Shown here: piece after piece, positions 1 through 63,287 of the stretch | Numbering within the stretch: position 1 is the first letter of the stretch | Layout of the letters: each line of letters starts with the position of its first letter | NCBI GenBank assembly: GCA_002787235.1 | Contig: PCWG01000026.1 | Span: 65,278 to 128,564 of the forward strand | From: Nitrospinae bacterium CG11_big_fil_rev_8_21_14_0_20_45_15 | GTDB taxonomy: Bacteria > Nitrospinota > Nitrospinia > Nitrospinales > VA-1 | Reading direction: 5' to 3' | DNA: 63,287 bases | Program-made: the position numbers and the translations under genes | The notes under the pieces: model-generated | What the model saw: the letters and a program-made list of their open reading frames with translations, nothing else | Databases searched by the model: none | What the model was told of the DNA's origin: nothing

Positions 1-962
1 GAATCGCTTCCCGCAGGTTTTTCATCTTCTGGATCGTAGAGAGTGAAATGACCGGCATAGGGGGGAGCACTTAAAATTTCGGCGACATGGGAATCAACTT
101 CAATTGGGGTGCCGACATGAAATTCAACCCCTCCGAAGGAAACATGCTCGAAGGGACCGTTGTATATTGCAATCAGAGAATCGCTACAACAACTGTCTTC
201 GTTTTCCCGTGGTTTGTGGGCAGTCAGGGTGTAGGAGTAAAATTTGATGCCTTCAATTTCTTTCCAGAGATAATCTTTCTGAAGTGAAATACCGTGAAAG
301 CCTATTTCCCTTGCTGTTTTGATGAATGCGCCGAGCGTCATGGCACCGGAAGCGCATTCGCCCCAGAGTTCCCGATTGTTTTGCATTTCCTCGGGAGCTT
401 CTTTGTCCGCAATGATATCGGAGATAACGAAGCGTCCTTCATGCCTTAAAATCCGGAAGATTTCCTTGAAGACCTCTCCTTTGCTCACTGAAAGGTTGAG
501 AACACAATTAGAGGTCACAAGGTGGACGCAACCGTCATCCAAAGGAATTTTTTCTAAAAAGCCGTGTTTGAATTCCACGTTTGAATAACCCAAATTTTCA
601 GCGACCCGAGTTGCATTCTTTGTGGCCTTATGCAACATTTCTTCGGTCATGTCGATGCCGAAAACTCTTCCTTCAGGGCCGACAATTTTAGAGGCAATGA
701 AACAATCAATGCCACCTCCAGAACCGAGATCGGCCATGAACTCGCCAAGTTTTAATCCAGCGCGATCCACGGGACTGCCACAACCGTAAGAAATTTCCCG
801 GACTTCCTGGGGAATGTGTGCCAATGCATTGGGGTCGTAATCAGCCGGACAACACAAGCTTTCCTGTGTCGCAAGTGCCGCTTTGCCGTAAAATTCGCGA
901 ACATCCTCGCGAGTAACGGCTTTATTATTTTCAGTCGATCCGCAACAGGAGTCGTCATTCAT
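1..962 (-). CDS. arsM: ArsM-like arsenite S-adenosylmethyltransferase, 3' end cut by window edge
   Basis: Reads open from an ATG at 962 to the window edge (320 codons, no stop seen), so the C-terminus is missing. The class I SAM-binding motif DLGSGGG is at residues 78-84, followed by an acidic GIDMTEEML strand. Three cysteines sit in the contexts expected for arsenite methyltransferases: C61 (YGCGSP), C153 (SNCVLNL) and C203 (GECASGA), the residues that bind As(III) in ArsM. The tail after about residue 235 is longer than a bare methyltransferase and resembles the C-terminal region of arsenosugar-type ArsM. The family methylates As(III) with SAM in the cytoplasm. It is last in a run DUF362 - ECF sigma - anti-sigma - arsM; 21 bp separate it from the anti-sigma gene. 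An AAGGAA ribosome site lies just upstream. Confidence 0.8.
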   Translation of the reverse strand, partial: MNDDSCCGSTENNKAVTREDVREFYGKAALATQESLCCPADYDPNALAHIPQEVREISYGCGSPVDRAGLKLGEFMADLGSGGGIDCFIASKIVGPEGRVFGIDMTEEMLHKATKNATRVAENLGYSNVEFKHGFLEKIPLDDGCVHLVTSNCVLNLSVSKGEVFKEIFRILRHEGRFVISDIIADKEAPEEMQNNRELWGECASGAMTLGAFIKTAREIGFHGISLQKDYLWKEIEGIKFYSYTLTAHKPRENEDSCCSDSLIAIYNGPFEHVSFGGVEFHVGTPIEVDSHVAEILSAPPYAGHFTLYDPEDEKPAGSD

Positions 963-983
963 GAGTGTTTCCTTCAAATAGAT

Positions 984-1268
984 TCAAGAGTTGGTCTTAA
1001 GAGAGTGTTTGATTTTATATTTCAATTCCGGACGCAATGATACTTCATTTTTCAGATCCGAATCTTCAGCTCCCAGTTTTCTGGCCAGAGTTTTTATAAT
1101 ATCCAATTGTGTTTTGTAACATTGGCAGGCACCACAAATGGCCAAATGTATTTTGATGCGCAATTTCTTGCCAAGAGAAATGCGATGATCCATGCTCTCA
1201 GAAATAAGGGGAGAAGTGTCTTCGCAAGAAATTTTCAACTGTTTGAGTAAAGCCCCGATCATCTTCAT
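984..1268 (-). CDS. small zinc-binding (ZAS/zf-HC2 type) anti-sigma factor
   Basis: A 94-residue soluble protein with the zinc anti-sigma signature H-x3-C-x2-C at H41, C45 and C48, preceded by the usual LISESMD helix and C15. No membrane segment is seen, so this is a cytoplasmic, probably redox- or metal-responsive ZAS protein. Its start overlaps the stop of the upstream sigma-factor gene by 4 bp (ATGA), the classic sigma/anti-sigma translational coupling. By family it should bind and silence the partner ECF factor until zinc is lost or the cysteines react. Its place directly ahead of arsM suggests, as inference, a thiol-reactive or metalloid signal. Confidence 0.75.
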   Translation of the reverse strand: MKMIGALLKQLKISCEDTSPLISESMDHRISLGKKLRIKIHLAICGACQCYKTQLDIIKTLARKLGAEDSDLKNEVSLRPELKYKIKHSLKTNS

Positions 1269-1849
1269 GATTTAGTTTTTTTGTCTTCTTGTTTGCTGAG
1301 CCAATGGGCTTCCAAACATTGTTTCAATTGGTTTCGTGCGCGATGAAGAATGACCCAAAGGTTAGTCGGCTTGATATCAAATTCATTACAAATTTGAGTG
1401 GAGTCAAGGCCGTCCACTTCTTTCATGATAAATATTTGCCTGAATTTTTCTGGAAGCCCGTCAAGGCATCCTTGCAAGTGTCGCGCAAGCTCGTTATTTT
1501 CAGCGGCTTTTTCAGGGTCAAGGCCCCAGTCTTTGGGAAAAATTCTCCAATGCCCTGAAGTGTCATAATCAGGTTCGGTCGAATCATCGTTGTCAGATAG
1601 GTTGAAGCTCATAAGTCGTTTCTGACCACGAAAATGATCCATGATTTTATGCTTCAAAATTCCAAACAACCAGCTTTTTTCAGTTGAGAGTCCGGCAAAG
1701 TTGGATTGCGCCTGAATTGCGGCCATAAAAGTATTTTGTACAATTTCTTCTGCGGAATCCACATCTTTGACACGCAATAACGTGTAGCGGTACATGATGT
1801 CTCCGTAGCGATCGACCCACATATTGCTATCTAGTTTATGGTCACTCAT
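1265..1849 (-). CDS. ECF-type RNA polymerase sigma-70 family factor
   Basis: 194 residues with the two ECF domains. Region 2 lies at about residues 15-80 (a SAEEIVQNTF helix and an SWLFGILKHKIMDHFR stretch). Region 4 lies at about residues 125-182 (LPEKFRQIFIMKEVDG, then the HTH ending in LWVILHRARNQLKQCLE). There is no region 1.1 or 3. The W-V-I-L-H-R-A-R signature and the small ZAS partner resemble the TIGR02943-type ECF group. It lies 12 bp after the DUF362 gene and overlaps the anti-sigma gene. It probably drives its own operon and unlinked targets; no target promoter is assigned here. Confidence 0.85.
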   Translation of the reverse strand: MSDHKLDSNMWVDRYGDIMYRYTLLRVKDVDSAEEIVQNTFMAAIQAQSNFAGLSTEKSWLFGILKHKIMDHFRGQKRLMSFNLSDNDDSTEPDYDTSGHWRIFPKDWGLDPEKAAENNELARHLQGCLDGLPEKFRQIFIMKEVDGLDSTQICNEFDIKPTNLWVILHRARNQLKQCLEAHWLSKQEDKKTKS

Positions 1850-1861
1850 TATGAGACAAAA

Positions 1862-2830
1862 TCAGCGGGCATCTTTCGCAAATTTTTCTTTAAATGCAAT
1901 TTCAATAAATTGTTTGAGAAATGATTTTGCAATGCGAGCTGGGTTGAAGGAAATGTCCATCTTGCGTTGGGCCAATTCAAATCCTGTAACTCGCAGGGCT
2001 TCCAGATCGGTTTCTCCCATCAACTCAATTTGTTCCAAGGATTCAGCTCCATATTTCAATTGGCTGGCGGCAGTCAGGGCGTAAACCTGTTCTTCAGGCA
2101 CTTGTAATATATCAGCGATCAGCCGGTCAATGGCGGTGAGATCAGAGCCCCCTATAAGCAGGCCCAGAGGGTAGGGTGTGCCGTTGATGGGTCCGTTGCC
2201 CTGCATTGCGGTGATGCCGTCTACGATGGTGATGCCGGGCGCAACTTTCCGTGCGATCTCGACGATCAAGCGTCCAAATTTTACCTTATCGTTTTGCACC
2301 AGACAATGCAGAATGGGTTTGCGTTTTCCAATGACAACGCCAAAAAGATTTTTGATCGCGAGGGTCAGTGTCATTTGGCAATGCGATTTGACTTTGGGCA
2401 AATTGACGATCTGGTTGTAGTCGTTCAAAGATCCTGCAATTTTGAGATGAGGAATCTGCTCTAAAGTTTCCATGGCGGTTGGCCTTGTCAGTGATGTCAA
2501 CCGAACGCCGTAGCGTTTTTCAAAGGGACCGTAACCGGCTTTTCGCGCGACCTGCTGTGGGCTGCCTAATGCAGGGCTGTCGGCAATATCAATTTTTTTA
2601 ACGCCAAAGTCATTGAGGACAATGCAAACAGCCTCAACAACTTTAGGGTGTGTGACGACGCATTGCTCGGGTTTGCTGGCACGCAACAGATTGGGTTTCA
2701 GCAGGACACGGTCGCCAGAGCGAAAAAGGGGTGTCGCGGCAGAATGGATGGCAACGGTGTCGCGCACGAACGCAACGATGTCTTCCAGGCAATAGTCGGC
2801 TTGTTTTCTAAGAATTATCTTTGATTTCAT
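1862..2830 (-). CDS. DUF362 family protein
   Basis: A 322-residue protein recognised by the DUF362 pattern: RVLLKPNLL near residue 45, an IADSPALGSP loop, VNLPKVKSHCQMTLTLAIKNLFG near residues 143-165, and IVDGITAMQGNGP near residue 200. The C-terminal 4Fe-4S ferredoxin pair present in many relatives is absent, so it is the short form. The exact reaction of the family is not established. The gene opens the minus-strand run that continues with the sigma, anti-sigma and arsM genes (12-bp spacing to sigma). The ATG at 2830 lies 52 bp downstream of the miaA/slt stop. Confidence 0.75.
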   Translation of the reverse strand: MKSKIILRKQADYCLEDIVAFVRDTVAIHSAATPLFRSGDRVLLKPNLLRASKPEQCVVTHPKVVEAVCIVLNDFGVKKIDIADSPALGSPQQVARKAGYGPFEKRYGVRLTSLTRPTAMETLEQIPHLKIAGSLNDYNQIVNLPKVKSHCQMTLTLAIKNLFGVVIGKRKPILHCLVQNDKVKFGRLIVEIARKVAPGITIVDGITAMQGNGPINGTPYPLGLLIGGSDLTAIDRLIADILQVPEEQVYALTAASQLKYGAESLEQIELMGETDLEALRVTGFELAQRKMDISFNPARIAKSFLKQFIEIAFKEKFAKDAR

Positions 2831-2882
2831 TATTAACCCAAGAATCTGATTATACGTTTTAGAGCGGGAAAGGCAATGACCT

Positions 2883-5051
2883 CTATTTGATTTCTGCTAC
2901 CCGATATAGTTTTTTATAGAGCCAGTAATTTCTAAGCACTTTTTTTACATAGTTTCTTGTTTCGGGGTAAGGAATGGATTCTGTAAATTCATCGCGATCC
3001 TTGATATGTTTGAATCGCTGTTTCCATTTTTTCAAAACGCCGGGACCGGCATTGTATGCGATCAATTTGTAAGCTTTGTTTTTTCCTGTCGATGCTTCCA
3101 ATTGTTTTAAATAAGCCGCACCCAGTCGGATATTTATGCCGGGATCAAAGAGATCGTCATCCTCTTCCAGCGAAACTTTTGTTTTTTGAAGAGCATTTAT
3201 CCGGCGGCCGGTTGCGGGCATGATCTGCATCAGACCCCGTGCTCCTGCAACGGATAAGGCTTCTTCTTCGTAGAGACTTTCTTGCTTGATCAATCCTTTT
3301 ATAAAATTAGGATCGACTTTATTCTTTTTGGCCTCGCTATGGATGATATCCGTGTAAACGGCAGGATAAAAAGTTTTCCAGTAGTCGATGGGTAAGTTTT
3401 TCTCTTCTATCTCTCCGACATGGTTTCGATAAAGTTGCAAGAGTCGGACGGAGTCAGAGAAAGCACCTGCCTCATTATAGAGTTTTGCAAGCCAAACGAC
3501 TCCAGATAAATTTTTCTTGAGATTCTTTTCGAGCAACTTCAACTCTTCTCTTGCATGGGCGAATAGTCCAAGAGAAGTCAACTCTTTGGCCCGCAGGACC
3601 CTTTGTAGTTCATCCTTGGTCACTGTTTTAGCAGGGATGATAGAATTTTTTTGAGCTGTTTCGTTGACAGCTGATTCCTGGAGACCGCGCAGGCCGTAGT
3701 AGGTGTAGGGAAACCGATCGTATACTTCCTGAAATAAGTTTTTGGTATTTTTGTCTTTTCGCTTTTCTGCGGTTTTAGCTTTCCAATACAGGTTATTGAC
3801 GATGTAAAAGCCATCGGGTGCAAGTTTGGCGTTCAGTCCGAAGCGTTCCCAGGCCTTGTCGTATTCCTTGTTTTGATAATAGATCCATCCCAGTCGCCAG
3901 GCCGCCCATTGACCGTCATCTGTCTCACCATGTTGTTCGGCAAGATGGAGAAATTGTTTTCCAGCTTCTTCATAATTGGCTTTATCCTCGTGCATTCGGC
4001 CTAAAATATAATGTGATTTGACCGACCATTTACTGGTTGGATAATCTTTGATTATCTTTGCGAACAGTTCGTTGCTCTCTTTGTTCTGTCCAAGATTCCA
4101 TTGATGCCGAGCGATTTTATACATTGCTTCGGGGATATATTTGCTTCCAGGATAAAATTTTATGAACTGCTGTAATGTCCCAATGGCTTCGGCTCTCTTG
4201 CCCAAGCCGGCTTCGGCACGGGCTTGAATGAAATAAAAGTCCGATGGAAGTGGAGATTTGTTTGCGGATATTTCTTGAACTTCATCCAGTACTTTTTTGT
4301 ATTCGACTTTTTTGAGCAAGGCTCGCAGTCGATCTTCCGTTTCGTCAAGAGTCAACGGAACAGGTTTGAAACCTTTGATGCCTTGAAGCTTTTTTCGCTC
4401 TGCTTGAGCAATCTCTGCATTAGGATGATCGGGATGATTGATGAGTAATTGTTTTAAAATTTCATCGGCGTCTTTAAATTTTTTCAGAAAGATCAGGATT
4501 TGGGCAAGATGCAGTTCCAGTTCGGGTTCAATTTTCTGACTTTTTTTGAAAGTAGTGCGCACGGAAAGTTCTTTCAGAGTATCTTGCAAAATCTGAACAG
4601 ACTCATTTTTTTTATCAAGAGCTTCCAGCAGTCTGGCACGCAGTTGTTGCGCCTCTGGATAGAGGGCTGTTTGCGGGAATTGTTTCAATAACGTTTCAAT
4701 CTGATTGAGAGCTAATGGATATTCCTTCTGCAAGTTGTGCCATTGAGCCAGTTCGTAACGGATATAATCCTCTATCTCGGGATAGGCCTTAAGAGATGCC
4801 TTTAATTTTTCAAAGGCCGATTTCTTATTTTCTCTGACATCCAGGAGAGCTGATAAATAGACGGAACGTTTTTCTTGTGACGATGCGTCAAGCAGGGTGC
4901 GTGCTTTTGCCGAACGATCGTTCATGATGTGCTGACCGGCTTTTTGCAGTTGCGTTCTTTGTGCGAGGACTGCTTTTGGAATGAGAAATAATGAAATTAT
5001 TAAAAGGATGGCAAGTGCTTGTGAAAATTTTGGGACGATCTTGTCACGCAA
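2883..5051 (-). CDS. possible separate start for the soluble lytic transglycosylase (Slt-like), nested in the miaA frame
   Basis: Alternative reading of the second half of the previous entry. TTG 5051, with GGAA about 8 bases upstream, would give a 722-residue protein beginning with a basic stretch, then a hydrophobic core and an AVLA-Q cleavage site. That is a normal Sec signal peptide, which the family needs to reach the periplasm. Mature architecture: TPR-like superhelix, then an SLT catalytic domain in the last 150 residues that cleaves the MurNAc-GlcNAc bond to 1,6-anhydro-MurNAc. No ATG or GTG lies nearby in frame, so this start is inferred from the signal peptide only. Confidence 0.5.
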   Translation of the reverse strand: MRDKIVPKFSQALAILLIISLFLIPKAVLAQRTQLQKAGQHIMNDRSAKARTLLDASSQEKRSVYLSALLDVRENKKSAFEKLKASLKAYPEIEDYIRYELAQWHNLQKEYPLALNQIETLLKQFPQTALYPEAQQLRARLLEALDKKNESVQILQDTLKELSVRTTFKKSQKIEPELELHLAQILIFLKKFKDADEILKQLLINHPDHPNAEIAQAERKKLQGIKGFKPVPLTLDETEDRLRALLKKVEYKKVLDEVQEISANKSPLPSDFYFIQARAEAGLGKRAEAIGTLQQFIKFYPGSKYIPEAMYKIARHQWNLGQNKESNELFAKIIKDYPTSKWSVKSHYILGRMHEDKANYEEAGKQFLHLAEQHGETDDGQWAAWRLGWIYYQNKEYDKAWERFGLNAKLAPDGFYIVNNLYWKAKTAEKRKDKNTKNLFQEVYDRFPYTYYGLRGLQESAVNETAQKNSIIPAKTVTKDELQRVLRAKELTSLGLFAHAREELKLLEKNLKKNLSGVVWLAKLYNEAGAFSDSVRLLQLYRNHVGEIEEKNLPIDYWKTFYPAVYTDIIHSEAKKNKVDPNFIKGLIKQESLYEEEALSVAGARGLMQIMPATGRRINALQKTKVSLEEDDDLFDPGINIRLGAAYLKQLEASTGKNKAYKLIAYNAGPGVLKKWKQRFKHIKDRDEFTESIPYPETRNYVKKVLRNYWLYKKLYRVAEIK

Positions 5052-5939
5052 AGTTTCCGGTGTGTCTTCCGGTGTGACGGGTATGGAAATTGAGTTGGGA
5101 ACTTTTTTAAACCAGGTGATCTGGCGTTTGGCATAGTGCCGGGTTTCCTGTTTTATTTTTTCTATAGCAGTTTCAAGGCTCGATTGCCCGTTGAAAAAGT
5201 CAAGAATCTGCTTGTATCCGATACTTTGGAAAGGTTTCAGGTTGGAGTCCCAGCCTTTTTCTAAAAGGGAGCGTACTTCCTGAACAAGACCTCGTTTTAT
5301 CATTTGATCCACACGTTGATTGATATTTTTATAAAGCGTTTCCCGTTCCCAGTCTAATAGAAAAACCCGATAGTCATGGTTCGAATTTTCTGATTTTTCA
5401 TTTTGATGCAGGTCGGAAAGTTTTTGATTCGTCTGATAGTAAACCGAAAGCGCACGTTCGATTCGTTGTGGGTCGGTTGGTGGTATTTTTTCTGCACTGA
5501 CAGGATCAATTATTGTTAATTCAAGGTGAAGCGCAGGGGCCCCCCGCGTTTTGATTTCTTCCTGAATGCGGGCCTTGATAACTGGATCGATCTGTACCCC
5601 GCAGTCGTAATCTTCGGTCAATACTTTGAGATAAAGTCCGGTCCCACCCACGAGGAGAGGTGTTTTTCCTCGACTGCGGATGTTCTGCATCCTTTGCAGT
5701 GCCCGCATTTTGAAATCAAAGGCAGTGAATTCTTCGTCAGGCTCCAGAATGTCAATGAGATGATGCGGTATTCTTGCCATCAATTCTGATGCAGGCTTGG
5801 CGGTACCGATATCAAAGTATTTATAGACTTGCAAGGAGTCGGCACTGATGATTTCCGATTCGAGTCTTTCAGCCAATGCGATGGCGGTTTCGGTTTTTTT
5901 AGATCCGGTCGGCCCGGCTAATATGAGAATAGGAGGCAT
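2883..5939 (-). CDS. miaA: MiaA tRNA dimethylallyltransferase running in frame into a TPR-rich periplasmic lytic transglycosylase
   Basis: One uninterrupted reading frame codes two proteins that are normally separate. From ATG 5939 (preceded by GGAAAG) about 290 residues are MiaA, which isopentenylates A37 of tRNAs: SADSLQVYK substrate loop, VGGTGLYLK, QSIGYKQI and the closing KRQITWFKK. The P-loop reads GPTGSKKT; the glycine usual before the lysine is a lysine. No stop follows. A hydrophobic segment ending AVLAQ looks like a signal peptide, then come about 500 residues of TPR-like helices and a C-terminal Slt domain (KQESLYEEEA catalytic Glu, GARGLMQIMPAT, AYNAGPG). A TTG at 5051 could start the transglycosylase separately. 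The frame also extends upstream to 6002, but MiaA homology begins at 5939 and overlaps trmN6 by 41 bp. Confidence 0.85.
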   Translation of the reverse strand: MPPILILAGPTGSKKTETAIALAERLESEIISADSLQVYKYFDIGTAKPASELMARIPHHLIDILEPDEEFTAFDFKMRALQRMQNIRSRGKTPLLVGGTGLYLKVLTEDYDCGVQIDPVIKARIQEEIKTRGAPALHLELTIIDPVSAEKIPPTDPQRIERALSVYYQTNQKLSDLHQNEKSENSNHDYRVFLLDWERETLYKNINQRVDQMIKRGLVQEVRSLLEKGWDSNLKPFQSIGYKQILDFFNGQSSLETAIEKIKQETRHYAKRQITWFKKVPNSISIPVTPEDTPETLRDKIVPKFSQALAILLIISLFLIPKAVLAQRTQLQKAGQHIMNDRSAKARTLLDASSQEKRSVYLSALLDVRENKKSAFEKLKASLKAYPEIEDYIRYELAQWHNLQKEYPLALNQIETLLKQFPQTALYPEAQQLRARLLEALDKKNESVQILQDTLKELSVRTTFKKSQKIEPELELHLAQILIFLKKFKDADEILKQLLINHPDHPNAEIAQAERKKLQGIKGFKPVPLTLDETEDRLRALLKKVEYKKVLDEVQEISANKSPLPSDFYFIQARAEAGLGKRAEAIGTLQQFIKFYPGSKYIPEAMYKIARHQWNLGQNKESNELFAKIIKDYPTSKWSVKSHYILGRMHEDKANYEEAGKQFLHLAEQHGETDDGQWAAWRLGWIYYQNKEYDKAWERFGLNAKLAPDGFYIVNNLYWKAKTAEKRKDKNTKNLFQEVYDRFPYTYYGLRGLQESAVNETAQKNSIIPAKTVTKDELQRVLRAKELTSLGLFAHAREELKLLEKNLKKNLSGVVWLAKLYNEAGAFSDSVRLLQLYRNHVGEIEEKNLPIDYWKTFYPAVYTDIIHSEAKKNKVDPNFIKGLIKQESLYEEEALSVAGARGLMQIMPATGRRINALQKTKVSLEEDDDLFDPGINIRLGAAYLKQLEASTGKNKAYKLIAYNAGPGVLKKWKQRFKHIKDRDEFTESIPYPETRNYVKKVLRNYWLYKKLYRVAEIK

Positions 5940-6618
5940 AAATGCTTTCCATGTGGGAGGTGTACAGTCCGTTTTCCTGATAAACGTAGAGTGGTGGTTC
6001 AATACTACAATCGGATTGCCTGCTTTTCAAACTTTCGAGTAAAAATATTTTTGCGGGAGCCTTGTTTGTTCCGTGGATAAAACGAAGCCGCGAAGGATAC
6101 AGATCATTCTCTGGTAATTGCACCATGGCATCTGCCAGCCGTTTGGGTGGATAGGCGATAATGAAGCGACCTCCTTTTTTTAGCAAGCTGGCGGCAATAC
6201 GTGACAGTTTTGCCAAATCGAGTTTCAATTCATGCCTGGCAATGGCTTTCTCTGAGTTGAGATTCATTCTCCCTGTATTGATCTGGCGATAGGGAGGATT
6301 GGACACAATGACATCAAAAGATGCTTTTCTCAATTGCAGAGCAGTTTCAAGAATATCTCCCTCCAGTATTTGAATGCGGTCGGTAAATCCTTTTTCTTCT
6401 ATGTTTGTTCTTGCAAGTAGAGCGAGAGTGGGCTGGATTTCAGCGGCAATGAATTGGCTGTCTTGAGATTTGCTTGCAAGCAGAAGGGGAATGATCCCGC
6501 AACCGGTCCCAATATCCAGAACCTGCGATTCAGGGGAGAGGGTCAGAAAATCAGCAATCAGAAAAGGCTCAATCGAATAGCGATAGCCTTCAGCATTTTG
6601 TCTCAAGGGTGTTTGCAC
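5899..6618 (-). CDS. trmN6: TrmN6-like tRNA1(Val) A37 N6-methyltransferase
   Basis: 239 residues with the SAM motif DIGTGCGIIPLLLA from residue 35 and the adenine-N6 catalytic motif NPPY at 106-109, followed by RQINTGRMN as in YfiC/TrmN6 proteins. By family it methylates A37 of a tRNA, although related enzymes act on other adenines. The start is a GTG at 6618; an in-frame TGA 39 bp upstream leaves no ATG alternative. The 3' end overlaps the miaA start by 41 bp, placing two enzymes that act at tRNA position 37 under one transcript. Confidence 0.8.
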   Translation of the reverse strand: MQTPLRQNAEGYRYSIEPFLIADFLTLSPESQVLDIGTGCGIIPLLLASKSQDSQFIAAEIQPTLALLARTNIEEKGFTDRIQILEGDILETALQLRKASFDVIVSNPPYRQINTGRMNLNSEKAIARHELKLDLAKLSRIAASLLKKGGRFIIAYPPKRLADAMVQLPENDLYPSRLRFIHGTNKAPAKIFLLESLKSRQSDCSIEPPLYVYQENGLYTSHMESIYASYSHISRADRI

Positions 6619-6754
6619 GGCGAGAATGGGTTTTTTGAATTTTAATACGATCGGATATCAATTGTGCAGGGAGAATGAATTGAATACCAGTATAAATTAT
6701 TTTTCCGTTTCAAAGGCAATCAAAATGTAAAGAACTTCTGATTTTTTTATTTTC

Positions 6755-7711
6755 TTAAAAAGGCCATAAACTCTTTTTCTTATCACTCAAAAGAATTGCC
6801 GCTGTTTCGGATTGATAAATGATCGGCAAGTGTCTGAGTACCACCAGAGTCCCCTTTTCAGGTGCGATAATTTCTTCCAGAATTTTTCCCGACAAAGGAT
6901 CTGTGATGATGCCGATGACTTCTCCTTGTTTGAGAAATTTCCCAACGGATGTTTTGGGTTGAAACAGGCCAGGGTTTTGATTGCGAATGATCACTTCCCT
7001 GTTTGATGTGAAGAAAAGCAGTTCACTATTTGCTTCAAACTTTTTGTTTTGTCTTAAAATTTTCAGGACAAGTAGAATGTTTAATATTCCTTGAAAAGCC
7101 AGGTCGCAATAGTTCTGTGATAATGAGCCCAAACTGCCTCCGCTGAAAATGAGAGCGGGGGTTTGTTTGTCGTCCCATTGCGAAAAGAGTTGCGCCCTGT
7201 GAGTGGGGGTCGGGCAGATTTCTCTCAGAATGGGAAGGCCGGAAGCAAAAGCCATTTTTCTTTCTTCACTATGGGCTTTGTAACATTGCAAATGGGGGGT
7301 GTCTTCATAGTGACGTGCTCCTGAGTTGATCAGGATCCCCGCATGCGCATCGAAGATTTCTTCATAGACGGCGCGTGCCATCTGTTCTTCGGGTTCGCCC
7401 TGGCGACTGCCGGGGAATGACAGGTTGGAGTCGAGGCCATCGGCGGGCCAGACATGCAGTCCGGTTTGCGATGCTGGGACATTCAGGGTTGGAAATATTT
7501 GAATCTTCCCTTGAATTTTATATTCAGAACTTTCGTCATTTTCAATGCGATCAAGGAACTCGATGAGCCTTGCGCAGATATGCAAAGCGTTGAAGTTGTC
7601 GCCATGAAGAGCCCCGACGATGGCGAAGCTGTCGCGTGGGCTGGCACCTTGCCACTGGAATTTGTAGAGGTCAATGGAGGCGGATTCCAGGGTGATGAGT
7701 TTAGTCTTCAT
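6755..7711 (-). CDS. AstE/AspA-family protein with degenerate active site (probable pseudoenzyme)
   Basis: 318 residues, clearly paralogous to the gene just upstream: same length, same GALHGDN loop position and the same C-terminal beta domain (KQGEVIGIITDPLSG). M14-type succinylglutamate desuccinylase/aspartoacylase proteins bind zinc through H-G-N-E plus a later His and use a catalytic Glu. Here the first motif reads H36-G-D-N39, so the Glu ligand is gone. H124 (FDAHAG) is kept, and the residue matching the catalytic Glu is F190 (ALIFSGG). It overlaps the paralogue's stop by 11 bp, so the two are co-translated. Role unknown; a regulatory or scaffolding subunit is the simplest guess. Confidence 0.7.
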   Translation of the reverse strand: MKTKLITLESASIDLYKFQWQGASPRDSFAIVGALHGDNFNALHICARLIEFLDRIENDESSEYKIQGKIQIFPTLNVPASQTGLHVWPADGLDSNLSFPGSRQGEPEEQMARAVYEEIFDAHAGILINSGARHYEDTPHLQCYKAHSEERKMAFASGLPILREICPTPTHRAQLFSQWDDKQTPALIFSGGSLGSLSQNYCDLAFQGILNILLVLKILRQNKKFEANSELLFFTSNREVIIRNQNPGLFQPKTSVGKFLKQGEVIGIITDPLSGKILEEIIAPEKGTLVVLRHLPIIYQSETAAILLSDKKKSLWPF

Positions 7712-8666
7712 GCGGCTTCAGGGCGATACGTGCCAGGGTTGAGCCCGGACGAGTCAAAGGATGTTGACGCAGTGTGAATAAAAGTCCGCAAGCCGGCGAG
7801 AATACAGGCTCGGGTTCCTGCTCACTCAATGGGTCGATCAATTCACCAATCCAGTCGCCACTTTGAACTTCCTTTCCCAATGCGATCCTGGGAATAAACA
7901 GGCCAGCTTTTTTGGCTTGAATAATGACGACCTGATCGGGGTTCAATGTTTGAGGTGTTTTAAAATCGGGCGTATTTTCCTGTGCTTTCAAGCAACCGAC
8001 TTTGCGTAAAAAGTTCAACAGTCCCTGTAAAATCTGGAAGCAGTATTCCTGATGGATTCTCAGACAGATCCCGGTTTCGATGACCAATGCCGGGATCCCA
8101 TTGCGGTTGAGATTGTAGGCGAGGGTGGATTCGTACACAGGGCCCAGCGGATGAACCCACAAAATATCGGTGTTGCACATTTGCGCAAGCGGAATCAGCT
8201 TTCTTCTATGCTTTTCCAGTATCCTGATCTGCGGCAACTCGGCCAGATGCAGGTTACTGGCATGGATGTCGAACACATAATCAGACCGTTCCTGTATGTC
8301 CTTGAATAAGGCTTGCGCCATTTGGCCGGGCAAGGTGGTATTGGTTTGAGAACCGAACTGACGATTGAAATCTTCAGCGAAATAAGGCGCAGAACGTTCT
8401 CCGGCCAGAACCGCATCGGGATTGGCAACCGGATAGATATTGATTTCCCCGGTAATAGAACCTTGCTCATTGTGTCGGATGAGCCGTTGGGTCAGGAGAT
8501 TGCAGATGTAAATCCCGTCGTACTCATTGCCATGCAAACCGGCGACAATGGACACGCGCGGGCTTTTTTTCTTTTGTGAACCTGTAGCAAAGGTCCTGCG
8601 TTTGATTTCAGAGCTGTTGCCGAATGGGCCTTGAAATCTGGCGACGATTTGAGTCGTGTCTGTCAT
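7701..8666 (-). CDS. succinylglutamate desuccinylase/aspartoacylase family zinc hydrolase
   Basis: 321 residues with an intact M14-type catalytic set: zinc ligands H45 and E48 (GLHGNEYDG), third ligand H135 (FDIHAS) and catalytic Glu E197 (ALVIETG). The C-terminal 90 residues form the beta-barrel-like domain seen in AstE/AspA-like proteins (GDWIGELIDPLS). The family removes acyl groups from N-acylated amino acids; the substrate cannot be read from sequence. The start ATG overlaps the ntrC stop by 4 bp, and the 3' end overlaps its degenerate paralogue. This chain ntrB-ntrC-hydrolase-pseudohydrolase suggests a link to nitrogen or amino-acid control. Confidence 0.8.
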   Translation of the reverse strand: MTDTTQIVARFQGPFGNSSEIKRRTFATGSQKKKSPRVSIVAGLHGNEYDGIYICNLLTQRLIRHNEQGSITGEINIYPVANPDAVLAGERSAPYFAEDFNRQFGSQTNTTLPGQMAQALFKDIQERSDYVFDIHASNLHLAELPQIRILEKHRRKLIPLAQMCNTDILWVHPLGPVYESTLAYNLNRNGIPALVIETGICLRIHQEYCFQILQGLLNFLRKVGCLKAQENTPDFKTPQTLNPDQVVIIQAKKAGLFIPRIALGKEVQSGDWIGELIDPLSEQEPEPVFSPACGLLFTLRQHPLTRPGSTLARIALKPHED

Positions 8667-10135
8667 TGATCCAGATCGGCCTTGTCGGAGTCGTGTGATG
8701 ATCTGCTGTTTTTGGGATCGATCTTCATGGCGTCAATTTTTCTTTTCAGGGTATTGCGATTGATGCCAAGAATCTGTGCGGTGAGGGTCTGTTTGCCAGA
8801 ATTTAGCGCGAGCGTTTGCTGAAATAAATGTTTTTCTACGATTTGGATCAAGGCGTCGTACAACTCGCCGTCTTTGTGCGATTTGTTGATGGCAATGAAT
8901 TCGGCAATGAGAGGGCTCAGCTTTTGTTCCCATTGTTCCTGCAAACCCGTTGCAGGCTCAACAGCAGAGCGGACCGGAAGGGGAAAATGCTCCGGCAGAA
9001 TGGGGCCGGCAGAGGCCAGAATGATGGCACTTTTGCAGGCATTTTCCAACTCGCGAACGTTGCCGGGCCAGAGGTAGCCCCGAATCAAGTTTTCCGATTC
9101 TGATGAAAGATAGACTTTCGACCGTGTCAGGGTGCGAGAGTAGGTTTCAATAAAATGTTGTGCCAGAAACAGGGCATCTTGAGCACGCTCTCTCAACGGT
9201 GGCAGGTGCAGGGTCACGACATTCAACCGATGATAAAGGTCCTCTCTGAAACGTTTTTGTTCGATCAGATCATTCAGATTTTGATGGGTGGCGGCGATGA
9301 TGCGAACGTTTGCTTTCAGCGACGTTTTGCCTCCGACCCGGTAATATTCTTTATCTTGTAAAACACGCAAAATTTTGGCTTGAAGGGCCGGGTCCATGTC
9401 TCCTATTTCGTCAAGAAACAACGAACCCCCTTCCGCAATTTCAAACTTTCCCTCTTTTGTTTCAGTCGCTCCGGTGAAGGCCCCTTTTTCGTGACCGAAC
9501 AATTCTGATTCGAGCAGGTCGCGTGCGATGGCGGCGCAGTTGATCCCAATAAAAGGCTTCTTGTTTCTGCGGGAATAATTGTGCAGGGCGCGGGCGACCA
9601 GTTCTTTGCCTGTTCCACTTTCGCCGGTAATGAGCGTGGGCAAGTCGGAGTCGGCGGCTTTACCGATGATTTTGAAAACGTCCTGCATTTGCTTGCTTTT
9701 GCCAACGATGGGCCCGGTGGGACCCTCTTTTTTTTCGTTTGCCTTGTTTTGAGGGGGGATGATCTTTTGCAGGGCGACTACTTTTTCGACAAGAGTGTAG
9801 ATGTCTTCGAGATCAAAAGGTTTGCTGACGTAGTCGTAAGCTCCCAGACGCATGGCTTCGATGGTGTTGTTCATCGTGTCTTGCGCAGTTATCATAACAA
9901 CGGGAGTCGGATTGTCGGCTTCCCGGACACGGGCAAGGAGTTCGAGACCGCTCATCCCTTCCATAAAAATATCTGAAAAAATCATGAGATAGGAGGAGGT
10001 TGCCAATTTTTTTAACGCATTTTCTCCGTCGGCAACGGTGGTGACACTCCAGCCCTTTTTTTCAAGTGCCAGTTTGAGGATGTTACGGATATTTTCTTCG
10101 TCGTCGACAATCAGGATTTTGTATGGAGAGGACAT
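8663..10135 (-). CDS. ntrC: NtrC-family sigma-54 response regulator
   Basis: 490 residues in the order receiver - AAA+ - Fis HTH. The receiver (1-120) has acidic D11/D12, phospho-acceptor D55 (FSDIFMEGM) and the KPF lysine near 105. The AAA+ domain has Walker A GESGTGKE at 171-178 and the sigma-54 contact loop GAFTGA at 218-223, plus LFLDEIGDMD and NVRELENACK. The C-terminal HTH reads TAQILGINRNTLKRKID. It activates sigma-54 promoters after phosphorylation by the histidine kinase encoded 12 bp upstream. The pair resembles NtrB/NtrC but could belong to a paralogous system; the target genes are not identifiable here. Confidence 0.9.
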   Translation of the reverse strand: MSSPYKILIVDDEENIRNILKLALEKKGWSVTTVADGENALKKLATSSYLMIFSDIFMEGMSGLELLARVREADNPTPVVMITAQDTMNNTIEAMRLGAYDYVSKPFDLEDIYTLVEKVVALQKIIPPQNKANEKKEGPTGPIVGKSKQMQDVFKIIGKAADSDLPTLITGESGTGKELVARALHNYSRRNKKPFIGINCAAIARDLLESELFGHEKGAFTGATETKEGKFEIAEGGSLFLDEIGDMDPALQAKILRVLQDKEYYRVGGKTSLKANVRIIAATHQNLNDLIEQKRFREDLYHRLNVVTLHLPPLRERAQDALFLAQHFIETYSRTLTRSKVYLSSESENLIRGYLWPGNVRELENACKSAIILASAGPILPEHFPLPVRSAVEPATGLQEQWEQKLSPLIAEFIAINKSHKDGELYDALIQIVEKHLFQQTLALNSGKQTLTAQILGINRNTLKRKIDAMKIDPKNSRSSHDSDKADLDQ

Positions 10136-10147
10136 GAAGCTATCGTA

Positions 10148-11236
10148 TCATTTCTGGGGAAGGGGAAGAAATACCTGAAAAGTGGTTCCTGCATTTTTTT
10201 GTGTGCTGACTTTGATGGTTCCTTTGTGATTTTCGATGATTTTTAGTGTCAAAGCCAATCCGAGCCCCACTCCCTTGCTTTTGGTGGTCACAAAGGGAGT
10301 GAATAAAGTTTCGATTTGTTTGTCGTCCATTCCACAACCGTTATCGGCGACTTCAACAACGATGAACAGGAGAGGCTTGCTTTGGGAGACGGCGGAAAAG
10401 GCATAACTGCCGTGATAACGGGTGCTGACTCGTATTTGTCCACCGTTTGGCATAGCCTCGCGCGCATTTTTAATCAGATTGAGGAATACTTGCTTGATTT
10501 GATCGGGGTCTGCCTTTATCAATGGCAGACTGGGGTCGTATTCTTGCAGGAGAGTGATTTGATGGGCAATGAGGGTTTCTTTTTCGAGTAAGAATATTTC
10601 TTCCAGTGAACGATGTATGTTGATGAGTTTTACTTTTGGCTCCGCTTCCTGCGAGAAATCCATCATTTTTTTGATCAGACGATTGATCCGGTCGACTTCA
10701 GAAATAATGATCTGGATAAGCGAGGCGTTGGGGGAAGTTTCCAGATCGCTCAGTAAAAGTTGTGCCGATGCACGAATGCCGCCGAGCGGATTGCGTATTT
10801 CGTGAGCCATGCCCAAGGTCAAAGCTTCCGTTGTGGACAAACGCTCAAACGGACGCGATACACTTTCCAGATCTTTCAGCAGGCTCAAGTCTTTGATAGT
10901 GGCCAGAGCCCCCAGAGACTCGCCCTTAGCACCAAATAGCGGGGAGAGGGTCATTCCTGCCGGGAAATGAGAAAGTGCGTTCTTGCGACAGGCTCGACCT
11001 TCCAGGAGCTGGTACGAGGCACTGTTTGAAATGACTTCCTTGAATTTATCTTCGAGTGCGGGTTGCTCGGGGAAAAGAAGGGAAAGTGGTTTGCCAATCA
11101 AGTCTTCACCTGATCGGCAAAACATCTCTTCCAGTGCCGGATTGCTTTTCCGGATATTGAGTTTTGTATCTACGATCAATATCCCGTGGATGAAAGAGGA
11201 GAAGACATTTTTGAACAAGTCTTCACAATCGTCCAT
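10148..11236 (-). CDS. ntrB: NtrB-like sensor histidine kinase
   Basis: 362 residues from ATG 11236, 10 bp after the fmdB-like stop. An N-terminal PAS-like domain (about 10-125) precedes the dimerisation H-box GMAHEIRNPLGG with phospho-acceptor H145. A HATPase_c domain follows: N box NLIKNAREA, VADNGCGM, FTPFVTTKSKGVGLGLA. There are no membrane segments, so it is a cytosolic sensor like NtrB. An upstream in-frame extension to 11482 exists, but it is basic, low-complexity sequence read out of frame through the fmdB-like gene, so the ATG at 11236 is preferred. It phosphorylates the response regulator encoded next. Confidence 0.88.
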   Translation of the reverse strand: MDDCEDLFKNVFSSFIHGILIVDTKLNIRKSNPALEEMFCRSGEDLIGKPLSLLFPEQPALEDKFKEVISNSASYQLLEGRACRKNALSHFPAGMTLSPLFGAKGESLGALATIKDLSLLKDLESVSRPFERLSTTEALTLGMAHEIRNPLGGIRASAQLLLSDLETSPNASLIQIIISEVDRINRLIKKMMDFSQEAEPKVKLINIHRSLEEIFLLEKETLIAHQITLLQEYDPSLPLIKADPDQIKQVFLNLIKNAREAMPNGGQIRVSTRYHGSYAFSAVSQSKPLLFIVVEVADNGCGMDDKQIETLFTPFVTTKSKGVGLGLALTLKIIENHKGTIKVSTQKNAGTTFQVFLPLPQK

Positions 11237-11246
11237 GACCTTGCCG

Positions 11247-11645
11247 CTATTTGGAAGTTTTGACTTTATTGGTTTTTGCACCGGAATAGGGGTTTTTAGC
11301 CGCAGGTTTTTTTGCCTTGGGTTTCGGCTTGCTTTCCTTTGCAGCAGGTTTGGGAGCCGGAGTTTCGGTACCGGTACTTTCGGTACTGGTACTTTCGCCG
11401 CTAGCGACCGTTGCGGGTTTAGCATCATTTGAATCCTTTTCCCAACCCTCCTTGCGGTTTTCCGAAGGATAGTCGGTGGCATACCAGCCGCCGCCTTTCA
11501 ATATGAAACCGGAAGCAGAGACAAGGCGACGAACCTTTCCTTTACACTTTTCAGACTCACATTTGGTTAACGGCTTGGCTGAAATCGATTGCATGGCTTC
11601 AAATGTGAGACCGCATTTTTCACACTCGTATTCATAAATTGGCAT
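11247..11645 (-). CDS. FmdB-family zinc-ribbon protein
   Basis: 132 residues. The first 55 are the FmdB/CxxC_CXXC_SSSS zinc ribbon: MPIYEYECEKCG, then CESEKC, then the VSASGFILKGGGWYATDY stretch typical of the family. The second half is a low-complexity Thr/Glu/Pro/Lys-rich tail (repeated PKP, KPAAK), probably disordered. Function is not firmly known; the family is named after a putative regulatory protein beside formamidase genes. It stands ahead of ntrB with 10-bp spacing and is likely co-transcribed with it. Confidence 0.8.
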   Translation of the reverse strand: MPIYEYECEKCGLTFEAMQSISAKPLTKCESEKCKGKVRRLVSASGFILKGGGWYATDYPSENRKEGWEKDSNDAKPATVASGESTSTESTGTETPAPKPAAKESKPKPKAKKPAAKNPYSGAKTNKVKTSK

Positions 11646-11770
11646 GTTACATTATGCTCCTTGATATTGACTTGTTTGCTGTTTGGCTGATTCTGAGGTC
11701 TATATAAGATTCACACACTGTCTCCGCAAGCTAGGGAGGGATGGGTGAAGCACTTTTTTTTGTATTGCGC

Positions 11771-12688
11771 TTAAATTCGCGTCAGCCAGCCATCAAATTC
11801 TGGGATTTGTCCTTTTGCCGCTTCAAAATAGGTTTTCTGAATCGAGTCAGTGACAGGCCCTTTTTTTCCAGCTCCGATGATGCGTCCATCGACCTCGCGA
11901 ACCGGGGTGATCTCTGCGGCGGTTCCGGTGAGGAATATTTCGTCAGCGATGTACAATTCGTCACGGGTGACGGCATTTTCCGTCAATTCGTAGCCATTGC
12001 GTTTGCAGATCTGGGCGACGGCATCCCGCGTGATACCCGCCAAATTGGAGCAGGACAAGGGCGGCGTATTGATTTTCCCGTTTTTGACGAGAAAGATATT
12101 TTCTCCCGAGCCTTCAGACACCAGCCCGTTGGGTTCGAGAAGGATGGCCTCATCGTAGCCGTCGCGAATCGCTTCCGCCTTGGCTAAAATAGAGTTGATG
12201 TAGTATCCACAGGCTTTCGCCTTGGTCATGGTGACATTGACGTGGTGACGGGTGAAAGACGATACACGAACCCGAATGCCCAGATCCAGACCTTCATCCC
12301 CCAGATACGCACCCCAGGGCCAGGCGGCTATGGAAACGCGGACATCGACGCCCGCAGGATTGAGACCCATTTTATTGCTACCCAAAAATATGATCGGGCG
12401 TATGTAGCATTCTTCCAGCTCGTTTTCCCTGACAACGGTCAGGACGGCTTCATGCAACTGCTCTTGAGTGAAAGGGACATCCATGCCAAGGATTTTAGCA
12501 GAGCCGAAAAGTCGGTCCATATGCTCATTCAGGCGAAAAATTGCCGATTCCCCTTTTTTAGTGCGATAGCATCGAATGCCCTCAAAAACACCCAATCCGT
12601 AGTGTAAAGTATGAGTTAAGACATGGATTTTTGCATCGTCCCAGTCAACGAGTGCTCCATCCATCCAGATAAATTTAGATTTTTCCAA
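11771..12688 (-). CDS. ilvE: branched-chain amino acid aminotransferase
   Basis: Class IV PLP transaminase. From the TTG at 12688 the protein is 305 residues, the usual IlvE length, beginning MEKSKFIWMDG. A longer TTG start at 12739 adds 17 residues without family support. Diagnostic stretches are HTLHYGLGVFEGIRCY (about 27-41), the PLP lysine K158 in TKAKACGYY, EPNGLVSEGSGEN and FLTGTAAEITPV. It catalyses the last, reversible step of Ile, Leu and Val synthesis with 2-oxoglutarate/glutamate. It is the first gene of the minus-strand block, diverging from the tRNA genes, and no other ilv gene is near. Confidence 0.88.
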   Translation of the reverse strand: MEKSKFIWMDGALVDWDDAKIHVLTHTLHYGLGVFEGIRCYRTKKGESAIFRLNEHMDRLFGSAKILGMDVPFTQEQLHEAVLTVVRENELEECYIRPIIFLGSNKMGLNPAGVDVRVSIAAWPWGAYLGDEGLDLGIRVRVSSFTRHHVNVTMTKAKACGYYINSILAKAEAIRDGYDEAILLEPNGLVSEGSGENIFLVKNGKINTPPLSCSNLAGITRDAVAQICKRNGYELTENAVTRDELYIADEIFLTGTAAEITPVREVDGRIIGAGKKGPVTDSIQKTYFEAAKGQIPEFDGWLTRI

Positions 12689-12786
12689 GATATTTCTCTG
12701 TGTTAATTGTGTAGGCTTGACCGCTTCCGTATTGAACAAACCAAATTTTATTGACCCGGAAGCTCAAAAGCAAGATAATAAATTAA

Positions 12787-12815
12787 TTGACAAGCATTTG
12801 ACAGTTTGTTAGGTT
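12787..12815 (+). promoter_or_regulatory. sigma-70-like promoter for the tRNA-Lys/tRNA-Glu genes
   Basis: A consensus TTGACA at 12787-12792, a 17-bp spacer and TAGGTT at 12810-12815 place the start point a few bases before the mature tRNA-Lys 5' end at 12832. A second TTGACA-like string (TTTGACAG) lies inside the spacer. Confidence 0.5.
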
Positions 12816-12831
12816 TACCGCGCTTCAATGC

Positions 12832-12904
12832 GGGCCGCTAGCTCAGTTGGTAGAGCAACGCCCTTTTAAGGCGTGGGTCGAAGGTTCGAATCCTTCGCGG
12901 CTCA
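12832..12904 (+). tRNA. tRNA-Lys (anticodon TTT)
   Basis: 73 nt, CCA not encoded. The 7-bp acceptor stem GGGCCGC/GCGGCTC (one G-U pair) is followed by A as discriminator. The D-loop TAGCTCAGTTGGTAGAGC is canonical, the anticodon loop is CTTTTAA flanked by a GCCC/GGCG-type stem, and the T-arm contains GGTTCGAATCC. It is followed after 49 bp by tRNA-Glu in the same orientation. Confidence 0.95.
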
Positions 12905-12953
12905 TTTTATCGTTCCCATTTTCATATTTGGGGAGATACATTTATAGAAAAAC

Positions 12954-13028
12954 GTCCCCATCGTCTAGCCCGGCCCAGGACACCGGCCTTTCACGCCGGC
13001 GACGCGGGTTCAAATCCCGCTGGGGACG
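12954..13028 (+). tRNA. tRNA-Glu (anticodon TTC)
   Basis: 75 nt without encoded CCA. Acceptor stem GTCCCCA/TGGGGAC with G discriminator, a GC-rich anticodon stem enclosing CTTTCAC (anticodon TTC), and T-arm GGGTTCAAATCCC. Its last seven bases (GGGGACG) and the downstream terminator are repeated at 13869-13934, which marks this tRNA as the anchor of a small insertion region. Confidence 0.95.
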
Positions 13029-13087
13029 CCATTTTTCTACTTTATAGCTCAAGGGCTTAGCGTTTTTCGCTAAGCCCTTTTTGTTTT
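13022..13087 (+). repeat. direct repeat, copy A: tRNA-Glu acceptor end plus terminator
   Basis: A 66-bp block beginning in the tRNA-Glu acceptor stem (GGGGACGCC) and running through the hairpin to the T-rich tail. It matches 13869-13934 with two substitutions (C/T at 13037, T/A at 13063) and a constant offset of 847 bp. It has the placement of an attL-like boundary or the left end of a tandem duplication. Confidence 0.9.
13051..13083 (+). terminator. rho-independent terminator after tRNA-Glu
   Basis: A perfect 12-bp stem (AAGGGCTTAGCG at 13051-13062, complement at 13068-13079), a 5-T loop and a T-rich tail. The hairpin would close the tRNA transcript. Confidence 0.85.
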
Positions 13088-13281
13088 TAAAATAGAAAGG
13101 TGGTTTTTAATACAAGTAATGTCTTTCATTCTTTTTAAATAAAATAAACCCCTGCCTCCAGAAATTCGGGAATCAGGGGCTTAAAATTGGTAAAATGGAT
13201 TCAGATTTGAGGGGCGTATGGCCAAAAAATAATAAATACTTAAGTTATGTAGACTGTTAATCCCTTTCAAAGGAACCAAAC

Positions 13282-13797
13282 ATGGAGATTATTAAACCAC
13301 TATCATCAATTTTTGGTTTTTTGGGGAAAACCTTTTTTGAGAAAAAGAGCTTAGAAAAAAAATCGGATTTAGAAAGTTACAACTTGCTTAAGGCTAGTAT
13401 TCAACCGTTTGATGAAGTTAGATTCTTTTTTAAAGAATGGGATTTTAGAGGGGCCTTCTCTTCTTCTTTTTTAATCAGTTTTTACGAAGGAGTAGAGAGA
13501 TTTACCGATAATCCAGAAAATCATTTCCATGACCAAGACTTACAAAAGCACATTATGGAAGTCCTAGAAACCACCTCTTCTATGGTTGATTTAGCACTTA
13601 AAAAATGCCGGAAAACAAATAGCGATGAATATGATTTCGAAATTAAATGTAGAAAATATGGGGATACAGAGGATGATTTGGAGACAGGGGATAAATTAAA
13701 TGAACTTTCAACCCAGATATTCCAGAAATATTCAACTTTTTTGGAATTAGCAAAAAAGAGGTTAATCGCAACAAACGAGCCTAAAGGGTTAAGTTGA
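13282..13797 (+). CDS. unknown 171-residue protein carried in the tRNA-Glu island, module A
   Basis: ATG 13282 follows AAAGGA with good spacing. I do not recognise the protein. It is soluble-looking, highly charged and helical, with an N-terminal run EKKSLEKKSDLES, several aromatic-rich helices in the middle (DEVRFFFKEWDFRG) and a basic C-terminus. There is no signal peptide, convincing membrane span or catalytic motif. The DNA is visibly more AT-rich than the flanking housekeeping genes. It sits alone between two 66-bp direct repeats that start in tRNA-Glu, the usual position of integrated accessory cargo. A role in phage or plasmid defence is guessed only from the neighbouring SieB-like gene. 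Confidence 0.6.
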   Translation: MEIIKPLSSIFGFLGKTFFEKKSLEKKSDLESYNLLKASIQPFDEVRFFFKEWDFRGAFSSSFLISFYEGVERFTDNPENHFHDQDLQKHIMEVLETTSSMVDLALKKCRKTNSDEYDFEIKCRKYGDTEDDLETGDKLNELSTQIFQKYSTFLELAKKRLIATNEPKGLS

Positions 13798-13868
13798 TCT
13801 GGCTGTCTTTTAATGCGGTGTTCCAATCCTCCAAAATCCGGGAAAGTTGGTTTGAACTTTCTGACCTC

Positions 13869-13934
13869 GGGGACGCCATTTTTTTACTTTATAGCTCAAG
13901 GGCTTAGCGATTTTCGCTAAGCCCTTTTTGTTTT
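13869..13934 (+). repeat. direct repeat, copy B: tRNA-Glu acceptor end plus terminator
   Basis: The second copy of the 66-bp block found at 13022-13087. It begins exactly at the GGGGACGCC of the tRNA acceptor end, but here no tRNA body precedes it. This is the pattern expected for an attR-like scar or tandem module duplication anchored at tRNA-Glu. Confidence 0.9.
13898..13931 (+). terminator. rho-independent terminator, duplicated copy
   Basis: The same 12-bp stem as at 13051-13079 with loop ATTTT and a following T-run. It would end transcription of the module A gene. Confidence 0.8.
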
Positions 13935-14102
13935 GGAAATACGAGTCTTGTTAGGACCAATCTGACCATTATATATTTGTCACTTTTTCAAATATAATAA
14001 ACCTCAAACTTCAGGATTCGGGGAAATGGGGGTGTATGATGAATTTAAAAAAACACCTAGGAAAATTATCCCATAAAGATTCCAGATCTATAAGGTCACG
14101 CT

Positions 14103-14615
14103 ATGTTATCTAATTTTAATTTCATTGATTTTTTCAGAGAGGTGGCAAAAAGTACCAAGTTTCAGATTTCTGCAGCTGTCTCTTTTGGGGTTGCGTTATT
14201 TCTTATTTGGTCTGAAAAAAACGACCCGGTAAAAGTCACACTAACAATCCTCTTTCTTTTTGCTGCGTGCATGTTGGTTAGTTCTCTGGCGGAAAAATTT
14301 GGGTGTTGGATTTTGAAAAAGATCAAACGAAATAAAGATTGGAATACCTTGACACCCGAAGAGAAAGAATTTGTGTCGCATTATATTTTGAATAATACCA
14401 AGACTAGGTATGTAATCACCTTCAACGGCGCATGGCGTGATAGCGGAATAATAAATCCCTTGATCCATAAAGGGGTGCTGTATTTGGCAAGTGAAATTAG
14501 CGAATACAGAGGCGATTCATGGGAGATTATGGAACAGACATTTCCAATAAACATCCATGATGATGCTTTTAAATTCTTCACAAAAAAATTGGAAGAAGTA
14601 AATAAAGATAGTTGA
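14103..14615 (+). CDS. SieB-like superinfection exclusion family membrane protein
   Basis: 170 residues: two hydrophobic helices at about 21-38 and 45-62, a basic linker (KKIKRNK), then a compact cytoplasmic domain. That domain starts LTPEEKEFVSHYI and includes GIINPLIHKGVLYLAS and a late FPINIHDDAFKFF stretch. The order of two TM helices, the L-T-P-E-E-K helix, the winged-helix-like L-x-x-K-G-x-L-Y-x-A-S strand and an F-x-I-x-D end is that of the SieB family (PF14163). Its founder in phage P22/lambdoid phages aborts superinfecting phage development. No phage structural gene or integrase is near; it forms module B of the tRNA-Glu island and is AT-rich. Assignment is by motif pattern only. Confidence 0.65.
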   Translation: MLSNFNFIDFFREVAKSTKFQISAAVSFGVALFLIWSEKNDPVKVTLTILFLFAACMLVSSLAEKFGCWILKKIKRNKDWNTLTPEEKEFVSHYILNNTKTRYVITFNGAWRDSGIINPLIHKGVLYLASEISEYRGDSWEIMEQTFPINIHDDAFKFFTKKLEEVNKDS

Positions 14616-14856
14616 TTAAGTTATTATTTGGGAGTCAAGCTTAGATGTTGACCGGAAATAGTGGATACGAAGAAAGTGATGGATGTAATCATTTTCGGTG
14701 GAGTTCTTGTGTTTTCATATTCCTTATAATTTTATTTGCGCCCTGTTTTATCAAATTCATATTTTTAATCTAATGTTAATGAAACTTTAACCTTGAGGAG
14801 CTATCTTGGTAATGTAGGTTTGTGAACTTCAACTGTTTTTTTGGAGCGCGAATTTT

Positions 14857-15384
14857 ATGAGTGAATCAAAAAAATACAGGTCCCGGCAGTCTTTGGCGGA
14901 TGCCTGGCAGAATACATTTGAGGCAAGCGAACGTACTAAGAAAGCTTCTGATATTTCCTGGATTGTGTGGTTGTGTGAAAATCCAGACAGTCCGTTAGCG
15001 TTTCATGGTGCGGCCAGTCTGTACAACCACGATCATATTCATTTGATTTTGGGTCGATGTCTGGATAAGAAAGATGAGGCTTTTGTGATTGGATTTACTA
15101 TGGGCAACGATTCTAAAACCACAGGCTTGGAAGTGGTTTTATTCAAATTCATTTCTTTTTTTCTGTACCCGCAAGCGTATCGGTTTGATCGAGAACATTT
15201 GCGAATTTTTGATCTTGGTTTTCAGTACGGGCGTTCCAGAAAATTCAAGGGCATCAACTCTTTCGATTTCTCTAAAATTGACCATCGGGTGAAATTGTCT
15301 CGTTTGCGCCGATTTTTTGATATTTCTGACGAAATTTTAAATGAAATGAATCGTCGTATTCAATCTGTGAAAGGGTCTGCATGA
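14857..15384 (+). CDS. Coq4-motif (HDxxH-x11-E) protein of unknown role
   Basis: 175 residues, no signal peptide. It contains H58-D59-H-I-H62 followed exactly 11 residues later by E74. This is the metal-binding HDxxH(x11)E signature of Coq4, the ubiquinone-biosynthesis scaffold and decarboxylase-linked protein. The rest (GFTMGNDSKT, a hydrophobic VVLFKFISFFLYP helix, basic C-terminal half) fits a helical Coq4-like bundle, but overall similarity to true Coq4 looks low. ATG 14857 follows GGAG. The stop overlaps the start of the SugE-like gene by 4 bp, so the two are translationally coupled. A lipid or quinone role is inferred from the motif only. Confidence 0.5.
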   Translation: MSESKKYRSRQSLADAWQNTFEASERTKKASDISWIVWLCENPDSPLAFHGAASLYNHDHIHLILGRCLDKKDEAFVIGFTMGNDSKTTGLEVVLFKFISFFLYPQAYRFDREHLRIFDLGFQYGRSRKFKGINSFDFSKIDHRVKLSRLRRFFDISDEILNEMNRRIQSVKGSA

Positions 15385-15707
15385 CCGGCGGCTGGGTTCA
15401 GCTGATTGTTGCGGGAGTGTTTGAAATCATTTGGGTCATTGGGCTCAAACTGTCTGATGGATTGTCCCGGATGGCTCCGTCTGGTGTATCTCTGGTTGCG
15501 ATGCTTTTCAGTTTGTACTTCTTATCGCTTTCGATCAAAACGCTTCCTCTGGGGACTGCTTATGCCGTGTGGACGGGGATTGGGATTCTGGGCACAACTC
15601 TGATCGGCATTTTCTATTTCAATGAACCCAAAACGGCACTCCGTTTCTTCTTCCTGTTCTTAATCATCGCGGGAATCCTCGGTCTCAAACTCCAGTCCAA
15701 ATATTGA
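15381..15707 (+). CDS. sugE: SugE/Gdx-type small multidrug resistance (guanidinium) exporter
   Basis: 108 residues with four TM helices typical of SMR proteins. The essential membrane glutamate lies in AGVFEIIWVIGLKLS of helix 1. GTAYAVWTGIGILGT in helix 3 and FNEPKTA before helix 4 are more like SugE/Gdx than EmrE. Gdx proteins work as antiparallel dimers exchanging guanidinium for protons in the inner membrane. It overlaps the Coq4-motif gene (ATGA) and ends tail-to-tail with the MMPL gene. No guanidine riboswitch is visible upstream of the pair. Confidence 0.85.
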   Translation: MTGGWVQLIVAGVFEIIWVIGLKLSDGLSRMAPSGVSLVAMLFSLYFLSLSIKTLPLGTAYAVWTGIGILGTTLIGIFYFNEPKTALRFFFLFLIIAGILGLKLQSKY

Positions 15708-15781
15708 TATCTACTCAACGGTTGAGTGCTGGAATCTCTTTCGTGAAACACACTCGGCTTTCGACTGAAGATGGCACTCGT

Positions 15782-18322
15782 TCAGGCAGGTTGCGGTCGC
15801 GAATCCAGTTTTGCTTCTGAGGCCTTGCTTTCGGGTCCGAGTGGCTTGAAAGTCATGATCAATGCGGGGAGCAGGGTCAGGTTGTTGAGCAGTGCGACGA
15901 TCATTGCAACGCCGGTCAGCATGCCGAAGTAGATTGTGGGGATGAAGTTGGACAGGGTCAGCACCGAAAATCCAAAGGTGACGGTTATAGAGGTGTAGTA
16001 AATGGCGCGGCCGATGCTACCGTGACAGATTTTCAATGTGTCTTGATAATTTCCGCTCTTGGCAAATTCTTCTTTAAACCGATAGATGTAGTGGATGGTG
16101 TCGTCTACGGCTATGCCGATGGTGATGGCGGCAATGGTGATGGTCATCATATCCAACGGTATTTTGAACCAGCCCATGATCCCCAAAACCAGCCCGGCGG
16201 ATAGCAGATTGGGGATGATGGCGAGAATGGAGAGGTACACTCGTTTGAACAGGATAATGAACATTATCAGAATCCCTAAAAAGACCGTCCCTAATGTGAG
16301 TATCTGTGATTGGTAAAGGCTGTGGAGCATGTTGTTATAGAGCACTGCCATGCCGGTGAAGTGGATGCGTTCGGGTTCCAGATGCATTTCTTCGACCAGA
16401 TGTTTGCGAATTTTTTCGATCAGTTTGCCTCGGTTGAGTTTGGGATTGACCTCTTCAATGCGTGCTGAAAATCGGATCTGATTGGCATCTTTGGACAGAT
16501 AGGGATGTATGAAGATTTTTTTCAAATCTTCCGGCAGAAGTTTGCGGATCAGCGCAAGGTCATAATCCTCAGGCAATTTGTCATCATTCAATATTTTGAG
16601 AACTTTGACAGTCGTGGCGATGGACAGGGTTTTGCCAATTTCTGGCAAGCTTTCCAGGTAATCGTGAATTTTTTCGGCGAACAACAACTGCTCGGAGTGG
16701 AACCAATAGTTTTCTATCTCTTTTTCTGAAGCTTCGCTGAAAGGGTCGTCTGCAAAAGGGTCAGGTTCTTTATTTTCCGCTTCGATTTCCTTGAGGTATT
16801 TGAAGAAGTCTTTGTTGGCATCGATAACGATGTCCAGAGGAGTGGTTCCCCCTAATTGCTGATCAATGACACGCATGCCGCGATAGATTTCTGTCGATGG
16901 CTTGAAATAGTCGATGAAACGGTTTTCAACCTGAAGTTGCGAGACGCCGACAAAACAAAACAATGCAAGCAAGCCTCCAAGGCACAGAATCAGCTTTGTT
17001 TTACTTAAAGTAAAGCTTGCAAAGGCATTGGTCAGTTTTTTAGTGATGTCTTTTGCTGAGACCGAGGGCAGGGGTTGCAACAGGACAAGGCAAGCAGGGA
17101 AAAAAATGAACGAAAGACAAAAGGCAACGATGATACCGAGAGTCATCATCCAGCCAAAGTCAATGACCGGGCGTATTCCACTTGTGACCAGCGACGCGAA
17201 GGCCGCAATGGTGGTGATAGAGGTGTAGAAACAGGGCAAAAACATATGCTCTACGGTTTTATAAACGATATCGTGTCGATTGATATCGGGAAATTCTACA
17301 TAGAGTTCTCCATATCGGACGATGAGATGAATCACCAGAGATATCGTGATGACCAAAAGAATGGAGATGAAATTGGAGGAGATGACTGTCACCCGCCAAT
17401 CCAGAAAACCAAGAACTCCTACGATGACTAAAGTGGAAATGGCACAACAGGCTAAGGGTAGGGTGATCCACCGTGTTTTTTGAAAAAATGCGGCGAGTGC
17501 GGCAATCATTAAAAGCAAAATTCCCCAGCCGAAAATCGAGATATCGTGGCGGATGTAATCGATCATGTCAGAGCTGATCATGGGAACACCGCCCAGATAC
17601 ATTTGGCCGTGTTGCCTTTGCGTGTCCATGATTCTTCTGACCTCTTCAATCTCTGGACCTTGTTTGTCCAAGACTTCCGCGGTGTGCTGATTGAAAGCCT
17701 CGATGACTGTTTTTAAACGAAAATTCTCAGTATCAGTGAGTCCTTGATGCGCCTTCTTTTTACGGAGATCGTTGCGTTCGTTCAAAAGCGAAAAATATAT
17801 TTCGTCTCTCTTGTAATTGACGAGGATGGCGGTTGTTTTCCCATCGGGACTGACGAGTAACTTCTGATAAACAGGACTTTCACGAAATTCTTTGAGAGCC
17901 AGTGTTTTGTCAATATCGGGTGTTTGCAGGCTCCGAACATTTTTCCCTATTTCTGTGAAATCAATTTTGGGACTGTTTAACAGAGGCGCGTCGAGAATTG
18001 TGGTGACACTGGATACGTGGTCCAATTTTTCTAATTGAGTTTTTAATTCGCGGATACCTTGCAGAGAATCTTCGGACAATAATTCTTTGTTGGGAGTGTA
18101 GGTGATGATGAGGAAATCCTGAGTGCCGTATTCTTTACTGATCTCGCGGAAATATTCCAGATCTTTATCATTTTCCAGAACCAGCGATTCGGCAGAGGCG
18201 TCCAATTTGAAATTGGGTATATAGCTGGCGAAGAAAATGAAAACGATAGCGACGAATAAAAGGGATAGGTAGGGACGTTTTAGAACGACTTGATCGTAAA
18301 TTTTTAGTGGTAACGGATTCAT
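15782..18322 (-). CDS. MMPL/RND-superfamily transporter
   Basis: 846 residues with the duplicated RND plan. One N-terminal TM helix (about 18-35) is followed by a large periplasmic loop and a five-helix block. After a second entry helix (LILCLGGLLALFCFVG) comes a second periplasmic loop and the last helix block with AITIGIAVDDTIHY, the sterol-sensing/MMPL proton-relay-like segment. Length and sequence fit the bacterial HpnN-like/'RND family transporter' group that moves lipids, hopanoids or hydrophobic compounds; the cargo is unknown. An acidic insert (DPFADDPFSEAS) lies in the second loop. A 20-bp palindrome at 18367-18386 stands in its promoter region, downstream of a LuxR-type regulator gene in the same orientation. 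Confidence 0.85.
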   Translation of the reverse strand: MNPLPLKIYDQVVLKRPYLSLLFVAIVFIFFASYIPNFKLDASAESLVLENDKDLEYFREISKEYGTQDFLIITYTPNKELLSEDSLQGIRELKTQLEKLDHVSSVTTILDAPLLNSPKIDFTEIGKNVRSLQTPDIDKTLALKEFRESPVYQKLLVSPDGKTTAILVNYKRDEIYFSLLNERNDLRKKKAHQGLTDTENFRLKTVIEAFNQHTAEVLDKQGPEIEEVRRIMDTQRQHGQMYLGGVPMISSDMIDYIRHDISIFGWGILLLMIAALAAFFQKTRWITLPLACCAISTLVIVGVLGFLDWRVTVISSNFISILLVITISLVIHLIVRYGELYVEFPDINRHDIVYKTVEHMFLPCFYTSITTIAAFASLVTSGIRPVIDFGWMMTLGIIVAFCLSFIFFPACLVLLQPLPSVSAKDITKKLTNAFASFTLSKTKLILCLGGLLALFCFVGVSQLQVENRFIDYFKPSTEIYRGMRVIDQQLGGTTPLDIVIDANKDFFKYLKEIEAENKEPDPFADDPFSEASEKEIENYWFHSEQLLFAEKIHDYLESLPEIGKTLSIATTVKVLKILNDDKLPEDYDLALIRKLLPEDLKKIFIHPYLSKDANQIRFSARIEEVNPKLNRGKLIEKIRKHLVEEMHLEPERIHFTGMAVLYNNMLHSLYQSQILTLGTVFLGILIMFIILFKRVYLSILAIIPNLLSAGLVLGIMGWFKIPLDMMTITIAAITIGIAVDDTIHYIYRFKEEFAKSGNYQDTLKICHGSIGRAIYYTSITVTFGFSVLTLSNFIPTIYFGMLTGVAMIVALLNNLTLLPALIMTFKPLGPESKASEAKLDSRPQPA

Positions 18323-18366
18323 TAAATTTTATCTTTGAATTTACGAACAGAAGATGAAAGTCTAAA

Positions 18367-18386
18367 AATGGTGGTATACTACCATT
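18367..18386. promoter_or_regulatory. 20-bp near-perfect palindrome, likely operator of the MMPL transporter gene
   Basis: AATGGTGGTATACTACCATT pairs with its own complement except for one symmetric mismatch. It lies 45-64 bp upstream of the MMPL start codon at 18322. Size and symmetry suit a dimeric HTH regulator; lux boxes are also about 20 bp. The LuxR-type protein encoded just upstream is the nearest candidate, by inference. Confidence 0.5.
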
Positions 18387-18544
18387 CTTGGCGCAATGGC
18401 AAAACGAATAATTTACGAGGCGTGATCAGCCTTTCACTGCAAAGATTTGCTTCGTACGGCTTCTTGCGAGGTAAATGGCTTGAATGTAGTTATCGATGGA
18501 TTTTTTTAAGTAAATTGAACTTCTTTCCTGTTCTGATTTTAATT

Positions 18545-19060
18545 TCACTCAGCGTTGTTTTTAGGGGATAGCAAATCTTCTAAAAAGAATGCGGAAAACT
18601 CAGCTCTTCCTGTCATACTGGATTTCTTATAGATATCAAGCGATTGTTGTCTCGCCGTTCTTTCACTGGTTTCTCTGAAAGTTGCAATTTCCTTAAAGCT
18701 GAATCCTTTAAGCAGAAGCAGACCCACTTCTTTTTCAGCTGGAGTAAATTTCCAGTGTGTCATTTGTCTATCTATCGCGTCTCCTAGACCCTTCAAATAT
18801 TTTTCAGCTTCACTTTTCCATAAGGCAGTGTCTTGTTTCGATTGCTCCAGGTTCCGGTGCAATTTTTTATTCTTTTCTTTTACCTGAAAATTTTCTCGGG
18901 CGATCACGAAAATCCCGCTGAGAGAGGCAAGAAAAATGATCCCTTCTGCACTCATATGTCCTATGGAGGCACCTTCTCGCAGGTCAGAAAAAATATCCAG
19001 GGCACTGATTAATGAAATGAGGATCAATACACCGCCTAGAAGAAGACTGTCTTTTGACAT
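18545..19060 (-). CDS. membrane-anchored LuxR-type HTH regulator
   Basis: 171 residues. Two hydrophobic helices at about 6-24 and 37-54 are followed by a charged coiled-coil-like linker (EKNKKLHRNLEQSKQD). A C-terminal LuxR/GerE HTH occupies about 105-165 (FTPAEKEVGLLLLKGFSFKEIA, then a recognition helix near SERTARQQSLDIYKKS). There is no receiver or ligand domain, so it is a one-component regulator held at the membrane, probably sensing through the TM pair or by release. It diverges from the small membrane-protein gene at 19194 and lies upstream of the MMPL gene; palindromes occur on both sides. Confidence 0.75.
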   Translation of the reverse strand: MSKDSLLLGGVLILISLISALDIFSDLREGASIGHMSAEGIIFLASLSGIFVIARENFQVKEKNKKLHRNLEQSKQDTALWKSEAEKYLKGLGDAIDRQMTHWKFTPAEKEVGLLLLKGFSFKEIATFRETSERTARQQSLDIYKKSSMTGRAEFSAFFLEDLLSPKNNAE

Positions 19061-19112
19061 AGGGCTATTCGTAACTATAGGTGAACAAAGGTTTTATTTT
19101 ATAGGTCATCTG

Positions 19113-19139
19113 ACGAATTGAAGAATATATAGAATTCGT
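19113..19139. promoter_or_regulatory. dyad (7-bp arms, 13-bp spacer) in a divergent promoter region
   Basis: ACGAATT at 19113-19119 and its exact complement AATTCGT at 19133-19139 lie between the divergent LuxR-type gene (start 19060) and the membrane-protein gene (start 19194). The position suits a shared operator; the sequence differs from the palindrome before the MMPL gene. Confidence 0.4.
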
Positions 19140-19193
19140 TATTTTGGCAACATGGCAATTGAAAAATAATAACTTTTTGTTTGGAGATGAACA

Positions 19194-19733
19194 ATGGATT
19201 TCACACACATTAAAATTGGCCTGGCTCTGGCAATGATAGCAATTTTGTTGGGAGGGTCAATGGGGCTTGGGTTTGGTTGTTGTGAAGAGACTTTTGAGGA
19301 CACTTTTAAGGAAAGTGCGGCGGCAGTTTTAGCTGAAAAATACAATGGCGACCAGAAAAAGGCCGACAAGGTAACGAAGAAATCCTGGGTTTACATGAAG
19401 CGTGCTCACTTGCATTCGCAAACGATGGGAGTCATCAGCATCGCATTTTCACTGATTGCGGCGGGCTTGATGTTCCCTCCCAAGTTGCAAATGGGAATCT
19501 CCATTTTGAGTGGATTCGGTGGTTTGGGTTACGGTTTATTTTGGCTCTTTGCCGGATTTCTAGCTCCGGGTATGGGGTCCACAGGAGCGGCCAAGGATGC
19601 GGTAGGCCTTTTAGCGCAAGCTTCGGCGGGTTCCTTCTATATAGCGGCACTCGCTCTGTTTGGTGCATTGGGATACCGGGTCTTTTTCCTCAAAATGGCA
19701 GGCCAAAAAAATCCAAACTCTTCAAATGGCTGA
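19194..19733 (+). CDS. unknown four-helix membrane protein
   Basis: 179 residues with hydrophobic segments at about 9-28, 77-95, 100-122 and 145-168. A 45-residue charged loop follows the first (EDTFKESAAAVLAEKYNGDQ). A GFGCCEE motif closes helix 1 and a RAHLHSQTMG motif opens helix 2, so paired Cys and His lie near the membrane face and could bind a metal or haem. I cannot name the family. A GGAG site precedes ATG 19194. It is transcribed away from the LuxR-type regulator, suggesting control by it. Confidence 0.6.
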   Translation: MDFTHIKIGLALAMIAILLGGSMGLGFGCCEETFEDTFKESAAAVLAEKYNGDQKKADKVTKKSWVYMKRAHLHSQTMGVISIAFSLIAAGLMFPPKLQMGISILSGFGGLGYGLFWLFAGFLAPGMGSTGAAKDAVGLLAQASAGSFYIAALALFGALGYRVFFLKMAGQKNPNSSNG

Positions 19734-19894
19734 AATTAAAGTGTCCAGCGTTTTGTAATAAGAAAAATCTATCTATGAATGGAGGATCTGATTATCTGCA
19801 AGTAACCAGAAAATAGTTTGTCTTTCCGCTAAATCGTTTTGAATGTGACTGACCCTAATGGGCAATTAAAATCTTTTTTGGAGATAAAAATCTT

Positions 19895-20251
19895 ATGAAA
19901 AAAATAATTCTAGTTTTGGCAACTCTGCTATTTGTTTCCACCCCGTTATTTGCTTTTGCTGAAGCACCGTTGTCTTTGCAGGCAGATGCTAATGCGGAAG
20001 CTCAAAAACATAATGAAGAAGGAATTTTACATTTTAACAAAGGCCACTTCGATGTTGCACTCAAGCATTTCGAGGTTTCAGAAAAAGCTCAGCGAACCGC
20101 AGAAGTCTATTTTAATGAAGCTCTTGTATTCGATAAAATGGGCAAGCACGGTCAGGCTACCACGCATTTTAAGGAAGCTAAGACATTAGCCAACGGCAAT
20201 TCAAAAATTTTGGATTCAGAAATTTTGAATGGACATCTCAAAAATCACTAG
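19895..20251 (+). CDS. exported small TPR-like protein
   Basis: 118 residues with a clear Sec signal peptide (MKKIILVLATLLF..., cleavage near AFA-EA). The mature part is mostly helical and shows about two TPR-like units (HNEEGILHFNKGHFDVALKHFE, then AEVYFNEALVFDKMGKHGQATTHFKEAK). It is probably periplasmic and involved in protein-protein contacts; no catalytic motif. ATG 19895 is preceded by GGAG. A strong hairpin terminator follows at 20288-20318. Confidence 0.7.
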   Translation: MKKIILVLATLLFVSTPLFAFAEAPLSLQADANAEAQKHNEEGILHFNKGHFDVALKHFEVSEKAQRTAEVYFNEALVFDKMGKHGQATTHFKEAKTLANGNSKILDSEILNGHLKNH

Positions 20252-20287
20252 TATATTGGCATGGATAAGTTACCTATACCTTTATGG

Positions 20288-20322
20288 CAGTCTCCCTCCA
20301 GATGATGGAGGGAGACTGTTTG
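20288..20322 (+). terminator. rho-independent-type hairpin after the TPR-like gene
   Basis: A perfect 13-bp stem (CAGTCTCCCTCCA at 20288-20300, complement at 20306-20318) with a 5-base loop and a short T-rich tail (TTTGT). Confidence 0.65.
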
Positions 20323-20493
20323 TATGGTTCAGCTGAAATTTAAATACTACCGTCGATTTTGGATTTTTTTAGTGTTCCTGGCGATGAACTGCAATCAACC
20401 GAAATACTCGAATTTTTATTATGAGTGTGGCTGGATTCTTCGATCAAAACAATCCCCATCCTTTTTTATCCCGACCTTTTTTAGGAGGTTAAA

Positions 20494-21699
20494 TTGAATT
20501 CTCTGAAAAAGACGTTGTTTTTCTCATTAACGGGTTTGCTGTTGCTCTGTATTTTTTCAGAAAATGTTTTGGCCATTCCACTTTTTGCCAGAAAATACAA
20601 AGTCAGTTGCGTGATGTGTCATACAGGCTTCCCGCAACTCAATAGCTTTGGCAATGCTTTTGCTAGCAATGGCTATCAAATGCCCGATGAGGATACAAAA
20701 GACTTTGTGGATGAAATTGAGGATGGAAAATTATTTCTTCACGAACATTTTCCTTTTGCGATTCGAGTGGACTCCTTTTACAGGGCCCGCAAGGACACCG
20801 ACATCAACTTGGATATTGAGTCTCCCTTCTCGGTCAAAATCTTGACCAACGGTATATTAGCGAAGGATATATCGTATTATTTTTACTTTTTTTTTAATGA
20901 AAGAGGCGGGGTAACGGGGATTGAAGACGCGTTTATCTATTTCAACAATGCGTTTAAAATTGATAATTTTGATGTCCGCATGGGACAATATCAAATAAGC
21001 GATTCCATTTTTCCACGCGAACAAAGACTCACGTTTCAGGACTATACCTATTATACCGTTCCTGTCAGCAACAGCGGTTTCAACCTGGTCTACGACCGTG
21101 GGGTGGAGGCCAGCTACAGCATTGAAGCAACCGAAGATTTTGGGATAGGTCTCCTCGGCGGTATAGCCAATGGCAACGGAATCAACAATTCAAACGCCGC
21201 GCGGAATTTTGACAGTGATCCGTATAAAAACTTTTACGGGCGCATTTCATTCAGCTACGGGAATCAAGGCATTGGAATCTATGCTTATACTGGAAAAGAA
21301 GAAAACACGAGTAAAGCCGTGAACGAATTTTATCGAATCGGACCCGATTTCAATTTCACCGTTTTTGGAGACTGGAATATATGGGGAAGTTATCTTTATG
21401 GTGAGGATGAGAATGCGATTTTCGCGGCAAATGGAGTGGGTGATATCAACTCATGGGGTGGATTTACCGGTGTAACACATTATTTAACTGATCAATGGCT
21501 TCTTTCTCTATTGCATAATGTTGTAGAGGTAGACAGGAAACCGCAGTTGGATGTCAATGTATTTACGGTGAATTTCAGTTATTATTTGATGCGGAATCTT
21601 AAATTCATGTTTGAAGGGACTGCTGATTTGAAAGGCAAAGGGCCAAGCCATCCGCAAAAAACACATACGGGTGAATTTGGTATTGTCTTTGCCTATTAG
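20494..21699 (+). CDS. monohaem c-type cytochrome with C-terminal beta-barrel-like domain
   Basis: 401 residues starting at TTG 20494, chosen because a full AGGAGG site lies five bases upstream and a signal peptide follows (cleavage near VLA-IP). The mature N-terminus carries one haem c site, C39-V-M-C42-H43, in ARKYKVSCVMCHTGFPQLN, a context common in outer-membrane cytochromes of nitrite and sulfur oxidisers. From about residue 75 onward there are many short alternating strands rich in aromatic and glycine residues (SYYFYFFFNE, GIYAYTG, WNIWGSYLYG), ending NFSYYLMRNLKFMFEG and GEFGIVFAY with a C-terminal aromatic. This looks like an outer-membrane barrel of about 14-16 strands. A haem-plug porin or electron-conduit role is inferred. 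Confidence 0.7.
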   Translation: MNSLKKTLFFSLTGLLLLCIFSENVLAIPLFARKYKVSCVMCHTGFPQLNSFGNAFASNGYQMPDEDTKDFVDEIEDGKLFLHEHFPFAIRVDSFYRARKDTDINLDIESPFSVKILTNGILAKDISYYFYFFFNERGGVTGIEDAFIYFNNAFKIDNFDVRMGQYQISDSIFPREQRLTFQDYTYYTVPVSNSGFNLVYDRGVEASYSIEATEDFGIGLLGGIANGNGINNSNAARNFDSDPYKNFYGRISFSYGNQGIGIYAYTGKEENTSKAVNEFYRIGPDFNFTVFGDWNIWGSYLYGEDENAIFAANGVGDINSWGGFTGVTHYLTDQWLLSLLHNVVEVDRKPQLDVNVFTVNFSYYLMRNLKFMFEGTADLKGKGPSHPQKTHTGEFGIVFAY

Positions 21700-21740
21700 A
21701 CGTTTTAGGGGCCGATTGAATTTGAAAATAGAGGACTACT

Positions 21741-22508
21741 ATGCAAAACAGAATTGTCTGTACTTCATTTTTTATTTTAATCACGTTTTTGATGAGTGTG
21801 GTGTCCGTATCGGCGCAACGGTTAGGGATCAACTTGTCAGGGTTTGACGTTGATGTCGAACCGTTTGCCCCAAAAGTCAAAGAAAGCTATGGATTGAAGG
21901 TGATTCATCCCTACGCTTTTCCCCTCAGTACGTTTCAGCAAAGCATGGCTTCTTTGGTTTTCAATGAAAAATCCATATTTGGCTCCGACAAGAAAAGAAT
22001 ATTTAAAAACGAACTAATAAAAAAAATTGCTCCAGAATTTGTAACCAGATTCAAGGAAGCGGGGCCAGGAGAAAAAATTGCTTTTGAAATTTACAGCCGA
22101 TCTGGAAAAAAGTTTATTCAAGGAGACACTTTTTTAACCCCTCAAGGTCTGCATTGGCGATTTACCATATTGGATTGGGAAAAACGTGATTTTGATAATT
22201 CTGATATTTCAGGAGTCCCTTGGACTATTGTTCCACAGGATAATCAAGAATATATGAAGTGGGTCTGGAAAAAATCGAAAAGAGTTTCAGAGGATCTTAC
22301 GAATTGGATTGTTTTAAAAAATGTTCTCCCCATTGCCGCAAATGTATTGCCCGCCCCTCTTCCCTCGACAGAAGCCGAATCACATCGTAAAGATTCAATA
22401 ATGAGTATTGAAAATCGGTTGTTGAAGCTTGAAAAATTATGGAATGAAAAAATTATTACCGAAGAAGAGTACAACTCCAAAAGGAAGGATATTTTAGAAG
22501 ATTTGTAA
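21741..22508 (+). CDS. exported protein with C-terminal SHOCT domain
   Basis: 255 residues with a signal peptide (cleavage near VSA-QR), an unrecognised middle part of about 180 residues, and a C-terminal SHOCT-type helix pair (LEKLWNEKIITEEEYNSKRKDIL, of which the EEY-x-x-K-R-K core is diagnostic). SHOCT domains are short oligomerisation or tethering helices. ATG 21741 follows AGGA. It is 41 bp from the cytochrome-barrel gene and so probably in the same transcript. The middle (GPGEKIAFEIYSRSGKKFIQG) looks beta-rich. Function unknown. Confidence 0.65.
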   Translation: MQNRIVCTSFFILITFLMSVVSVSAQRLGINLSGFDVDVEPFAPKVKESYGLKVIHPYAFPLSTFQQSMASLVFNEKSIFGSDKKRIFKNELIKKIAPEFVTRFKEAGPGEKIAFEIYSRSGKKFIQGDTFLTPQGLHWRFTILDWEKRDFDNSDISGVPWTIVPQDNQEYMKWVWKKSKRVSEDLTNWIVLKNVLPIAANVLPAPLPSTEAESHRKDSIMSIENRLLKLEKLWNEKIITEEEYNSKRKDILEDL

Positions 22509-22629
22509 AGCGTAGGTAAGTTTTAGTATCGAGTTTTAAAGAAGGATCCCCCTCTAGCTCAAAAAATGAACCGTTCCGCAATAGAATTTTTATTTTTCTA
22601 CTAAGGTTGTCTTTAATTGCGCGAATTCA

Positions 22630-22659
22630 TTGAGCCTTCCCCGTTTGTTCATGTATAAT
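22630..22659 (+). promoter_or_regulatory. sigma-70-like promoter of pgi-tal
   Basis: TTGAGC at 22630-22635, an 18-bp spacer and a consensus TATAAT at 22654-22659, about 95 bp ahead of the pgi start. Confidence 0.5.
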
Positions 22660-22753
22660 TTCATAAAGGGTTCTACGTTTGCAGGTTGCGGAATCCCTTG
22701 AAAAAAAGTTATTCTCCATAGTTTGACAGATTCCCTTGATTTCCTCACGTGTA

Positions 22754-24052
22754 ATGAACTCTATAGAACTCGACATTTCAAATACCATCCCCTTGATTTC
22801 GCCTGAAGAACGTTTGGCTTTGGATGATAGAGTCAAGTATATCCATTCAGCGATGGAAATGCGAAAAGGTGTGGGGGCAGACTTTTTGGGTTGGGCTGAT
22901 TTGCCATCGCAGACCTCCGCTGATTATCTGGCAGAAGTTGATGCTGTCGCCAAGACCATTCGCAATTCTTGTGAGGTTTTGATCCATCTTGGTATTGGTG
23001 GGTCTTACCTTGGTGCCAGAGCTGGAATCTCATTTTTGGGAGTGGATGGTTCCACTAAGAATATTCCTGAAATTCATTTTGCAGGTTGTAATATCAGCTC
23101 AGACTATTATGCAGAATTGTTTTCGGTGATAGAAAATAAAGACTGCTGTTTGTTTCTGGTCTCAAAATCGGGGGCAACTCTGGAGTTTGGCATTGGGTTT
23201 CGTCTGTTGCGACAATGGATGGAAAAGAAGTATGGGGTTAAAGAGGCGGCCCGCAGGATTTTTGTTGCCACCGATCCTAAAGAAGGTGTGCTGAGACAAT
23301 TGGCCAACGAGAAAGGATATTTTTCCTTTGATATTCCCTCCGACATCGGGGGCAGGTATTCGGTATTGACCCCGGTAGGATTGATCCCGATGGCTGTTTC
23401 AGGAGCGGATATAACAGCTCTGATGAGCGGCGCGCGGGATATGGAATCGTTGCTTCGACAAAATGCATCTTCTGAGAACAACCCCGCGTATTTGTATGCA
23501 GTCAACAAACACTTATTGAAGACTAAAGGAAAAAACATCGAAATTATTGCCGGATTCCATCCTTGCTTGAGGGAGTTCCTGGAATGGCAAAAGCAATTAG
23601 CGGGCGAAAGTGAAGGGAAGGACGGCAAGGGAATTTTTCCTGCTTCGGTTGAGTATCCCGCCGATTTGCATTCGTTGGGGCAATGGGTTCAGGAAGGGGA
23701 AAGGAGTTTGTTTGAGACCTTTCTCGTGATAGAAAAATCAAGTCATGAAATCAAAATACCTGAATTCCCAGGCGATGAGGACGGCCTGAATTTTCTGGCA
23801 GGGAAGACTTTGGATTTTGTCAACGAAATGGCGTATAAGGGAACTGCCCAAGCCCATCTTGAGGGACAAGTCCCCAATATGACTCTTCGAGTCAAAGATA
23901 GAAGTTCCTATTCTTTGGGGCAATTGTTCTATTTTTTTCAACGCGCTGTCGCCATGACGAGCTACCTGGATAAAGTCAACCCCTTCGATCAGCCCGGTGT
24001 CGAACTCTATAAAAATAATATGTATTCTCTCTTAAATAAACCTGGATATTAG
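22754..24052 (+). CDS. pgi: glucose-6-phosphate isomerase
   Basis: 432 residues from ATG 22754; a TTG at 22736 would add six residues and neither has a strong ribosome site. Family stretches: LIHLGIGGSYLGARA near 75-90, FLVSKSGATLEF, GGRYSVLTPVGLIP, LHSLGQWVQEGERSLFE and QVPNMTLRVKDRSSYSLGQL. It interconverts glucose-6-P and fructose-6-P in the cytoplasm. The short bacterial form of about 430-450 residues matches. It is followed after 18 bp by a transaldolase-type gene, linking glycolysis/gluconeogenesis and pentose phosphate flow in one operon. Confidence 0.9.
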   Translation: MNSIELDISNTIPLISPEERLALDDRVKYIHSAMEMRKGVGADFLGWADLPSQTSADYLAEVDAVAKTIRNSCEVLIHLGIGGSYLGARAGISFLGVDGSTKNIPEIHFAGCNISSDYYAELFSVIENKDCCLFLVSKSGATLEFGIGFRLLRQWMEKKYGVKEAARRIFVATDPKEGVLRQLANEKGYFSFDIPSDIGGRYSVLTPVGLIPMAVSGADITALMSGARDMESLLRQNASSENNPAYLYAVNKHLLKTKGKNIEIIAGFHPCLREFLEWQKQLAGESEGKDGKGIFPASVEYPADLHSLGQWVQEGERSLFETFLVIEKSSHEIKIPEFPGDEDGLNFLAGKTLDFVNEMAYKGTAQAHLEGQVPNMTLRVKDRSSYSLGQLFYFFQRAVAMTSYLDKVNPFDQPGVELYKNNMYSLLNKPGY

Positions 24053-24070
24053 AATAAAGGACAATTTTTT

Positions 24071-25318
24071 ATGACGCTTTTCGCCCAAAAAATGGATTCA
24101 GCCATTCATCATATTGCTTATGAAAAGATCCAACCCGGTACCCCAACCGCAGAGTCAAATCCTCTTTTGGCTAAATTGAGAGAGATGAACAGTGAGGTTT
24201 GGGTGGATACGGGGGAATTAGAAAAAGCACAGGCGATTTGGAAAAGCGAAATGACCGCATTGACGACAAACAACACTCTGGCCAATCAAGTGGTACAAAG
24301 CGGCGTGATGGACGAGGTCATCCGCGATGTGGTCGCCAGTCTGAAAGAAGTCGCCCCCGATTTGTCTTTGGAAGAGCGTATTATGGAAGTAGGTTTTGTC
24401 ATCAATTGCAAAATAGCCTTGCGTCTGGTTCAAGCTTTTAAGACCAAAGTCAGTGTCGAATTGCATCCGGCGATTTCTTACGATCTTGAGCGCACGCTTT
24501 ATTATGCGCGAAGATATTACAAGGTTTGTCCCGAATATTTTATCGTTAAAATTCCTTTGACGCCTGAAGGTTTGCTGGCAGTAAGAATACTTAGAAAAGA
24601 GGGCTTGCCCATTAACTTCACATTGGGATTTTCTGCGCGACAGAATTGTATTTCTGCCCGCTTGTCGAATCCCGATTTTGTCAATGTTTTTCTGGGAAGA
24701 CTCAACCAGACAACCATTGATAATGGTTTGGGTAATGGTGAGTGGGTGGGCGAAAAAGCGACGCTTGCGACACAGGGGGCTTTGCGGGAAATTCGACAAA
24801 AATTTCCAGAAATTTCTACTCGTTTGATTGGTGCCAGTGTGCGTAATGGCGATCAGGTGGCTTACCTTGCCGGTTTGGATGTGTTGACCATTCCTCCCAA
24901 GGCACTTGACGAATTCCTGAATTCTGGAAAATCTCCTGAAGATTTAAAAGACCGGGTGGGTACGGAAATCACTCCAGGAATTGATGCCGGGAATCCACAA
25001 GCGTCCCGCTTTGATTGCGCTTGGGAGGTTGATAAGGATTTTGAGGATTTTATGGATGCACTGATGAGCAGGGATGATCTGGATCGAATGTCGGGCGATG
25101 AATTGAGAGTCTTTTGCAAGGAGCACGGAATCAATTTGTTTCATGACTTCTCATCAGCCGATCAGGAAAAAATCAGACAACACGGGAAAATTCCCAAACT
25201 TGAAGACTGGCCGACAAGTGTTGCACTGGATGATCTGCTGACTCAATCCGCCTTGCAGTCTTTCACTCAGGATCAATCTGCTTTGGACGGTCGTCTGCGA
25301 TCTTTTCTTGAAAAATAG
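24071..25318 (+). CDS. tal: transaldolase family protein
   Basis: 415 residues, longer than TalA/TalB. Transaldolase hallmarks: SEVWVDTGELEKAQ near 40, TALTTNNTLANQ, the Schiff-base lysine strand YFIVKIPLTPEGLLA with K at about 160, INFTLGFSARQ and RLIGASVRNG. The extra 70-80 C-terminal residues contain a helical, charged region (ALMSRDDLDRMSGDELRVF) without a recognised fold. It should transfer dihydroxyacetone units between sugar phosphates. ATG 24071 follows AAGGA, 18 bp after pgi. A fructose-6-P aldolase-like or other class I aldolase activity cannot be excluded. Confidence 0.8.
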   Translation: MTLFAQKMDSAIHHIAYEKIQPGTPTAESNPLLAKLREMNSEVWVDTGELEKAQAIWKSEMTALTTNNTLANQVVQSGVMDEVIRDVVASLKEVAPDLSLEERIMEVGFVINCKIALRLVQAFKTKVSVELHPAISYDLERTLYYARRYYKVCPEYFIVKIPLTPEGLLAVRILRKEGLPINFTLGFSARQNCISARLSNPDFVNVFLGRLNQTTIDNGLGNGEWVGEKATLATQGALREIRQKFPEISTRLIGASVRNGDQVAYLAGLDVLTIPPKALDEFLNSGKSPEDLKDRVGTEITPGIDAGNPQASRFDCAWEVDKDFEDFMDALMSRDDLDRMSGDELRVFCKEHGINLFHDFSSADQEKIRQHGKIPKLEDWPTSVALDDLLTQSALQSFTQDQSALDGRLRSFLEK

Positions 25319-25409
25319 CAGTTGGTTGTAAAATTAATTTGTTTCCCCATTCGGCCTTGATTGTCAAAATCCATTTGGCATCAAGGCCGACTTGCCAATA
25401 GAGGGTAAA

Positions 25410-27863
25410 ATGACTGCAGACTCTTCAAAAGAAACGATTATATCGATTCCTATCAAGGGGATGTCCTGCGCAAGTTGTTCCTCGCGAATTGAAAAGAAAA
25501 TAAAAGCATTGCCCGGTTTGATCACTGCGAGTGTGAATTTTGGTGCCGAATGCGGCGAGTTTGTCTATTTGCCTGAAGTCATTTCTCCAACGGAGATTGT
25601 CGACTCGATAGAGCAACTTGGTTTTCAGGCAGAACGAACCAAACGAGTTTTTTCCGTGCGAGGTATGACATGTGCCTCCTGTGTTTCAAGGGTAGAGAAA
25701 GCACTGCTAAAATTTCCGGGTGTCTTGCATGCACAGGTGAATCTTGCCGACGAGTCCGCATCAGTCGAATACTTGCCCACAGTCAACGGCTATGACAATT
25801 TCAAGACTGCTTTGGGAAAGATGGGTTTCACACTCTCTGCTCCCGAAGAAAGTTCCGCTGTAGAAGGGGATGCTCATCGAAATCGTGAATTGCGTTCGTT
25901 GAAAATCAGACTCCTGATTGCGGTATTGGCCGGAGCCGGGGTGATGGTTTTGAATATGATGAGTCGACCCGACCTGCATTGGTTACAATTGCTCTTGGCC
26001 ACCCCGGTCCAGTTCGGCTGTGGTTGGGTATTTTATCGCGGTGCCTGGAAGGCCGCTCGGAACGGTTATGCCGATATGAATACCTTGGTGACCTTGGGAA
26101 TTACTTCTGCCTATCTGTACAGCCTGTTTGCAACCTTGTTTCCCGAACAGGTTGTTTTGGATGTGAACAACGGAGTGTATTTTGATTCATCCCTGATGAT
26201 CATAGCATTGATTTTGATGGGACGCTTTCTGGAAGCTCGCGCGAAAAGCAGGGCGAGTGATGCTGTCAAGCGTTTGGGGAAACTGCAACCAAAGATAGCA
26301 AAAGTAATCCGAGGCGGCCAAGAGCAAGAGATTCCCGTTGACGAACTGGTCATGGGTGACGAAATTTCGGTTCGACCGGGAGATCAGATTCCAGCCGATG
26401 GTGTGATTCTTGAAGGTCAGGCAACGATTGATGAATCGATGTTGACAGGTGAAAGTCTGCCCGTAGAAAAATCAAAAGGAAGTGATGTTTTTGGGGGAAG
26501 CTTGAATCAAACCGGTTTCTTCATCCTGCGTGCCACGCATTTGGGCAAGGATTCTATTTTGTCACATATCATCAAACGCGTTGCAGAAGCGCAGGGATCG
26601 AAAGCACCGATTCAAAGATTGGCCGATCAAGTGGCGGGAGTTTTTGTCCCAATAGTGATGGGAATCGCGGTGTTGACCTTCGTTTTTTGGTATGGATTCG
26701 GATCGTCGTTTTTGCAAGTCAGTCCCTTTTTATTCGGACTGACTGCAAGTATTTCGGTTTTGATCATCGCTTGTCCTTGCGCGTTGGGGCTTGCAACGCC
26801 TACGGCTATTATGGTGGGTACGGGTAGAGGTGCCGAGTTGGGCATTCTTATCAAGGGCGGAGAAATTCTCGAACGGGCTGGTAAACTGGACACCATTTTA
26901 TTTGATAAAACCGGAACGCTCACCGAAGGGAGACCGGAAGTGACGGATGTGTTTGTCGAGTCCGCTGGGTCTGTAACCGAGGACGAATTTTTAGGTCTTT
27001 GTGTTTCACTTGAGACAAAATCTGAACATCCATTAGCTCAAGCAGTGGTCCGATTTGCTCAAACGAGAGATATAAAAATACAGGAAGTTTCGGAGTTTAA
27101 GGCATTGCCGGGGTTTGGGGTGGAAGGCCAATTGGAAGGAAATCATCTTATTCTGGGTAATCTTAAATTAGCCAGAGAGCTGGGTGTAGAAATGTCTGCA
27201 ATTGAGCCTCAACTCGAAGCACTGGCTAAACAGGGCAAGTCTCTGATGATTTTATGTTCTGACAAAAAGATTTTAGGGTGGCTCGCGATTCGCGACAAGC
27301 TGAAACCCTCAGCCCATCAAGCAGTATTGCGCCTCAAGGAAATGGGATTGGAAGTGCATATGGTCACCGGTGATAATTGGACGACGGCTCATGCGATTGC
27401 AGATGAGTTGGGCATCGACAAAGTTTCCGCAGAAGTGCTTCCTGCGGCTAAAGATGATGTGGTTGCAAATCTGCAAAAGGAGGGGAGAGTTGTGGCTATG
27501 GTGGGAGATGGTATCAATGATGCTCCGGCCCTGGCTCGGGCCGATGTTGGCATTGGTATGGGAACCGGCACAGACATTGCTTTATCGGCTTCTGATATTG
27601 CGCTCATGTCGAAGGATTTGAATACAGTGCCTGTCGCTATTCTATTGAGTCGGAAAACACTTGCCAAGATCAAACAAAATTTATTCTGGGCTTTTTTCTA
27701 TAATAGTCTTGCTATTCCCCTTGCGGCAGGTGTTCTGTTTCCAGCGTTTGGAATTTTATTGAAACCGATGGCCGCGGCAGGAATCATGTCACTCAGCTCC
27801 GTTTCCGTTGTCTCCAACGCATTATTGTTAAAACGGTTTCGTCCTACCTTCGGGCGTGAGTAG
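25410..27863 (+). CDS. copA: Cu(+)-exporting P1B-type ATPase
   Basis: 817 residues from ATG 25410. Two N-terminal heavy-metal domains (GMSCASC near 18-23, GMTCASC near 88) precede eight predicted TM helices. Core P-type motifs are TGES in the actuator domain, [14 protein letters not shown] (CPC metal site in TM6), DKTGTLTEG phosphorylation site, SEHPLAQA nucleotide-binding HP motif and [10 protein letters not shown]. The final helices carry N-S and M-S-x-S-S ([13 protein letters not shown]), the pattern of Cu(I)-specific CopA. It exports cuprous ion across the inner membrane. It stands alone; no CopZ or CueR gene is adjacent. Confidence 0.92.
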
Positions 27864-27970
27864 CCCATAAAGTAAGCATCGGAAATAAATGGGGATCGTT
27901 AATTCCCTAGGCAAAGAATTGCATCTTAATCAAGTGGAAGTGCCTAAATTTTTTATTGCGGAGAGATTTT

Positions 27971-29350
27971 GTGGAAGAAACATTAGAAGAAGAGACTAAG
28001 GAAGAAACTTTTACTCTTAGCGATTCTGACATACAAAGTATCGAAAAAAGTATAGAGAAAGGGGAGGGAGAAGTCGTTGAAACGGCTATTGCCAACCTTA
28101 GTGCCTCTGATTGTGCTGAACTTTTAAGCAAGGTCAGCGACGACAATCGCCAGATCATTCTGACTCAGCATGTTTCCGCGATCACTCCCGATGCCTATCT
28201 GGAGCTTGATCCAGAACTTTGCAAAGGAGCACTTGAGGAAATGGAAGCACCTCAAGTGGCAAATCTCATTTCCACGCTTGAGAGCGATGACGCGTTAGAT
28301 GTTATCGAAAATCTTGAGCCTGAATTTCAAAAGGAAGTTCTTGACCAACTTCCTATTAAAACCAGGGCCACGGTCGAAGAGGGATTGAGTTTTCCAGAGA
28401 ACAGCGCAGGCCGATTATTGACCCGAAAGTTTGTCGCGGTTCCAAAGTATTGGACGGTGGGAGAGGCTATGGTCTATTTGCGAGAGCCCTCTGATGATTT
28501 CCCCGAAACATTTTCAGAAATATTTATAGTTACTTCTAACGCTCAGGTAGTGGGTACGGTTGCTTTATCCCGTCTGCTTCAGGCGGGGCGACAAATAAAA
28601 CTGGAAACTCTTGTTGATGAAGAGGTTTATTCAATACCGGCTACGGTAGACCAGGAGGAGGTTGCACAGCTTTTCAGACGAGAAAATCTATTGTCCGCCG
28701 CAGTGGTTGATGCTGAAGGGCGAATGCTTGGTGTGATAAGAATCGATGATGTGGTAGACGTCATAGATGAAGAAGCTCAGGACGATATCCTTCAGTTGGC
28801 GGGAGTCAAAGAATCCAGCATCTATCGTGATGTTATATCAACCAGTGCTTCTCGTTTTGGTTGGTTATTTGTGAATCTTTTCACGGCGATTCTGGCGTCT
28901 GCCATCATTTCTATATTTGATTCAACTATAGAGAAAGTGGTTGCGTTGGCGATATTGATGCCGATTGTTACTTCTATGGGAGGCAATGCAGGGACGCAGG
29001 CTCTGACGGTTGTTGTGCGTGCTTTGGCAATGCGAGAGGTTTCTAACATCAACGCGCTCCGCGTTGTGTGGAAAGAAACAATGGTATGTTTTTTGAACGG
29101 AATTGCTTTTGCTGTGATTGTAGGTCTTGTTACCTTCTTCTGGTTTGATGACGTCAAACTGGGGGGCATCATTGCTGTTGCCATGATTATTAATATGTTT
29201 GTGGCGGGCCTGTGCGGTGCAGGAATACCCATTTTTCTGAACAAGATAGGAAGTGATCCTGCGGTTTCTTCCACCGTTCTTTTGACCACGGTTACAGATG
29301 TGATTGGTTTCTTCGTATTTTTAGGATTAGCGGCTACTTTCCTGCTCTAG
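27971..29350 (+). CDS. mgtE: MgtE family magnesium transporter/channel
   Basis: 459 residues from GTG 27971, preferred because GGAGAG lies five bases upstream; a TTG at 27956 would add five. The layout is an acidic N-domain of MgtE superhelix type (about 20-130), two CBS domains (about 135-260, with VVGTVALSRLL and MLGVIRIDDVVDVIDEE) and five TM helices from about residue 290, including GGNAGTQALTVVVRALA, the conserved pore segment. The cytosolic domains sense Mg2+ and gate the pore. Confidence 0.9.
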   Translation: MEETLEEETKEETFTLSDSDIQSIEKSIEKGEGEVVETAIANLSASDCAELLSKVSDDNRQIILTQHVSAITPDAYLELDPELCKGALEEMEAPQVANLISTLESDDALDVIENLEPEFQKEVLDQLPIKTRATVEEGLSFPENSAGRLLTRKFVAVPKYWTVGEAMVYLREPSDDFPETFSEIFIVTSNAQVVGTVALSRLLQAGRQIKLETLVDEEVYSIPATVDQEEVAQLFRRENLLSAAVVDAEGRMLGVIRIDDVVDVIDEEAQDDILQLAGVKESSIYRDVISTSASRFGWLFVNLFTAILASAIISIFDSTIEKVVALAILMPIVTSMGGNAGTQALTVVVRALAMREVSNINALRVVWKETMVCFLNGIAFAVIVGLVTFFWFDDVKLGGIIAVAMIINMFVAGLCGAGIPIFLNKIGSDPAVSSTVLLTTVTDVIGFFVFLGLAATFLL

Positions 29351-29444
29351 CGTTTTGTTGATGACGTAAAGCCTTGCGCTATAGTCTTGTTGCTATGAAT
29401 GAGTTTAAACCTTATTCAAGGGAAAACTTTTTAAACCTTATCTC

Positions 29445-30836
29445 ATGCGACAACAAATAATCAGACATATTTTGTGTCAAAAACTCTTTGTGATACTCCT
29501 GATTTTTGTCCATTTTTCGGGGGGGTGTTTTGGTGATAAAGGTCGATCTCTGGGGGAAATTATCAAGAGTGGAAGACTCATTGTCCTCACACGCAACGCG
29601 CCCACCACTTATTATTTGGGAAATGAAGAAGAACCTGCCGGGCCAGAATATGAAATGGTGGAGAGTTTTGCTAAAAAATTGGGTGTGAAAGCCGAGTATA
29701 AAATTCTGAATACAGTGCATGATATTTTAGAGGCATTGGATAAAAAGGAGGGCGATTTAGCCGCGGCGGGATTGACTCAAACAAAAATCAGAGATGAGCG
29801 ATTTCTATTTGGACCAATTTATCAAGAAGTGCGGCAACAGATCGTGTGTCTGAATGGTGTTATAAAAGATAATGATATTGCTGGGCTTGCAGGCTTGAAA
29901 CTGGTCATTCCTAAAAACTCCAGTTATGAGGCAAACCTTGTTAATTTGAAAAAAAAATGGCCGGCACTGGCATGGGAATCCACAGAAGGGGTGTCCTCTG
30001 AACAATTGCTCGAAAAAATTTCGAATAAAGAAATCGACTGTACTGTTGCAGATTCCAACATTGCATCTATAAACCGAAGATACTTCCCAGAGCTCATCGT
30101 CACTTATGAAATGGAGAGTCCTGAACCTTTGGCATGGGTTCTAACGCCGGGTAGCATTGATTTAAAAGAAGCACTGGATGAATGGTTCAAAGACTATAAA
30201 GCCAATGGAAAGTTGGAGCAAATCAGGGAACGGTACTATGGGTTCGTTAAAAAATTTGATTATGTAGATATTCGAGCCTTTCATCAAGCGATTGATAAAA
30301 GGTATCCGAAATACCGCCACATGTTTGAAGCGGCGGCTGAAAAATATTCCATTGATGCGAATTTGTTGGCGGCACATTCGTATCAGGAGTCACATTGGAA
30401 ACCCAAAGCTAAAAGCCCAACGGGGGTTCGCGGAATGATGATGCTGACCTTGCCAACAGCGAAATCACTGGGGGTCAAGAGTCGCCTCAATGCCTATCAA
30501 AATATTATGGCTGGAGCAAAACATTTTTCAGATCTTTTGAAAAGTTTTAACGATAAAGTCAAACCGCCCGACTTGTTCTGGTTGGCTCTCGCGGCATACA
30601 ATATTGGAAGAGGGCACCTGCACGATGCTCAAATACTTGCTCGCAAGCTGAACAAAAACCCGTACTTGTGGAGCGATCTAAGGGAAGTCCTTCCACTTCT
30701 GAGTAATAAAATATACTATAAAAAACTGAAGTACGGATACGCTCGTGGCAGTGAACCCGTTGCGTATGTCCGTAGGATAAGGGACTATAAAAATATTCTG
30801 GATATGAAACTGGCACAAAAGGATGCGGTGCAGTGA
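29445..30836 (+). CDS. mltF: MltF-like membrane-bound lytic transglycosylase
   Basis: 463 residues. A hydrophobic N-terminus ends at a possible lipobox Cys C28 (HFSGGC). A periplasmic solute-binding-type domain (about 35-265) is followed by a C-terminal SLT domain whose catalytic Glu is E315 (SYQESHW), with the supporting GVRGMMMLT and AAYNIGRGH motifs. This two-domain plan is MltF: the first domain senses peptidoglycan peptides and controls the glycan cleavage domain. The lipobox is weak, so an uncleaved membrane anchor is possible. ATG 29445 has no strong ribosome site. Confidence 0.85.
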   Translation: MRQQIIRHILCQKLFVILLIFVHFSGGCFGDKGRSLGEIIKSGRLIVLTRNAPTTYYLGNEEEPAGPEYEMVESFAKKLGVKAEYKILNTVHDILEALDKKEGDLAAAGLTQTKIRDERFLFGPIYQEVRQQIVCLNGVIKDNDIAGLAGLKLVIPKNSSYEANLVNLKKKWPALAWESTEGVSSEQLLEKISNKEIDCTVADSNIASINRRYFPELIVTYEMESPEPLAWVLTPGSIDLKEALDEWFKDYKANGKLEQIRERYYGFVKKFDYVDIRAFHQAIDKRYPKYRHMFEAAAEKYSIDANLLAAHSYQESHWKPKAKSPTGVRGMMMLTLPTAKSLGVKSRLNAYQNIMAGAKHFSDLLKSFNDKVKPPDLFWLALAAYNIGRGHLHDAQILARKLNKNPYLWSDLREVLPLLSNKIYYKKLKYGYARGSEPVAYVRRIRDYKNILDMKLAQKDAVQ

Positions 30837-30997
30837 CAAAAGAGCGTGTGTAATAGAGGAATCATTGTATCCAGTGAAATCTTGCAGGTAACGGTTTTTT
30901 GATGATCTAAAAAAATCAGGTTTGTTGACCATGCTATATTATTTATTGTAACTTTTTGATAACATTGGCTTTATTTTATAATTGAATTCATTTTATA

Positions 30998-31684
30998 ATG
31001 GCTTTGATGAAAAAATATTACCAAATTTTAAAGATTGAGCCCGGCGTTACATTTGAAGAAGTCAAGCGGGCTTATAGGGAGAAAATCAAGTTCTGGCATC
31101 CTGATAGATTCCCCATGGAATCGCCACGCTTGCAAAAAAAGGCTCATGAGCAGGTGAGTCAAATCAATGAAGCCTATAAGGGTCTGGAACTTCTCTACAA
31201 GAAAAGCAACGGCGGCGTAAATTGGTTGACCGATGATTTTTCAGATAACAACAAAAAGAGATCTACGATCTTCAAGTTTCAAGAAAACTCTTCTCCAGAA
31301 ATGATACGGGCACGACAAAGTCCAAGCTACAGAACCTTTACATGGCATAACGGAAACAGGTTTGAAGGTGAGACGCTTGATAATAAAATGCATGGATGGG
31401 GAGTGTATTTCTACAACAATGGAGATCGTTATGAAGGTCAATTTTTTGAAAGCAAACCGCACGGTATGGGCTCCCTGTTTTTTTTGAATGGCGATCGCTA
31501 CGAAGGTGAATTCATTGCAGATTCAATCGCCGGTCAGGGGATCTATTACTACTCAAGTGGAGACTCTTACAATGGGGAGTTTGTTAATGGAAAGCCGCAA
31601 GGGAGAGGCACTTTAAAACTTTCTTGTGGGAGTGAATACCGTGGCTGGTGGAAGGATGGGGAGTTTTTGGGTAAGGACTCATGA
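30998..31684 (+). CDS. J-domain protein fused to five MORN repeats
   Basis: 228 residues. Residues 5-70 form a J domain with the HPD tripeptide at 34-36 (FWHPDRF) and helix III QVSQINEAYKGLELL. After a Ser/Asn-rich linker, residues about 115-225 hold five MORN repeats of about 23 residues, e.g. NGDRYEGQFFESKPHGMG and SGDSYNGEFVNGKPQGRG. The J domain should stimulate DnaK ATPase. MORN repeats bind lipids or partners and often mark membrane-linked scaffolds. It is not a canonical DnaJ: no G/F region and no zinc fingers. No dnaK or grpE is nearby. It ends tail-to-tail with apbE, 11 bp apart. Confidence 0.8.
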   Translation: MALMKKYYQILKIEPGVTFEEVKRAYREKIKFWHPDRFPMESPRLQKKAHEQVSQINEAYKGLELLYKKSNGGVNWLTDDFSDNNKKRSTIFKFQENSSPEMIRARQSPSYRTFTWHNGNRFEGETLDNKMHGWGVYFYNNGDRYEGQFFESKPHGMGSLFFLNGDRYEGEFIADSIAGQGIYYYSSGDSYNGEFVNGKPQGRGTLKLSCGSEYRGWWKDGEFLGKDS

Positions 31685-31695
31685 ATGAAAGTTTG

Positions 31696-32718
31696 TCAGC
31701 CAATCATTCCAGGCTCAAATCCTCTGTAAATAAAACCTGGCTGGGTCTGGAATCCAGGTGTGAAAAAAGTTTTCCCAGATTTTAGAATGACCATGGCTTC
31801 GGTATTGTCGAGCAACCGGATTTTTTCGAGAGCTTGAGGACCCATAACGAACAAGGCTGTTGCGAGAGCATCTGCATCCATTACAGAATTTGCGAGTACC
31901 GTCGCGGAGATAACTCCGCTCTCTTCTGCGGGTCGGCCGGTTTTGGGGTTCAAGATATGGTGGTAACGTTGCCCTCCCTGAATGAAATACTTCTGATAAT
32001 CTCCCGATGTTGCAATCGCGCGTTTGGACAAGGAAAACGCGCCAATCATTTTGTCGGGATAGCGTGGATGTTGCAGGCCGATTTTCCATGCCACCTCGGG
32101 ACTTCTCATGCCAATGGATTTCAGATCTCCCCCCGCATTGATGAATGCATCTGAGATACCTTCTTCCTGTAAAATTTTTATAGCGCGATCTACCGCATAG
32201 CCTTTCCCGATCGCTCCGAGTTGGACAGACATGCCTTTGCGGGCAAGTCGAGCCTGACCCTCTTTAATTTGAATGTCCCTGTAGTTGATCAAACCCACGG
32301 CTAAATCAATCTGTTCGGAAGAGGGCAGAGTGGGTTGATCATCGTCAAATTTCCATAATGCGACAGCAGGTCCCACTGTTATATCGAAGGCACCCTGCGA
32401 CCACTCCGACCAATATTGAGCTCGTTTTAAAACTTCAATTGTTTCTGATGAGAGGGTTTCCCAGCCTTCGCCGGCATTGCGATTGAGGCGAGAAATTTCG
32501 GAATCGGGCAAATAGGAACTGAACAGGTTCTCAATGCGTTTGATTTCATCAAAAGCGAGATCAACCGCATGCCTGGATTTTTCCGCGTCGGATTGTTTGA
32601 GAGCAATTTCTACCAGAGTGCCCATCAGAATTTGAGTCCTGCGCGCCAGAGGTTCTTCTTGCGAGCAGGAGATCAGCAGAACTGCGGATAGAGCAATGGT
32701 CAGCAGGAATCGGGTCAT
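31696..32718 (-). CDS. apbE: FAD:protein FMN transferase (ApbE), lipoprotein
   Basis: 340 residues with a lipoprotein signal ending LLISC (Cys 18). ApbE motifs: QILMGTLVEIAL, GAFDITVGPAVALWKFDD, GAIGKGYAVDRA, INAGGDLKSIG, ATSGDYQKYF and HHILNPKTGRP. It transfers FMN from FAD to a Thr in target proteins such as NqrB/NqrC, RnfD/RnfG or NosR-type domains. No such target is in the window (complex I here is Nuo, not Nqr). The start overlaps the ClC gene stop by 4 bp, so they are co-translated. Confidence 0.88.
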   Translation of the reverse strand: MTRFLLTIALSAVLLISCSQEEPLARRTQILMGTLVEIALKQSDAEKSRHAVDLAFDEIKRIENLFSSYLPDSEISRLNRNAGEGWETLSSETIEVLKRAQYWSEWSQGAFDITVGPAVALWKFDDDQPTLPSSEQIDLAVGLINYRDIQIKEGQARLARKGMSVQLGAIGKGYAVDRAIKILQEEGISDAFINAGGDLKSIGMRSPEVAWKIGLQHPRYPDKMIGAFSLSKRAIATSGDYQKYFIQGGQRYHHILNPKTGRPAEESGVISATVLANSVMDADALATALFVMGPQALEKIRLLDNTEAMVILKSGKTFFTPGFQTQPGFIYRGFEPGMIG

Positions 32719-34487
32719 TGCACACGACGGGTTAGAATTTCACGATTGTAAGCGGCGACGACGTCTGCCCGCGAAATCATACCCACTGCTTTTTGTGGGT
32801 CGTTGGAGCGTGCAACCGGTAATTGTTCTACATCCAGACGGGCAAATAATTCCATCGCTTCGTTTAAATTCTGGTGCGGCATCAGATATTGGACTTCGCG
32901 TGTTGCCAAATCTCTGGCGACAATCAGATCATCCAATCCTTCCTCAAAGAATACTTCACGAATATTGGAAAAAGACAGGATTCCGGTCATATTTCCCAGT
33001 CGATCGATCACAGGAAAATAAATCATTTTTGAATACGAAATAGTCTCAAGAATTTTTTTGAAGGGCATTTCTTCCGGGATAGGAGTCACTTCATTCGTCA
33101 TAACATCCTGGACGCGAATAGCGTTCAAAATAGATACTTCCCGGCCGTTCTTGATTTTGATTCCTTTTCGTAAAAGATATTGAATGTATATCGAATGCTT
33201 TGCAAGTTCTCTGAAAACGTAAGCAGAGACGATGCAGGTTGCCATAATGGGTAAAATGAGTGTGTAATCGTTGGTCAGCTCAAACAGCATCAAAATATTA
33301 GTGAGAGGAGCTTGCATGACAGCACCCGCCACGGCACCCATACCGACAACAGCGTAAGTTTCTGGCGATGCTGTCCATTGCGGGAAGACACCGTGTACGA
33401 GGGAACCGAAAGCAGTGCCGGCCATCGCCCCAATGAATAAAGAGGGCGCAAATACACCCCCCATGCCTCCCGAACCCAGAGTGATTGAAGTGGCAATTAT
33501 TTTCATGAAAACCAACGCAAACGCCAGTCCCCAAAACATTTGTCCGTTCAGAGCTTTTTCCATGGCCTCGTAACCGTTTCCTAATACTTCAGGAACGAAG
33601 ATAGAGATAATACCGACCAACAGTCCACCCAGCGCAGGGGTCAACAGCGAACTGATTTTGCTTTGTTCGCTGAAAAAATCGCCTGATTTGAAGTACGCCC
33701 AAGTAAAAAGTTTTGATACCAGGCCACACAAACCGCCCAGAAGCAGGTAAAAAATAATTTCAAACTGGCTGACGAGTTCGTGAACAGGCACATCGAAAGT
33801 CACCTCATTCCCTTCCAGAGCACGTCCTGTGACGGTACCGATGACTGAGGCTATAACGATGGGACTGAAGGTATGAATAGTGAAATCACCGAGGATGATT
33901 TCCATTGCAAATAAAACCCCGGCAATGGGAGCATTGAAGGAAGCCGCAATTCCGGCGGCCGCACCACAACCTACCAGAACACGTATTCTTTCCGTCGAAA
34001 CATTCAAAGCCCGACCGAAAAAGGAACCTATCGCTGAACCAATTTGTACGGTGGGTCCTTCGCGACCCGCCGATCCACCCGAACCAATGGTTATGGCAGA
34101 TGTCACAGCGGCAGAAGCAATCGTATGTGAATGAATTTTACCATTGTTCAGGGCAACCGCTTCCATGACCTTGTGAACGCCATTTTCTTTAACCGCAGAA
34201 GGAAAATAATAGCAGATCAAACCGATCAGGCCACCGCCAAACATTGGAATGAGAGGAGTTAGATAGGGGATAAAAGCTGGGGATACTCCGAGATCGATCA
34301 AACTTTCTTGCGAAAAAATGAGGTCGACGAAGTCGATCATCCAACGGAAAACAGTCGATGCGAGACCGGCCAAAAACCCTAAAATAGCGGCCACTACGAG
34401 GAGACTGTTGTCCAGTAACAACAATTCTCGTGTCCACTTCTGCAAGATTTTTTTTAATCCGGGGCTTGTTTGTTCTTCAGGTTTCAT
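32715..34487 (-). CDS. ClC chloride channel/exchanger with C-terminal CBS pair
   Basis: 590 residues. The ClC membrane domain (about 25-440) has the filter motifs GSGGSAGREGPTVQIG, whose GREGP carries the gating glutamate, and GSGGMGGVFAPSLFIGA. The C-terminal 130 residues form two CBS domains (VQDVMTNEVTPIP, LMPHQNLNEAMELF) that may bind nucleotides. The family moves Cl-, or exchanges 2 Cl- for H+. The gating Glu allows exchange, but the internal proton glutamate cannot be assigned with confidence. It precedes apbE in one operon. Confidence 0.88.
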   Translation of the reverse strand: MKPEEQTSPGLKKILQKWTRELLLLDNSLLVVAAILGFLAGLASTVFRWMIDFVDLIFSQESLIDLGVSPAFIPYLTPLIPMFGGGLIGLICYYFPSAVKENGVHKVMEAVALNNGKIHSHTIASAAVTSAITIGSGGSAGREGPTVQIGSAIGSFFGRALNVSTERIRVLVGCGAAAGIAASFNAPIAGVLFAMEIILGDFTIHTFSPIVIASVIGTVTGRALEGNEVTFDVPVHELVSQFEIIFYLLLGGLCGLVSKLFTWAYFKSGDFFSEQSKISSLLTPALGGLLVGIISIFVPEVLGNGYEAMEKALNGQMFWGLAFALVFMKIIATSITLGSGGMGGVFAPSLFIGAMAGTAFGSLVHGVFPQWTASPETYAVVGMGAVAGAVMQAPLTNILMLFELTNDYTLILPIMATCIVSAYVFRELAKHSIYIQYLLRKGIKIKNGREVSILNAIRVQDVMTNEVTPIPEEMPFKKILETISYSKMIYFPVIDRLGNMTGILSFSNIREVFFEEGLDDLIVARDLATREVQYLMPHQNLNEAMELFARLDVEQLPVARSNDPQKAVGMISRADVVAAYNREILTRRVQ

Positions 34488-34621
34488 GTATAGACGAGGG
34501 GGTTAATCAGATGTACCATTATAGATTAGTTTTTAGTTAATCTCCAGTAAGACCCTTCATTTCTAGAATAATATTTGCTATCAATCTTACTTTTTAAAAT
34601 TCACATTGGTAAATCATAGCT

Positions 34622-35269
34622 ATGGTTAAAATTGCTCCTTCTATACTTGCCGCAGATTTTTCCCGACTGGGAGATGAAATTAAAGCCGTCGAAGATGCCG
34701 GTGCGGACTGGATTCATGTCGATGTGATGGATGGACGTTTTGTCCCCAATATCACGATAGGCCCTGTTGTGGTCGAAAGTATTCGCAAGGTGACCAAGCT
34801 CCCGCTTGATGTTCACTTGATGATTGAAGATGCCGACCGTTACATAAAAGATTTTGCGGATGCTGGAGCCGACTTCCTGACAGTTCACGTTGAGGCCTGC
34901 CGACATTTGAATCGAACCATTCAGTTGATCAAAGAAAATGGTGCGCGTGCAGGAGTTGTCCTCAATCCCGCCACTTCCTTGTCCAGTCTGGAAGAGATTC
35001 TGCATGATGTGGATCTCATATTACTGATGTCTGTCAATCCGGGTTTTGGAGGACAACAGTTTATTCCTTCTTTGGAGGACAAGATTCTCAATATGCGTGA
35101 GATAATGAACCAGTACGAACAAGATTTTGATTTGGAAGTGGATGGTGGAATAAAAGCTTCGAATGCGGGTGCCGTTAAAAAAGCGGGTGCGAACGTACTT
35201 GTTGCCGGTTCGGCTATTTTTAACAGCAAGAATTACGAAAAGGCAATCGCAGCACTTCGCTCTGCATGA
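34622..35269 (+). CDS. rpe: ribulose-phosphate 3-epimerase
   Basis: 215 residues, TIM-barrel enzyme. It starts VKIAPSILAADFSRLGDE and keeps the metal and catalytic strands WIHVDVMDGRFVPN, PLDVHLMIE, VNPGFGGQQFIP and VDGGI. It interconverts ribulose-5-P and xylulose-5-P, connecting with the transaldolase encoded near 24 kb. It diverges from the ClC gene and runs 8 bp ahead of a cyclic-nucleotide-binding protein gene. Confidence 0.92.
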   Translation: MVKIAPSILAADFSRLGDEIKAVEDAGADWIHVDVMDGRFVPNITIGPVVVESIRKVTKLPLDVHLMIEDADRYIKDFADAGADFLTVHVEACRHLNRTIQLIKENGARAGVVLNPATSLSSLEEILHDVDLILLMSVNPGFGGQQFIPSLEDKILNMREIMNQYEQDFDLEVDGGIKASNAGAVKKAGANVLVAGSAIFNSKNYEKAIAALRSA

Positions 35270-35277
35270 CCCTGTAA

Positions 35278-35799
35278 ATGCCTTTTCCCGAGATAAATGA
35301 CTCTAATATGAAAAAATTGACGAAGGATGAGTTTCTTGGTCTTATTTTTAAAATTGGTTTCTTCAAAACCTTCACACCTGAAGAAAAGTACAGGCTTGCT
35401 GATGTTGATGGTCACACAGTCTCCTTTTCTCCCAATGAATATATTTTACAGGAAGGCGATGTCGGGAACGCATTGTATATTCTGCTCCGTGGCAAAGTCT
35501 ATATCAGTAAGAGCAATAGCCCCGGTGTCCGGCTGGCAGAGTTGAATCCCGGTGCGATTTTTGGAGAGGCATGCTTTCTGGCATCGCGAACACGAATAAC
35601 GAACGTCCGTGCGGATGGTAACGCATTGGCACTGCGTATCGACCCGGATTATTTGAAAAAAGTAGGACCTGAAATAGCGGATAAGACGAAAGATCAGCTC
35701 ATCAAAGTTTTGATTAAAAAACTCGAGCGAATGAATCTTATGCTACAGGAAGCTAAAAAGCGTATCCCCGATGATGATTGGCACAAGGTATTCTTGTAA
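35278..35799 (+). CDS. cyclic-nucleotide-binding domain protein
   Basis: 173 residues consisting of one cNMP-binding (CAP_ED) domain, residues about 20-135: ILQEGDVGNALYILLRGKVYIS, LNPGAIFGEACFL and RITNVRADGNALALRID. The phosphate-binding cassette (FGEACFLASRTRITNV) lacks the Arg/Ser pair of a classical cAMP site, so ligand identity is open. There is no DNA-binding HTH; the remaining C-terminus is a charged helix. ATG 35308 is an alternative start ten residues in. It probably shares a transcript with rpe. Confidence 0.75.
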   Translation: MPFPEINDSNMKKLTKDEFLGLIFKIGFFKTFTPEEKYRLADVDGHTVSFSPNEYILQEGDVGNALYILLRGKVYISKSNSPGVRLAELNPGAIFGEACFLASRTRITNVRADGNALALRIDPDYLKKVGPEIADKTKDQLIKVLIKKLERMNLMLQEAKKRIPDDDWHKVFL

Positions 35800-35830
35800 G
35801 TTGCAAAACGGGTAGCATTGAGGAAGACCC

Positions 35831-36061
35831 TCAGTCGGAAAGAATCGAGGCAAAATCATTGAGTCCCTCTTCCCTGGCTTTCTGAGCGATGGATTCCCAG
35901 GATTCTTTGTTATCGATGGCTTGGGCTGTCGGACTGGAGTTGTCCAGTACAGCTCGGATATCCGCCAGTAATTGCGTAACGGCGGCATGATATTTATACT
36001 CTTCTTTTAGATCCTTGCCATTGGCCCAAAAGGTATCAATTATTTTTTCTAACGGCATCAT
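35831..36061 (-). CDS. small hypothetical helical protein
   Basis: 76 residues, acidic, all-helical in appearance (LEKIIDTFWANGKDLKEEY, SWESIAQKAREEG), with no cysteine, signal or TM segment. No strong ribosome site precedes either of the two adjacent ATGs. It is kept because composition is protein-like and it fills a gap tail-to-tail with the cNMP-domain gene. Family unknown. Confidence 0.45.
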   Translation of the reverse strand: MMPLEKIIDTFWANGKDLKEEYKYHAAVTQLLADIRAVLDNSSPTAQAIDNKESWESIAQKAREEGLNDFASILSD

Positions 36062-36321
36062 AATGGTTGGTGTGCTTTCAAAAAACTACAAAAGTTATAA
36101 AATCGGGTGCGGAGTACAAAAAAATATTTCTTTTTATCTTTTAGCATATGTAAATCTATGAGACAAAGAAATTCTGTTAGAGTTATCGCTAAATCGTCGC
36201 TGTGAAAAAAGGGCGGTGTTGTGACTGATTTCAGGACGACAGGCCTGCTTTTAAATTATCTTATTATTATGTATTATTTCAACATCTTATAATTCTGTTT
36301 TCCCCGAAATAGAGTGATTCT

Positions 36322-38070
36322 TTGATTCCATCCCGAACTCAATTGGGTTTGATTATCGTTGGTTTTTTTTTAGTATTTGGTCCTGCGTTCGGGGTGCATT
36401 ACGATAATGCAATCAATGAATATCATTTCAATGACGATGCCAGGCAGCAAATTGCCCCGTTCGTTTTAATGAGCCAGTCTGTTCCTCCCTCCTATAGTTC
36501 AGAGTATTACGTCCAGGTTTTTTCACCTACGGGTTTTCGTTTGTTATACGAATCGGGGATCAAAGAGTTTGATCCAAAGACACTCTCCAAAATCCAGCCT
36601 TACTTTCTCGCCGTTGTGATGTACCTTTGCATTGGATTGTCGGCCTGGAGATTGGGGGGATGGTTGAGTTGTTGTCTCTCCTTATTACTTGCATTGTCTG
36701 CAGATATTTTCATGGCACGTATGGTAGGGGGGTTGCCGAGATCTTTTGCGTTTCCTTGTATTGCGGTTACCATTCTGTGTTTGATAGAGGCAAGAGCTGT
36801 CTGTCTTGCGCTGATCGCTGTTTTAGGAGCCGCTTTTTATCCCACAGCAGGTCTTATCAGCGCGTTTTCTCTGGTTCTCTTACTCTTTGTGGTACCGGCA
36901 CGATTCCGAGGGGATACGAAAAAATGGGATTTGAAAAAGAGAATCCTTTGTATTCTTATAGTGGCGGTGATTTCTGTAGCAATGACCGCTCCGCAGATTT
37001 TATCAGGCAAGGATTACGGACAGCGTATCGGAACGGAACAGTTAGAGGGTTTCCCGGAATCCGGGCCGGGAGGGCGTTATGGTGAGGCAGACCGCCCACC
37101 GTTTGCAGGCCTACTGTCAACCGTTCTAAAATGCAGTGCCCTTGCATTTTATGGCGAACCCGCCCTCGTCGATAGTTTCAGCCTGCATTCATCAAAATAT
37201 TTGACGAACGTACTGGATTTTATCGCTGTCTTTAGCTTGCTTGTAATTATCTTCGGAGTGAAGGCAGAATGGAATCTGAATTCAAAGTATTCACGCGCAT
37301 TTATATTATTACCTGTATGTATTATCGGGTATTTGAGTGCTGATATTTTTTACCCGCATTTATTTTTACCAGAGCGATTTTTAATATACTCTTTGCCAGT
37401 ATTCATTATTGTTTTGTTTCCCGCCTGCTTGCTGAGCCTGCTTAATCGACTGCGTATATTTGAACAAAAGAAACAAAGGGTGTCTGTCCTGGCGGTTTTG
37501 ATTCCCGTTTTATTTTTTTTCGTTGCAGGGGGTGTTGGGAGCGGTAATAGTGGGTATTCGGTTCGAGTGGATGATTGGCAACCGTTTTATGAAAAAATCG
37601 GACAGTTGCCGAAACAGAGTGTGATTGCAGGATGGCCAGGAGGCCCTGTAGAAAATATTCCCTATCTCAGCGCAAGAAATGTTTTGGTTGCTTATGAAAC
37701 GCATCAGGCGTTCCATACAAAGTACGCCTTGGAAATGAGGCGTCGTATGGATGCACTCATAGACGCTTATTTTGCAACGGATGAATCTCCGGTGATTGCA
37801 TTGAGAAAGCAGTTTGGCGTGGATTTTTTATTACTGGACTTGCGTCATTATAAAGAAAAACCTTATTACTTCCGGCCCTTTGACACAACTCTGGACAGGG
37901 TGATTCAGCAAGCTCAAGGCCGCGGGTTTTATCTTGAAAAGAATTACCAGTCTTTGACCTTATTTCAGATGGGACCCCTAGTACTTCTGGACCTGTCCAA
38001 GGTAGAGAAACAGAGTTTAAAGGATGTAGTAAAAAAACAGGCCGGATTGGCGGGAATTATTTCCCGATGA
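36322..38070 (+). CDS. polytopic membrane protein, possible GT-C-fold glycosyltransferase
   Basis: 582 residues, TTG start at 36322 (weak AGAGTGA upstream). There are about ten hydrophobic helices between residues 8 and 400, a first extracytoplasmic loop with acidic residues (NDDARQQ), a periplasmic segment GFPESGPGGRYGEADRPPF, and a soluble C-terminal domain of about 170 residues. The plan (TM1, long loop 1 with Asp residues, many helices, C-terminal periplasmic domain) recalls GT-C lipid-linked-sugar transferases, but no family motif is firm. Its last 14 bp overlap the motB 3' end on the other strand. Confidence 0.5.
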   Translation: MIPSRTQLGLIIVGFFLVFGPAFGVHYDNAINEYHFNDDARQQIAPFVLMSQSVPPSYSSEYYVQVFSPTGFRLLYESGIKEFDPKTLSKIQPYFLAVVMYLCIGLSAWRLGGWLSCCLSLLLALSADIFMARMVGGLPRSFAFPCIAVTILCLIEARAVCLALIAVLGAAFYPTAGLISAFSLVLLLFVVPARFRGDTKKWDLKKRILCILIVAVISVAMTAPQILSGKDYGQRIGTEQLEGFPESGPGGRYGEADRPPFAGLLSTVLKCSALAFYGEPALVDSFSLHSSKYLTNVLDFIAVFSLLVIIFGVKAEWNLNSKYSRAFILLPVCIIGYLSADIFYPHLFLPERFLIYSLPVFIIVLFPACLLSLLNRLRIFEQKKQRVSVLAVLIPVLFFFVAGGVGSGNSGYSVRVDDWQPFYEKIGQLPKQSVIAGWPGGPVENIPYLSARNVLVAYETHQAFHTKYALEMRRRMDALIDAYFATDESPVIALRKQFGVDFLLLDLRHYKEKPYYFRPFDTTLDRVIQQAQGRGFYLEKNYQSLTLFQMGPLVLLDLSKVEKQSLKDVVKKQAGLAGIISR

Positions 38071-39058
38071 TGATGCTGATCCTTCGATTCATCGGGTCTT
38101 TGGGATTCTTGGGATTGTAAAGTTGCGTGTCAGCGTAGCCGACGACTTTTAGAAACTGATCTGTTCCAATACCATTTTTTTGAAACTCTTTTCTCGCGGC
38201 AACAGCTCGCAATACCGAAAGATCCCAGTTGTTTGCCAGACTTCCTTTATACGGTGTAGCGTCCGTATGTCCTTCGATGGTCAGCTTGCCCGACATACCC
38301 TTAAGATTTTCTGCGAGCATCCTCACCGTATCTTTGCCCCTTTGATTCAGCTCTGTTCCGCCAGGATTGAATAAGGCGATATTTTCCTGATCGATCATTT
38401 GAATTTTCAAACCATCACTCACGGGCTCCAATAAGACTTGGCCTTTCAAGTGATTGAATTTTTCGTTGATATCGCGGCGAATGGTTTCCGCCAGCATGGA
38501 AATTCTTGCACGTTGAGCGATCTTCACCATGGTTTCTTCATCAACCGGGGATGCGTTACCCATCAAAGCCTCTTTGACGGCAACCCCATCATCTTCTGGT
38601 GTTGGCATTGAGGTAGCGGTGGCCAACTGGCCCCCCGATGCCAGGAATTTTGCGGGATCTTCAAAATATTCAGAAAGTCCGTCTTTGGTTTCAGCAGGAA
38701 CCGAACCGATCAACCACAGCATGAGAAAGAAGGCCATCATAGCTGTGACAAAATCTGCGTAGGCGACTTTCCATGATCCCCCGTGGTGCCCGCCGCCATG
38801 CCCCTTCTTTACTTTTTTAATTATGATCTGCTGGATAATTTGTGGAGTTTCTTCCTCTTCTACCTCTTCGGCTCCGGCCTGTCTTAAAAAATCAGGGGAA
38901 TAAACCCTCCATGCATTGGTTTTGAACTGGTGGAGCCAGAATTCGACCTGTTCTTCTTGAATGCTGTATTGGTTGCACAGTTTTTCAACGCTATCGCCTT
39001 GTTGATAGTACTGCATGACGATTTTGAAGATAAGCTTCGGGTCGTTAATTGTGGCCAT
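38057..39058 (-). CDS. motB: flagellar stator MotB with an added N-terminal HTH-like domain
   Basis: 333 residues. Residues about 95-120 are the MotB plug/TM helix (SWKVAYADFVTAMMAFFLMLW) with the proton-carrying Asp at D102. Residues about 215-333 are the OmpA-like peptidoglycan-binding domain (LTIEGHTDATPYKG, NWDLSVLRAVA, NRRISIIIG). Unusually, about 85 residues precede the plug. Residues 8-48 look like the HTH of IS3-type transposase OrfA or a similar small HTH (LIFKIVMQYYQQGDSVEKL, then a second helix pair ending VEFWLHQF), followed by an acidic stretch and a HGGGHHGGS linker. It lies 31 bp after motA. Confidence 0.85.
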   Translation of the reverse strand: MATINDPKLIFKIVMQYYQQGDSVEKLCNQYSIQEEQVEFWLHQFKTNAWRVYSPDFLRQAGAEEVEEEETPQIIQQIIIKKVKKGHGGGHHGGSWKVAYADFVTAMMAFFLMLWLIGSVPAETKDGLSEYFEDPAKFLASGGQLATATSMPTPEDDGVAVKEALMGNASPVDEETMVKIAQRARISMLAETIRRDINEKFNHLKGQVLLEPVSDGLKIQMIDQENIALFNPGGTELNQRGKDTVRMLAENLKGMSGKLTIEGHTDATPYKGSLANNWDLSVLRAVAARKEFQKNGIGTDQFLKVVGYADTQLYNPKNPKDPMNRRISIIIGK

Positions 39059-39089
39059 GATTGCACTTGCTGGTTAAGAAGCGATAGTG

Positions 39090-39938
39090 TTAATTCTTGA
39101 GAAATTTTTCGGCTTTAAGAAAAGTGGGGCGTGCGGGTTCTGGAATGAGCATACGCCCGAATTCAATACAGATCTGCGGTTGCAATCCGCCGACAAATGC
39201 GACTGTGATGTATCGAAGAATATTCAAATATTCTTTTTCCTGATCGGCCATCCATCCCAGTTTTTTGGAAATAGGTCCGACAAATCCGTAGGCACCCAGA
39301 ATTCCTAAAAAGGTTCCAACCAATGCCGCCCCAATATGGTGACCCAGAACTTCGGGAGGCTCGTTGATGGATTGCATCGTGATGACGATTCCTAAAACGG
39401 CCGCAACAATACCAAGACCGGGAAGGGAATCTCCAATATTAGACAAATTGTTAGCAGAAGACATCATTTCCTCATGGTAGCCGTCGATTTCAGCTTCCAT
39501 CAGAGCATCCAGTTGATGGGCCTCCATTTTAGAAGAAACGATCATTCGGAAAGAGTCGGTCGTTAAAAGCAGTGCGTGCTCATTGGCCAGGAAGGTCTTA
39601 TACTTTGCAAATACAGGGCTTTTTGCGGGCTTGTCCAGATGTGCTTCCAGGGCAACCAATCCTTGCTTCCTGACGACAGCAAACATGGCGTTCAAAACCT
39701 GAAGCAATTCTATATACTCCTTTTCCCCATATTGTTTGGCAGAAAGCATGGCTTTGAGTGAATGGATGACTCCTTTCATCATCTCTCCAGAAGAGGTGAT
39801 AATGAAGACTCCCAATGCGGCCCCAAAGATGATGACCAACTCGGCGGGTTGCCATAAAATGGCCAGCGCACCGTGTCCCATGAGGTAACCGCCAATGACA
39901 GAGGCGACAACAATGACCAGTCCTGCAATGACTCCCAT
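39090..39938 (-). CDS. motA: flagellar stator MotA
   Basis: 282 residues with four TM helices and the large cytoplasmic loop between helices 2 and 3. Family stretches: GYLMGHGALAILWQPAELVII, the SLPGLGIVAAVLGIVITM pore helix and GTFLGILGAYGFVGPIS. With MotB it forms the proton-driven stator that turns the flagellar rotor. It is preceded, one base apart, by a PilZ-like gene and followed by motB. Confidence 0.93.
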   Translation of the reverse strand: MGVIAGLVIVVASVIGGYLMGHGALAILWQPAELVIIFGAALGVFIITSSGEMMKGVIHSLKAMLSAKQYGEKEYIELLQVLNAMFAVVRKQGLVALEAHLDKPAKSPVFAKYKTFLANEHALLLTTDSFRMIVSSKMEAHQLDALMEAEIDGYHEEMMSSANNLSNIGDSLPGLGIVAAVLGIVITMQSINEPPEVLGHHIGAALVGTFLGILGAYGFVGPISKKLGWMADQEKEYLNILRYITVAFVGGLQPQICIEFGRMLIPEPARPTFLKAEKFLKN

Positions 39939-39939
39939 T

Positions 39940-40473
39940 TCAGTTGGCCCCTTCTATTCCGCGTTCTAAATTCATTAAGAAATTTCCTATTTCGTTTTCC
40001 ATCCAGTGATCCATATGGATAAAGCGAACACCGATTTCCCATTGCGAACCAATTTGAGTGGAGCGCAGGATTTTACCATAGAGTTTATACAAACATTTTC
40101 TTTGAGGGGCCTTGCGGAGAAGTTCAATTTCGAGAATGGAGTTAGCGGGGTAGCCATTGGCCCAAAAAAATCCCATGCCTGAAACGCTCAGAGAAACTGG
40201 GATTTTTTTTAGATTGGCTTCAACATCTTCTTTTTCAGTCAAGAGCCGGATGATCGCATCCACTTTTTTATGAAGCAATTCCAATGACTTCTCAATATCT
40301 AGAGTTCCCTTGGGAATCGAAAGAGGTGATATAGAAGAAGGTAGAGCCGAAAAATCTCCCACACCCAATTCTTTGACCGAGCAATTCGGGCAAGACTTGA
40401 TATCGGTTTCGACGGACTGTACTCCAACAGACAATCGTGCACTTACTCTGTGAAAATCTCTTTGTTCGTCCAT
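39940..40473 (-). CDS. PilZ-like c-di-GMP receptor candidate upstream of motA
   Basis: 177 residues. An N-terminal QRDFHRVSARL resembles the R-x3-R arm of PilZ domains. VSLSVSGMGFFW near residue 118 resembles the (D/N)xSxxG motif with the Asp replaced. The remaining strands (ILEIELLRKAP, YGKILRS, WEIGVRFIHM) fit the PilZ barrel. About 55 residues with a helix (DIEKSLELLHKKVDAIIRLL) are inserted between the two halves. The one-base spacing to motA suggests a YcgR-like brake or stator regulator; c-di-GMP binding is uncertain because the second motif is imperfect. Confidence 0.6.
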   Translation of the reverse strand: MDEQRDFHRVSARLSVGVQSVETDIKSCPNCSVKELGVGDFSALPSSISPLSIPKGTLDIEKSLELLHKKVDAIIRLLTEKEDVEANLKKIPVSLSVSGMGFFWANGYPANSILEIELLRKAPQRKCLYKLYGKILRSTQIGSQWEIGVRFIHMDHWMENEIGNFLMNLERGIEGAN

Positions 40474-40681
40474 GCCAAGCTGCGTGAATGATCAGTGAGG
40501 GGGCATTTTATGCAATTCAAATGTAAATGTAAAGACCTCAGATATCGTTATCACTGATTTTATTGCTTCATATAAAATGATTAAGAAATGCGAACATTAC
40601 TGTAACAATTTTTTTCAGCGATAGCTTATGTTATGATTGCGAAAATTCTAGTCAACGAAGCTCACATCAAAGCGGCTGATA

Positions 40682-41689
40682 ATGGATACATTGGAAAATA
40701 AACAAGACCAAAGAAATACTGCCGACAGTCACATCATTCTTGCAGGTCAAAAGGCCTTGCAGATAGAGTCACGTGCGATTCTAGACATGGTCGATCGGAT
40801 TGACCATAGTTTCGCGGAGGTGGTCAGGAAGATCAACGCTCAAAAGATTCCCTTTATAATTACGGGTTTGGGGAAATCTGGAATCATCGGAAAAAAGATA
40901 GCGGCGACTTTTGCGAGTATAGGAATTCCAACTTTGTTTTTGCATGCAGTCGAAGCGATCCATGGAGATTTGGGCATCATTGCAAATAATAGTTTGGTCA
41001 TGGCCATCTCCAATAGTGGGGAAACGGAAGAATTGGTCAAGATACTTCCCCATATCGCTCGACGAGGATGCACCCTCATTGCCATGACGGGAAACATGAA
41101 TTCGACATTGGCTGAGCGTAGCGATTACATTTTAAATACTCAGGTTCAAGAGGAAGCATGTGGTCATGGTCTGGTTCCCACTTCAAGCACAACAGCCATG
41201 CTGGCAATGGGAGATGCACTTGCAGAGGCAATTTTGCAAATGCGGGGATTCAGGGAAGAAGAATTTGCAGAGAATCACCCCGGAGGAAGCTTGGGCAAGC
41301 GTTTGCTCACCCTGGTCGCCGATTTAATGCATTGCGGTGCTGAAATTCCTACGGTAAATGAAGGGGACGATATCTATCAAGTCATTTCCGAGATGAGCCG
41401 AAAACGTTTTGGAACAACCTTTGTTTTGGACGATTCCGGTACGCTGGTCGGCGTTGTAACCGATGGAGACCTGCGTCGATTGATTGAAAAAAAGAAAGAA
41501 ATTTCAGGTGTAAAAGCAAATTCATTAATGAGTAAATTCCCGAGAATGATTTCCAGAAATAGCCTTGCGGCCAAAGCGGCACTCATCATGGAGCAAAATT
41601 CAATCACAGCACTTGCTGTGACAGAGGATGGAAAATCAGTGGAAGGGATACTGCATTTGCATGATTTATTAAAAGCAGGAATTGCATAA
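40682..41689 (+). CDS. kdsD: arabinose-5-phosphate isomerase (KDO pathway)
   Basis: 335 residues: an SIS sugar-isomerase domain (about 35-190; GLGKSGIIGKKIAATFAS, SNSGETEELVKI, TSSTTAMLAMGDALA) and two C-terminal CBS domains (about 210-330; FGTTFVLDDSGTLVGVVTDGDLRR). This is the KdsD/KpsF plan. It converts ribulose-5-P to arabinose-5-P, the precursor of KDO in LPS, which supports an outer membrane. No kds or lps neighbour is present. Confidence 0.88.
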   Translation: MDTLENKQDQRNTADSHIILAGQKALQIESRAILDMVDRIDHSFAEVVRKINAQKIPFIITGLGKSGIIGKKIAATFASIGIPTLFLHAVEAIHGDLGIIANNSLVMAISNSGETEELVKILPHIARRGCTLIAMTGNMNSTLAERSDYILNTQVQEEACGHGLVPTSSTTAMLAMGDALAEAILQMRGFREEEFAENHPGGSLGKRLLTLVADLMHCGAEIPTVNEGDDIYQVISEMSRKRFGTTFVLDDSGTLVGVVTDGDLRRLIEKKKEISGVKANSLMSKFPRMISRNSLAAKAALIMEQNSITALAVTEDGKSVEGILHLHDLLKAGIA

Positions 41690-41767
41690 AAATAAAGTTT
41701 CAAGACATTTTGTATCGTGAAGGCATACTGAATAATTCTATTCACAATTATTATTACTAACCAAAAT

Positions 41768-41785
41768 CATACGAAAAATCGTATG
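41768..41785. promoter_or_regulatory. perfect hairpin/palindrome just upstream of alaS
   Basis: CATACGA at 41768-41774, four A, then the exact complement TCGTATG at 41779-41785. It lies 20 bp before the alaS start codon at 41806, close to the ribosome site AAAGGA. It could be an operator or a translational hairpin, and lacks a following T-run. Confidence 0.4.
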
Positions 41786-41805
41786 TCGATGATAAAGGAT
41801 TGCCA

Positions 41806-44445
41806 ATGACCGGCAATGAACTGAGAAAAGCGTTTCTGAAATTTTTTGAAGATAAAGGGCACACGGTTGTTCCAAGTTATTCTCTGGTTCCGCAAAATGA
41901 TCCTACCTTGATGTTTACCAATGCAGGGATGGTTCAGTTCAAGAATATTTTTCTTGGTGAGGAAAATAGCAGTTTTTCCACCGCCGTATCTTGCCAGAAA
42001 TGTGTGCGCGCAGGAGGCAAACACAACGATCTGGAAATGGTGGGGCGAACGGCGAGGCATCATACTTTTTTTGAAATGCTTGGAAACTTTTCTTTTGGTG
42101 ATTATTTTAAGCGGGAAGCCATCCTATATGCCTGGGAATTCTTGACACAAAATCTGGGTCTTCCTAAAGACAGACTTTATGTTTCGGTATTTAAAGACGA
42201 TGACGATGCTTTTGATTTGTGGAAGACTGAAGTAAACTTTCCCATCGATCGTATCTACCGAATGGGGGAGAAAGATAACTTCTGGGCCATGGGGCCGACC
42301 GGACCCTGCGGACCCTGCTCAGAAATTTTTATCGATCAGGGAGAAACTGCCGGATGTGGAAAACCGGAGTGTGCGGTGGGTTGCGATTGCGATCGGTTTC
42401 TTGAAATTTGGAACCTTGTCTTTATGCAATACGACCGCGATGAAGAGGGCAACCTGACTCCTCTGCCCAAACCCTGCATTGACACGGGTATGGGCTTGGA
42501 AAGATTGACTGCCGTTTTGCAGGGCAGAACAAGCAATTACGATGGCGACCTTTTAATGGGCATCATTAAAGAGACTGCCAAAATCACGCATTGCGAATAT
42601 GGTAAAAATGCAGAGAATGATGTTTCCATACGTGTCATCACCGACCATGCCCGAACCAGTGCCTTTCTCATAGGCGATGGTGTTTTACCCTCCAATGAAG
42701 GAAGAGGTTACGTTTTAAGGCGAATCATTCGTCGCGCTTTACGTCATGGAAATTTGTTGAATCAAAAAGAACCTTTCTTTTACAAAGTTGTGAATCACGT
42801 GGTGAAATCGTTCTCGTCGGTATATCCCAACCTGAACAGTCATGCAGAATTTATAGAAAAGGTCATGCTGAACGAAGAAGAAAGTTTCAGTAATACCTTG
42901 CACCACGGTGCTCAACGTCTTGAAGAGATTTTGTCCCGTCTGGATTCAGAAGGCAAAAAAGAAATTCCGGGCGATGAAATTTTCAAACTTTATGATACTT
43001 ACGGATTCCCCATCGATCTGGTTGAAGAAACCGCAAAGGACAGAGGTTTGAGCCTGGATCGGGCAGGATTTGATAAATCCATGCAGGAACAGAAAGTGAA
43101 GGCCGCCGCATCCTGGAAGGGGTCGGGGGAAAGTGAAATTGGAACACTTTACAACGAATATCTGAAAAAATTTCCAGAAGGCATTGTGTTTGAAGGTTAT
43201 GAAAACAAAACGGGAAAAGGCATTGTTAAAGCCTTATTCAAAAATAAGGTTTCTGTCGAGTTCATAGAAGAAGGTGACATGGCAGAGGTTGCATTGGACA
43301 GAACCCCGTTTTATGGTGAATCGGGTGGGCAAAAGGGGGATGCGGGCATTGCGTATAATGACAACGTGCACCTCATTGTGGAAGACTGCCTGAAACCCTT
43401 GCCCAACCTGATCGTACATAAAGTCAAAGTAAATAAGGGGCAACTCAGGGTAGGGGATGAGTTGACAATGGAAGTCGCAGAAAGCCAGAGAAACGAGACC
43501 GCTCTCAATCATACAGCGACTCATTTACTTCATGCCGCATTGAAAGAAGTGCTGGGCGACCATGTCAAACAAGCAGGGTCTCTGGTAGCCTCCGATCGTT
43601 TGCGATTTGATTACACACACTTCTCCGCCCTCAATGAAAAAGAAAAAAATAAGATAGAAACTCTTGTCAATCAGAAGATTCGTGAAAACATTTCTGTCAG
43701 CACGCGCGTCACTCCCATTGAGGAAGCGATTGCCGAAGGAGCCATGGCCCTGTTTGGAGAGAAATATGGCGACGAAGTTCGAGTGGTCACTGTTCCCGGT
43801 TTCAGCAAAGAGCTTTGCGGCGGGACGCATGCTTCGGCAACAGGAGATATTGGTATATTTTTATTGACTCACGAATCAAGTGTGGCCTCCGGCATTCGGC
43901 GCATCGAAGGTGTGACCGGTCCCACTGCATTTGAAATAGCACGGCGAGAGATGAACCGGCTTTCATCCATCCGCACTTTGCTCAAGGCACAGCAGGAAGA
44001 AGAAGTCGTCAAACTGAAAAAAGTTTTGGAAAAAACGCGTGAGCTGGAAAAAGATGTTGCGGCTCTGAAAGAAAAACTCGTGAGTGGTAAGAGTTCCAAC
44101 TTTTTAGAGGGTGTCGAACAATTCGATGGCTTTTCATTATTGATAAAAAAACTGGAAGATGCGGATGGCAAATCCTTGCGTAATTTTATCGACAACGCAA
44201 AAAATCAATTGGAGTCTTGCATTGTTGTTGCTGGCTCAACCTTGAATGGAAAAGTTTTACTCGCGGCAGGTGTCAGCAAAAATTTATTGGATAAATATCA
44301 CGCAGGTAATATTCTTAAAGAAATTTCTGTGATTGTTGGCGGAAGTGGTGGCGGTCGCCCAGATATGGCGCAGGCGGGTGGAACACAGACGGAAAATTTG
44401 GATAAAGCTCTCAACCGAGTGCGCGAATTACTCGCACCCAAATAG
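41806..44445 (+). CDS. alaS: alanyl-tRNA synthetase
   Basis: 879 residues from ATG 41806, which follows AAAGGA. Class II catalytic core (HHTFFEMLGNFSFGDYFK, GPTGPCGPCSEIF, GMGLERLTAVLQG). The editing domain has the zinc ligands HTATHLLH near 565 and CGGTHASATGDIG near 665. After a coiled region the DHHA1 C-terminal domain has GGSGGGRPDMAQAGG. It charges tRNA-Ala and clears Ser/Gly mischarging. A normal full-length enzyme. Confidence 0.95.
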   Translation: MTGNELRKAFLKFFEDKGHTVVPSYSLVPQNDPTLMFTNAGMVQFKNIFLGEENSSFSTAVSCQKCVRAGGKHNDLEMVGRTARHHTFFEMLGNFSFGDYFKREAILYAWEFLTQNLGLPKDRLYVSVFKDDDDAFDLWKTEVNFPIDRIYRMGEKDNFWAMGPTGPCGPCSEIFIDQGETAGCGKPECAVGCDCDRFLEIWNLVFMQYDRDEEGNLTPLPKPCIDTGMGLERLTAVLQGRTSNYDGDLLMGIIKETAKITHCEYGKNAENDVSIRVITDHARTSAFLIGDGVLPSNEGRGYVLRRIIRRALRHGNLLNQKEPFFYKVVNHVVKSFSSVYPNLNSHAEFIEKVMLNEEESFSNTLHHGAQRLEEILSRLDSEGKKEIPGDEIFKLYDTYGFPIDLVEETAKDRGLSLDRAGFDKSMQEQKVKAAASWKGSGESEIGTLYNEYLKKFPEGIVFEGYENKTGKGIVKALFKNKVSVEFIEEGDMAEVALDRTPFYGESGGQKGDAGIAYNDNVHLIVEDCLKPLPNLIVHKVKVNKGQLRVGDELTMEVAESQRNETALNHTATHLLHAALKEVLGDHVKQAGSLVASDRLRFDYTHFSALNEKEKNKIETLVNQKIRENISVSTRVTPIEEAIAEGAMALFGEKYGDEVRVVTVPGFSKELCGGTHASATGDIGIFLLTHESSVASGIRRIEGVTGPTAFEIARREMNRLSSIRTLLKAQQEEEVVKLKKVLEKTRELEKDVAALKEKLVSGKSSNFLEGVEQFDGFSLLIKKLEDADGKSLRNFIDNAKNQLESCIVVAGSTLNGKVLLAAGVSKNLLDKYHAGNILKEISVIVGGSGGGRPDMAQAGGTQTENLDKALNRVRELLAPK

Positions 44446-44511
44446 AAATATCAGGTAGTTTGAAAATAGTTAACAATAACTCTAAACCTAACAACTCATA
44501 GGTGACTCTAT

Positions 44512-44886
44512 ATGGAAAAAATGGAAGTAGCACAAGAGCCAGAAGAAGTTGTAGTAGATCCTAAAAAAGTAGAATTAGAGAAACAGTGGAAAGCCATCGT
44601 TGTGAAAGCCGTGACCAACGACGATTATAAACGTGAGTTGGTTGAGGATCCCATCAAGAAAATGACAGAAGAAGGCTTGCCTTTACCTGAAGGTGTGGAC
44701 TTTCGCAAAACAGGTAAAGACCTTGATGTAAGGGTTCAGCTTATCCCCCCCGCACAAGCGAGTGAGGAATTGAAAACATATATCCGCTGGCTGGCATTGC
44801 GTCTGGAAATGATACACGAATTTGGTCAAAACCATCAAAAAGTGGGGCTCATTTCGGCCGCTCCCGGAGAAGATGAAGACGTTTAA
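44512..44886 (+). CDS. orphan NHLP-leader-type (nitrile-hydratase-alpha-like) peptide
   Basis: 124 residues, ATG 44512 with AGGTGA six bases upstream. Residues about 20-80 match the NHLP leader pattern of RiPP precursors (TIGR03793): a helix LEKQWKAIVVKAVTNDDYK, the L-x-x-D-P-x-K-x-x-x-E-E-G turn (ELVEDPIKK, TEEGLPLPEGV) and a closing strand DVRVQLIPP. The remaining 44 residues have no Cys, no GG cleavage motif and few Ser/Thr, so this is not an obvious lanthipeptide or azole core. No maturase or transporter gene adjoins. It could be a stand-alone nitrile-hydratase-derived domain. Confidence 0.6.
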   Translation: MEKMEVAQEPEEVVVDPKKVELEKQWKAIVVKAVTNDDYKRELVEDPIKKMTEEGLPLPEGVDFRKTGKDLDVRVQLIPPAQASEELKTYIRWLALRLEMIHEFGQNHQKVGLISAAPGEDEDV

Positions 44887-44945
44887 CTTTTTTAAGCAGG
44901 GCATTTTCTTATGTCCTGCCTGTGTTAATAGTCAACGGGTTATCG

Positions 44946-45401
44946 CTAACGGCTGTTTTTCATAGCCTGGTCGATTTCCCGTTTGGCTTGACGCTCTTTG
45001 ATGGCTTCTCTTTTGTCGTGTTGTTTTTTACTTTTTGCAAGAGAGATTTCGACCTTTACCTTGCCGTCCTTGAAGTAGAGTTTCAAAGGAATGATGTTCC
45101 AGCCTTGCTCCTGAAATTTTCCGGTGAGACGGTTGATTTCTTTTTTGTGTAGCAATAGTTTGCGCTTCCGCAAAGGATTGCTATTGAGATGATAGGCAGG
45201 ATCGTAGGGGCTGATATGGCAATTGATGATCCAAACCTCACCACGTTCTACACTGGCATAACTGTCAGAGAGATTGGCCTTCCCTGCGCGCAGGGACTTG
45301 ACCTCGGGGCCGCGCAAGACGATCCCGGCTTCCATGCTCTCTTCAATGAAATAATCGTGCCGTGCCTTCTTGTTTTGGCAGATGATATTTACTTCGCTCA
45401 T
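44946..45401 (-). CDS. smpB: SsrA-binding protein SmpB
   Basis: 151 residues: the OB-fold with NKKARHDYFIEESMEAGIVL, GPEVKSLRAGKANLSDSY and the RKRKLLLHKKEI strand, then a basic, disordered C-terminal tail (KSKKQHDKREAIKERQ) that folds in the decoding centre. It loads tmRNA on stalled ribosomes. The ssrA gene is not in the window. It follows the SAM-hydroxide adenosyltransferase-family gene by 5 bp in the same orientation. Confidence 0.94.
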   Translation of the reverse strand: MSEVNIICQNKKARHDYFIEESMEAGIVLRGPEVKSLRAGKANLSDSYASVERGEVWIINCHISPYDPAYHLNSNPLRKRKLLLHKKEINRLTGKFQEQGWNIIPLKLYFKDGKVKVEISLAKSKKQHDKREAIKERQAKREIDQAMKNSR

Positions 45402-45406
45402 TTTTC

Positions 45407-46195
45407 TTAATGCTTTTCGGTGAGGGTTACGGTTGTTCCAACCTTTAGTTTCAACTTTTTTTCAGCGTTCCCTCGATTGCAAAAAATCTCCAGGACGGAA
45501 GTGCTATTGATCAAACAAGCACCCGTATTGGGCCGGGCTTCGTTATAACATGAAAAAGGGCCCGCAATTTTTTTCCCTCCGATGCGTACTATCAGCTCTG
45601 ACGAAGGTGGAAAATTCTTTACAATATCATTTTGAAGAATATTGGTCGCCAAATTGCCAAACCGATCTATGGCGATCACCTCTCCTGTCAACTGCCCCTT
45701 ATCTGTTTTGATCTTTGGAATGTCTAACAGGATGGGATCGTAGATTTGCGTTCCCATCATTGGTAGCGGAGTTCCTTTCGCGATCCAGGCAGAGACCGGT
45801 GCAAAAACGTCGCGCCCATGGAAGGTGCCGGATACATTTTTCATGAAATACTTCGGTTTGTCCAGCGCGTATATTTTACTTTTTTCGTTTAAGACGGTGC
45901 TTAATATACCGTTGTCTGGCGCGACAAAAAAATGGCCATCGCTTTTGACTGCTAGAGCACGCCGGTTGCTACCCACGCCGGGGTCGACAACAGCAAGGTG
46001 AACACTGCCTTTGGGAAACCATTGGGCCGAAGCACTGAGGACCCGAGCGGCTTGCAAAATGTTTTGCGCCTCAATCTCATGACTCAGGTCAACAATCCGG
46101 GTTTTAGGAGAGATGCCAAGAATAACCGCTTTCATAATGCCGACAAAGGGATCGATAGTCCCAAAATCAGTCGTAAGACTTATGAGGCCAGACAT
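45407..46195 (-). CDS. SAM hydroxide adenosyltransferase family (DUF62) protein
   Basis: 262 residues with the family marks SLTTDFGTIDPFVGIMK, the conserved VVDPGVGSNRR turn, APDNGILS and the second-domain GEVIAIDRFGNLATNI. The family hydrolyses S-adenosylmethionine to adenosine and methionine using hydroxide, and is related to fluorinase. Length is normal. The start codon overlaps the mtaB stop by 16 bp, giving an operon mtaB - this gene - smpB. Confidence 0.88.
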   Translation of the reverse strand: MSGLISLTTDFGTIDPFVGIMKAVILGISPKTRIVDLSHEIEAQNILQAARVLSASAQWFPKGSVHLAVVDPGVGSNRRALAVKSDGHFFVAPDNGILSTVLNEKSKIYALDKPKYFMKNVSGTFHGRDVFAPVSAWIAKGTPLPMMGTQIYDPILLDIPKIKTDKGQLTGEVIAIDRFGNLATNILQNDIVKNFPPSSELIVRIGGKKIAGPFSCYNEARPNTGACLINSTSVLEIFCNRGNAEKKLKLKVGTTVTLTEKH

Positions 46196-47514
46196 GCATG
46201 GACCTGAGATTCATCGACTTTCGTTATCTGTACAGAAACCAGTTGATTTTTTAGGGCATCGTCTCCTTCAAATACGACGGGAATGTAATGTTCCGTATGT
46301 CCCTTGAGCAATCCGTCACGTGTTCTTTGCATTTCAGTCAGAACAGTGACGGTTTGGTTGAGAAAATTTTGTCGATAGTTGAAAGCCTTTTGGTCGGCAA
46401 TAGCGTTCAAAATTCGATTGCGCTCTTTCTTGATATTTTTTGGAATGAGATTGTCGAAGTCATAAGCTTCCGTGCCTTCTCTCGCCGAATACGTGAAAGC
46501 ATGCAGATAGGTGAAAGGCAACTGTTCGATCAGCTTGCGCGTATTTTCAAAACGATCGTCCGTTTCGCCGGGGAACCCGACGATGACATCGGCCCCAAGA
46601 GCGAGGTTCGGGATTCTGTCGCAGGCTTTGCCGACTATATCAAGATACTGTTGAACGTTATAATTACGTCGCATCTGTTCTAAAATAGAGTCGTCTCCAC
46701 TTTGCAGAGGAATATGAAAATGCGGACAAATTTTATCGTTCTCTGCGATCATTGCAATCAAATCGTCGTCGATCTCCATAGGGTTGATCGAGCTCAAACG
46801 CACTCTGAAATCGCCCCTAATTGCAAGTATGTCGCGGACAAGAGAGGAGAAAGTCTCAGGTGTCGAAAAATCCATTCCCCAGGTTCCCAGATTGATGCCG
46901 GTCAAGGTGATTTCTTTGTATCCCGCCTCTATCGCGCATACCACGTTGCTCAGAATATTGCTACGCGAGTCACTCAGTGATTTGCCGCGAGCCCGAACGA
47001 CCGTACAGAATGAACATTTCTCATCGCAACCGGTCTGTACTTTTATGAAAGCTTTTGTTCTCCCCTGAAAAGTGGAAACAGGGAGAGCCTTGAAAGTTCG
47101 TGGCGCGTGAATATCGCTCATCACAATTTCAACAGCAACACTGTTATTTTCTTCCAGTCGGGTAAGTTTTTTCTTGATGACTTCAGCAATTTCAAGTTTG
47201 TTGGCATTGCCCAGGACGACATCCAACCCTTCAAGTTTTGCTGAAGACTCTGGATTGAGCTGAGCGTAACAGCCTGTAAAGACAACGATCGCCTTATCAT
47301 TGATAGCAAGAGATTTTTTTATGGCCATGCGCGAGCTTTGATCGCTTTTTTGTGTGACAGTGCAAGTATTCACAACATAGATATCAGCTTTTTCTTCAGC
47401 TGAAACAATAGAGAAACCATCCTGTTCAAGTAGAGATTGCATCTCAGCCGTATCGTTCTGATTGGTTCTGCAACCCAGAGTCGCGAAAGCGACTTTATTT
47501 TTTTTCCTTTTCAT
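46180..47514 (-). CDS. mtaB: tRNA t6A37 methylthiotransferase MtaB
   Basis: 444 residues from ATG 47514 (a TTG at 47526 adds four). The N-terminal UPF0004 domain has three cluster cysteines (TLGCRTNQND, VNTCTVT, TGCYAQ). The radical-SAM domain has CxxxCxxC in TGCDEKCSFCTVVRARG, and a C-terminal TRAM-like domain closes the protein. The CRTNQ-type first motif and lack of MiaB-specific stretches point to MtaB, which makes ms2t6A at position 37. It is the first gene of the mtaB - DUF62 - smpB operon. Confidence 0.88.
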   Translation of the reverse strand: MKRKKNKVAFATLGCRTNQNDTAEMQSLLEQDGFSIVSAEEKADIYVVNTCTVTQKSDQSSRMAIKKSLAINDKAIVVFTGCYAQLNPESSAKLEGLDVVLGNANKLEIAEVIKKKLTRLEENNSVAVEIVMSDIHAPRTFKALPVSTFQGRTKAFIKVQTGCDEKCSFCTVVRARGKSLSDSRSNILSNVVCAIEAGYKEITLTGINLGTWGMDFSTPETFSSLVRDILAIRGDFRVRLSSINPMEIDDDLIAMIAENDKICPHFHIPLQSGDDSILEQMRRNYNVQQYLDIVGKACDRIPNLALGADVIVGFPGETDDRFENTRKLIEQLPFTYLHAFTYSAREGTEAYDFDNLIPKNIKKERNRILNAIADQKAFNYRQNFLNQTVTVLTEMQRTRDGLLKGHTEHYIPVVFEGDDALKNQLVSVQITKVDESQVHACLAS

Positions 47515-47833
47515 CTTTTTACTCAATGTGATGGTTTAAAAAAGATTCTTCGCCTGCGGCTCGAAAAATTCTAATCACAATGCAAGCCTGAAATTGCCTA
47601 AGCTTAGCGCTCTGTTCCATTGTTGCGCAATATAAAATCTGGGGATCTGCATCAACAAAAATTTTATGTGAAAATTTCAATTTTTTTAATGGTTTGTGAA
47701 AGTAGTGCGATATGGCTCTTGACCGACTTCGAGAGGTTTGTTAGTATCCACTCATCGCTAAAACGTAATTGCTTTTGCCGTTCAAAGTATGGGGTGTTTT
47801 TTCCCCAATTCTCTTTTTCTTAGGTATCCGCGC
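47515..47833 (+). other. divergent intergenic region between mtaB and the Fis-like gene
   Basis: Holds a good promoter for the rightward genes: TTGACC at 47719-47724, a 17-bp spacer, TAGTAT at 47742-47747. A small GGGG/CCCC hairpin near 47790-47805 lies in the resulting leader. No gene is visible. Confidence 0.5.
47719..47747 (+). promoter_or_regulatory. sigma-70-like promoter of the Fis-like/glmU operon
   Basis: TTGACC (-35), exactly 17 bp, TAGTAT (-10), about 87 bp ahead of ATG 47834. Confidence 0.55.
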
Positions 47834-48103
47834 ATGATGGATGAAGTAGAACGAAAAGCTCTTTCCTTCCTTGAAAAATGGCTTCACAAAACCGTAAAAG
47901 ATTATGTTGTTCACATGAATGGCGACCAGAACGGACGTCTGCATGAGACAATTGTAGGTGGTATTGAAAAACCTCTGGTTGAAATGGTTTTGAAACAAGT
48001 CAATGGTAACAAAACACAAGCGGCAAACATTCTTGGTATCAATCGCAATACACTGAGAAGAAAAATCCAGGACCATAAAATCAAATGGGAGAAAGAAGCC
48101 TAG
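47834..48103 (+). CDS. fis: Fis-family small DNA-binding protein
   Basis: 89 residues from ATG 47834. After an N-terminal helix (EVERKALSFLEKWL), the C-terminal Fis HTH occupies about 50-86 (LVEMVLKQVNGNKTQAANI then GINRNTLRRKIQ). This is close to the HTH ending the NtrC-like protein encoded near 8.7 kb. It may be a nucleoid-type Fis or a trimmed activator tail. It overlaps the following GlmU-like gene by 19 bp, so their translation is coupled. Confidence 0.75.
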   Translation: MMDEVERKALSFLEKWLHKTVKDYVVHMNGDQNGRLHETIVGGIEKPLVEMVLKQVNGNKTQAANILGINRNTLRRKIQDHKIKWEKEA

Positions 48104-48831
48104 CAGTTGTCGCGCTGGCGGCAGGCAAGGGTACGCGTTTGAACTCGTCCCTGGCAAAAGTTCTGCAACCACTTGCGGGGCGTCCGCTCCTGCACCATGT
48201 CCTGAGCACTTTGGAGCCCTTGCACCCAGACCCTTTGATCGTTGTGGTTGGCTATCAGGCCGATCGTGTCAAAAGTGCTTTCTTCAAGGATTGGCCGCAT
48301 CTACAGTATGTCATTCAAGAAGAGCAGTTGGGGACAGGCCATGCCGCTTTGCAGGCTGAGAAAGCCTTGCAAGATTTTTCAGGCGATTTATTGATTGTCT
48401 GCGGTGACATGCCTTTTATCACGACACAGTCTCTGCAACGTCTGGTGGATGAACGACGCAAGGGCTATGTGGGTGTTGTGATGACTTTTAAAGACAGCGA
48501 GAACGCCGATTTTGGAAGGATTATCCGTGCCAGCAATGGTGACCTGCTTCGTATTGTTGAGCACAAAGACGCAACCGTTGAGGAGAAAAAAGTTGACGAA
48601 TTTAATGCAGGCGTTTATTGTTTTCAAAAGGGTTTGTTGTTTGAAGCTCTAAAGAATTTAGAGACAGGCAACGCTCAGAATGAGTATTATTTGACCGACA
48701 CGATCGAATGGCTTAAGAAAATGGGCCATGCAGTTTCAGCATTGATGATTGAAGATTCACAAGAAGTTTTTGGAATCAATTCACAAGAAGATCTGGCGCG
48801 TGCTGAGCAAATTGCAAAAAGTCATCTCTGA
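48085..48831 (+). CDS. GlmU-type N-acetylglucosamine-1-phosphate uridyltransferase domain, no acetyltransferase half
   Basis: 248 residues equal to the N-terminal half of bacterial GlmU: VALAAGKGTRLNS signature loop, KVLQPLAGRPLLHHV, QEEQLGTGHAAL, CGDMPFI and EFNAGVYCF. The left-handed beta-helix acetyltransferase half is absent; the protein stops after the pyrophosphorylase domain. It should form UDP-sugar from UTP and GlcNAc-1-P or a related sugar. The gene overlaps fis by 19 bp and is followed by a full archaeal-type sugar nucleotidyltransferase and glmS. Confidence 0.82.
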   Translation: MGERSLAVVALAAGKGTRLNSSLAKVLQPLAGRPLLHHVLSTLEPLHPDPLIVVVGYQADRVKSAFFKDWPHLQYVIQEEQLGTGHAALQAEKALQDFSGDLLIVCGDMPFITTQSLQRLVDERRKGYVGVVMTFKDSENADFGRIIRASNGDLLRIVEHKDATVEEKKVDEFNAGVYCFQKGLLFEALKNLETGNAQNEYYLTDTIEWLKKMGHAVSALMIEDSQEVFGINSQEDLARAEQIAKSHL

Positions 48832-48958
48832 AAATTCTGGAGTCAGATCCGTTGATCTCTTACTAAGTGAATAGCATCCGTCAAAAAGGTATTTCTCATT
48901 CCGTTTATAAAAGCTTCCTTTTTATTTCCCTAATTCACACCCTGGCAGACTTTAAAAA

Positions 48959-50161
48959 ATGAAAGCTGTTATTCTCGCCGCCGGAAAAGGCACCAACCTG
49001 AGTCCCATCACTACGACGCGTCCGCTCCCAATGATAGGACTTGCGGGTAGTACCTTGTTCGACAATACTCTGGACTTGTTAAAAAAGTCAGGCATCAACG
49101 ATGTCTTCGTTGTTGTCGGCCATCAAAAAGAAAAATTGATTGCGCGGATCAATGACAATAACCGCAACGGCCTCAATCTTCATTACATTATTCAAAGCAA
49201 AAATGAAGCGATCGGTCGCGCCGTGTTGCAGGCGAAAAGCAAGATTTCACCCGGCGAATATTTTTTATTGATTTATGGCGATACCATCACGTCAGAGAAT
49301 CTATTTGCCAAGGCTCAGCAATCCTTTCATACCTTTAAATGTCCTATCGCTTCCATTTGTCTGCCGCCGTCGAACGAAATGTTCGGCAATGTATTTTTGA
49401 ACGCACAAATGAAGATCACTCAGATCATAGAAAAACCAAAGGGTGATAATTTAGGCAATTACGTTTTATCCGGTGCCTTTGTTTTACCAGAATCCTTTTT
49501 TTCCTTATTGGAAAAAAACGGCCGCAATATGGAGAAAGCCCTCAAAAGTCTTGTCGCAGAAGGCAATTTGATGGCTTCGATGTGGGAAGATGGTTGGCTG
49601 GACATCGTGTATCCCTGGCATATTCTCGAAGCCAACAAGATGTTGATGGATTCCTGGAACGAGTCATCCATAGCAAAATCAGCCGTACTGGAAGCCAATG
49701 TAACGATTCAGGGGGTTGCGCACATTGCCGAAGGCGCGGTGATCAAGGCGGGTGCGGTACTGGAAGGCCCTTGTTCTATTGGCGAAGGAAGTTATATCGG
49801 AAACAATTCCCTGATTCGAAGTTACACTTCTTTGGGTGCCAATTGTTCCGTCGGTTACGGTGTCGAATTGAAAAATTGTGTCATTCTCGACCGGACTCGC
49901 GTCGGTCGTTTGTCCTTTATAGGTGATAGCGTGTTGGGCGAAAACGTCGATTTTGGTGCGGGATCAATGACCGTGAACCGTAATCTGGACTGGACACCCA
50001 TCACAGTAAAGATAGGCAATCAAAACGTTTCATCTGGATTGACCAAATTGGGTGCCTTTGTCGGTGACAATGTGGTTGTCGGTGCAGGCAATATGATAAA
50101 ACCAGGAACTTCTGTTGCCCCAGGAAAAATTCTTCCCGCCTGCTATTCAGTGACAGATTGA
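48959..50161 (+). CDS. archaeal-type bifunctional sugar-1-P nucleotidylyltransferase/acetyltransferase (GlmU-like)
   Basis: 400 residues. Residues 1-225 form a nucleotidyltransferase domain (VILAAGKGTNLSP, TRPLPMIGLAG, IYGDTIT, IIEKPKG, DGWLDIVYPWHIL). Residues about 245-400 form a left-handed beta-helix with hexapeptide repeats and the GAGSMTVN and SSGLTKLGAFVGDN stretches of GlcN-1-P acetyltransferases. The fold order matches the Sulfolobus ST0452-like group rather than E. coli GlmU. It can supply the acetyltransferase step that the preceding gene lacks. It is 50 bp ahead of glmS. Confidence 0.8.
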   Translation: MKAVILAAGKGTNLSPITTTRPLPMIGLAGSTLFDNTLDLLKKSGINDVFVVVGHQKEKLIARINDNNRNGLNLHYIIQSKNEAIGRAVLQAKSKISPGEYFLLIYGDTITSENLFAKAQQSFHTFKCPIASICLPPSNEMFGNVFLNAQMKITQIIEKPKGDNLGNYVLSGAFVLPESFFSLLEKNGRNMEKALKSLVAEGNLMASMWEDGWLDIVYPWHILEANKMLMDSWNESSIAKSAVLEANVTIQGVAHIAEGAVIKAGAVLEGPCSIGEGSYIGNNSLIRSYTSLGANCSVGYGVELKNCVILDRTRVGRLSFIGDSVLGENVDFGAGSMTVNRNLDWTPITVKIGNQNVSSGLTKLGAFVGDNVVVGAGNMIKPGTSVAPGKILPACYSVTD

Positions 50162-50211
50162 ACTATACAGGATTATTTTTATGATTTTAAACAGGATTGC
50201 AATGGCGGATT

Positions 50212-52032
50212 ATGTGCGGAATTAGCGGCGTTGTCGGTTTAAGAAACGTGACAGATATGCTGTTCGAAGGAATTTTGAGTCTGGAATACCGGGGCTATGA
50301 TTCTTGCGGTGTCGCTTTGATGAAGCGCAACAAACTGACGATAAAGAAGAATGTTGGCGGTGTGGAAGAGTTTTTTCGCAAAGAAAATATTCTGTCTCAC
50401 AAATCAAAAATTGGTTTGGCTCATACTCGCTGGGCAACCCACGGCAAGGTCACTCGTGACAACACGCACCCTTTCATCTCGGCAGACAAAAAATTTGCGG
50501 TTGTTCATAATGGCATCATTTCCAACCATCGAGCCCTGAGAGATCAGTTAGAACGAGAAGGATTCAAGTTCGAATCGGAAACAGATTCAGAAGTGATTCC
50601 TCATTTGTTGGAAAAATTCTACCGGCAAGAAAAAGATGTAGAAGAAGCATTGGTCAAAACTCTCAATCTTCTTGAAGGAACCTTTGCGCTGGCGTTCATA
50701 ACGGAATATCAACCCGGATCCATCTTTTGTGCCAAACGCGAATCGCCGTTGATGCTGGGTATAGGGGACGAGTTCAAATTCATTGGGTCCGACTTCAACG
50801 CATTTGTCGAATACACTCGAAACGCTGTCATTATAGACGATGGAGAGTATGCGATTATTTCCAGAGATGCTTATATCGTTAAGAATTATTTTACGAGAAT
50901 GGAAGTTGAAAAGCCCATCACCAAAATCGATTGGGATAGCGAGACGTCTAAAAAAGGCGGTTATCCCCATTACATGCTGAAGGAAATATACGAACAACCA
51001 CAAACGATTTCCAATGCTCTGGAATTACTGGATGGCCCTCTGGATGAATTGGCAGAGTTGATAAGTGCGAGCAACAGAGTGTATCTCGTGGGAGTGGGTT
51101 CTACTTTCTATGTTGCAAAATTTGGGACTTATGCTTTTTCTACTTATGCGGGAGAATTTTTTCCAGCGGTGAGTTCAGATGAATTCACCGCACTTGCAAG
51201 TCTGGATCAAAACAGCCTCGCCTTGGCGATTTCCCAATCCGGTGAAACTTTTGATACCTTGACGGCTTTGAAATTTGCGAAATCGCAAAAATCAAAAACA
51301 GCGGCGATTGTGAATGTGATGGGTTCGTCCATCGCCCGATTGGTCGATCAGTTTGTTATGCAGGGATCCGGGCCTGAGATTTCAGTCATCAGCACCAAGG
51401 CGGCATTGACGCAGATGACTCTCATGCTCCTTTTGGCATTAAAATTGGGGCTCAAAAAAGAACGTATCAGCAAAGCGAAATACAAAGAACACATCAACTC
51501 ATTGCGTGAAGCTCCTGAAATCATTCACAGCGTTTTGAACGAAAGGTCGGGTTTCATTCACAGAGTGGCCAGCCGATACGCCAAGTCCAAGCACTGGCTT
51601 TATCTTGGCAGGGGCGTTTATTTTCCCATTGCATTGGAATCAGCATTGAAAATGAAGGAAGTGGCCTATGTCCACGCAGAAGGCATGCCTGGCGGATTTT
51701 TGAAACACGGCACACTGGCTTTGATCGACGACGACATCTTTTCTATCGTATTCATTCCTCCCAAGGCAGACAAGGCGTTGTATGAATCCACAATTCACTG
51801 TGTGGAAGAAATTCGCGCACGCTCAGGTTTTGTGCTGGGTATTCACTTTGATGAACGAGGAAAAAACAGGAATTTGTTTTCAGAAGAATTGATCCTTCCT
51901 CCGGTGCCTCCTATTTTAGCTCCCATCATCCAATTGGTAATCGGACAATTGTTTGCATATTTCACGGCAACAACATTAAAAAGAACGGTAGACCGACCAC
52001 GTTTTCTGGCCAAGTCAGTGACCGTAGGTTGA
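50212..52032 (+). CDS. glmS: glucosamine-fructose-6-phosphate aminotransferase
   Basis: 606 residues from ATG 50212, set by the N-terminal nucleophile Cys (MCGISGVVG). Glutaminase domain (about 1-220: RWATHGKVTRDNTHP, VHNGIISNH), then two SIS isomerase domains (GVGSTFYVAKFG, SQSGETFDT and LGRGVYFPIALESALKMKE). It makes glucosamine-6-P from fructose-6-P and glutamine, the entry to UDP-GlcNAc. It sits directly after the two GlmU-related genes, giving a near-complete UDP-GlcNAc operon without glmM. No glmS ribozyme is visible upstream. Confidence 0.93.
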   Translation: MCGISGVVGLRNVTDMLFEGILSLEYRGYDSCGVALMKRNKLTIKKNVGGVEEFFRKENILSHKSKIGLAHTRWATHGKVTRDNTHPFISADKKFAVVHNGIISNHRALRDQLEREGFKFESETDSEVIPHLLEKFYRQEKDVEEALVKTLNLLEGTFALAFITEYQPGSIFCAKRESPLMLGIGDEFKFIGSDFNAFVEYTRNAVIIDDGEYAIISRDAYIVKNYFTRMEVEKPITKIDWDSETSKKGGYPHYMLKEIYEQPQTISNALELLDGPLDELAELISASNRVYLVGVGSTFYVAKFGTYAFSTYAGEFFPAVSSDEFTALASLDQNSLALAISQSGETFDTLTALKFAKSQKSKTAAIVNVMGSSIARLVDQFVMQGSGPEISVISTKAALTQMTLMLLLALKLGLKKERISKAKYKEHINSLREAPEIIHSVLNERSGFIHRVASRYAKSKHWLYLGRGVYFPIALESALKMKEVAYVHAEGMPGGFLKHGTLALIDDDIFSIVFIPPKADKALYESTIHCVEEIRARSGFVLGIHFDERGKNRNLFSEELILPPVPPILAPIIQLVIGQLFAYFTATTLKRTVDRPRFLAKSVTVG

Positions 52033-52062
52033 TTGTAAATTTCCCTTTGAGGAGATAATTTC

Positions 52063-53418
52063 ATGAAGCGTGTTCAAACGCCTTTGGCGTTGACGATAGC
52101 AGGATCGGACCCCAGTGGGGGTGCCGGTATTCAAGCAGATGTTAAAACCTTTTCTGCGCTGGAAGTGGAAGGCAGATCGGTCATCGCGGCGTTGACAGCA
52201 CAAAACTCCACAGGGGTGGTCGAAACTTTTGGTTTGAGTGAGGGAATCGTCAGCTCTCAAATCAAAGCCGTGTTTGAAGACGGCAAACCAGATTCGATCA
52301 AAACAGGTATGTTGGGTGACGCGGAAACGGTAAGGGCAACAGCCCGACTCTTGAAAAAATACAGAGTGAAAAATTTAATCGTCGATCCCGTCATGCGTTC
52401 CACGAGTGGAGCGACTCTCCTTTCATCCGAAGGTGTGACAGCCGTCAAAGAAAAACTGTTGCCACTTGCCTTGCTGGTGACACCGAATATCAAAGAAGCG
52501 GAAACTCTCGCGGGCATCAAAATAAAAAACATGAAAGATCGTCTGGAAGCCGCTTGCATTATTAGAGAATTGGGAGTCAAAGCGGTTTTGATCACCGGAG
52601 GACATGGCAAAGGAGATGCGGTAGATTTGTTGTTTGATGGCAAAGAGTCTGTTGAGTTTTCATCCCCAAGACTCACCAGTGATGAAGTGCACGGCACCGG
52701 ATGTGTGTTTTCGGCCGCAATCACAGGCGAGCTGGCCAAGGGTCAATCATTGAAAAACGCGGTCGCTTGCGCAAAAGAATTTGTTTCCCTTGCCATTCAA
52801 TTCAGAAGTACGTCGGGTGTGGGGTTGGCACACGCAGAGCCAATGGCTAAATTGTACCGTGAAAAAGAACGCTATGAATTATTGCAGAGAACACACGCTT
52901 GCATTGACCTGATGAAAGGGCAGGGAGTCGGTCGGTTGATTCCCGAAGTGCAATCCAATTTGGCGGTAGCAATTGACAGAGCACGTGTTCTTGACGATGT
53001 GATCGGCTTTCCGGGAAGAATCACTAAATTAGGGGATGATTTTGCCATTTCCGCTCCCCCGCGGTTTGGAGGTTCTCGCCATGTGGCTGATATTGTGCTG
53101 ACGGCCATGAATTTCGATCCGACCAAACGGGCGGTCATGAATATCAAATATGAGCCAGAGATCATCAAGATTTGTCAAAAACTCAAACTGACGATTGCGT
53201 CCTTTGACCGAGCCAAAGAACCGCGTAAGGTAAAACTCAAAGAAGGTTCTTCACTGGAATGGGGAACAGCAAATGCAATTAAAAGTTTTGGTGGCAAGGT
53301 TCCCGATATTATTTTTGATGAAGGCGGGATGAGAAAAGAAGAAATGATTCGAGTGATCGCAAACGATATAGAAACACTCACCGAACGTATTTTAAAAATT
53401 GCCAAATTGTATCCCTAA
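52063..53418 (+). CDS. thiD: ThiD-ThiN fusion: HMP(-P) kinase and thiamine-phosphate synthase
   Basis: 451 residues. Residues 1-255 are ThiD (LTIAGSDPSGGAGIQAD, VKTFSALEVEGRSVI, VDPVMRSTSGATLL, VHGTGCVFSAAIT), which phosphorylates hydroxymethylpyrimidine twice. Residues about 265-451 are ThiN (IPEVQSNLAVAIDRA, VIGFPGRITKLG, PPRFGGSRHVADIVL, EWGTANAI), the archaeal-type thiamine-phosphate synthase that replaces ThiE. ATG 52063 follows a strong GAGGAG site. No TPP riboswitch is seen in the 30-bp gap after glmS. Confidence 0.9.
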   Translation: MKRVQTPLALTIAGSDPSGGAGIQADVKTFSALEVEGRSVIAALTAQNSTGVVETFGLSEGIVSSQIKAVFEDGKPDSIKTGMLGDAETVRATARLLKKYRVKNLIVDPVMRSTSGATLLSSEGVTAVKEKLLPLALLVTPNIKEAETLAGIKIKNMKDRLEAACIIRELGVKAVLITGGHGKGDAVDLLFDGKESVEFSSPRLTSDEVHGTGCVFSAAITGELAKGQSLKNAVACAKEFVSLAIQFRSTSGVGLAHAEPMAKLYREKERYELLQRTHACIDLMKGQGVGRLIPEVQSNLAVAIDRARVLDDVIGFPGRITKLGDDFAISAPPRFGGSRHVADIVLTAMNFDPTKRAVMNIKYEPEIIKICQKLKLTIASFDRAKEPRKVKLKEGSSLEWGTANAIKSFGGKVPDIIFDEGGMRKEEMIRVIANDIETLTERILKIAKLYP

Positions 53419-53736
53419 ACCAGCGTGAAATATACCCGCTTGTTTGGGTATAATTCAAACAAAATACCGATCTTATAGATCGCACACAGGCAGGCCATTG
53501 CGCTTGCCTGTGTTGCTGCACTCTCCCCCCGTCCCCAAGCCAGTCTACTTCGGAATAATGGTTCTCAGTCCAATATCGACAGCCTCGAACCCATTAGAAA
53601 ATTTCCCATACATTCTTTAAACTAACAATTGAGTCCCTGACAGATGCTATACGTCAATTATCTTGACTCTATGGTGCGGGTATTAAGAGAATGGGAGAGA
53701 ACCCGTCTAGAGGAGGAGTGCTGGGGAGAAACAAAA
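53419..53736 (+). other. intergenic region with three stacked inverted repeats
   Basis: Tail-to-tail space between thiD and the nuo operon. Three inverted repeats lie in 85 bp: TATACCC/GGGTATA (53431-53452, 8-base loop), CGATCT/AGATCG (53468-53482) and ACACAGGCA/TGCCTGTGT (53484-53513, 12-base loop). None has a strong T-run. They may end the thiD transcript or form a small structured RNA. The rest to 53736 shows no gene. Confidence 0.5.
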
Positions 53737-53773
53737 AAGCCTGTCACTTTGTTAGAAACAAAATGACAGGCTT
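53737..53773 (-). terminator. rho-independent terminator of the nuo operon
   Basis: A 17-bp stem with one mismatch (53737-53753 against 53757-53773, AAGCCTGTCA arm), a 3-base loop and, on the minus strand, a run of six T. It lies 18 bp beyond the nuoN stop. Confidence 0.85.
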
Positions 53774-53791
53774 AAATCTTTATAGATGTTA

Positions 53792-55222
53792 TTACTGTGT
53801 GAGTTGGAGTATGGGATCGGGGAACAGACCCATTTCGATGGTCCCAAAAACGGCGATGGCAACGACGGCCAGAGTGATGGGCCCCATCGACAGTTCGAGT
53901 TCGCGTTCGGAATCCTTCATGTACATCAACACCACAATCTTTAAATAGTAATAGAGCGAAACGACGCTGTTTAAAACGGCGATCACAACAAGAACGACAT
54001 ATCCCTCTTTTATAGCCGCGCCAAAGATATAGAATTTTGCGATGAATCCAGCAAATGGGGGCATCCCACCGAGGGAAAGCATGAACACCGTCATGCACAA
54101 AGCGATTGCGGGTTGTTTGACACCGAGTCCTGCATAATTCTTGATTTCAAGATTTTCGGAATTCTTTTCACCCAGCAATATAACGATGCCAAAGGTCCCA
54201 AAGATCATGAAAGCATAGGCCATCATGTAATACGCAATTGCACTTCCTCCCAGTGAATTGCGCGCGATGATTGCGATCAGCAGATAACCGACATGCGAGA
54301 TGCTGGAGTAGGCCAACAGACGCTTGATGTTGGTTTGTACAATGGCCCCAAAGTTACCGATGACCATGGTTGCGACAGCAACTACCATCAGGAGTGTGTC
54401 CCAGGTTGTTCCAATCTCAGGAATCGCCGTAGCGAACACTCGGTAAAACGCCACCAGTGCAGCGGCTTTAGGCCCTACCGCCATGAAAGCAGTGACGGGG
54501 GAGGGTGCTCCCTCGTAAACATCCGGTGCCCACATATGAAAGGGAACCGAAGCTACTTTGAATCCAAATCCAATGATAAGAAGTACGGTGCCGAGCAACA
54601 AAAGAGTATCGGAGTTGGTCTGCCCGGAATGGATGACTTCAGCGATCCCCGCCAATTTGGTGGTTCCAGTTGCTCCGTACAATAAGGTCATGCCGTAAAC
54701 CAGAAAGCCGGTTGCAAACGCCCCAAGTAGAAAATATTTCAATGCAGCTTCATTGGACTTGACATCCCCACGCTTGATTCCGGCAAGTACATACAGACAG
54801 ATGGAAACAACTTCAATGCCAAGAAAAATCATGATCAAGTCGGTAGCAGATGCGAGCAAGATCATCCCTACGGTACAGAACAGGATCAATGCGTAGTATT
54901 CGCCCGCACGTATTCCGTTGCGCGGGTTGTACTCAATTGAAAGCAGGATGGTCAAGGCAGAGCTGAAGACAAATATCAGCGTAAAGAATACAGATAGATG
55001 GTCGACAACATAGGACCCTCCAAAAGATACAACGGGCAGGGCTTTGGGAGCAAAAGCACTGACTCCGGCCAATACCAGACCCACGAGACTAGCAAAAACC
55101 AGCAGATTTTTGTTTTTTCCGGCAAAGAGGTCCATCAGTAGAACCAGCATGCCAAACACACTGAGGATCAGTGCGGGTGCCAAGCTTATAAAGTCAATAG
55201 CCGGTGCAGGTATATGTTCCAC
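53792..55222 (-). CDS. nuoN: NADH-quinone oxidoreductase subunit N
   Basis: 476 residues, GTG start at 55222 after AAGGAA. About 14 TM helices of the antiporter-like family, with KYFLLGAFATGFLVYGMTL, FKVASVPFHMWAPDVYEGAP (proton channel Lys and His) and LLAYSSISHVGYLL. Last gene of the operon, 54 bp after nuoM. The membrane arm subunit pumps protons in complex I. Confidence 0.93.
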   Translation of the reverse strand: MEHIPAPAIDFISLAPALILSVFGMLVLLMDLFAGKNKNLLVFASLVGLVLAGVSAFAPKALPVVSFGGSYVVDHLSVFFTLIFVFSSALTILLSIEYNPRNGIRAGEYYALILFCTVGMILLASATDLIMIFLGIEVVSICLYVLAGIKRGDVKSNEAALKYFLLGAFATGFLVYGMTLLYGATGTTKLAGIAEVIHSGQTNSDTLLLLGTVLLIIGFGFKVASVPFHMWAPDVYEGAPSPVTAFMAVGPKAAALVAFYRVFATAIPEIGTTWDTLLMVVAVATMVIGNFGAIVQTNIKRLLAYSSISHVGYLLIAIIARNSLGGSAIAYYMMAYAFMIFGTFGIVILLGEKNSENLEIKNYAGLGVKQPAIALCMTVFMLSLGGMPPFAGFIAKFYIFGAAIKEGYVVLVVIAVLNSVVSLYYYLKIVVLMYMKDSERELELSMGPITLAVVAIAVFGTIEMGLFPDPILQLTQ

Positions 55223-55276
55223 AATTATTCCTTACTGCTTACGGGTTAATTCTTGTCAATAGCCAAAATCAACTTC

Positions 55277-56863
55277 TTAATGATGATTTTCTGCTTTCGG
55301 TTTTTCAGAATGAGAACTGCCTTTTTCATGCTTATCTACAGCCGCCGCATGATGTTCGTTGCTGTCATCATGCTTTTTGGGACGAAAGTTGTCGGGACTC
55401 ACACGTGTCATCAGATGTGCCACCGTAGGCTCAAACGTTTTCATGAAGGGTTTTGGATAAAAGCCAATCCAGAAAACCAGTATGATGAGTGGAACCATGG
55501 TGAGAAGTTCCCGGCTGTTCATGTCTTCCAGCTTTTCATTTTCTGGATTATCCAACTTGAGAAACATAACGCGTTGAAACATCCAAAGCATATAACATGC
55601 GGCGAAAATGACGCCACTGGTAGCAACCATTGCCATGGTACCGTTGGCTTGAAAAATTCCCAGCAATACAAGAAATTCACCCACGAAACCATTGGTTCCC
55701 GGTAGTCCGATGGAAGACAAGGTAATGATCATGAAACAAATGGTATAAATTGGGAGAATTTTAGCCAGACCACCGAATTCTTTGATGAGTCGGGTGTGCC
55801 TTCGGTCATAAATCATTCCAACCAGAAGGAAGAGTGCACTCGTGCTGATACCGTGATTGATATTTTGAAGCAAGGCACCTTGCAAACCATAGTGGTTGAA
55901 TGCAAATATACCGAGCATCACGAAACCCAAGTGACTGACACTGGAATACGCGACCAGTTTTTTGAGGTCTTCCTGAACCATGGCGACCAATGCACCGTAA
56001 ACGATGCCGATGATTGCCATCCAGGCAATGTAATCCATGAAAACATTGCTTGCGAAAGGAAAGAGAGGAAGATTGAATCTCAGAAAACCATAGGTTCCCA
56101 TTTTGAGCAAGACACCGGCAAGAATGACACTGCCTGCAGTGGGTGCTTCAACGTGAGCATCGGGCAGCCATGTGTGGAATGGAAACATCGGTACTTTGAT
56201 CGCAAAGGCCAAAAAGAATGCCAGAAACAACCATTTTTGAGCATCCAGACCGATATTGAGATTTTCAGTGATATACATCAAATCGGTTGTAAGAATGCCG
56301 GTTTGTTGTTGTACTTCAAAATACATCCAGATGATGGCAACCAGCATGAGCAGGGAACCAACTGCTGTGTAGAGGAAAAATTTAATAGCGGCGTAGATTC
56401 TTCTCGGCCCCCCCCAGATTCCGATCAGCAGGTACATCGGTACAAGCTGGAATTCCCAGAAAACATAGAACAGGAACATATCCAGTGCTATGAACACGCC
56501 CAGCATGCCAGTAGATAATGCCAGCATGGCGATCATGTATTCTTTGATTCTTTTCTTAACGTTCCAGGAAGCGATGATACAGATGAGCGTGAGGAACGTG
56601 GTCATTATGTAGAGAAGCAGAGAAATTCCATCGATCCCGACATGGTAGTTGGTGCCAAACGCTGGAATCCAAGCAATGTTGTACTCAAACTGCATAAGAT
56701 GGGTCGTCATATCAAAACCCGCATACAACTGCAGAGAGAGTAGGAAATCGGCGGCGGCAACGGCAACGGCTACCTGCTTGATTGTTTCCTCTTTTTCTTT
56801 AGGAATCAAGGCAAGTCCCATCGCACCAATGAGGGGTAAAAATGTCAGAAAAGTTAAGAACAT
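55277..56863 (-). CDS. nuoM: NADH-quinone oxidoreductase subunit M
   Basis: 528 residues, antiporter-like, about 14 TM helices. Conserved WEFQLVPMYLLIGIWGG (TM5 Glu), FPFHTWLPDAHVEAPTAGS and KKLVAYSSVSHLGFVMLG. The C-terminus ends in a His/Glu/Lys-rich soluble tail (PKAENHH) of about 40 residues not needed in E. coli NuoM. Separated from nuoL by 324 bp, unusually far for this operon. Confidence 0.93.
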   Translation of the reverse strand: MFLTFLTFLPLIGAMGLALIPKEKEETIKQVAVAVAAADFLLSLQLYAGFDMTTHLMQFEYNIAWIPAFGTNYHVGIDGISLLLYIMTTFLTLICIIASWNVKKRIKEYMIAMLALSTGMLGVFIALDMFLFYVFWEFQLVPMYLLIGIWGGPRRIYAAIKFFLYTAVGSLLMLVAIIWMYFEVQQQTGILTTDLMYITENLNIGLDAQKWLFLAFFLAFAIKVPMFPFHTWLPDAHVEAPTAGSVILAGVLLKMGTYGFLRFNLPLFPFASNVFMDYIAWMAIIGIVYGALVAMVQEDLKKLVAYSSVSHLGFVMLGIFAFNHYGLQGALLQNINHGISTSALFLLVGMIYDRRHTRLIKEFGGLAKILPIYTICFMIITLSSIGLPGTNGFVGEFLVLLGIFQANGTMAMVATSGVIFAACYMLWMFQRVMFLKLDNPENEKLEDMNSRELLTMVPLIILVFWIGFYPKPFMKTFEPTVAHLMTRVSPDNFRPKKHDDSNEHHAAAVDKHEKGSSHSEKPKAENHH

Positions 56864-57187
56864 TTTATTAAATTCGGTCGTTCAAATCAGGTTTAGGATA
56901 TCCCTAAAATGCAAACTTTCAGGAATTAGTCTCTGCAAATTTTGAATGATGAAACAATCAAACATCTTTGTGTTTCTCTACCACTCATTTAAAATAAAAC
57001 AATATATTTCAAACCAACAACTTTACAGTTCCCTCATAGAATCAATGGGGGGACTCAATTTTTTTAAGAGCCAGGCGGTTAAACATAGTGCCAGTCGCTC
57101 ACAAATAGGTTGACCTTCGTCAAGTCCTGTGGATCACCAAAATACAACGTGCCACTTCCGATTCCAGAATGCGGTAACAAACTTTTG
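56864..57187 (-). other. 324-bp gap between nuoL and nuoM
   Basis: No full gene. On the minus strand right after the nuoL stop there is a short open frame of 33 codons (TTG near 57176 to a TAA near 57078) reading HSGIGSGTLYFGDPQD then NLFVSDWHYV. This is protein-like and may be the tail of a decayed gene. The rest is AT-rich. An internal promoter for nuoMN is possible but none is clear. Confidence 0.4.
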
Positions 57188-59152
57188 TTAAAACATCAGG
57201 ATTAAAAGAACAAGAAACCCCATGACCATGAATAGAGCGTAATTGCGAACAAATCCCGACTGGAAGACTCTGGCTTGTACGCTGAACCAGCCAATGACAT
57301 TGGCAACTGCATTGACGCCTCCATCAATGCCCTTTTGATCTGCAGTTTTCCACAGAAAGAACGATCCAACTACGGTTGGCTTAACAATGGTTGCATCGTA
57401 AAGTTCGTCTACGCCATATTTGTTCTTCACCAGCTCGTAACCCCATTGACCTTTAATAAATTTACCTGGAAGATCGGGGTTTTTCACGTAACAGAAATAA
57501 GCACCGACAATACCAGTGATCGCTATGCCCAGAGAAAGGAGCATTAACGCAATTTCAACCCAGACATTGTGCTCCGTTTCGATGAGCAGATGAGCCCAGC
57601 TGGCCGGATGCTCACCTTGTGCGTGCAACATATGTCGTGAATGTTCGAGTGTCGCTGCCAAATCAAAATGTAGTACAGGTTCCAGCCAGTTGTGTAAAGC
57701 GTGCCAGCCATGAACCAACGGAATTCCCAACAAACCGCCAACCGTCGCCAGGCCTGCCAAAATCATCAATGGCAGCGTCATCACTTTAGGAGACTCATGC
57801 GGATGTACATGGGGATCCACTCGGGATTCGCCCCAAAAAGTCATGAACACGAGTCGGAACATGTAAAATGCGGTCAACAATGCACCTGTGGCACCCATTC
57901 CCCAGAGGATGATGTTGCCGTCCATGAGTGCATGGTAGAGGATTTCATCCTTACTGAAAAAACCAGAGAGTGGGAATATTCCCGCAATGGCAAATGTTGA
58001 GATCAAAAATGTAATATAGGTGATGGGCTGGTGCTCTTTAAGTCCGCCCATTTTGCGCATGTCCTGTTCACCGTGGATTCCATGAATAACGCTACCAGAA
58101 CCCAGGAAGAGACAGGCTTTGAAAAATGCGTGGGTAACAAGGTGGAAAATAGCCGCTGTGTAAGCACCAACGCCACAAGCCAGAAACATATAACCGATCT
58201 GACTGACTGTGGAATAGGCGAGCACGCGCTTGATATCGTATTGGGTCATGCCAATGGTTGCGGCCATTAAAGCAGTTGCACCGCCTATGAAGGCAACGGT
58301 CAACATGATCAACGGTGCCATTTCAAAGAGAACGCTACACCGTACCACCATGTAGACGCCTGCGGTAACCATCGTCGCGGCGTGGATCAATGCACTGACA
58401 GGTGTTGGGCCTTCCATAGCATCTGGAAGCCAGGTATACAGGGGAATTTGAGCTGATTTGCCGGTTGCACCAATGAACAGCAAAAGAGTGATGATAGTTA
58501 CCGGTTCCGCACCAAATATCAGTTTCTCCGGAGCCATGTGCATGACATCAGAGAAGTCAATGGTACCGAAAATATTAAAAATGTACATGATGGCCAACAG
58601 AAAAGCGAAATCGCCTACCCGGTTGACAACGAAAGCTTTTACGCCCGCATCGCAGGCAGATTTTTTCTCAAAATAGTAACCGATCAGGAAGTAGGAACAT
58701 ACACCCACACCCTCCCAGCCGATGAACATGACCAGAAAATTATTTCCCATGACCAGGAGGAGCATGGAGAACATGAACAGGTTCAGATAGGCAAAATAAC
58801 GGTAGTAGCTGTATTCCTCATGCATGTAGCCGATGGAATAAACGTGTATCAGAAATCCAACGCCGGTTACGACCAGCATCATGACCATCGAAAGCGGGTC
58901 AATTTGAAATCCGAAATCAACGCTAAAATCCCCTGCCGCCATCCAGGTGAAGAGAACTTGTTCAAACATCCTCTCTTCTGCAGGAGTGAATAGAAGGGAC
59001 GCGAACATGAGCAAAACGGTCAGAAAGGAGAGCGCGACCGAACCACAGGCCACCATTCCCACTGCGTTTTTTCCAATTCGTAGTCCAAAAAATCCGTTAA
59101 TAATAGAGCCTATAAGCGGAAATATTGGAACCAAGCATGCCAGATTCAACAT
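57188..59152 (-). CDS. nuoL: NADH-quinone oxidoreductase subunit L
   Basis: 654 residues, the distal antiporter-like subunit with about 16 TM helices and the lateral C-terminal helix. Conserved WEGVGVCSYFLIGYYFEK, KSAQIPLYTWLPDAMEGPTPVSALIHAATM and KRVLAYSTVSQIGYMFLA. A His-rich loop (HVHPHESPK) follows TM12. It lies 11 bp after nuoK. Confidence 0.94.
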   Translation of the reverse strand: MLNLACLVPIFPLIGSIINGFFGLRIGKNAVGMVACGSVALSFLTVLLMFASLLFTPAEERMFEQVLFTWMAAGDFSVDFGFQIDPLSMVMMLVVTGVGFLIHVYSIGYMHEEYSYYRYFAYLNLFMFSMLLLVMGNNFLVMFIGWEGVGVCSYFLIGYYFEKKSACDAGVKAFVVNRVGDFAFLLAIMYIFNIFGTIDFSDVMHMAPEKLIFGAEPVTIITLLLFIGATGKSAQIPLYTWLPDAMEGPTPVSALIHAATMVTAGVYMVVRCSVLFEMAPLIMLTVAFIGGATALMAATIGMTQYDIKRVLAYSTVSQIGYMFLACGVGAYTAAIFHLVTHAFFKACLFLGSGSVIHGIHGEQDMRKMGGLKEHQPITYITFLISTFAIAGIFPLSGFFSKDEILYHALMDGNIILWGMGATGALLTAFYMFRLVFMTFWGESRVDPHVHPHESPKVMTLPLMILAGLATVGGLLGIPLVHGWHALHNWLEPVLHFDLAATLEHSRHMLHAQGEHPASWAHLLIETEHNVWVEIALMLLSLGIAITGIVGAYFCYVKNPDLPGKFIKGQWGYELVKNKYGVDELYDATIVKPTVVGSFFLWKTADQKGIDGGVNAVANVIGWFSVQARVFQSGFVRNYALFMVMGFLVLLILMF

Positions 59153-59163
59153 GAATTAAGCCT

Positions 59164-59475
59164 TTACCATTTCAAAATATTGAATTCGTCAAGGTTGACG
59201 GTCGGTTTATTCCTAAACATTGATATAATGATCGCCAGGCCAACAGAGACCTCTGCCGCCGCTACACACATGACCATAAAACTGAACACTTGCCCATCGC
59301 TGTTGTTCAAATAATGATCGAACGCTATCAGAGAGATGTTAACGGCATTTAGCATGATCTCGATGGACATGAACACAACGATCACATTCCTGCGAAGTAG
59401 TACGCCCAAAACGCCAATCACAAAGAGAGTGGCACTCAAGAGCAAGTAATGATTTAAGGGTACGAAACCGTCCAT
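59164..59475 (-). CDS. nuoK: NADH-quinone oxidoreductase subunit K
   Basis: 103 residues, three TM helices, with the two conserved membrane Glu residues ([13 protein letters not shown] and [13 protein letters not shown]) on the proton path. Standard length. 16 bp after nuoJ. Confidence 0.93.
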
Positions 59476-59491
59476 AACTTTCTATTTTTCC

Positions 59492-60001
59492 CTAGTCGAT
59501 TTTGTTTTTAGCTAAGACCACTGCTCCCACCATAGCCGCAAGCAGAAGGATAGAGGCAACTTCAAAAGGGAGCACGAAATCGGTAAACAACGTGGTCCCG
59601 ACCCTCACCACGGTTCCAAAATCATCCGGAACAGCAGCAGGTGAGTCTAGTTTGGCTTGAGAGATGACACAAGCGATTTTATAGAGAGCTCCCAAGGCAA
59701 GAAAACCAGTCAACACTGATACATACGTGTTTTGAGGCCGTATGCTCCAGGTGTCTTCCTCGGCCGACTTCAGATTCAACAACATGATAACGAACATGAA
59801 CAAAACCATGATCGCACCCGCGTAGACAATGATCTGCAGGATGGCCAAAAAGTGGGCCTGTTGCAAAACAAACACGCCAGCAAGTCCCATCATCATTGCA
59901 ATCAGACTCAAGGCGGAGTTAATGGGACTGCTACTAATGATGACTCCCAATCCCATGAGCACACAAAACCCGGCCAAGGGGTAAAATATCAGTAGTTCCA
60001 T
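59492..60001 (-). CDS. nuoJ: NADH-quinone oxidoreductase subunit J
   Basis: 169 residues, five TM helices, with the conserved AILQIIVYAGAIMVLFMFVIML helix containing the pi-bulge Tyr. Its 5' end overlaps nuoI by 13 bp. Confidence 0.92.
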   Translation of the reverse strand: MELLIFYPLAGFCVLMGLGVIISSSPINSALSLIAMMMGLAGVFVLQQAHFLAILQIIVYAGAIMVLFMFVIMLLNLKSAEEDTWSIRPQNTYVSVLTGFLALGALYKIACVISQAKLDSPAAVPDDFGTVVRVGTTLFTDFVLPFEVASILLLAAMVGAVVLAKNKID

Positions 60002-60558
60002 TTTGCGTACATTTTTCTCGTGAACTCAACCCGGTCCTTCAATTGATCGATGGGAACCAGGAGTTGTTCGAGGTTATATTTCATTTTGCTTCGATCTAGC
60101 ATGGAAATTTCGCAATCATCGCTCATGAAGATGGCTTCTTCCGGACAGGCCTCTTCACAATTCCCGCAAAATATACAAACAGCATAATCAATTGTAAATT
60201 CCTTGGGCCAGCGCTCTACTTCATTTTGCTTGCCGGTATTCTCAGCAGGAATAATGTCTATGCAGTAAGCGGGGCATGCTATCTCACACAATCCACAAGC
60301 GACACAGTTGGGGAGATTGTTTTCATTCAACGCGAGAACAGGCCGACCCCGGTAAGCAACGGGATATTTTACAGTCTCTTCAGGATAATAAACTGTGAAA
60401 ATTTCACGATGTTTCTTTTGTCCCAGAAAAAATGGAACAAAACCAAATAGATTTATAAAAAAATGCCGTGTGGTGATATACATCCCCCTGATAATTTCAG
60501 GAAGGTATATCCGTTCCCACAGTGTGAGCTTAACGTTTCTGTTTACTGTATAGGCCAT
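59989..60558 (-). CDS. nuoI: NADH-quinone oxidoreductase subunit I
   Basis: 189 residues with two 4Fe-4S motifs, CVACGLCEIACP and CIFCGNCEEACP, that carry clusters N6a and N6b between the hydrophilic arm and the quinone site. The N-terminal amphipathic helix and a C-terminal extension are normal. It overlaps nuoJ by 13 bp. Confidence 0.94.
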   Translation of the reverse strand: MAYTVNRNVKLTLWERIYLPEIIRGMYITTRHFFINLFGFVPFFLGQKKHREIFTVYYPEETVKYPVAYRGRPVLALNENNLPNCVACGLCEIACPAYCIDIIPAENTGKQNEVERWPKEFTIDYAVCIFCGNCEEACPEEAIFMSDDCEISMLDRSKMKYNLEQLLVPIDQLKDRVEFTRKMYAKWNY

Positions 60559-60575
60559 AATGACTTCCAGTAGTA

Positions 60576-61652
60576 TTATTCAAGTGCCAGTATCACAGCA
60601 CCTGTTATGAGTATATTTGCCAGAGACAATGGCAGTAGTATCTTCCAACCCAATTTCATGATCTGGTCATATCGGAACCGCGGAAGCGTCCAACGTACGA
60701 TCATTTGAAAAAAGATAAAAAAGCAGACTTTAGCGAAAAATACACCAACGTGTATTAGCAATGCGATTATGTTGGCACCGGTTTCCCCAAGAAAATCAAA
60801 CATGGAGAGAATGCCGTCCATTGTTACAAAGGGAAGATTCCAGCCTCCAAAGAAGAGCAAGGTGACAATGGCACCAATGGTGACCATTTCGACAAATTCC
60901 GCCATGAAGAACATACCGAACTTCAAACCGCTGTATTCGGTAAAGTAACCGGCAACCAATTCAGATTCGGCTTCTGGGGCATCAAAGGGGATGCGTTTGT
61001 TTTCTGCAATGGAGGCGGCAAAAAACAGGAAAAAGCCTACAGGTTGAAGAAAAATTCCCCATCTCCAAAAGTCTTCCTGGATGGCACCAATTTCAGTGAG
61101 ACGCATGGTGCCGTAAACCATAAGGATACCAATAATGGTCAATCCCATCGTTACTTCATACGAAATCATCTGGGCCGCAACACGAATAGAACCTAATAGA
61201 GACCAGTTGTTATTGGAACTCCAGCCAGCAATAACGTAACCGTAGGTAGCAATGGAGGCGACTGCGAAAATAAAAAGCAGACCCACGTCCAGATCAGAAA
61301 TGACCAGATTGACTTCTTTGCCAAACAGGGTATAGACACCACCGAAAGGGATAACCGCGAAGGTGATGAGTGCAGGAATAAGTGCGACGATGGGGCTCAG
61401 AGTATGCAAGGCTTTGTTTGCACCGCGAGGGATAAAATCCTCTTTGGTGAACATTTTCAAAGCGTCAGCGATAATATGAAAGAGACCAAATGCAGTGAAA
61501 CCGAGGATATCAGCCCGGTTCGCACCAATACGATCCTGCATGATGGCACTCTGCTTCCTCTCGACCCACGTGAGAACCGGGGCGAAAAAGCCTACAGTGA
61601 CGCCAAAAATAAATAATATCTTAACCAGAGTGATCAGGAAATCAACAAACAT
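60576..61652 (-). CDS. nuoH: NADH-quinone oxidoreductase subunit H
   Basis: 358 residues, eight or nine TM helices, forming the quinone tunnel. Conserved VERKQSAIMQDRIGANRADI, AENKRIPFDAPEAESELVAG and RWTLPRFRYDQIMKLGWK. 13 bp after nuoC and 17 bp before nuoI. Confidence 0.94.
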   Translation of the reverse strand: MFVDFLITLVKILFIFGVTVGFFAPVLTWVERKQSAIMQDRIGANRADILGFTAFGLFHIIADALKMFTKEDFIPRGANKALHTLSPIVALIPALITFAVIPFGGVYTLFGKEVNLVISDLDVGLLFIFAVASIATYGYVIAGWSSNNNWSLLGSIRVAAQMISYEVTMGLTIIGILMVYGTMRLTEIGAIQEDFWRWGIFLQPVGFFLFFAASIAENKRIPFDAPEAESELVAGYFTEYSGLKFGMFFMAEFVEMVTIGAIVTLLFFGGWNLPFVTMDGILSMFDFLGETGANIIALLIHVGVFFAKVCFFIFFQMIVRWTLPRFRYDQIMKLGWKILLPLSLANILITGAVILALE

Positions 61653-61665
61653 AGTTCGGTGTTCT

Positions 61666-62151
61666 CTAGTTCAACGGACCGATGAGCGGTTGCCGCTTGT
61701 TTACGGGATAGTCTTTCCTTAAAGGGTGACCTTGAAACTCTTCGTAGAGCAAGATGCGTTTCATATTTCCGTGCCCTTCAAATTTGATTCCATACATATC
61801 CCAAATTTCTCGCTCATACCAATCAGCGGTTTTCCACATACTGGTTAAGCTTTGAACTTGACAATCTTTTTCACATACGGGAATTTTAATTCGAACGCGA
61901 TGTTTGTATTTCATCGAGAAAAAGTGATAAACCACTTCAAAGCGTTCGGTTTTCCGTCCCAAGTAATCAACGGCTGTGATATCCATTAAAAAATCAAAGG
62001 AAAACTCAGGATCCTTTCGCAAAAAATCAAAAAATTCAAGGCCACAACCTTTTTTTACGGTAACGGTTGCATCCCCACGAAAGGTATGACTGTCGAGGAT
62101 CAGATCCGGGTATTTCGCAGTGATCTTTTCTGTAATTTTAGTTTCTTCCAT
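61666..62151 (-). CDS. nuoC: NADH-quinone oxidoreductase subunit C
   Basis: 161 residues from ATG 62151 (a TTG at 62163 adds four). 30-kDa subunit signature: ERFEVVYHFFSMKYKHRVRI, WYEREIWDMYGIKFEGH and HPLRKDYP. It belongs to the peripheral arm next to NuoD. NuoD is not fused to it and not encoded downstream, where nuoH follows directly. Confidence 0.92.
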   Translation of the reverse strand: MEETKITEKITAKYPDLILDSHTFRGDATVTVKKGCGLEFFDFLRKDPEFSFDFLMDITAVDYLGRKTERFEVVYHFFSMKYKHRVRIKIPVCEKDCQVQSLTSMWKTADWYEREIWDMYGIKFEGHGNMKRILLYEEFQGHPLRKDYPVNKRQPLIGPLN

Positions 62152-62197
62152 ATTGCTTGCCAAATGGTTGGTTAGGTATCAGAATTTTAAAAACTGA

Positions 62198-62554
62198 CTA
62201 TTCCCAGTCCAAACCTCCCTTGATCCAGACATAACAAAGACCTACGCCCAGAATGATTATGAAAAATAACATTTCAACGAATCCAAACATTCCCAGTTTC
62301 TTAAATAAGATGGCCCAGGGAAAGAAGAACACGGCTTCAATATCAAAAAGAACAAATAATACGGCTACAAGATAAAATTTAACCGAGAACCGCTGGTGGG
62401 GTGAAACGATTTGCTTCTCACCACATTCGAAGGGTTCCATTTTCTCGGCAAAGTGCCGTTTTGGACCCAGTACCGAAGTCATGAAGACCATGCCGCAGGC
62501 AATGCCTATGGCCATGATAAACATAACGGTTGCACCAATGTATTGTTCTAACAT
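62198..62554 (-). CDS. nuoA: NADH-quinone oxidoreductase subunit A
   Basis: 118 residues, three TM helices, with the conserved loop FECGEKQIVSPHQRFSVKFY and the FDIEAVFFFPWA helix. First gene of the operon. A possible promoter (TTGAGA ... TATAAA) lies about 100 bp upstream. nuoB, normally next, is missing. Confidence 0.92.
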   Translation of the reverse strand: MLEQYIGATVMFIMAIGIACGMVFMTSVLGPKRHFAEKMEPFECGEKQIVSPHQRFSVKFYLVAVLFVLFDIEAVFFFPWAILFKKLGMFGFVEMLFFIIILGVGLCYVWIKGGLDWE

Positions 62555-63176
62555 GCTTTGCCTCTAAAGCGGGTAGGTGGCGTTATGAGCCCTTTTACCG
62601 CCTTGCTTGTGGAAGCGAATCTTTAATTTTTATAATAAGTTTGATTTATAAAGCCTTAAGAATTTTCTCAAGCATTTAAAAGGCTTTAAGACTCAGTTTG
62701 TACAGTAACAGAGGGGCGATAGTACTCTATGGCTTGGCTTTTTGTCAATCAAAAAACCGATTTGGAAGAGATAAATTGGCGGATGGTGACTGTGGTATTG
62801 GCTATAACATTTATGATGCGTTGTTAAAATTATTTGAGATAAATTTAGAGTATTGATTTTAAAGGGATAAATAATAATCAATCTTACTTTAAGAGTGGAA
62901 TCGGAGAGGGAATAAATCACCGCTAATTGAATTGATCTGACCAGATAGAACAGAGTTTTAGATGAAGGTATTAGAGGCAAGAAAACATTCAGATAATGGA
63001 TAAGTTGTTGAGTACTGAGGGAGTAAGAGTGATTAAATGTTAAAAATGGTGAAGAGATTGTATAAAGGACTCTTAGACAGTATTTATTAGGGCAGGGGAG
63101 TGATGCGTTGAGCTGTGCGGGGTCGCTGTGTTGCGTCGTATTTACGTGTGTTGTAGTGTTGTGTGTATAAAATAGA
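62555..63176 (-). other. non-coding leader region between the rRNA terminator and nuoA
   Basis: About 620 bp without a credible gene. The only long open frame (minus, 63187-62693) starts inside the rRNA terminator, is low-complexity and Ser/His/Tyr/Leu-rich, and has no ribosome site. The half near nuoA is AT-rich and probably holds the nuo promoter; AGAGG precedes the nuoA start. Confidence 0.6.
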
Positions 63177-63213
63177 AAAAGCCCCATCTTTTTTATGAAG
63201 AGATGGGGCTTTT
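63177..63213 (-). terminator. rho-independent terminator of the rRNA operon (bidirectional form)
   Basis: A 13-bp stem AAAAGCCCCATCT (63177-63189) / AGATGGGGCTTTT (63201-63213) with an 11-base loop. On the minus strand the T-run TTTTTC follows the stem, ending the 5S transcript. Confidence 0.85.
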
Positions 63214-63224
63214 AGTATTTTAAA

Positions 63225-63287
63225 CCCGGCCTCGTCCTACTCTCCCACACAGTCACCCGTGCAGTACCATCGGCGCTGAGAGACTTA
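63225..63287 (-). rRNA. rrf: 5S rRNA, 3' part, cut by window edge
   Basis: The minus strand reads GTGGGAGAGTAGGACG followed by a GC-rich end, the hallmark 3' half of 5S rRNA, with ATGGTACTGCACGGGTGAC before it. The 5' half lies beyond the window. It ends about 11 bp before the terminator. Confidence 0.85.

Follow-up and report, generated by a model that had tools for sequence, protein, structure and literature searches.

A one-gene module behind tRNA-Glu in a Nitrospinia genome, probably left by mobilizable elements whose serine recombinase gene runs into its target tRNA

Positions 13032-13868 of a 63,287-nucleotide stretch of the genome of Nitrospinae bacterium CG11_big_fil_rev_8_21_14_0_20_45_15 (assembly GCA_002787235.1, contig PCWG01000026.1, positions 65,278 to 128,564; the whole stretch is called the window) are probably a one-gene, recombinase-less, CIME-like unit at the 3′ end of tRNA-Glu, either left over from or carried by a family of integrative mobilizable elements (IMEs) of the large serine recombinase (LSR) type. 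The right edge of this segment (module 1) contains, on the minus strand from 13879 to 13781, what is best read as the tail of an LSR; given that tail, the second copy of a repeat derived from the tRNA-Glu 3′ end, which starts at position 13869, is best read as attR, and 13032-13868 as the inserted module.

Two tRNA genes on the plus strand, tRNA-Lys(TTT) (12832-12904) and tRNA-Glu(TTC) (12954-13031), were identified by ARAGORN and Rfam (RF00005), and tRNAs were the only Rfam families above threshold in the window search. The 3′ end of tRNA-Glu is the attachment site and the left boundary of module 1. The tRNA-Glu 3′ end and a terminator behind it (13022-13094, plus strand) recur at 13869-13941 on the same strand, where the copy marks the right boundary of module 1; the spacing is 847 nucleotides and the identity is 95% over 73 nucleotides. 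Four of the 73 positions are mismatched, two of them within the first 66, in agreement with the preliminary description, which had noticed a 66-bp repeat starting at the tRNA-Glu acceptor end. Each copy contains a strong terminator hairpin (13051-13079 and 13898-13926; z-scores -4.8 and -6.2) and is followed by a leader block (13112-13195 and 13965-14050, plus strand). These leader blocks, a diverged similarity that had also been noticed, gave a local alignment score of 56, which none of 1000 shuffles reached (mean 29, maximum 52). No further terminator core is present in the window (zero expected by chance), nor is there another copy of the 73-bp unit in the whole genome; an interpretation of the repeats as dispersed elements was rejected because the unit is confined to this spot.

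Such confinement would suit an ordinary tandem duplication of the tRNA end, terminator and leader, with unrelated genes later filling or replacing the space and no recombinase involved, and so would the homology that continues beyond the att region into terminator and leader, declining from 95% to about 65%. This explanation is nevertheless unlikely: the copy begins exactly at the tRNA 3′ end, the sequence on its inner side is an lsr tail that is seen at many tRNA ends with other cargo, and one relative (G043) has the same module boundary without a duplicated terminator. The last two points also go against the earlier proposal, in which a copied tRNA end and terminator precede each added cargo, since the part that recurs among genomes is the lsr tail block. 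A similar terminator after tRNA-Glu is common to G043 and another relative (G041), so that the terminator may belong to the original flank of the site. One simple integration does not account for the duplicated terminator; the left end in the window may be the tRNA-Glu flank of a related donor that was excised along with the cargo.

About 85 bp directly before position 13869 recur in three relatives (G005, G016 and G043), where every copy ends at GGGGACGCC, and a diverged form is present at tRNA-Glu in G039 and G001. Searches with a sequence model and a protein profile located about 25 copies of this block in the class Nitrospinia, many of them against the ends of other RNA genes (tRNA-Leu, tmRNA); the relatives of the window's tail that adjoin tRNA or tmRNA 3′ ends, at about 25 other places, carry unrelated cargo. 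On the minus strand the copies have the consensus (M/V)xxxxxxSNQLFxxLEEWNxxLKxxSxDLxPSP followed by a stop, the first residues being derived from the tRNA end. The copy in the window (13781-13879, minus strand; MASPRSESSNQLSRILEDWNTALKDSQINLTL, then stop) matches the profile HMM with an E value of 6.7e-16 and is open from ATG to stop. In 25 of 25 tails the motif is preceded, at a distance of 7-8 codons, by an in-frame NTG that falls on the complement of the tRNA 3′ end, with no stop between, and pairwise differences at codon positions 1, 2 and 3 are 0.40, 0.25 and 0.52 (permutation p 0.003); a few copies are degraded, having a stop or frameshift. At two loci (L311 and L257) an LSR C-terminus continues without interruption and in frame into the tail (..LKGVNSEMVEVSGDTSNQLFEVL.. 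and ..LKGGEYEMARLDRQSVNQLFEVL..), fusions that apparently derive from a neighbouring tandem element.

On the strength of these LSR fusions, the fixed frame and the third-position bias, the conserved peptide is most readily interpreted as the LSR's own C-terminal tail, severed by integration, and 13781-13879 as the severed lsr 3′ end on the inner side of attR. If the peptide were instead a microprotein of its own or an arm sequence of attP, one would expect what is seen in every integrated copy, a separate short ORF (mostly 33-93 codons), but the in-frame fusion to the LSR C-terminus at two loci and the fact that neither the frame nor the spacing from the tRNA end varies make this improbable. 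A separate microprotein gene was set aside as a candidate after the natural LSR-tail fusions were found.

A scan of public genomes gave 80 LSR relatives, in Nitrospinia, Nitrospirales, Nitrosomonas, Alphaproteobacteria and others, and 67 loci were examined. The lsr gene ends antisense inside an annotated tRNA or tmRNA gene at 59 of the 67 loci, right after a conserved E-M-V/A, and in a partial tRNA 3′ end at six more; at seven LSR loci the tail is also present several kilobases upstream on the same strand. The LSR at tRNA-Leu in G038, whose gene runs antisense into the tRNA, is a 537-amino-acid protein with resolvase, recombinase and zinc-ribbon domains. Among NCBIfam models CcrB scores highest for it, at 81.8 bits, far below the cut-off of 900. 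Complete IMEs have lsr at one end, antisense into the target tRNA, and at the other end MobC and relaxase genes, then the in-frame ..SNQLF..LEEWN.. against the displaced tRNA 3′ end. Thus, lsr overlaps tRNA-Leu in the complete IME of G038 and the tail is beside MobC and relaxase genes 10.7 kb away, while in G040 the LSR is at tmRNA and the relaxase-plus-tail end is 48 kb away; MobC (NikA-like) and relaxase genes adjoin the tail in many copies.

Other loci with such tails were observed in passing. The tmRNA IME of G040 (L189, G040:C37:1-20000) includes Gabija (GajA/GajB) and a complete type I RM system beside MobC, relaxase and tail. At L175 (G001:C1:148500-154500), tRNA-Leu(caa) is followed by decayed LSR fragments, intervening genes and, after 2.8 kb, a tail, which makes the locus an intermediate between an IME and a recombinase-less module. 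The window genome itself has another attR tail of the LSR type, next to a tmRNA-like end (C41:15656-15720; L159, L191); genes for MobC, a relaxase, and ArdC-like and Fic-like proteins lie on its element side.

These elements suggest how module 1 could have arisen. The circular form would join both halves of the element, with attP inside the lsr 3′ end, and a crossover at or near the CCA end would keep the tRNA intact. Integration would then exchange the last ~30 lsr codons for tRNA antisense sequence and leave the native tail behind at attR. Module 1 was presumably delivered, or trimmed to its present state, by an LSR acting in trans. A search of plasmids for a circular lsr with its native tail gave two weak matches only, both tail-less. 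In the window, the stranded tail is all that remains of the LSR element: module 1 has no lsr running antisense into the tRNA end, no MobC or relaxase, and a single gene, for a 171-aa protein. On the left, complete IMEs show the lsr 3′ end, but module 1 has a terminator there that shares about 95% identity with its counterpart behind attR; of the module edges, attR is clear, the left boundary is the tRNA end, and an lsr-type attL is absent. We infer the recombinase for this tRNA-Glu site, since the searches yielded no full-length LSR at a tRNA-Glu, nor any LSR in the window or the rest of its genome assembly.

A more tentative suggestion, for which the odds are rather against than in favor, is that the tail swap acts as a switch. 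The circular element would make an LSR that has its native ~30-residue SNQLF tail and is able to integrate, whereas the tRNA-antisense tail would lock the element in place or alter the direction of the reaction, and in tandem arrays a neighbour's tail could restore the gene. If so, tail-bearing recombinase-less modules such as that of the window would also serve as repair ends for incoming elements.

The cargo gene of module 1 (13282-13797, plus strand) was predicted as an ORF of 171 amino acids, and the gene that follows the second leader (14103-14615, plus strand) encodes a 170-aa SieB-like (superinfection exclusion B) protein. Both are AT-rich (33% and 36% GC, respectively, against 44% for the window), as had been noted. 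The SieB-like assignment in the preliminary description is borne out by a match to PF14163 (E 9.5e-7; 29.0 bits, cut-off 26) and there is a weak match to a SieB protein of a Shewanella plasmid; a defence role is plausible. No homologue of the SieB-like gene was found among the 76 other genomes of the class. The 171-aa protein had nothing above threshold in Pfam, PHROGs, PADLOC or NCBIfam, its AlphaFold model (pLDDT 49) was left unused, and no defence role can be claimed for it. Its one homologue in the class (40% identity) is in G016 beside tRNA-Val, so that the family may recur at tRNA sites; at that locus (L245, G016:C122), genes for Hypoth_Ymh and DUF5343 proteins adjoin as well as the tRNA.

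The comparison set was the class Nitrospinia (77 genomes), in which the tRNA-Glu site was examined at 44 loci. To the left of the tRNA-Lys/tRNA-Glu pair, a branched-chain aminotransferase-like gene (11771-12739, minus strand; PF01063) is the conserved neighbour, present at 36 of the 44 loci in relatives. To the right, the sequence differs in nearly every genome, and the window's downstream genes are at the tRNA-Glu site of none of the 44 loci; relatives have other modules, some of them in tandem, or tyrosine-integrase islands, and an empty tRNA-Glu site with the window's exact flank was not found among them. Had all relatives carried the same two genes and both repeats in fixed order, the site would not look mobile; they carry other cargo and both genes are almost unique to this genome, so the site is a hotspot, as the preliminary description had supposed. 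Other cargo also lies between tRNA-Glu and 3′-end copies in relatives, which upholds the idea of a very small unit without an integrase at a tRNA hotspot, and no integrase was found in either unit of the window (13032-13868 and the SieB-like unit).

Cargo beside a tail at tRNA-Glu consists of an AHSA1 protein in G043, a DUF2306 protein in G016, a 361-aa gene without assigned function in G001 and a putative cupin-like gene in G039. Cargo at the tRNA and tmRNA sites is often defence-like, examples being Abi-alpha with TIR at tRNA-Glu in G028, DUF4238 at tRNA-Leu in G039 and the Gabija and type I RM genes in the tmRNA IME of G040. G016 has two LSR-less modules in tandem, with tails at contig positions 3355-3445 and 8132-8213, each ending in the tail plus GGGGACGCCA (at 3430 and 8199). 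The left ends at tRNA-Glu in G028, G016 and G001 resemble worn lsr ends; in G028 and G016 these were the top profile matches, at E values that are not significant (0.77-3.0), and lsr relics at the left ends in relatives are suggestive only. Downstream of tRNA-Glu in G028 (L086, G028:C147), the cargo was observed to be Abi_alpha (PDC-S47) and a TIR-TM protein.

Defence-like genes such as Abi-alpha and TIR at tRNA-Glu in G028 and SieB in the window would also be expected if the two genes were a defence island built behind the tRNA by homologous exchange, with an old attR as a chance bystander. That is doubtful, because cargo gene 1 terminates inside the tail (13797, within 13781-13879), which makes module 1 very compact, and because relatives keep the order of tRNA, cargo and tail. 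Nor is a remnant of a tyrosine-integrase satellite or island, the usual tRNA-anchored kind, at all likely. The tRNA-Glu of this class does host such islands (a tyrosine integrase is directly at tRNA-Glu in G006, G038, G045 and G026), and tRNA 3′ fragments of about 44 nucleotides, kilobases away, serve as their attR in G055 and G038. However, the tRNA portion repeated at 13869 is the last 9-10 bases only, not the ~44-nucleotide segment from anticodon to end, for which reason a tyrosine-integrase att remnant was rejected, and the inner flank is an LSR tail. In G038, an island of about 38 kb with a tyrosine integrase lies between tRNA-Glu and a 42-nucleotide copy of the tRNA 3′ end (L072-L073, G038:C37), showing that two unrelated recombinase types share tRNA-Glu.

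The reading of module 1 as a remnant or passenger of an LSR-type IME does not extend with the same clarity to its neighbour. Two modules had been proposed; the first is borne out, and the second is no more than plausible, because the SieB-like unit (13869-14615), which begins with the second terminator, has neither a tail nor an attR of its own. Its right edge is lost beside the remains of an IS3-family left end (14644-14711, plus strand), identified by alignment with 12 copies, several of which are directly upstream of an IS3-type orfA. The SieB-like unit may be an older or earlier module truncated on the right, or flanking DNA that predates the insertion. The segment 14644-14711 had been considered as a second element end and was rejected as such upon its identification as the IS3 relic. 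Similar IS3 left ends recur in many genomes of the class, sometimes without an adjacent transposase.

CIMEs are already known, and the variant feature here is the exchange of the recombinase tail, which had been suspected in Dehalococcoides since 2011. The tail at the edge of module 1 points to a widespread element family whose recombinase loses its last ~30 codons with every tRNA insertion. A tail of about 33 codons beside a tRNA end is a readable fossil of a past serine-recombinase insertion, with or without the recombinase, and it supplies the att sites of a large tRNA-targeting LSR family. The question raised in 2011, why such recombinase genes end inside the target RNA gene, becomes testable, as does whether loss of the native tail controls excision. 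For marine Nitrospinia, these modules point to one route for the turnover of small defence-type genes.

Among known systems, SCC elements (CcrA/B/C) include in CcrB the best NCBIfam match of the LSR, far below cut-off, and their target, hosts and cargo differ from those of the present family, which has a single recombinase. Module 1 differs from a tyrosine-integrase tRNA island in having no long repeat of the tRNA 3′ half and no integrase. A CIME (cis-mobilizable element) is one that an active element mobilises in cis after accretion. It has att ends, lacks integrase and transfer genes, and can be in tandem at one site (PMC5704250). Module 1 likewise lacks integrase and transfer genes, but its mark is a serine-recombinase tail and its attL side is not preserved as such, and CIME-like here describes its structure. 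Reviewed serine-recombinase IMEs (Tn4451 and Firmicutes IMEs) combine a relaxase with a large serine recombinase; those that are site-specific disrupt protein genes and others have low specificity (PMC5704250), whereas the family described here inserts at tRNA and tmRNA 3′ ends. The closest description is that of the ssrA islands of Dehalococcoides, in which the 3′ end of the gene for a CcrB-like serine recombinase, DsiB, overlaps attL; the islands are in tandem, bounded by repeats of the RNA-gene 3′ end, and 15 of 31 have no integration module (PMC3146451). The likeness to DsiB is drawn from that description. Dehalococcoides islands have ssrA as their sole target, insert in its T-loop and are marked by a 20-bp repeat, whereas the target in the window is tRNA-Glu and the LSR family here uses tmRNA and many tRNAs near the CCA end, with MobC and relaxase in place of the dsi module. 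McMurdie et al. (2011) suggested that dsiB is perhaps fully functional only when circularization joins it to its missing 3′ fragment (PMC3146451); in the LSR family described here, the missing 3′ fragment has been identified.
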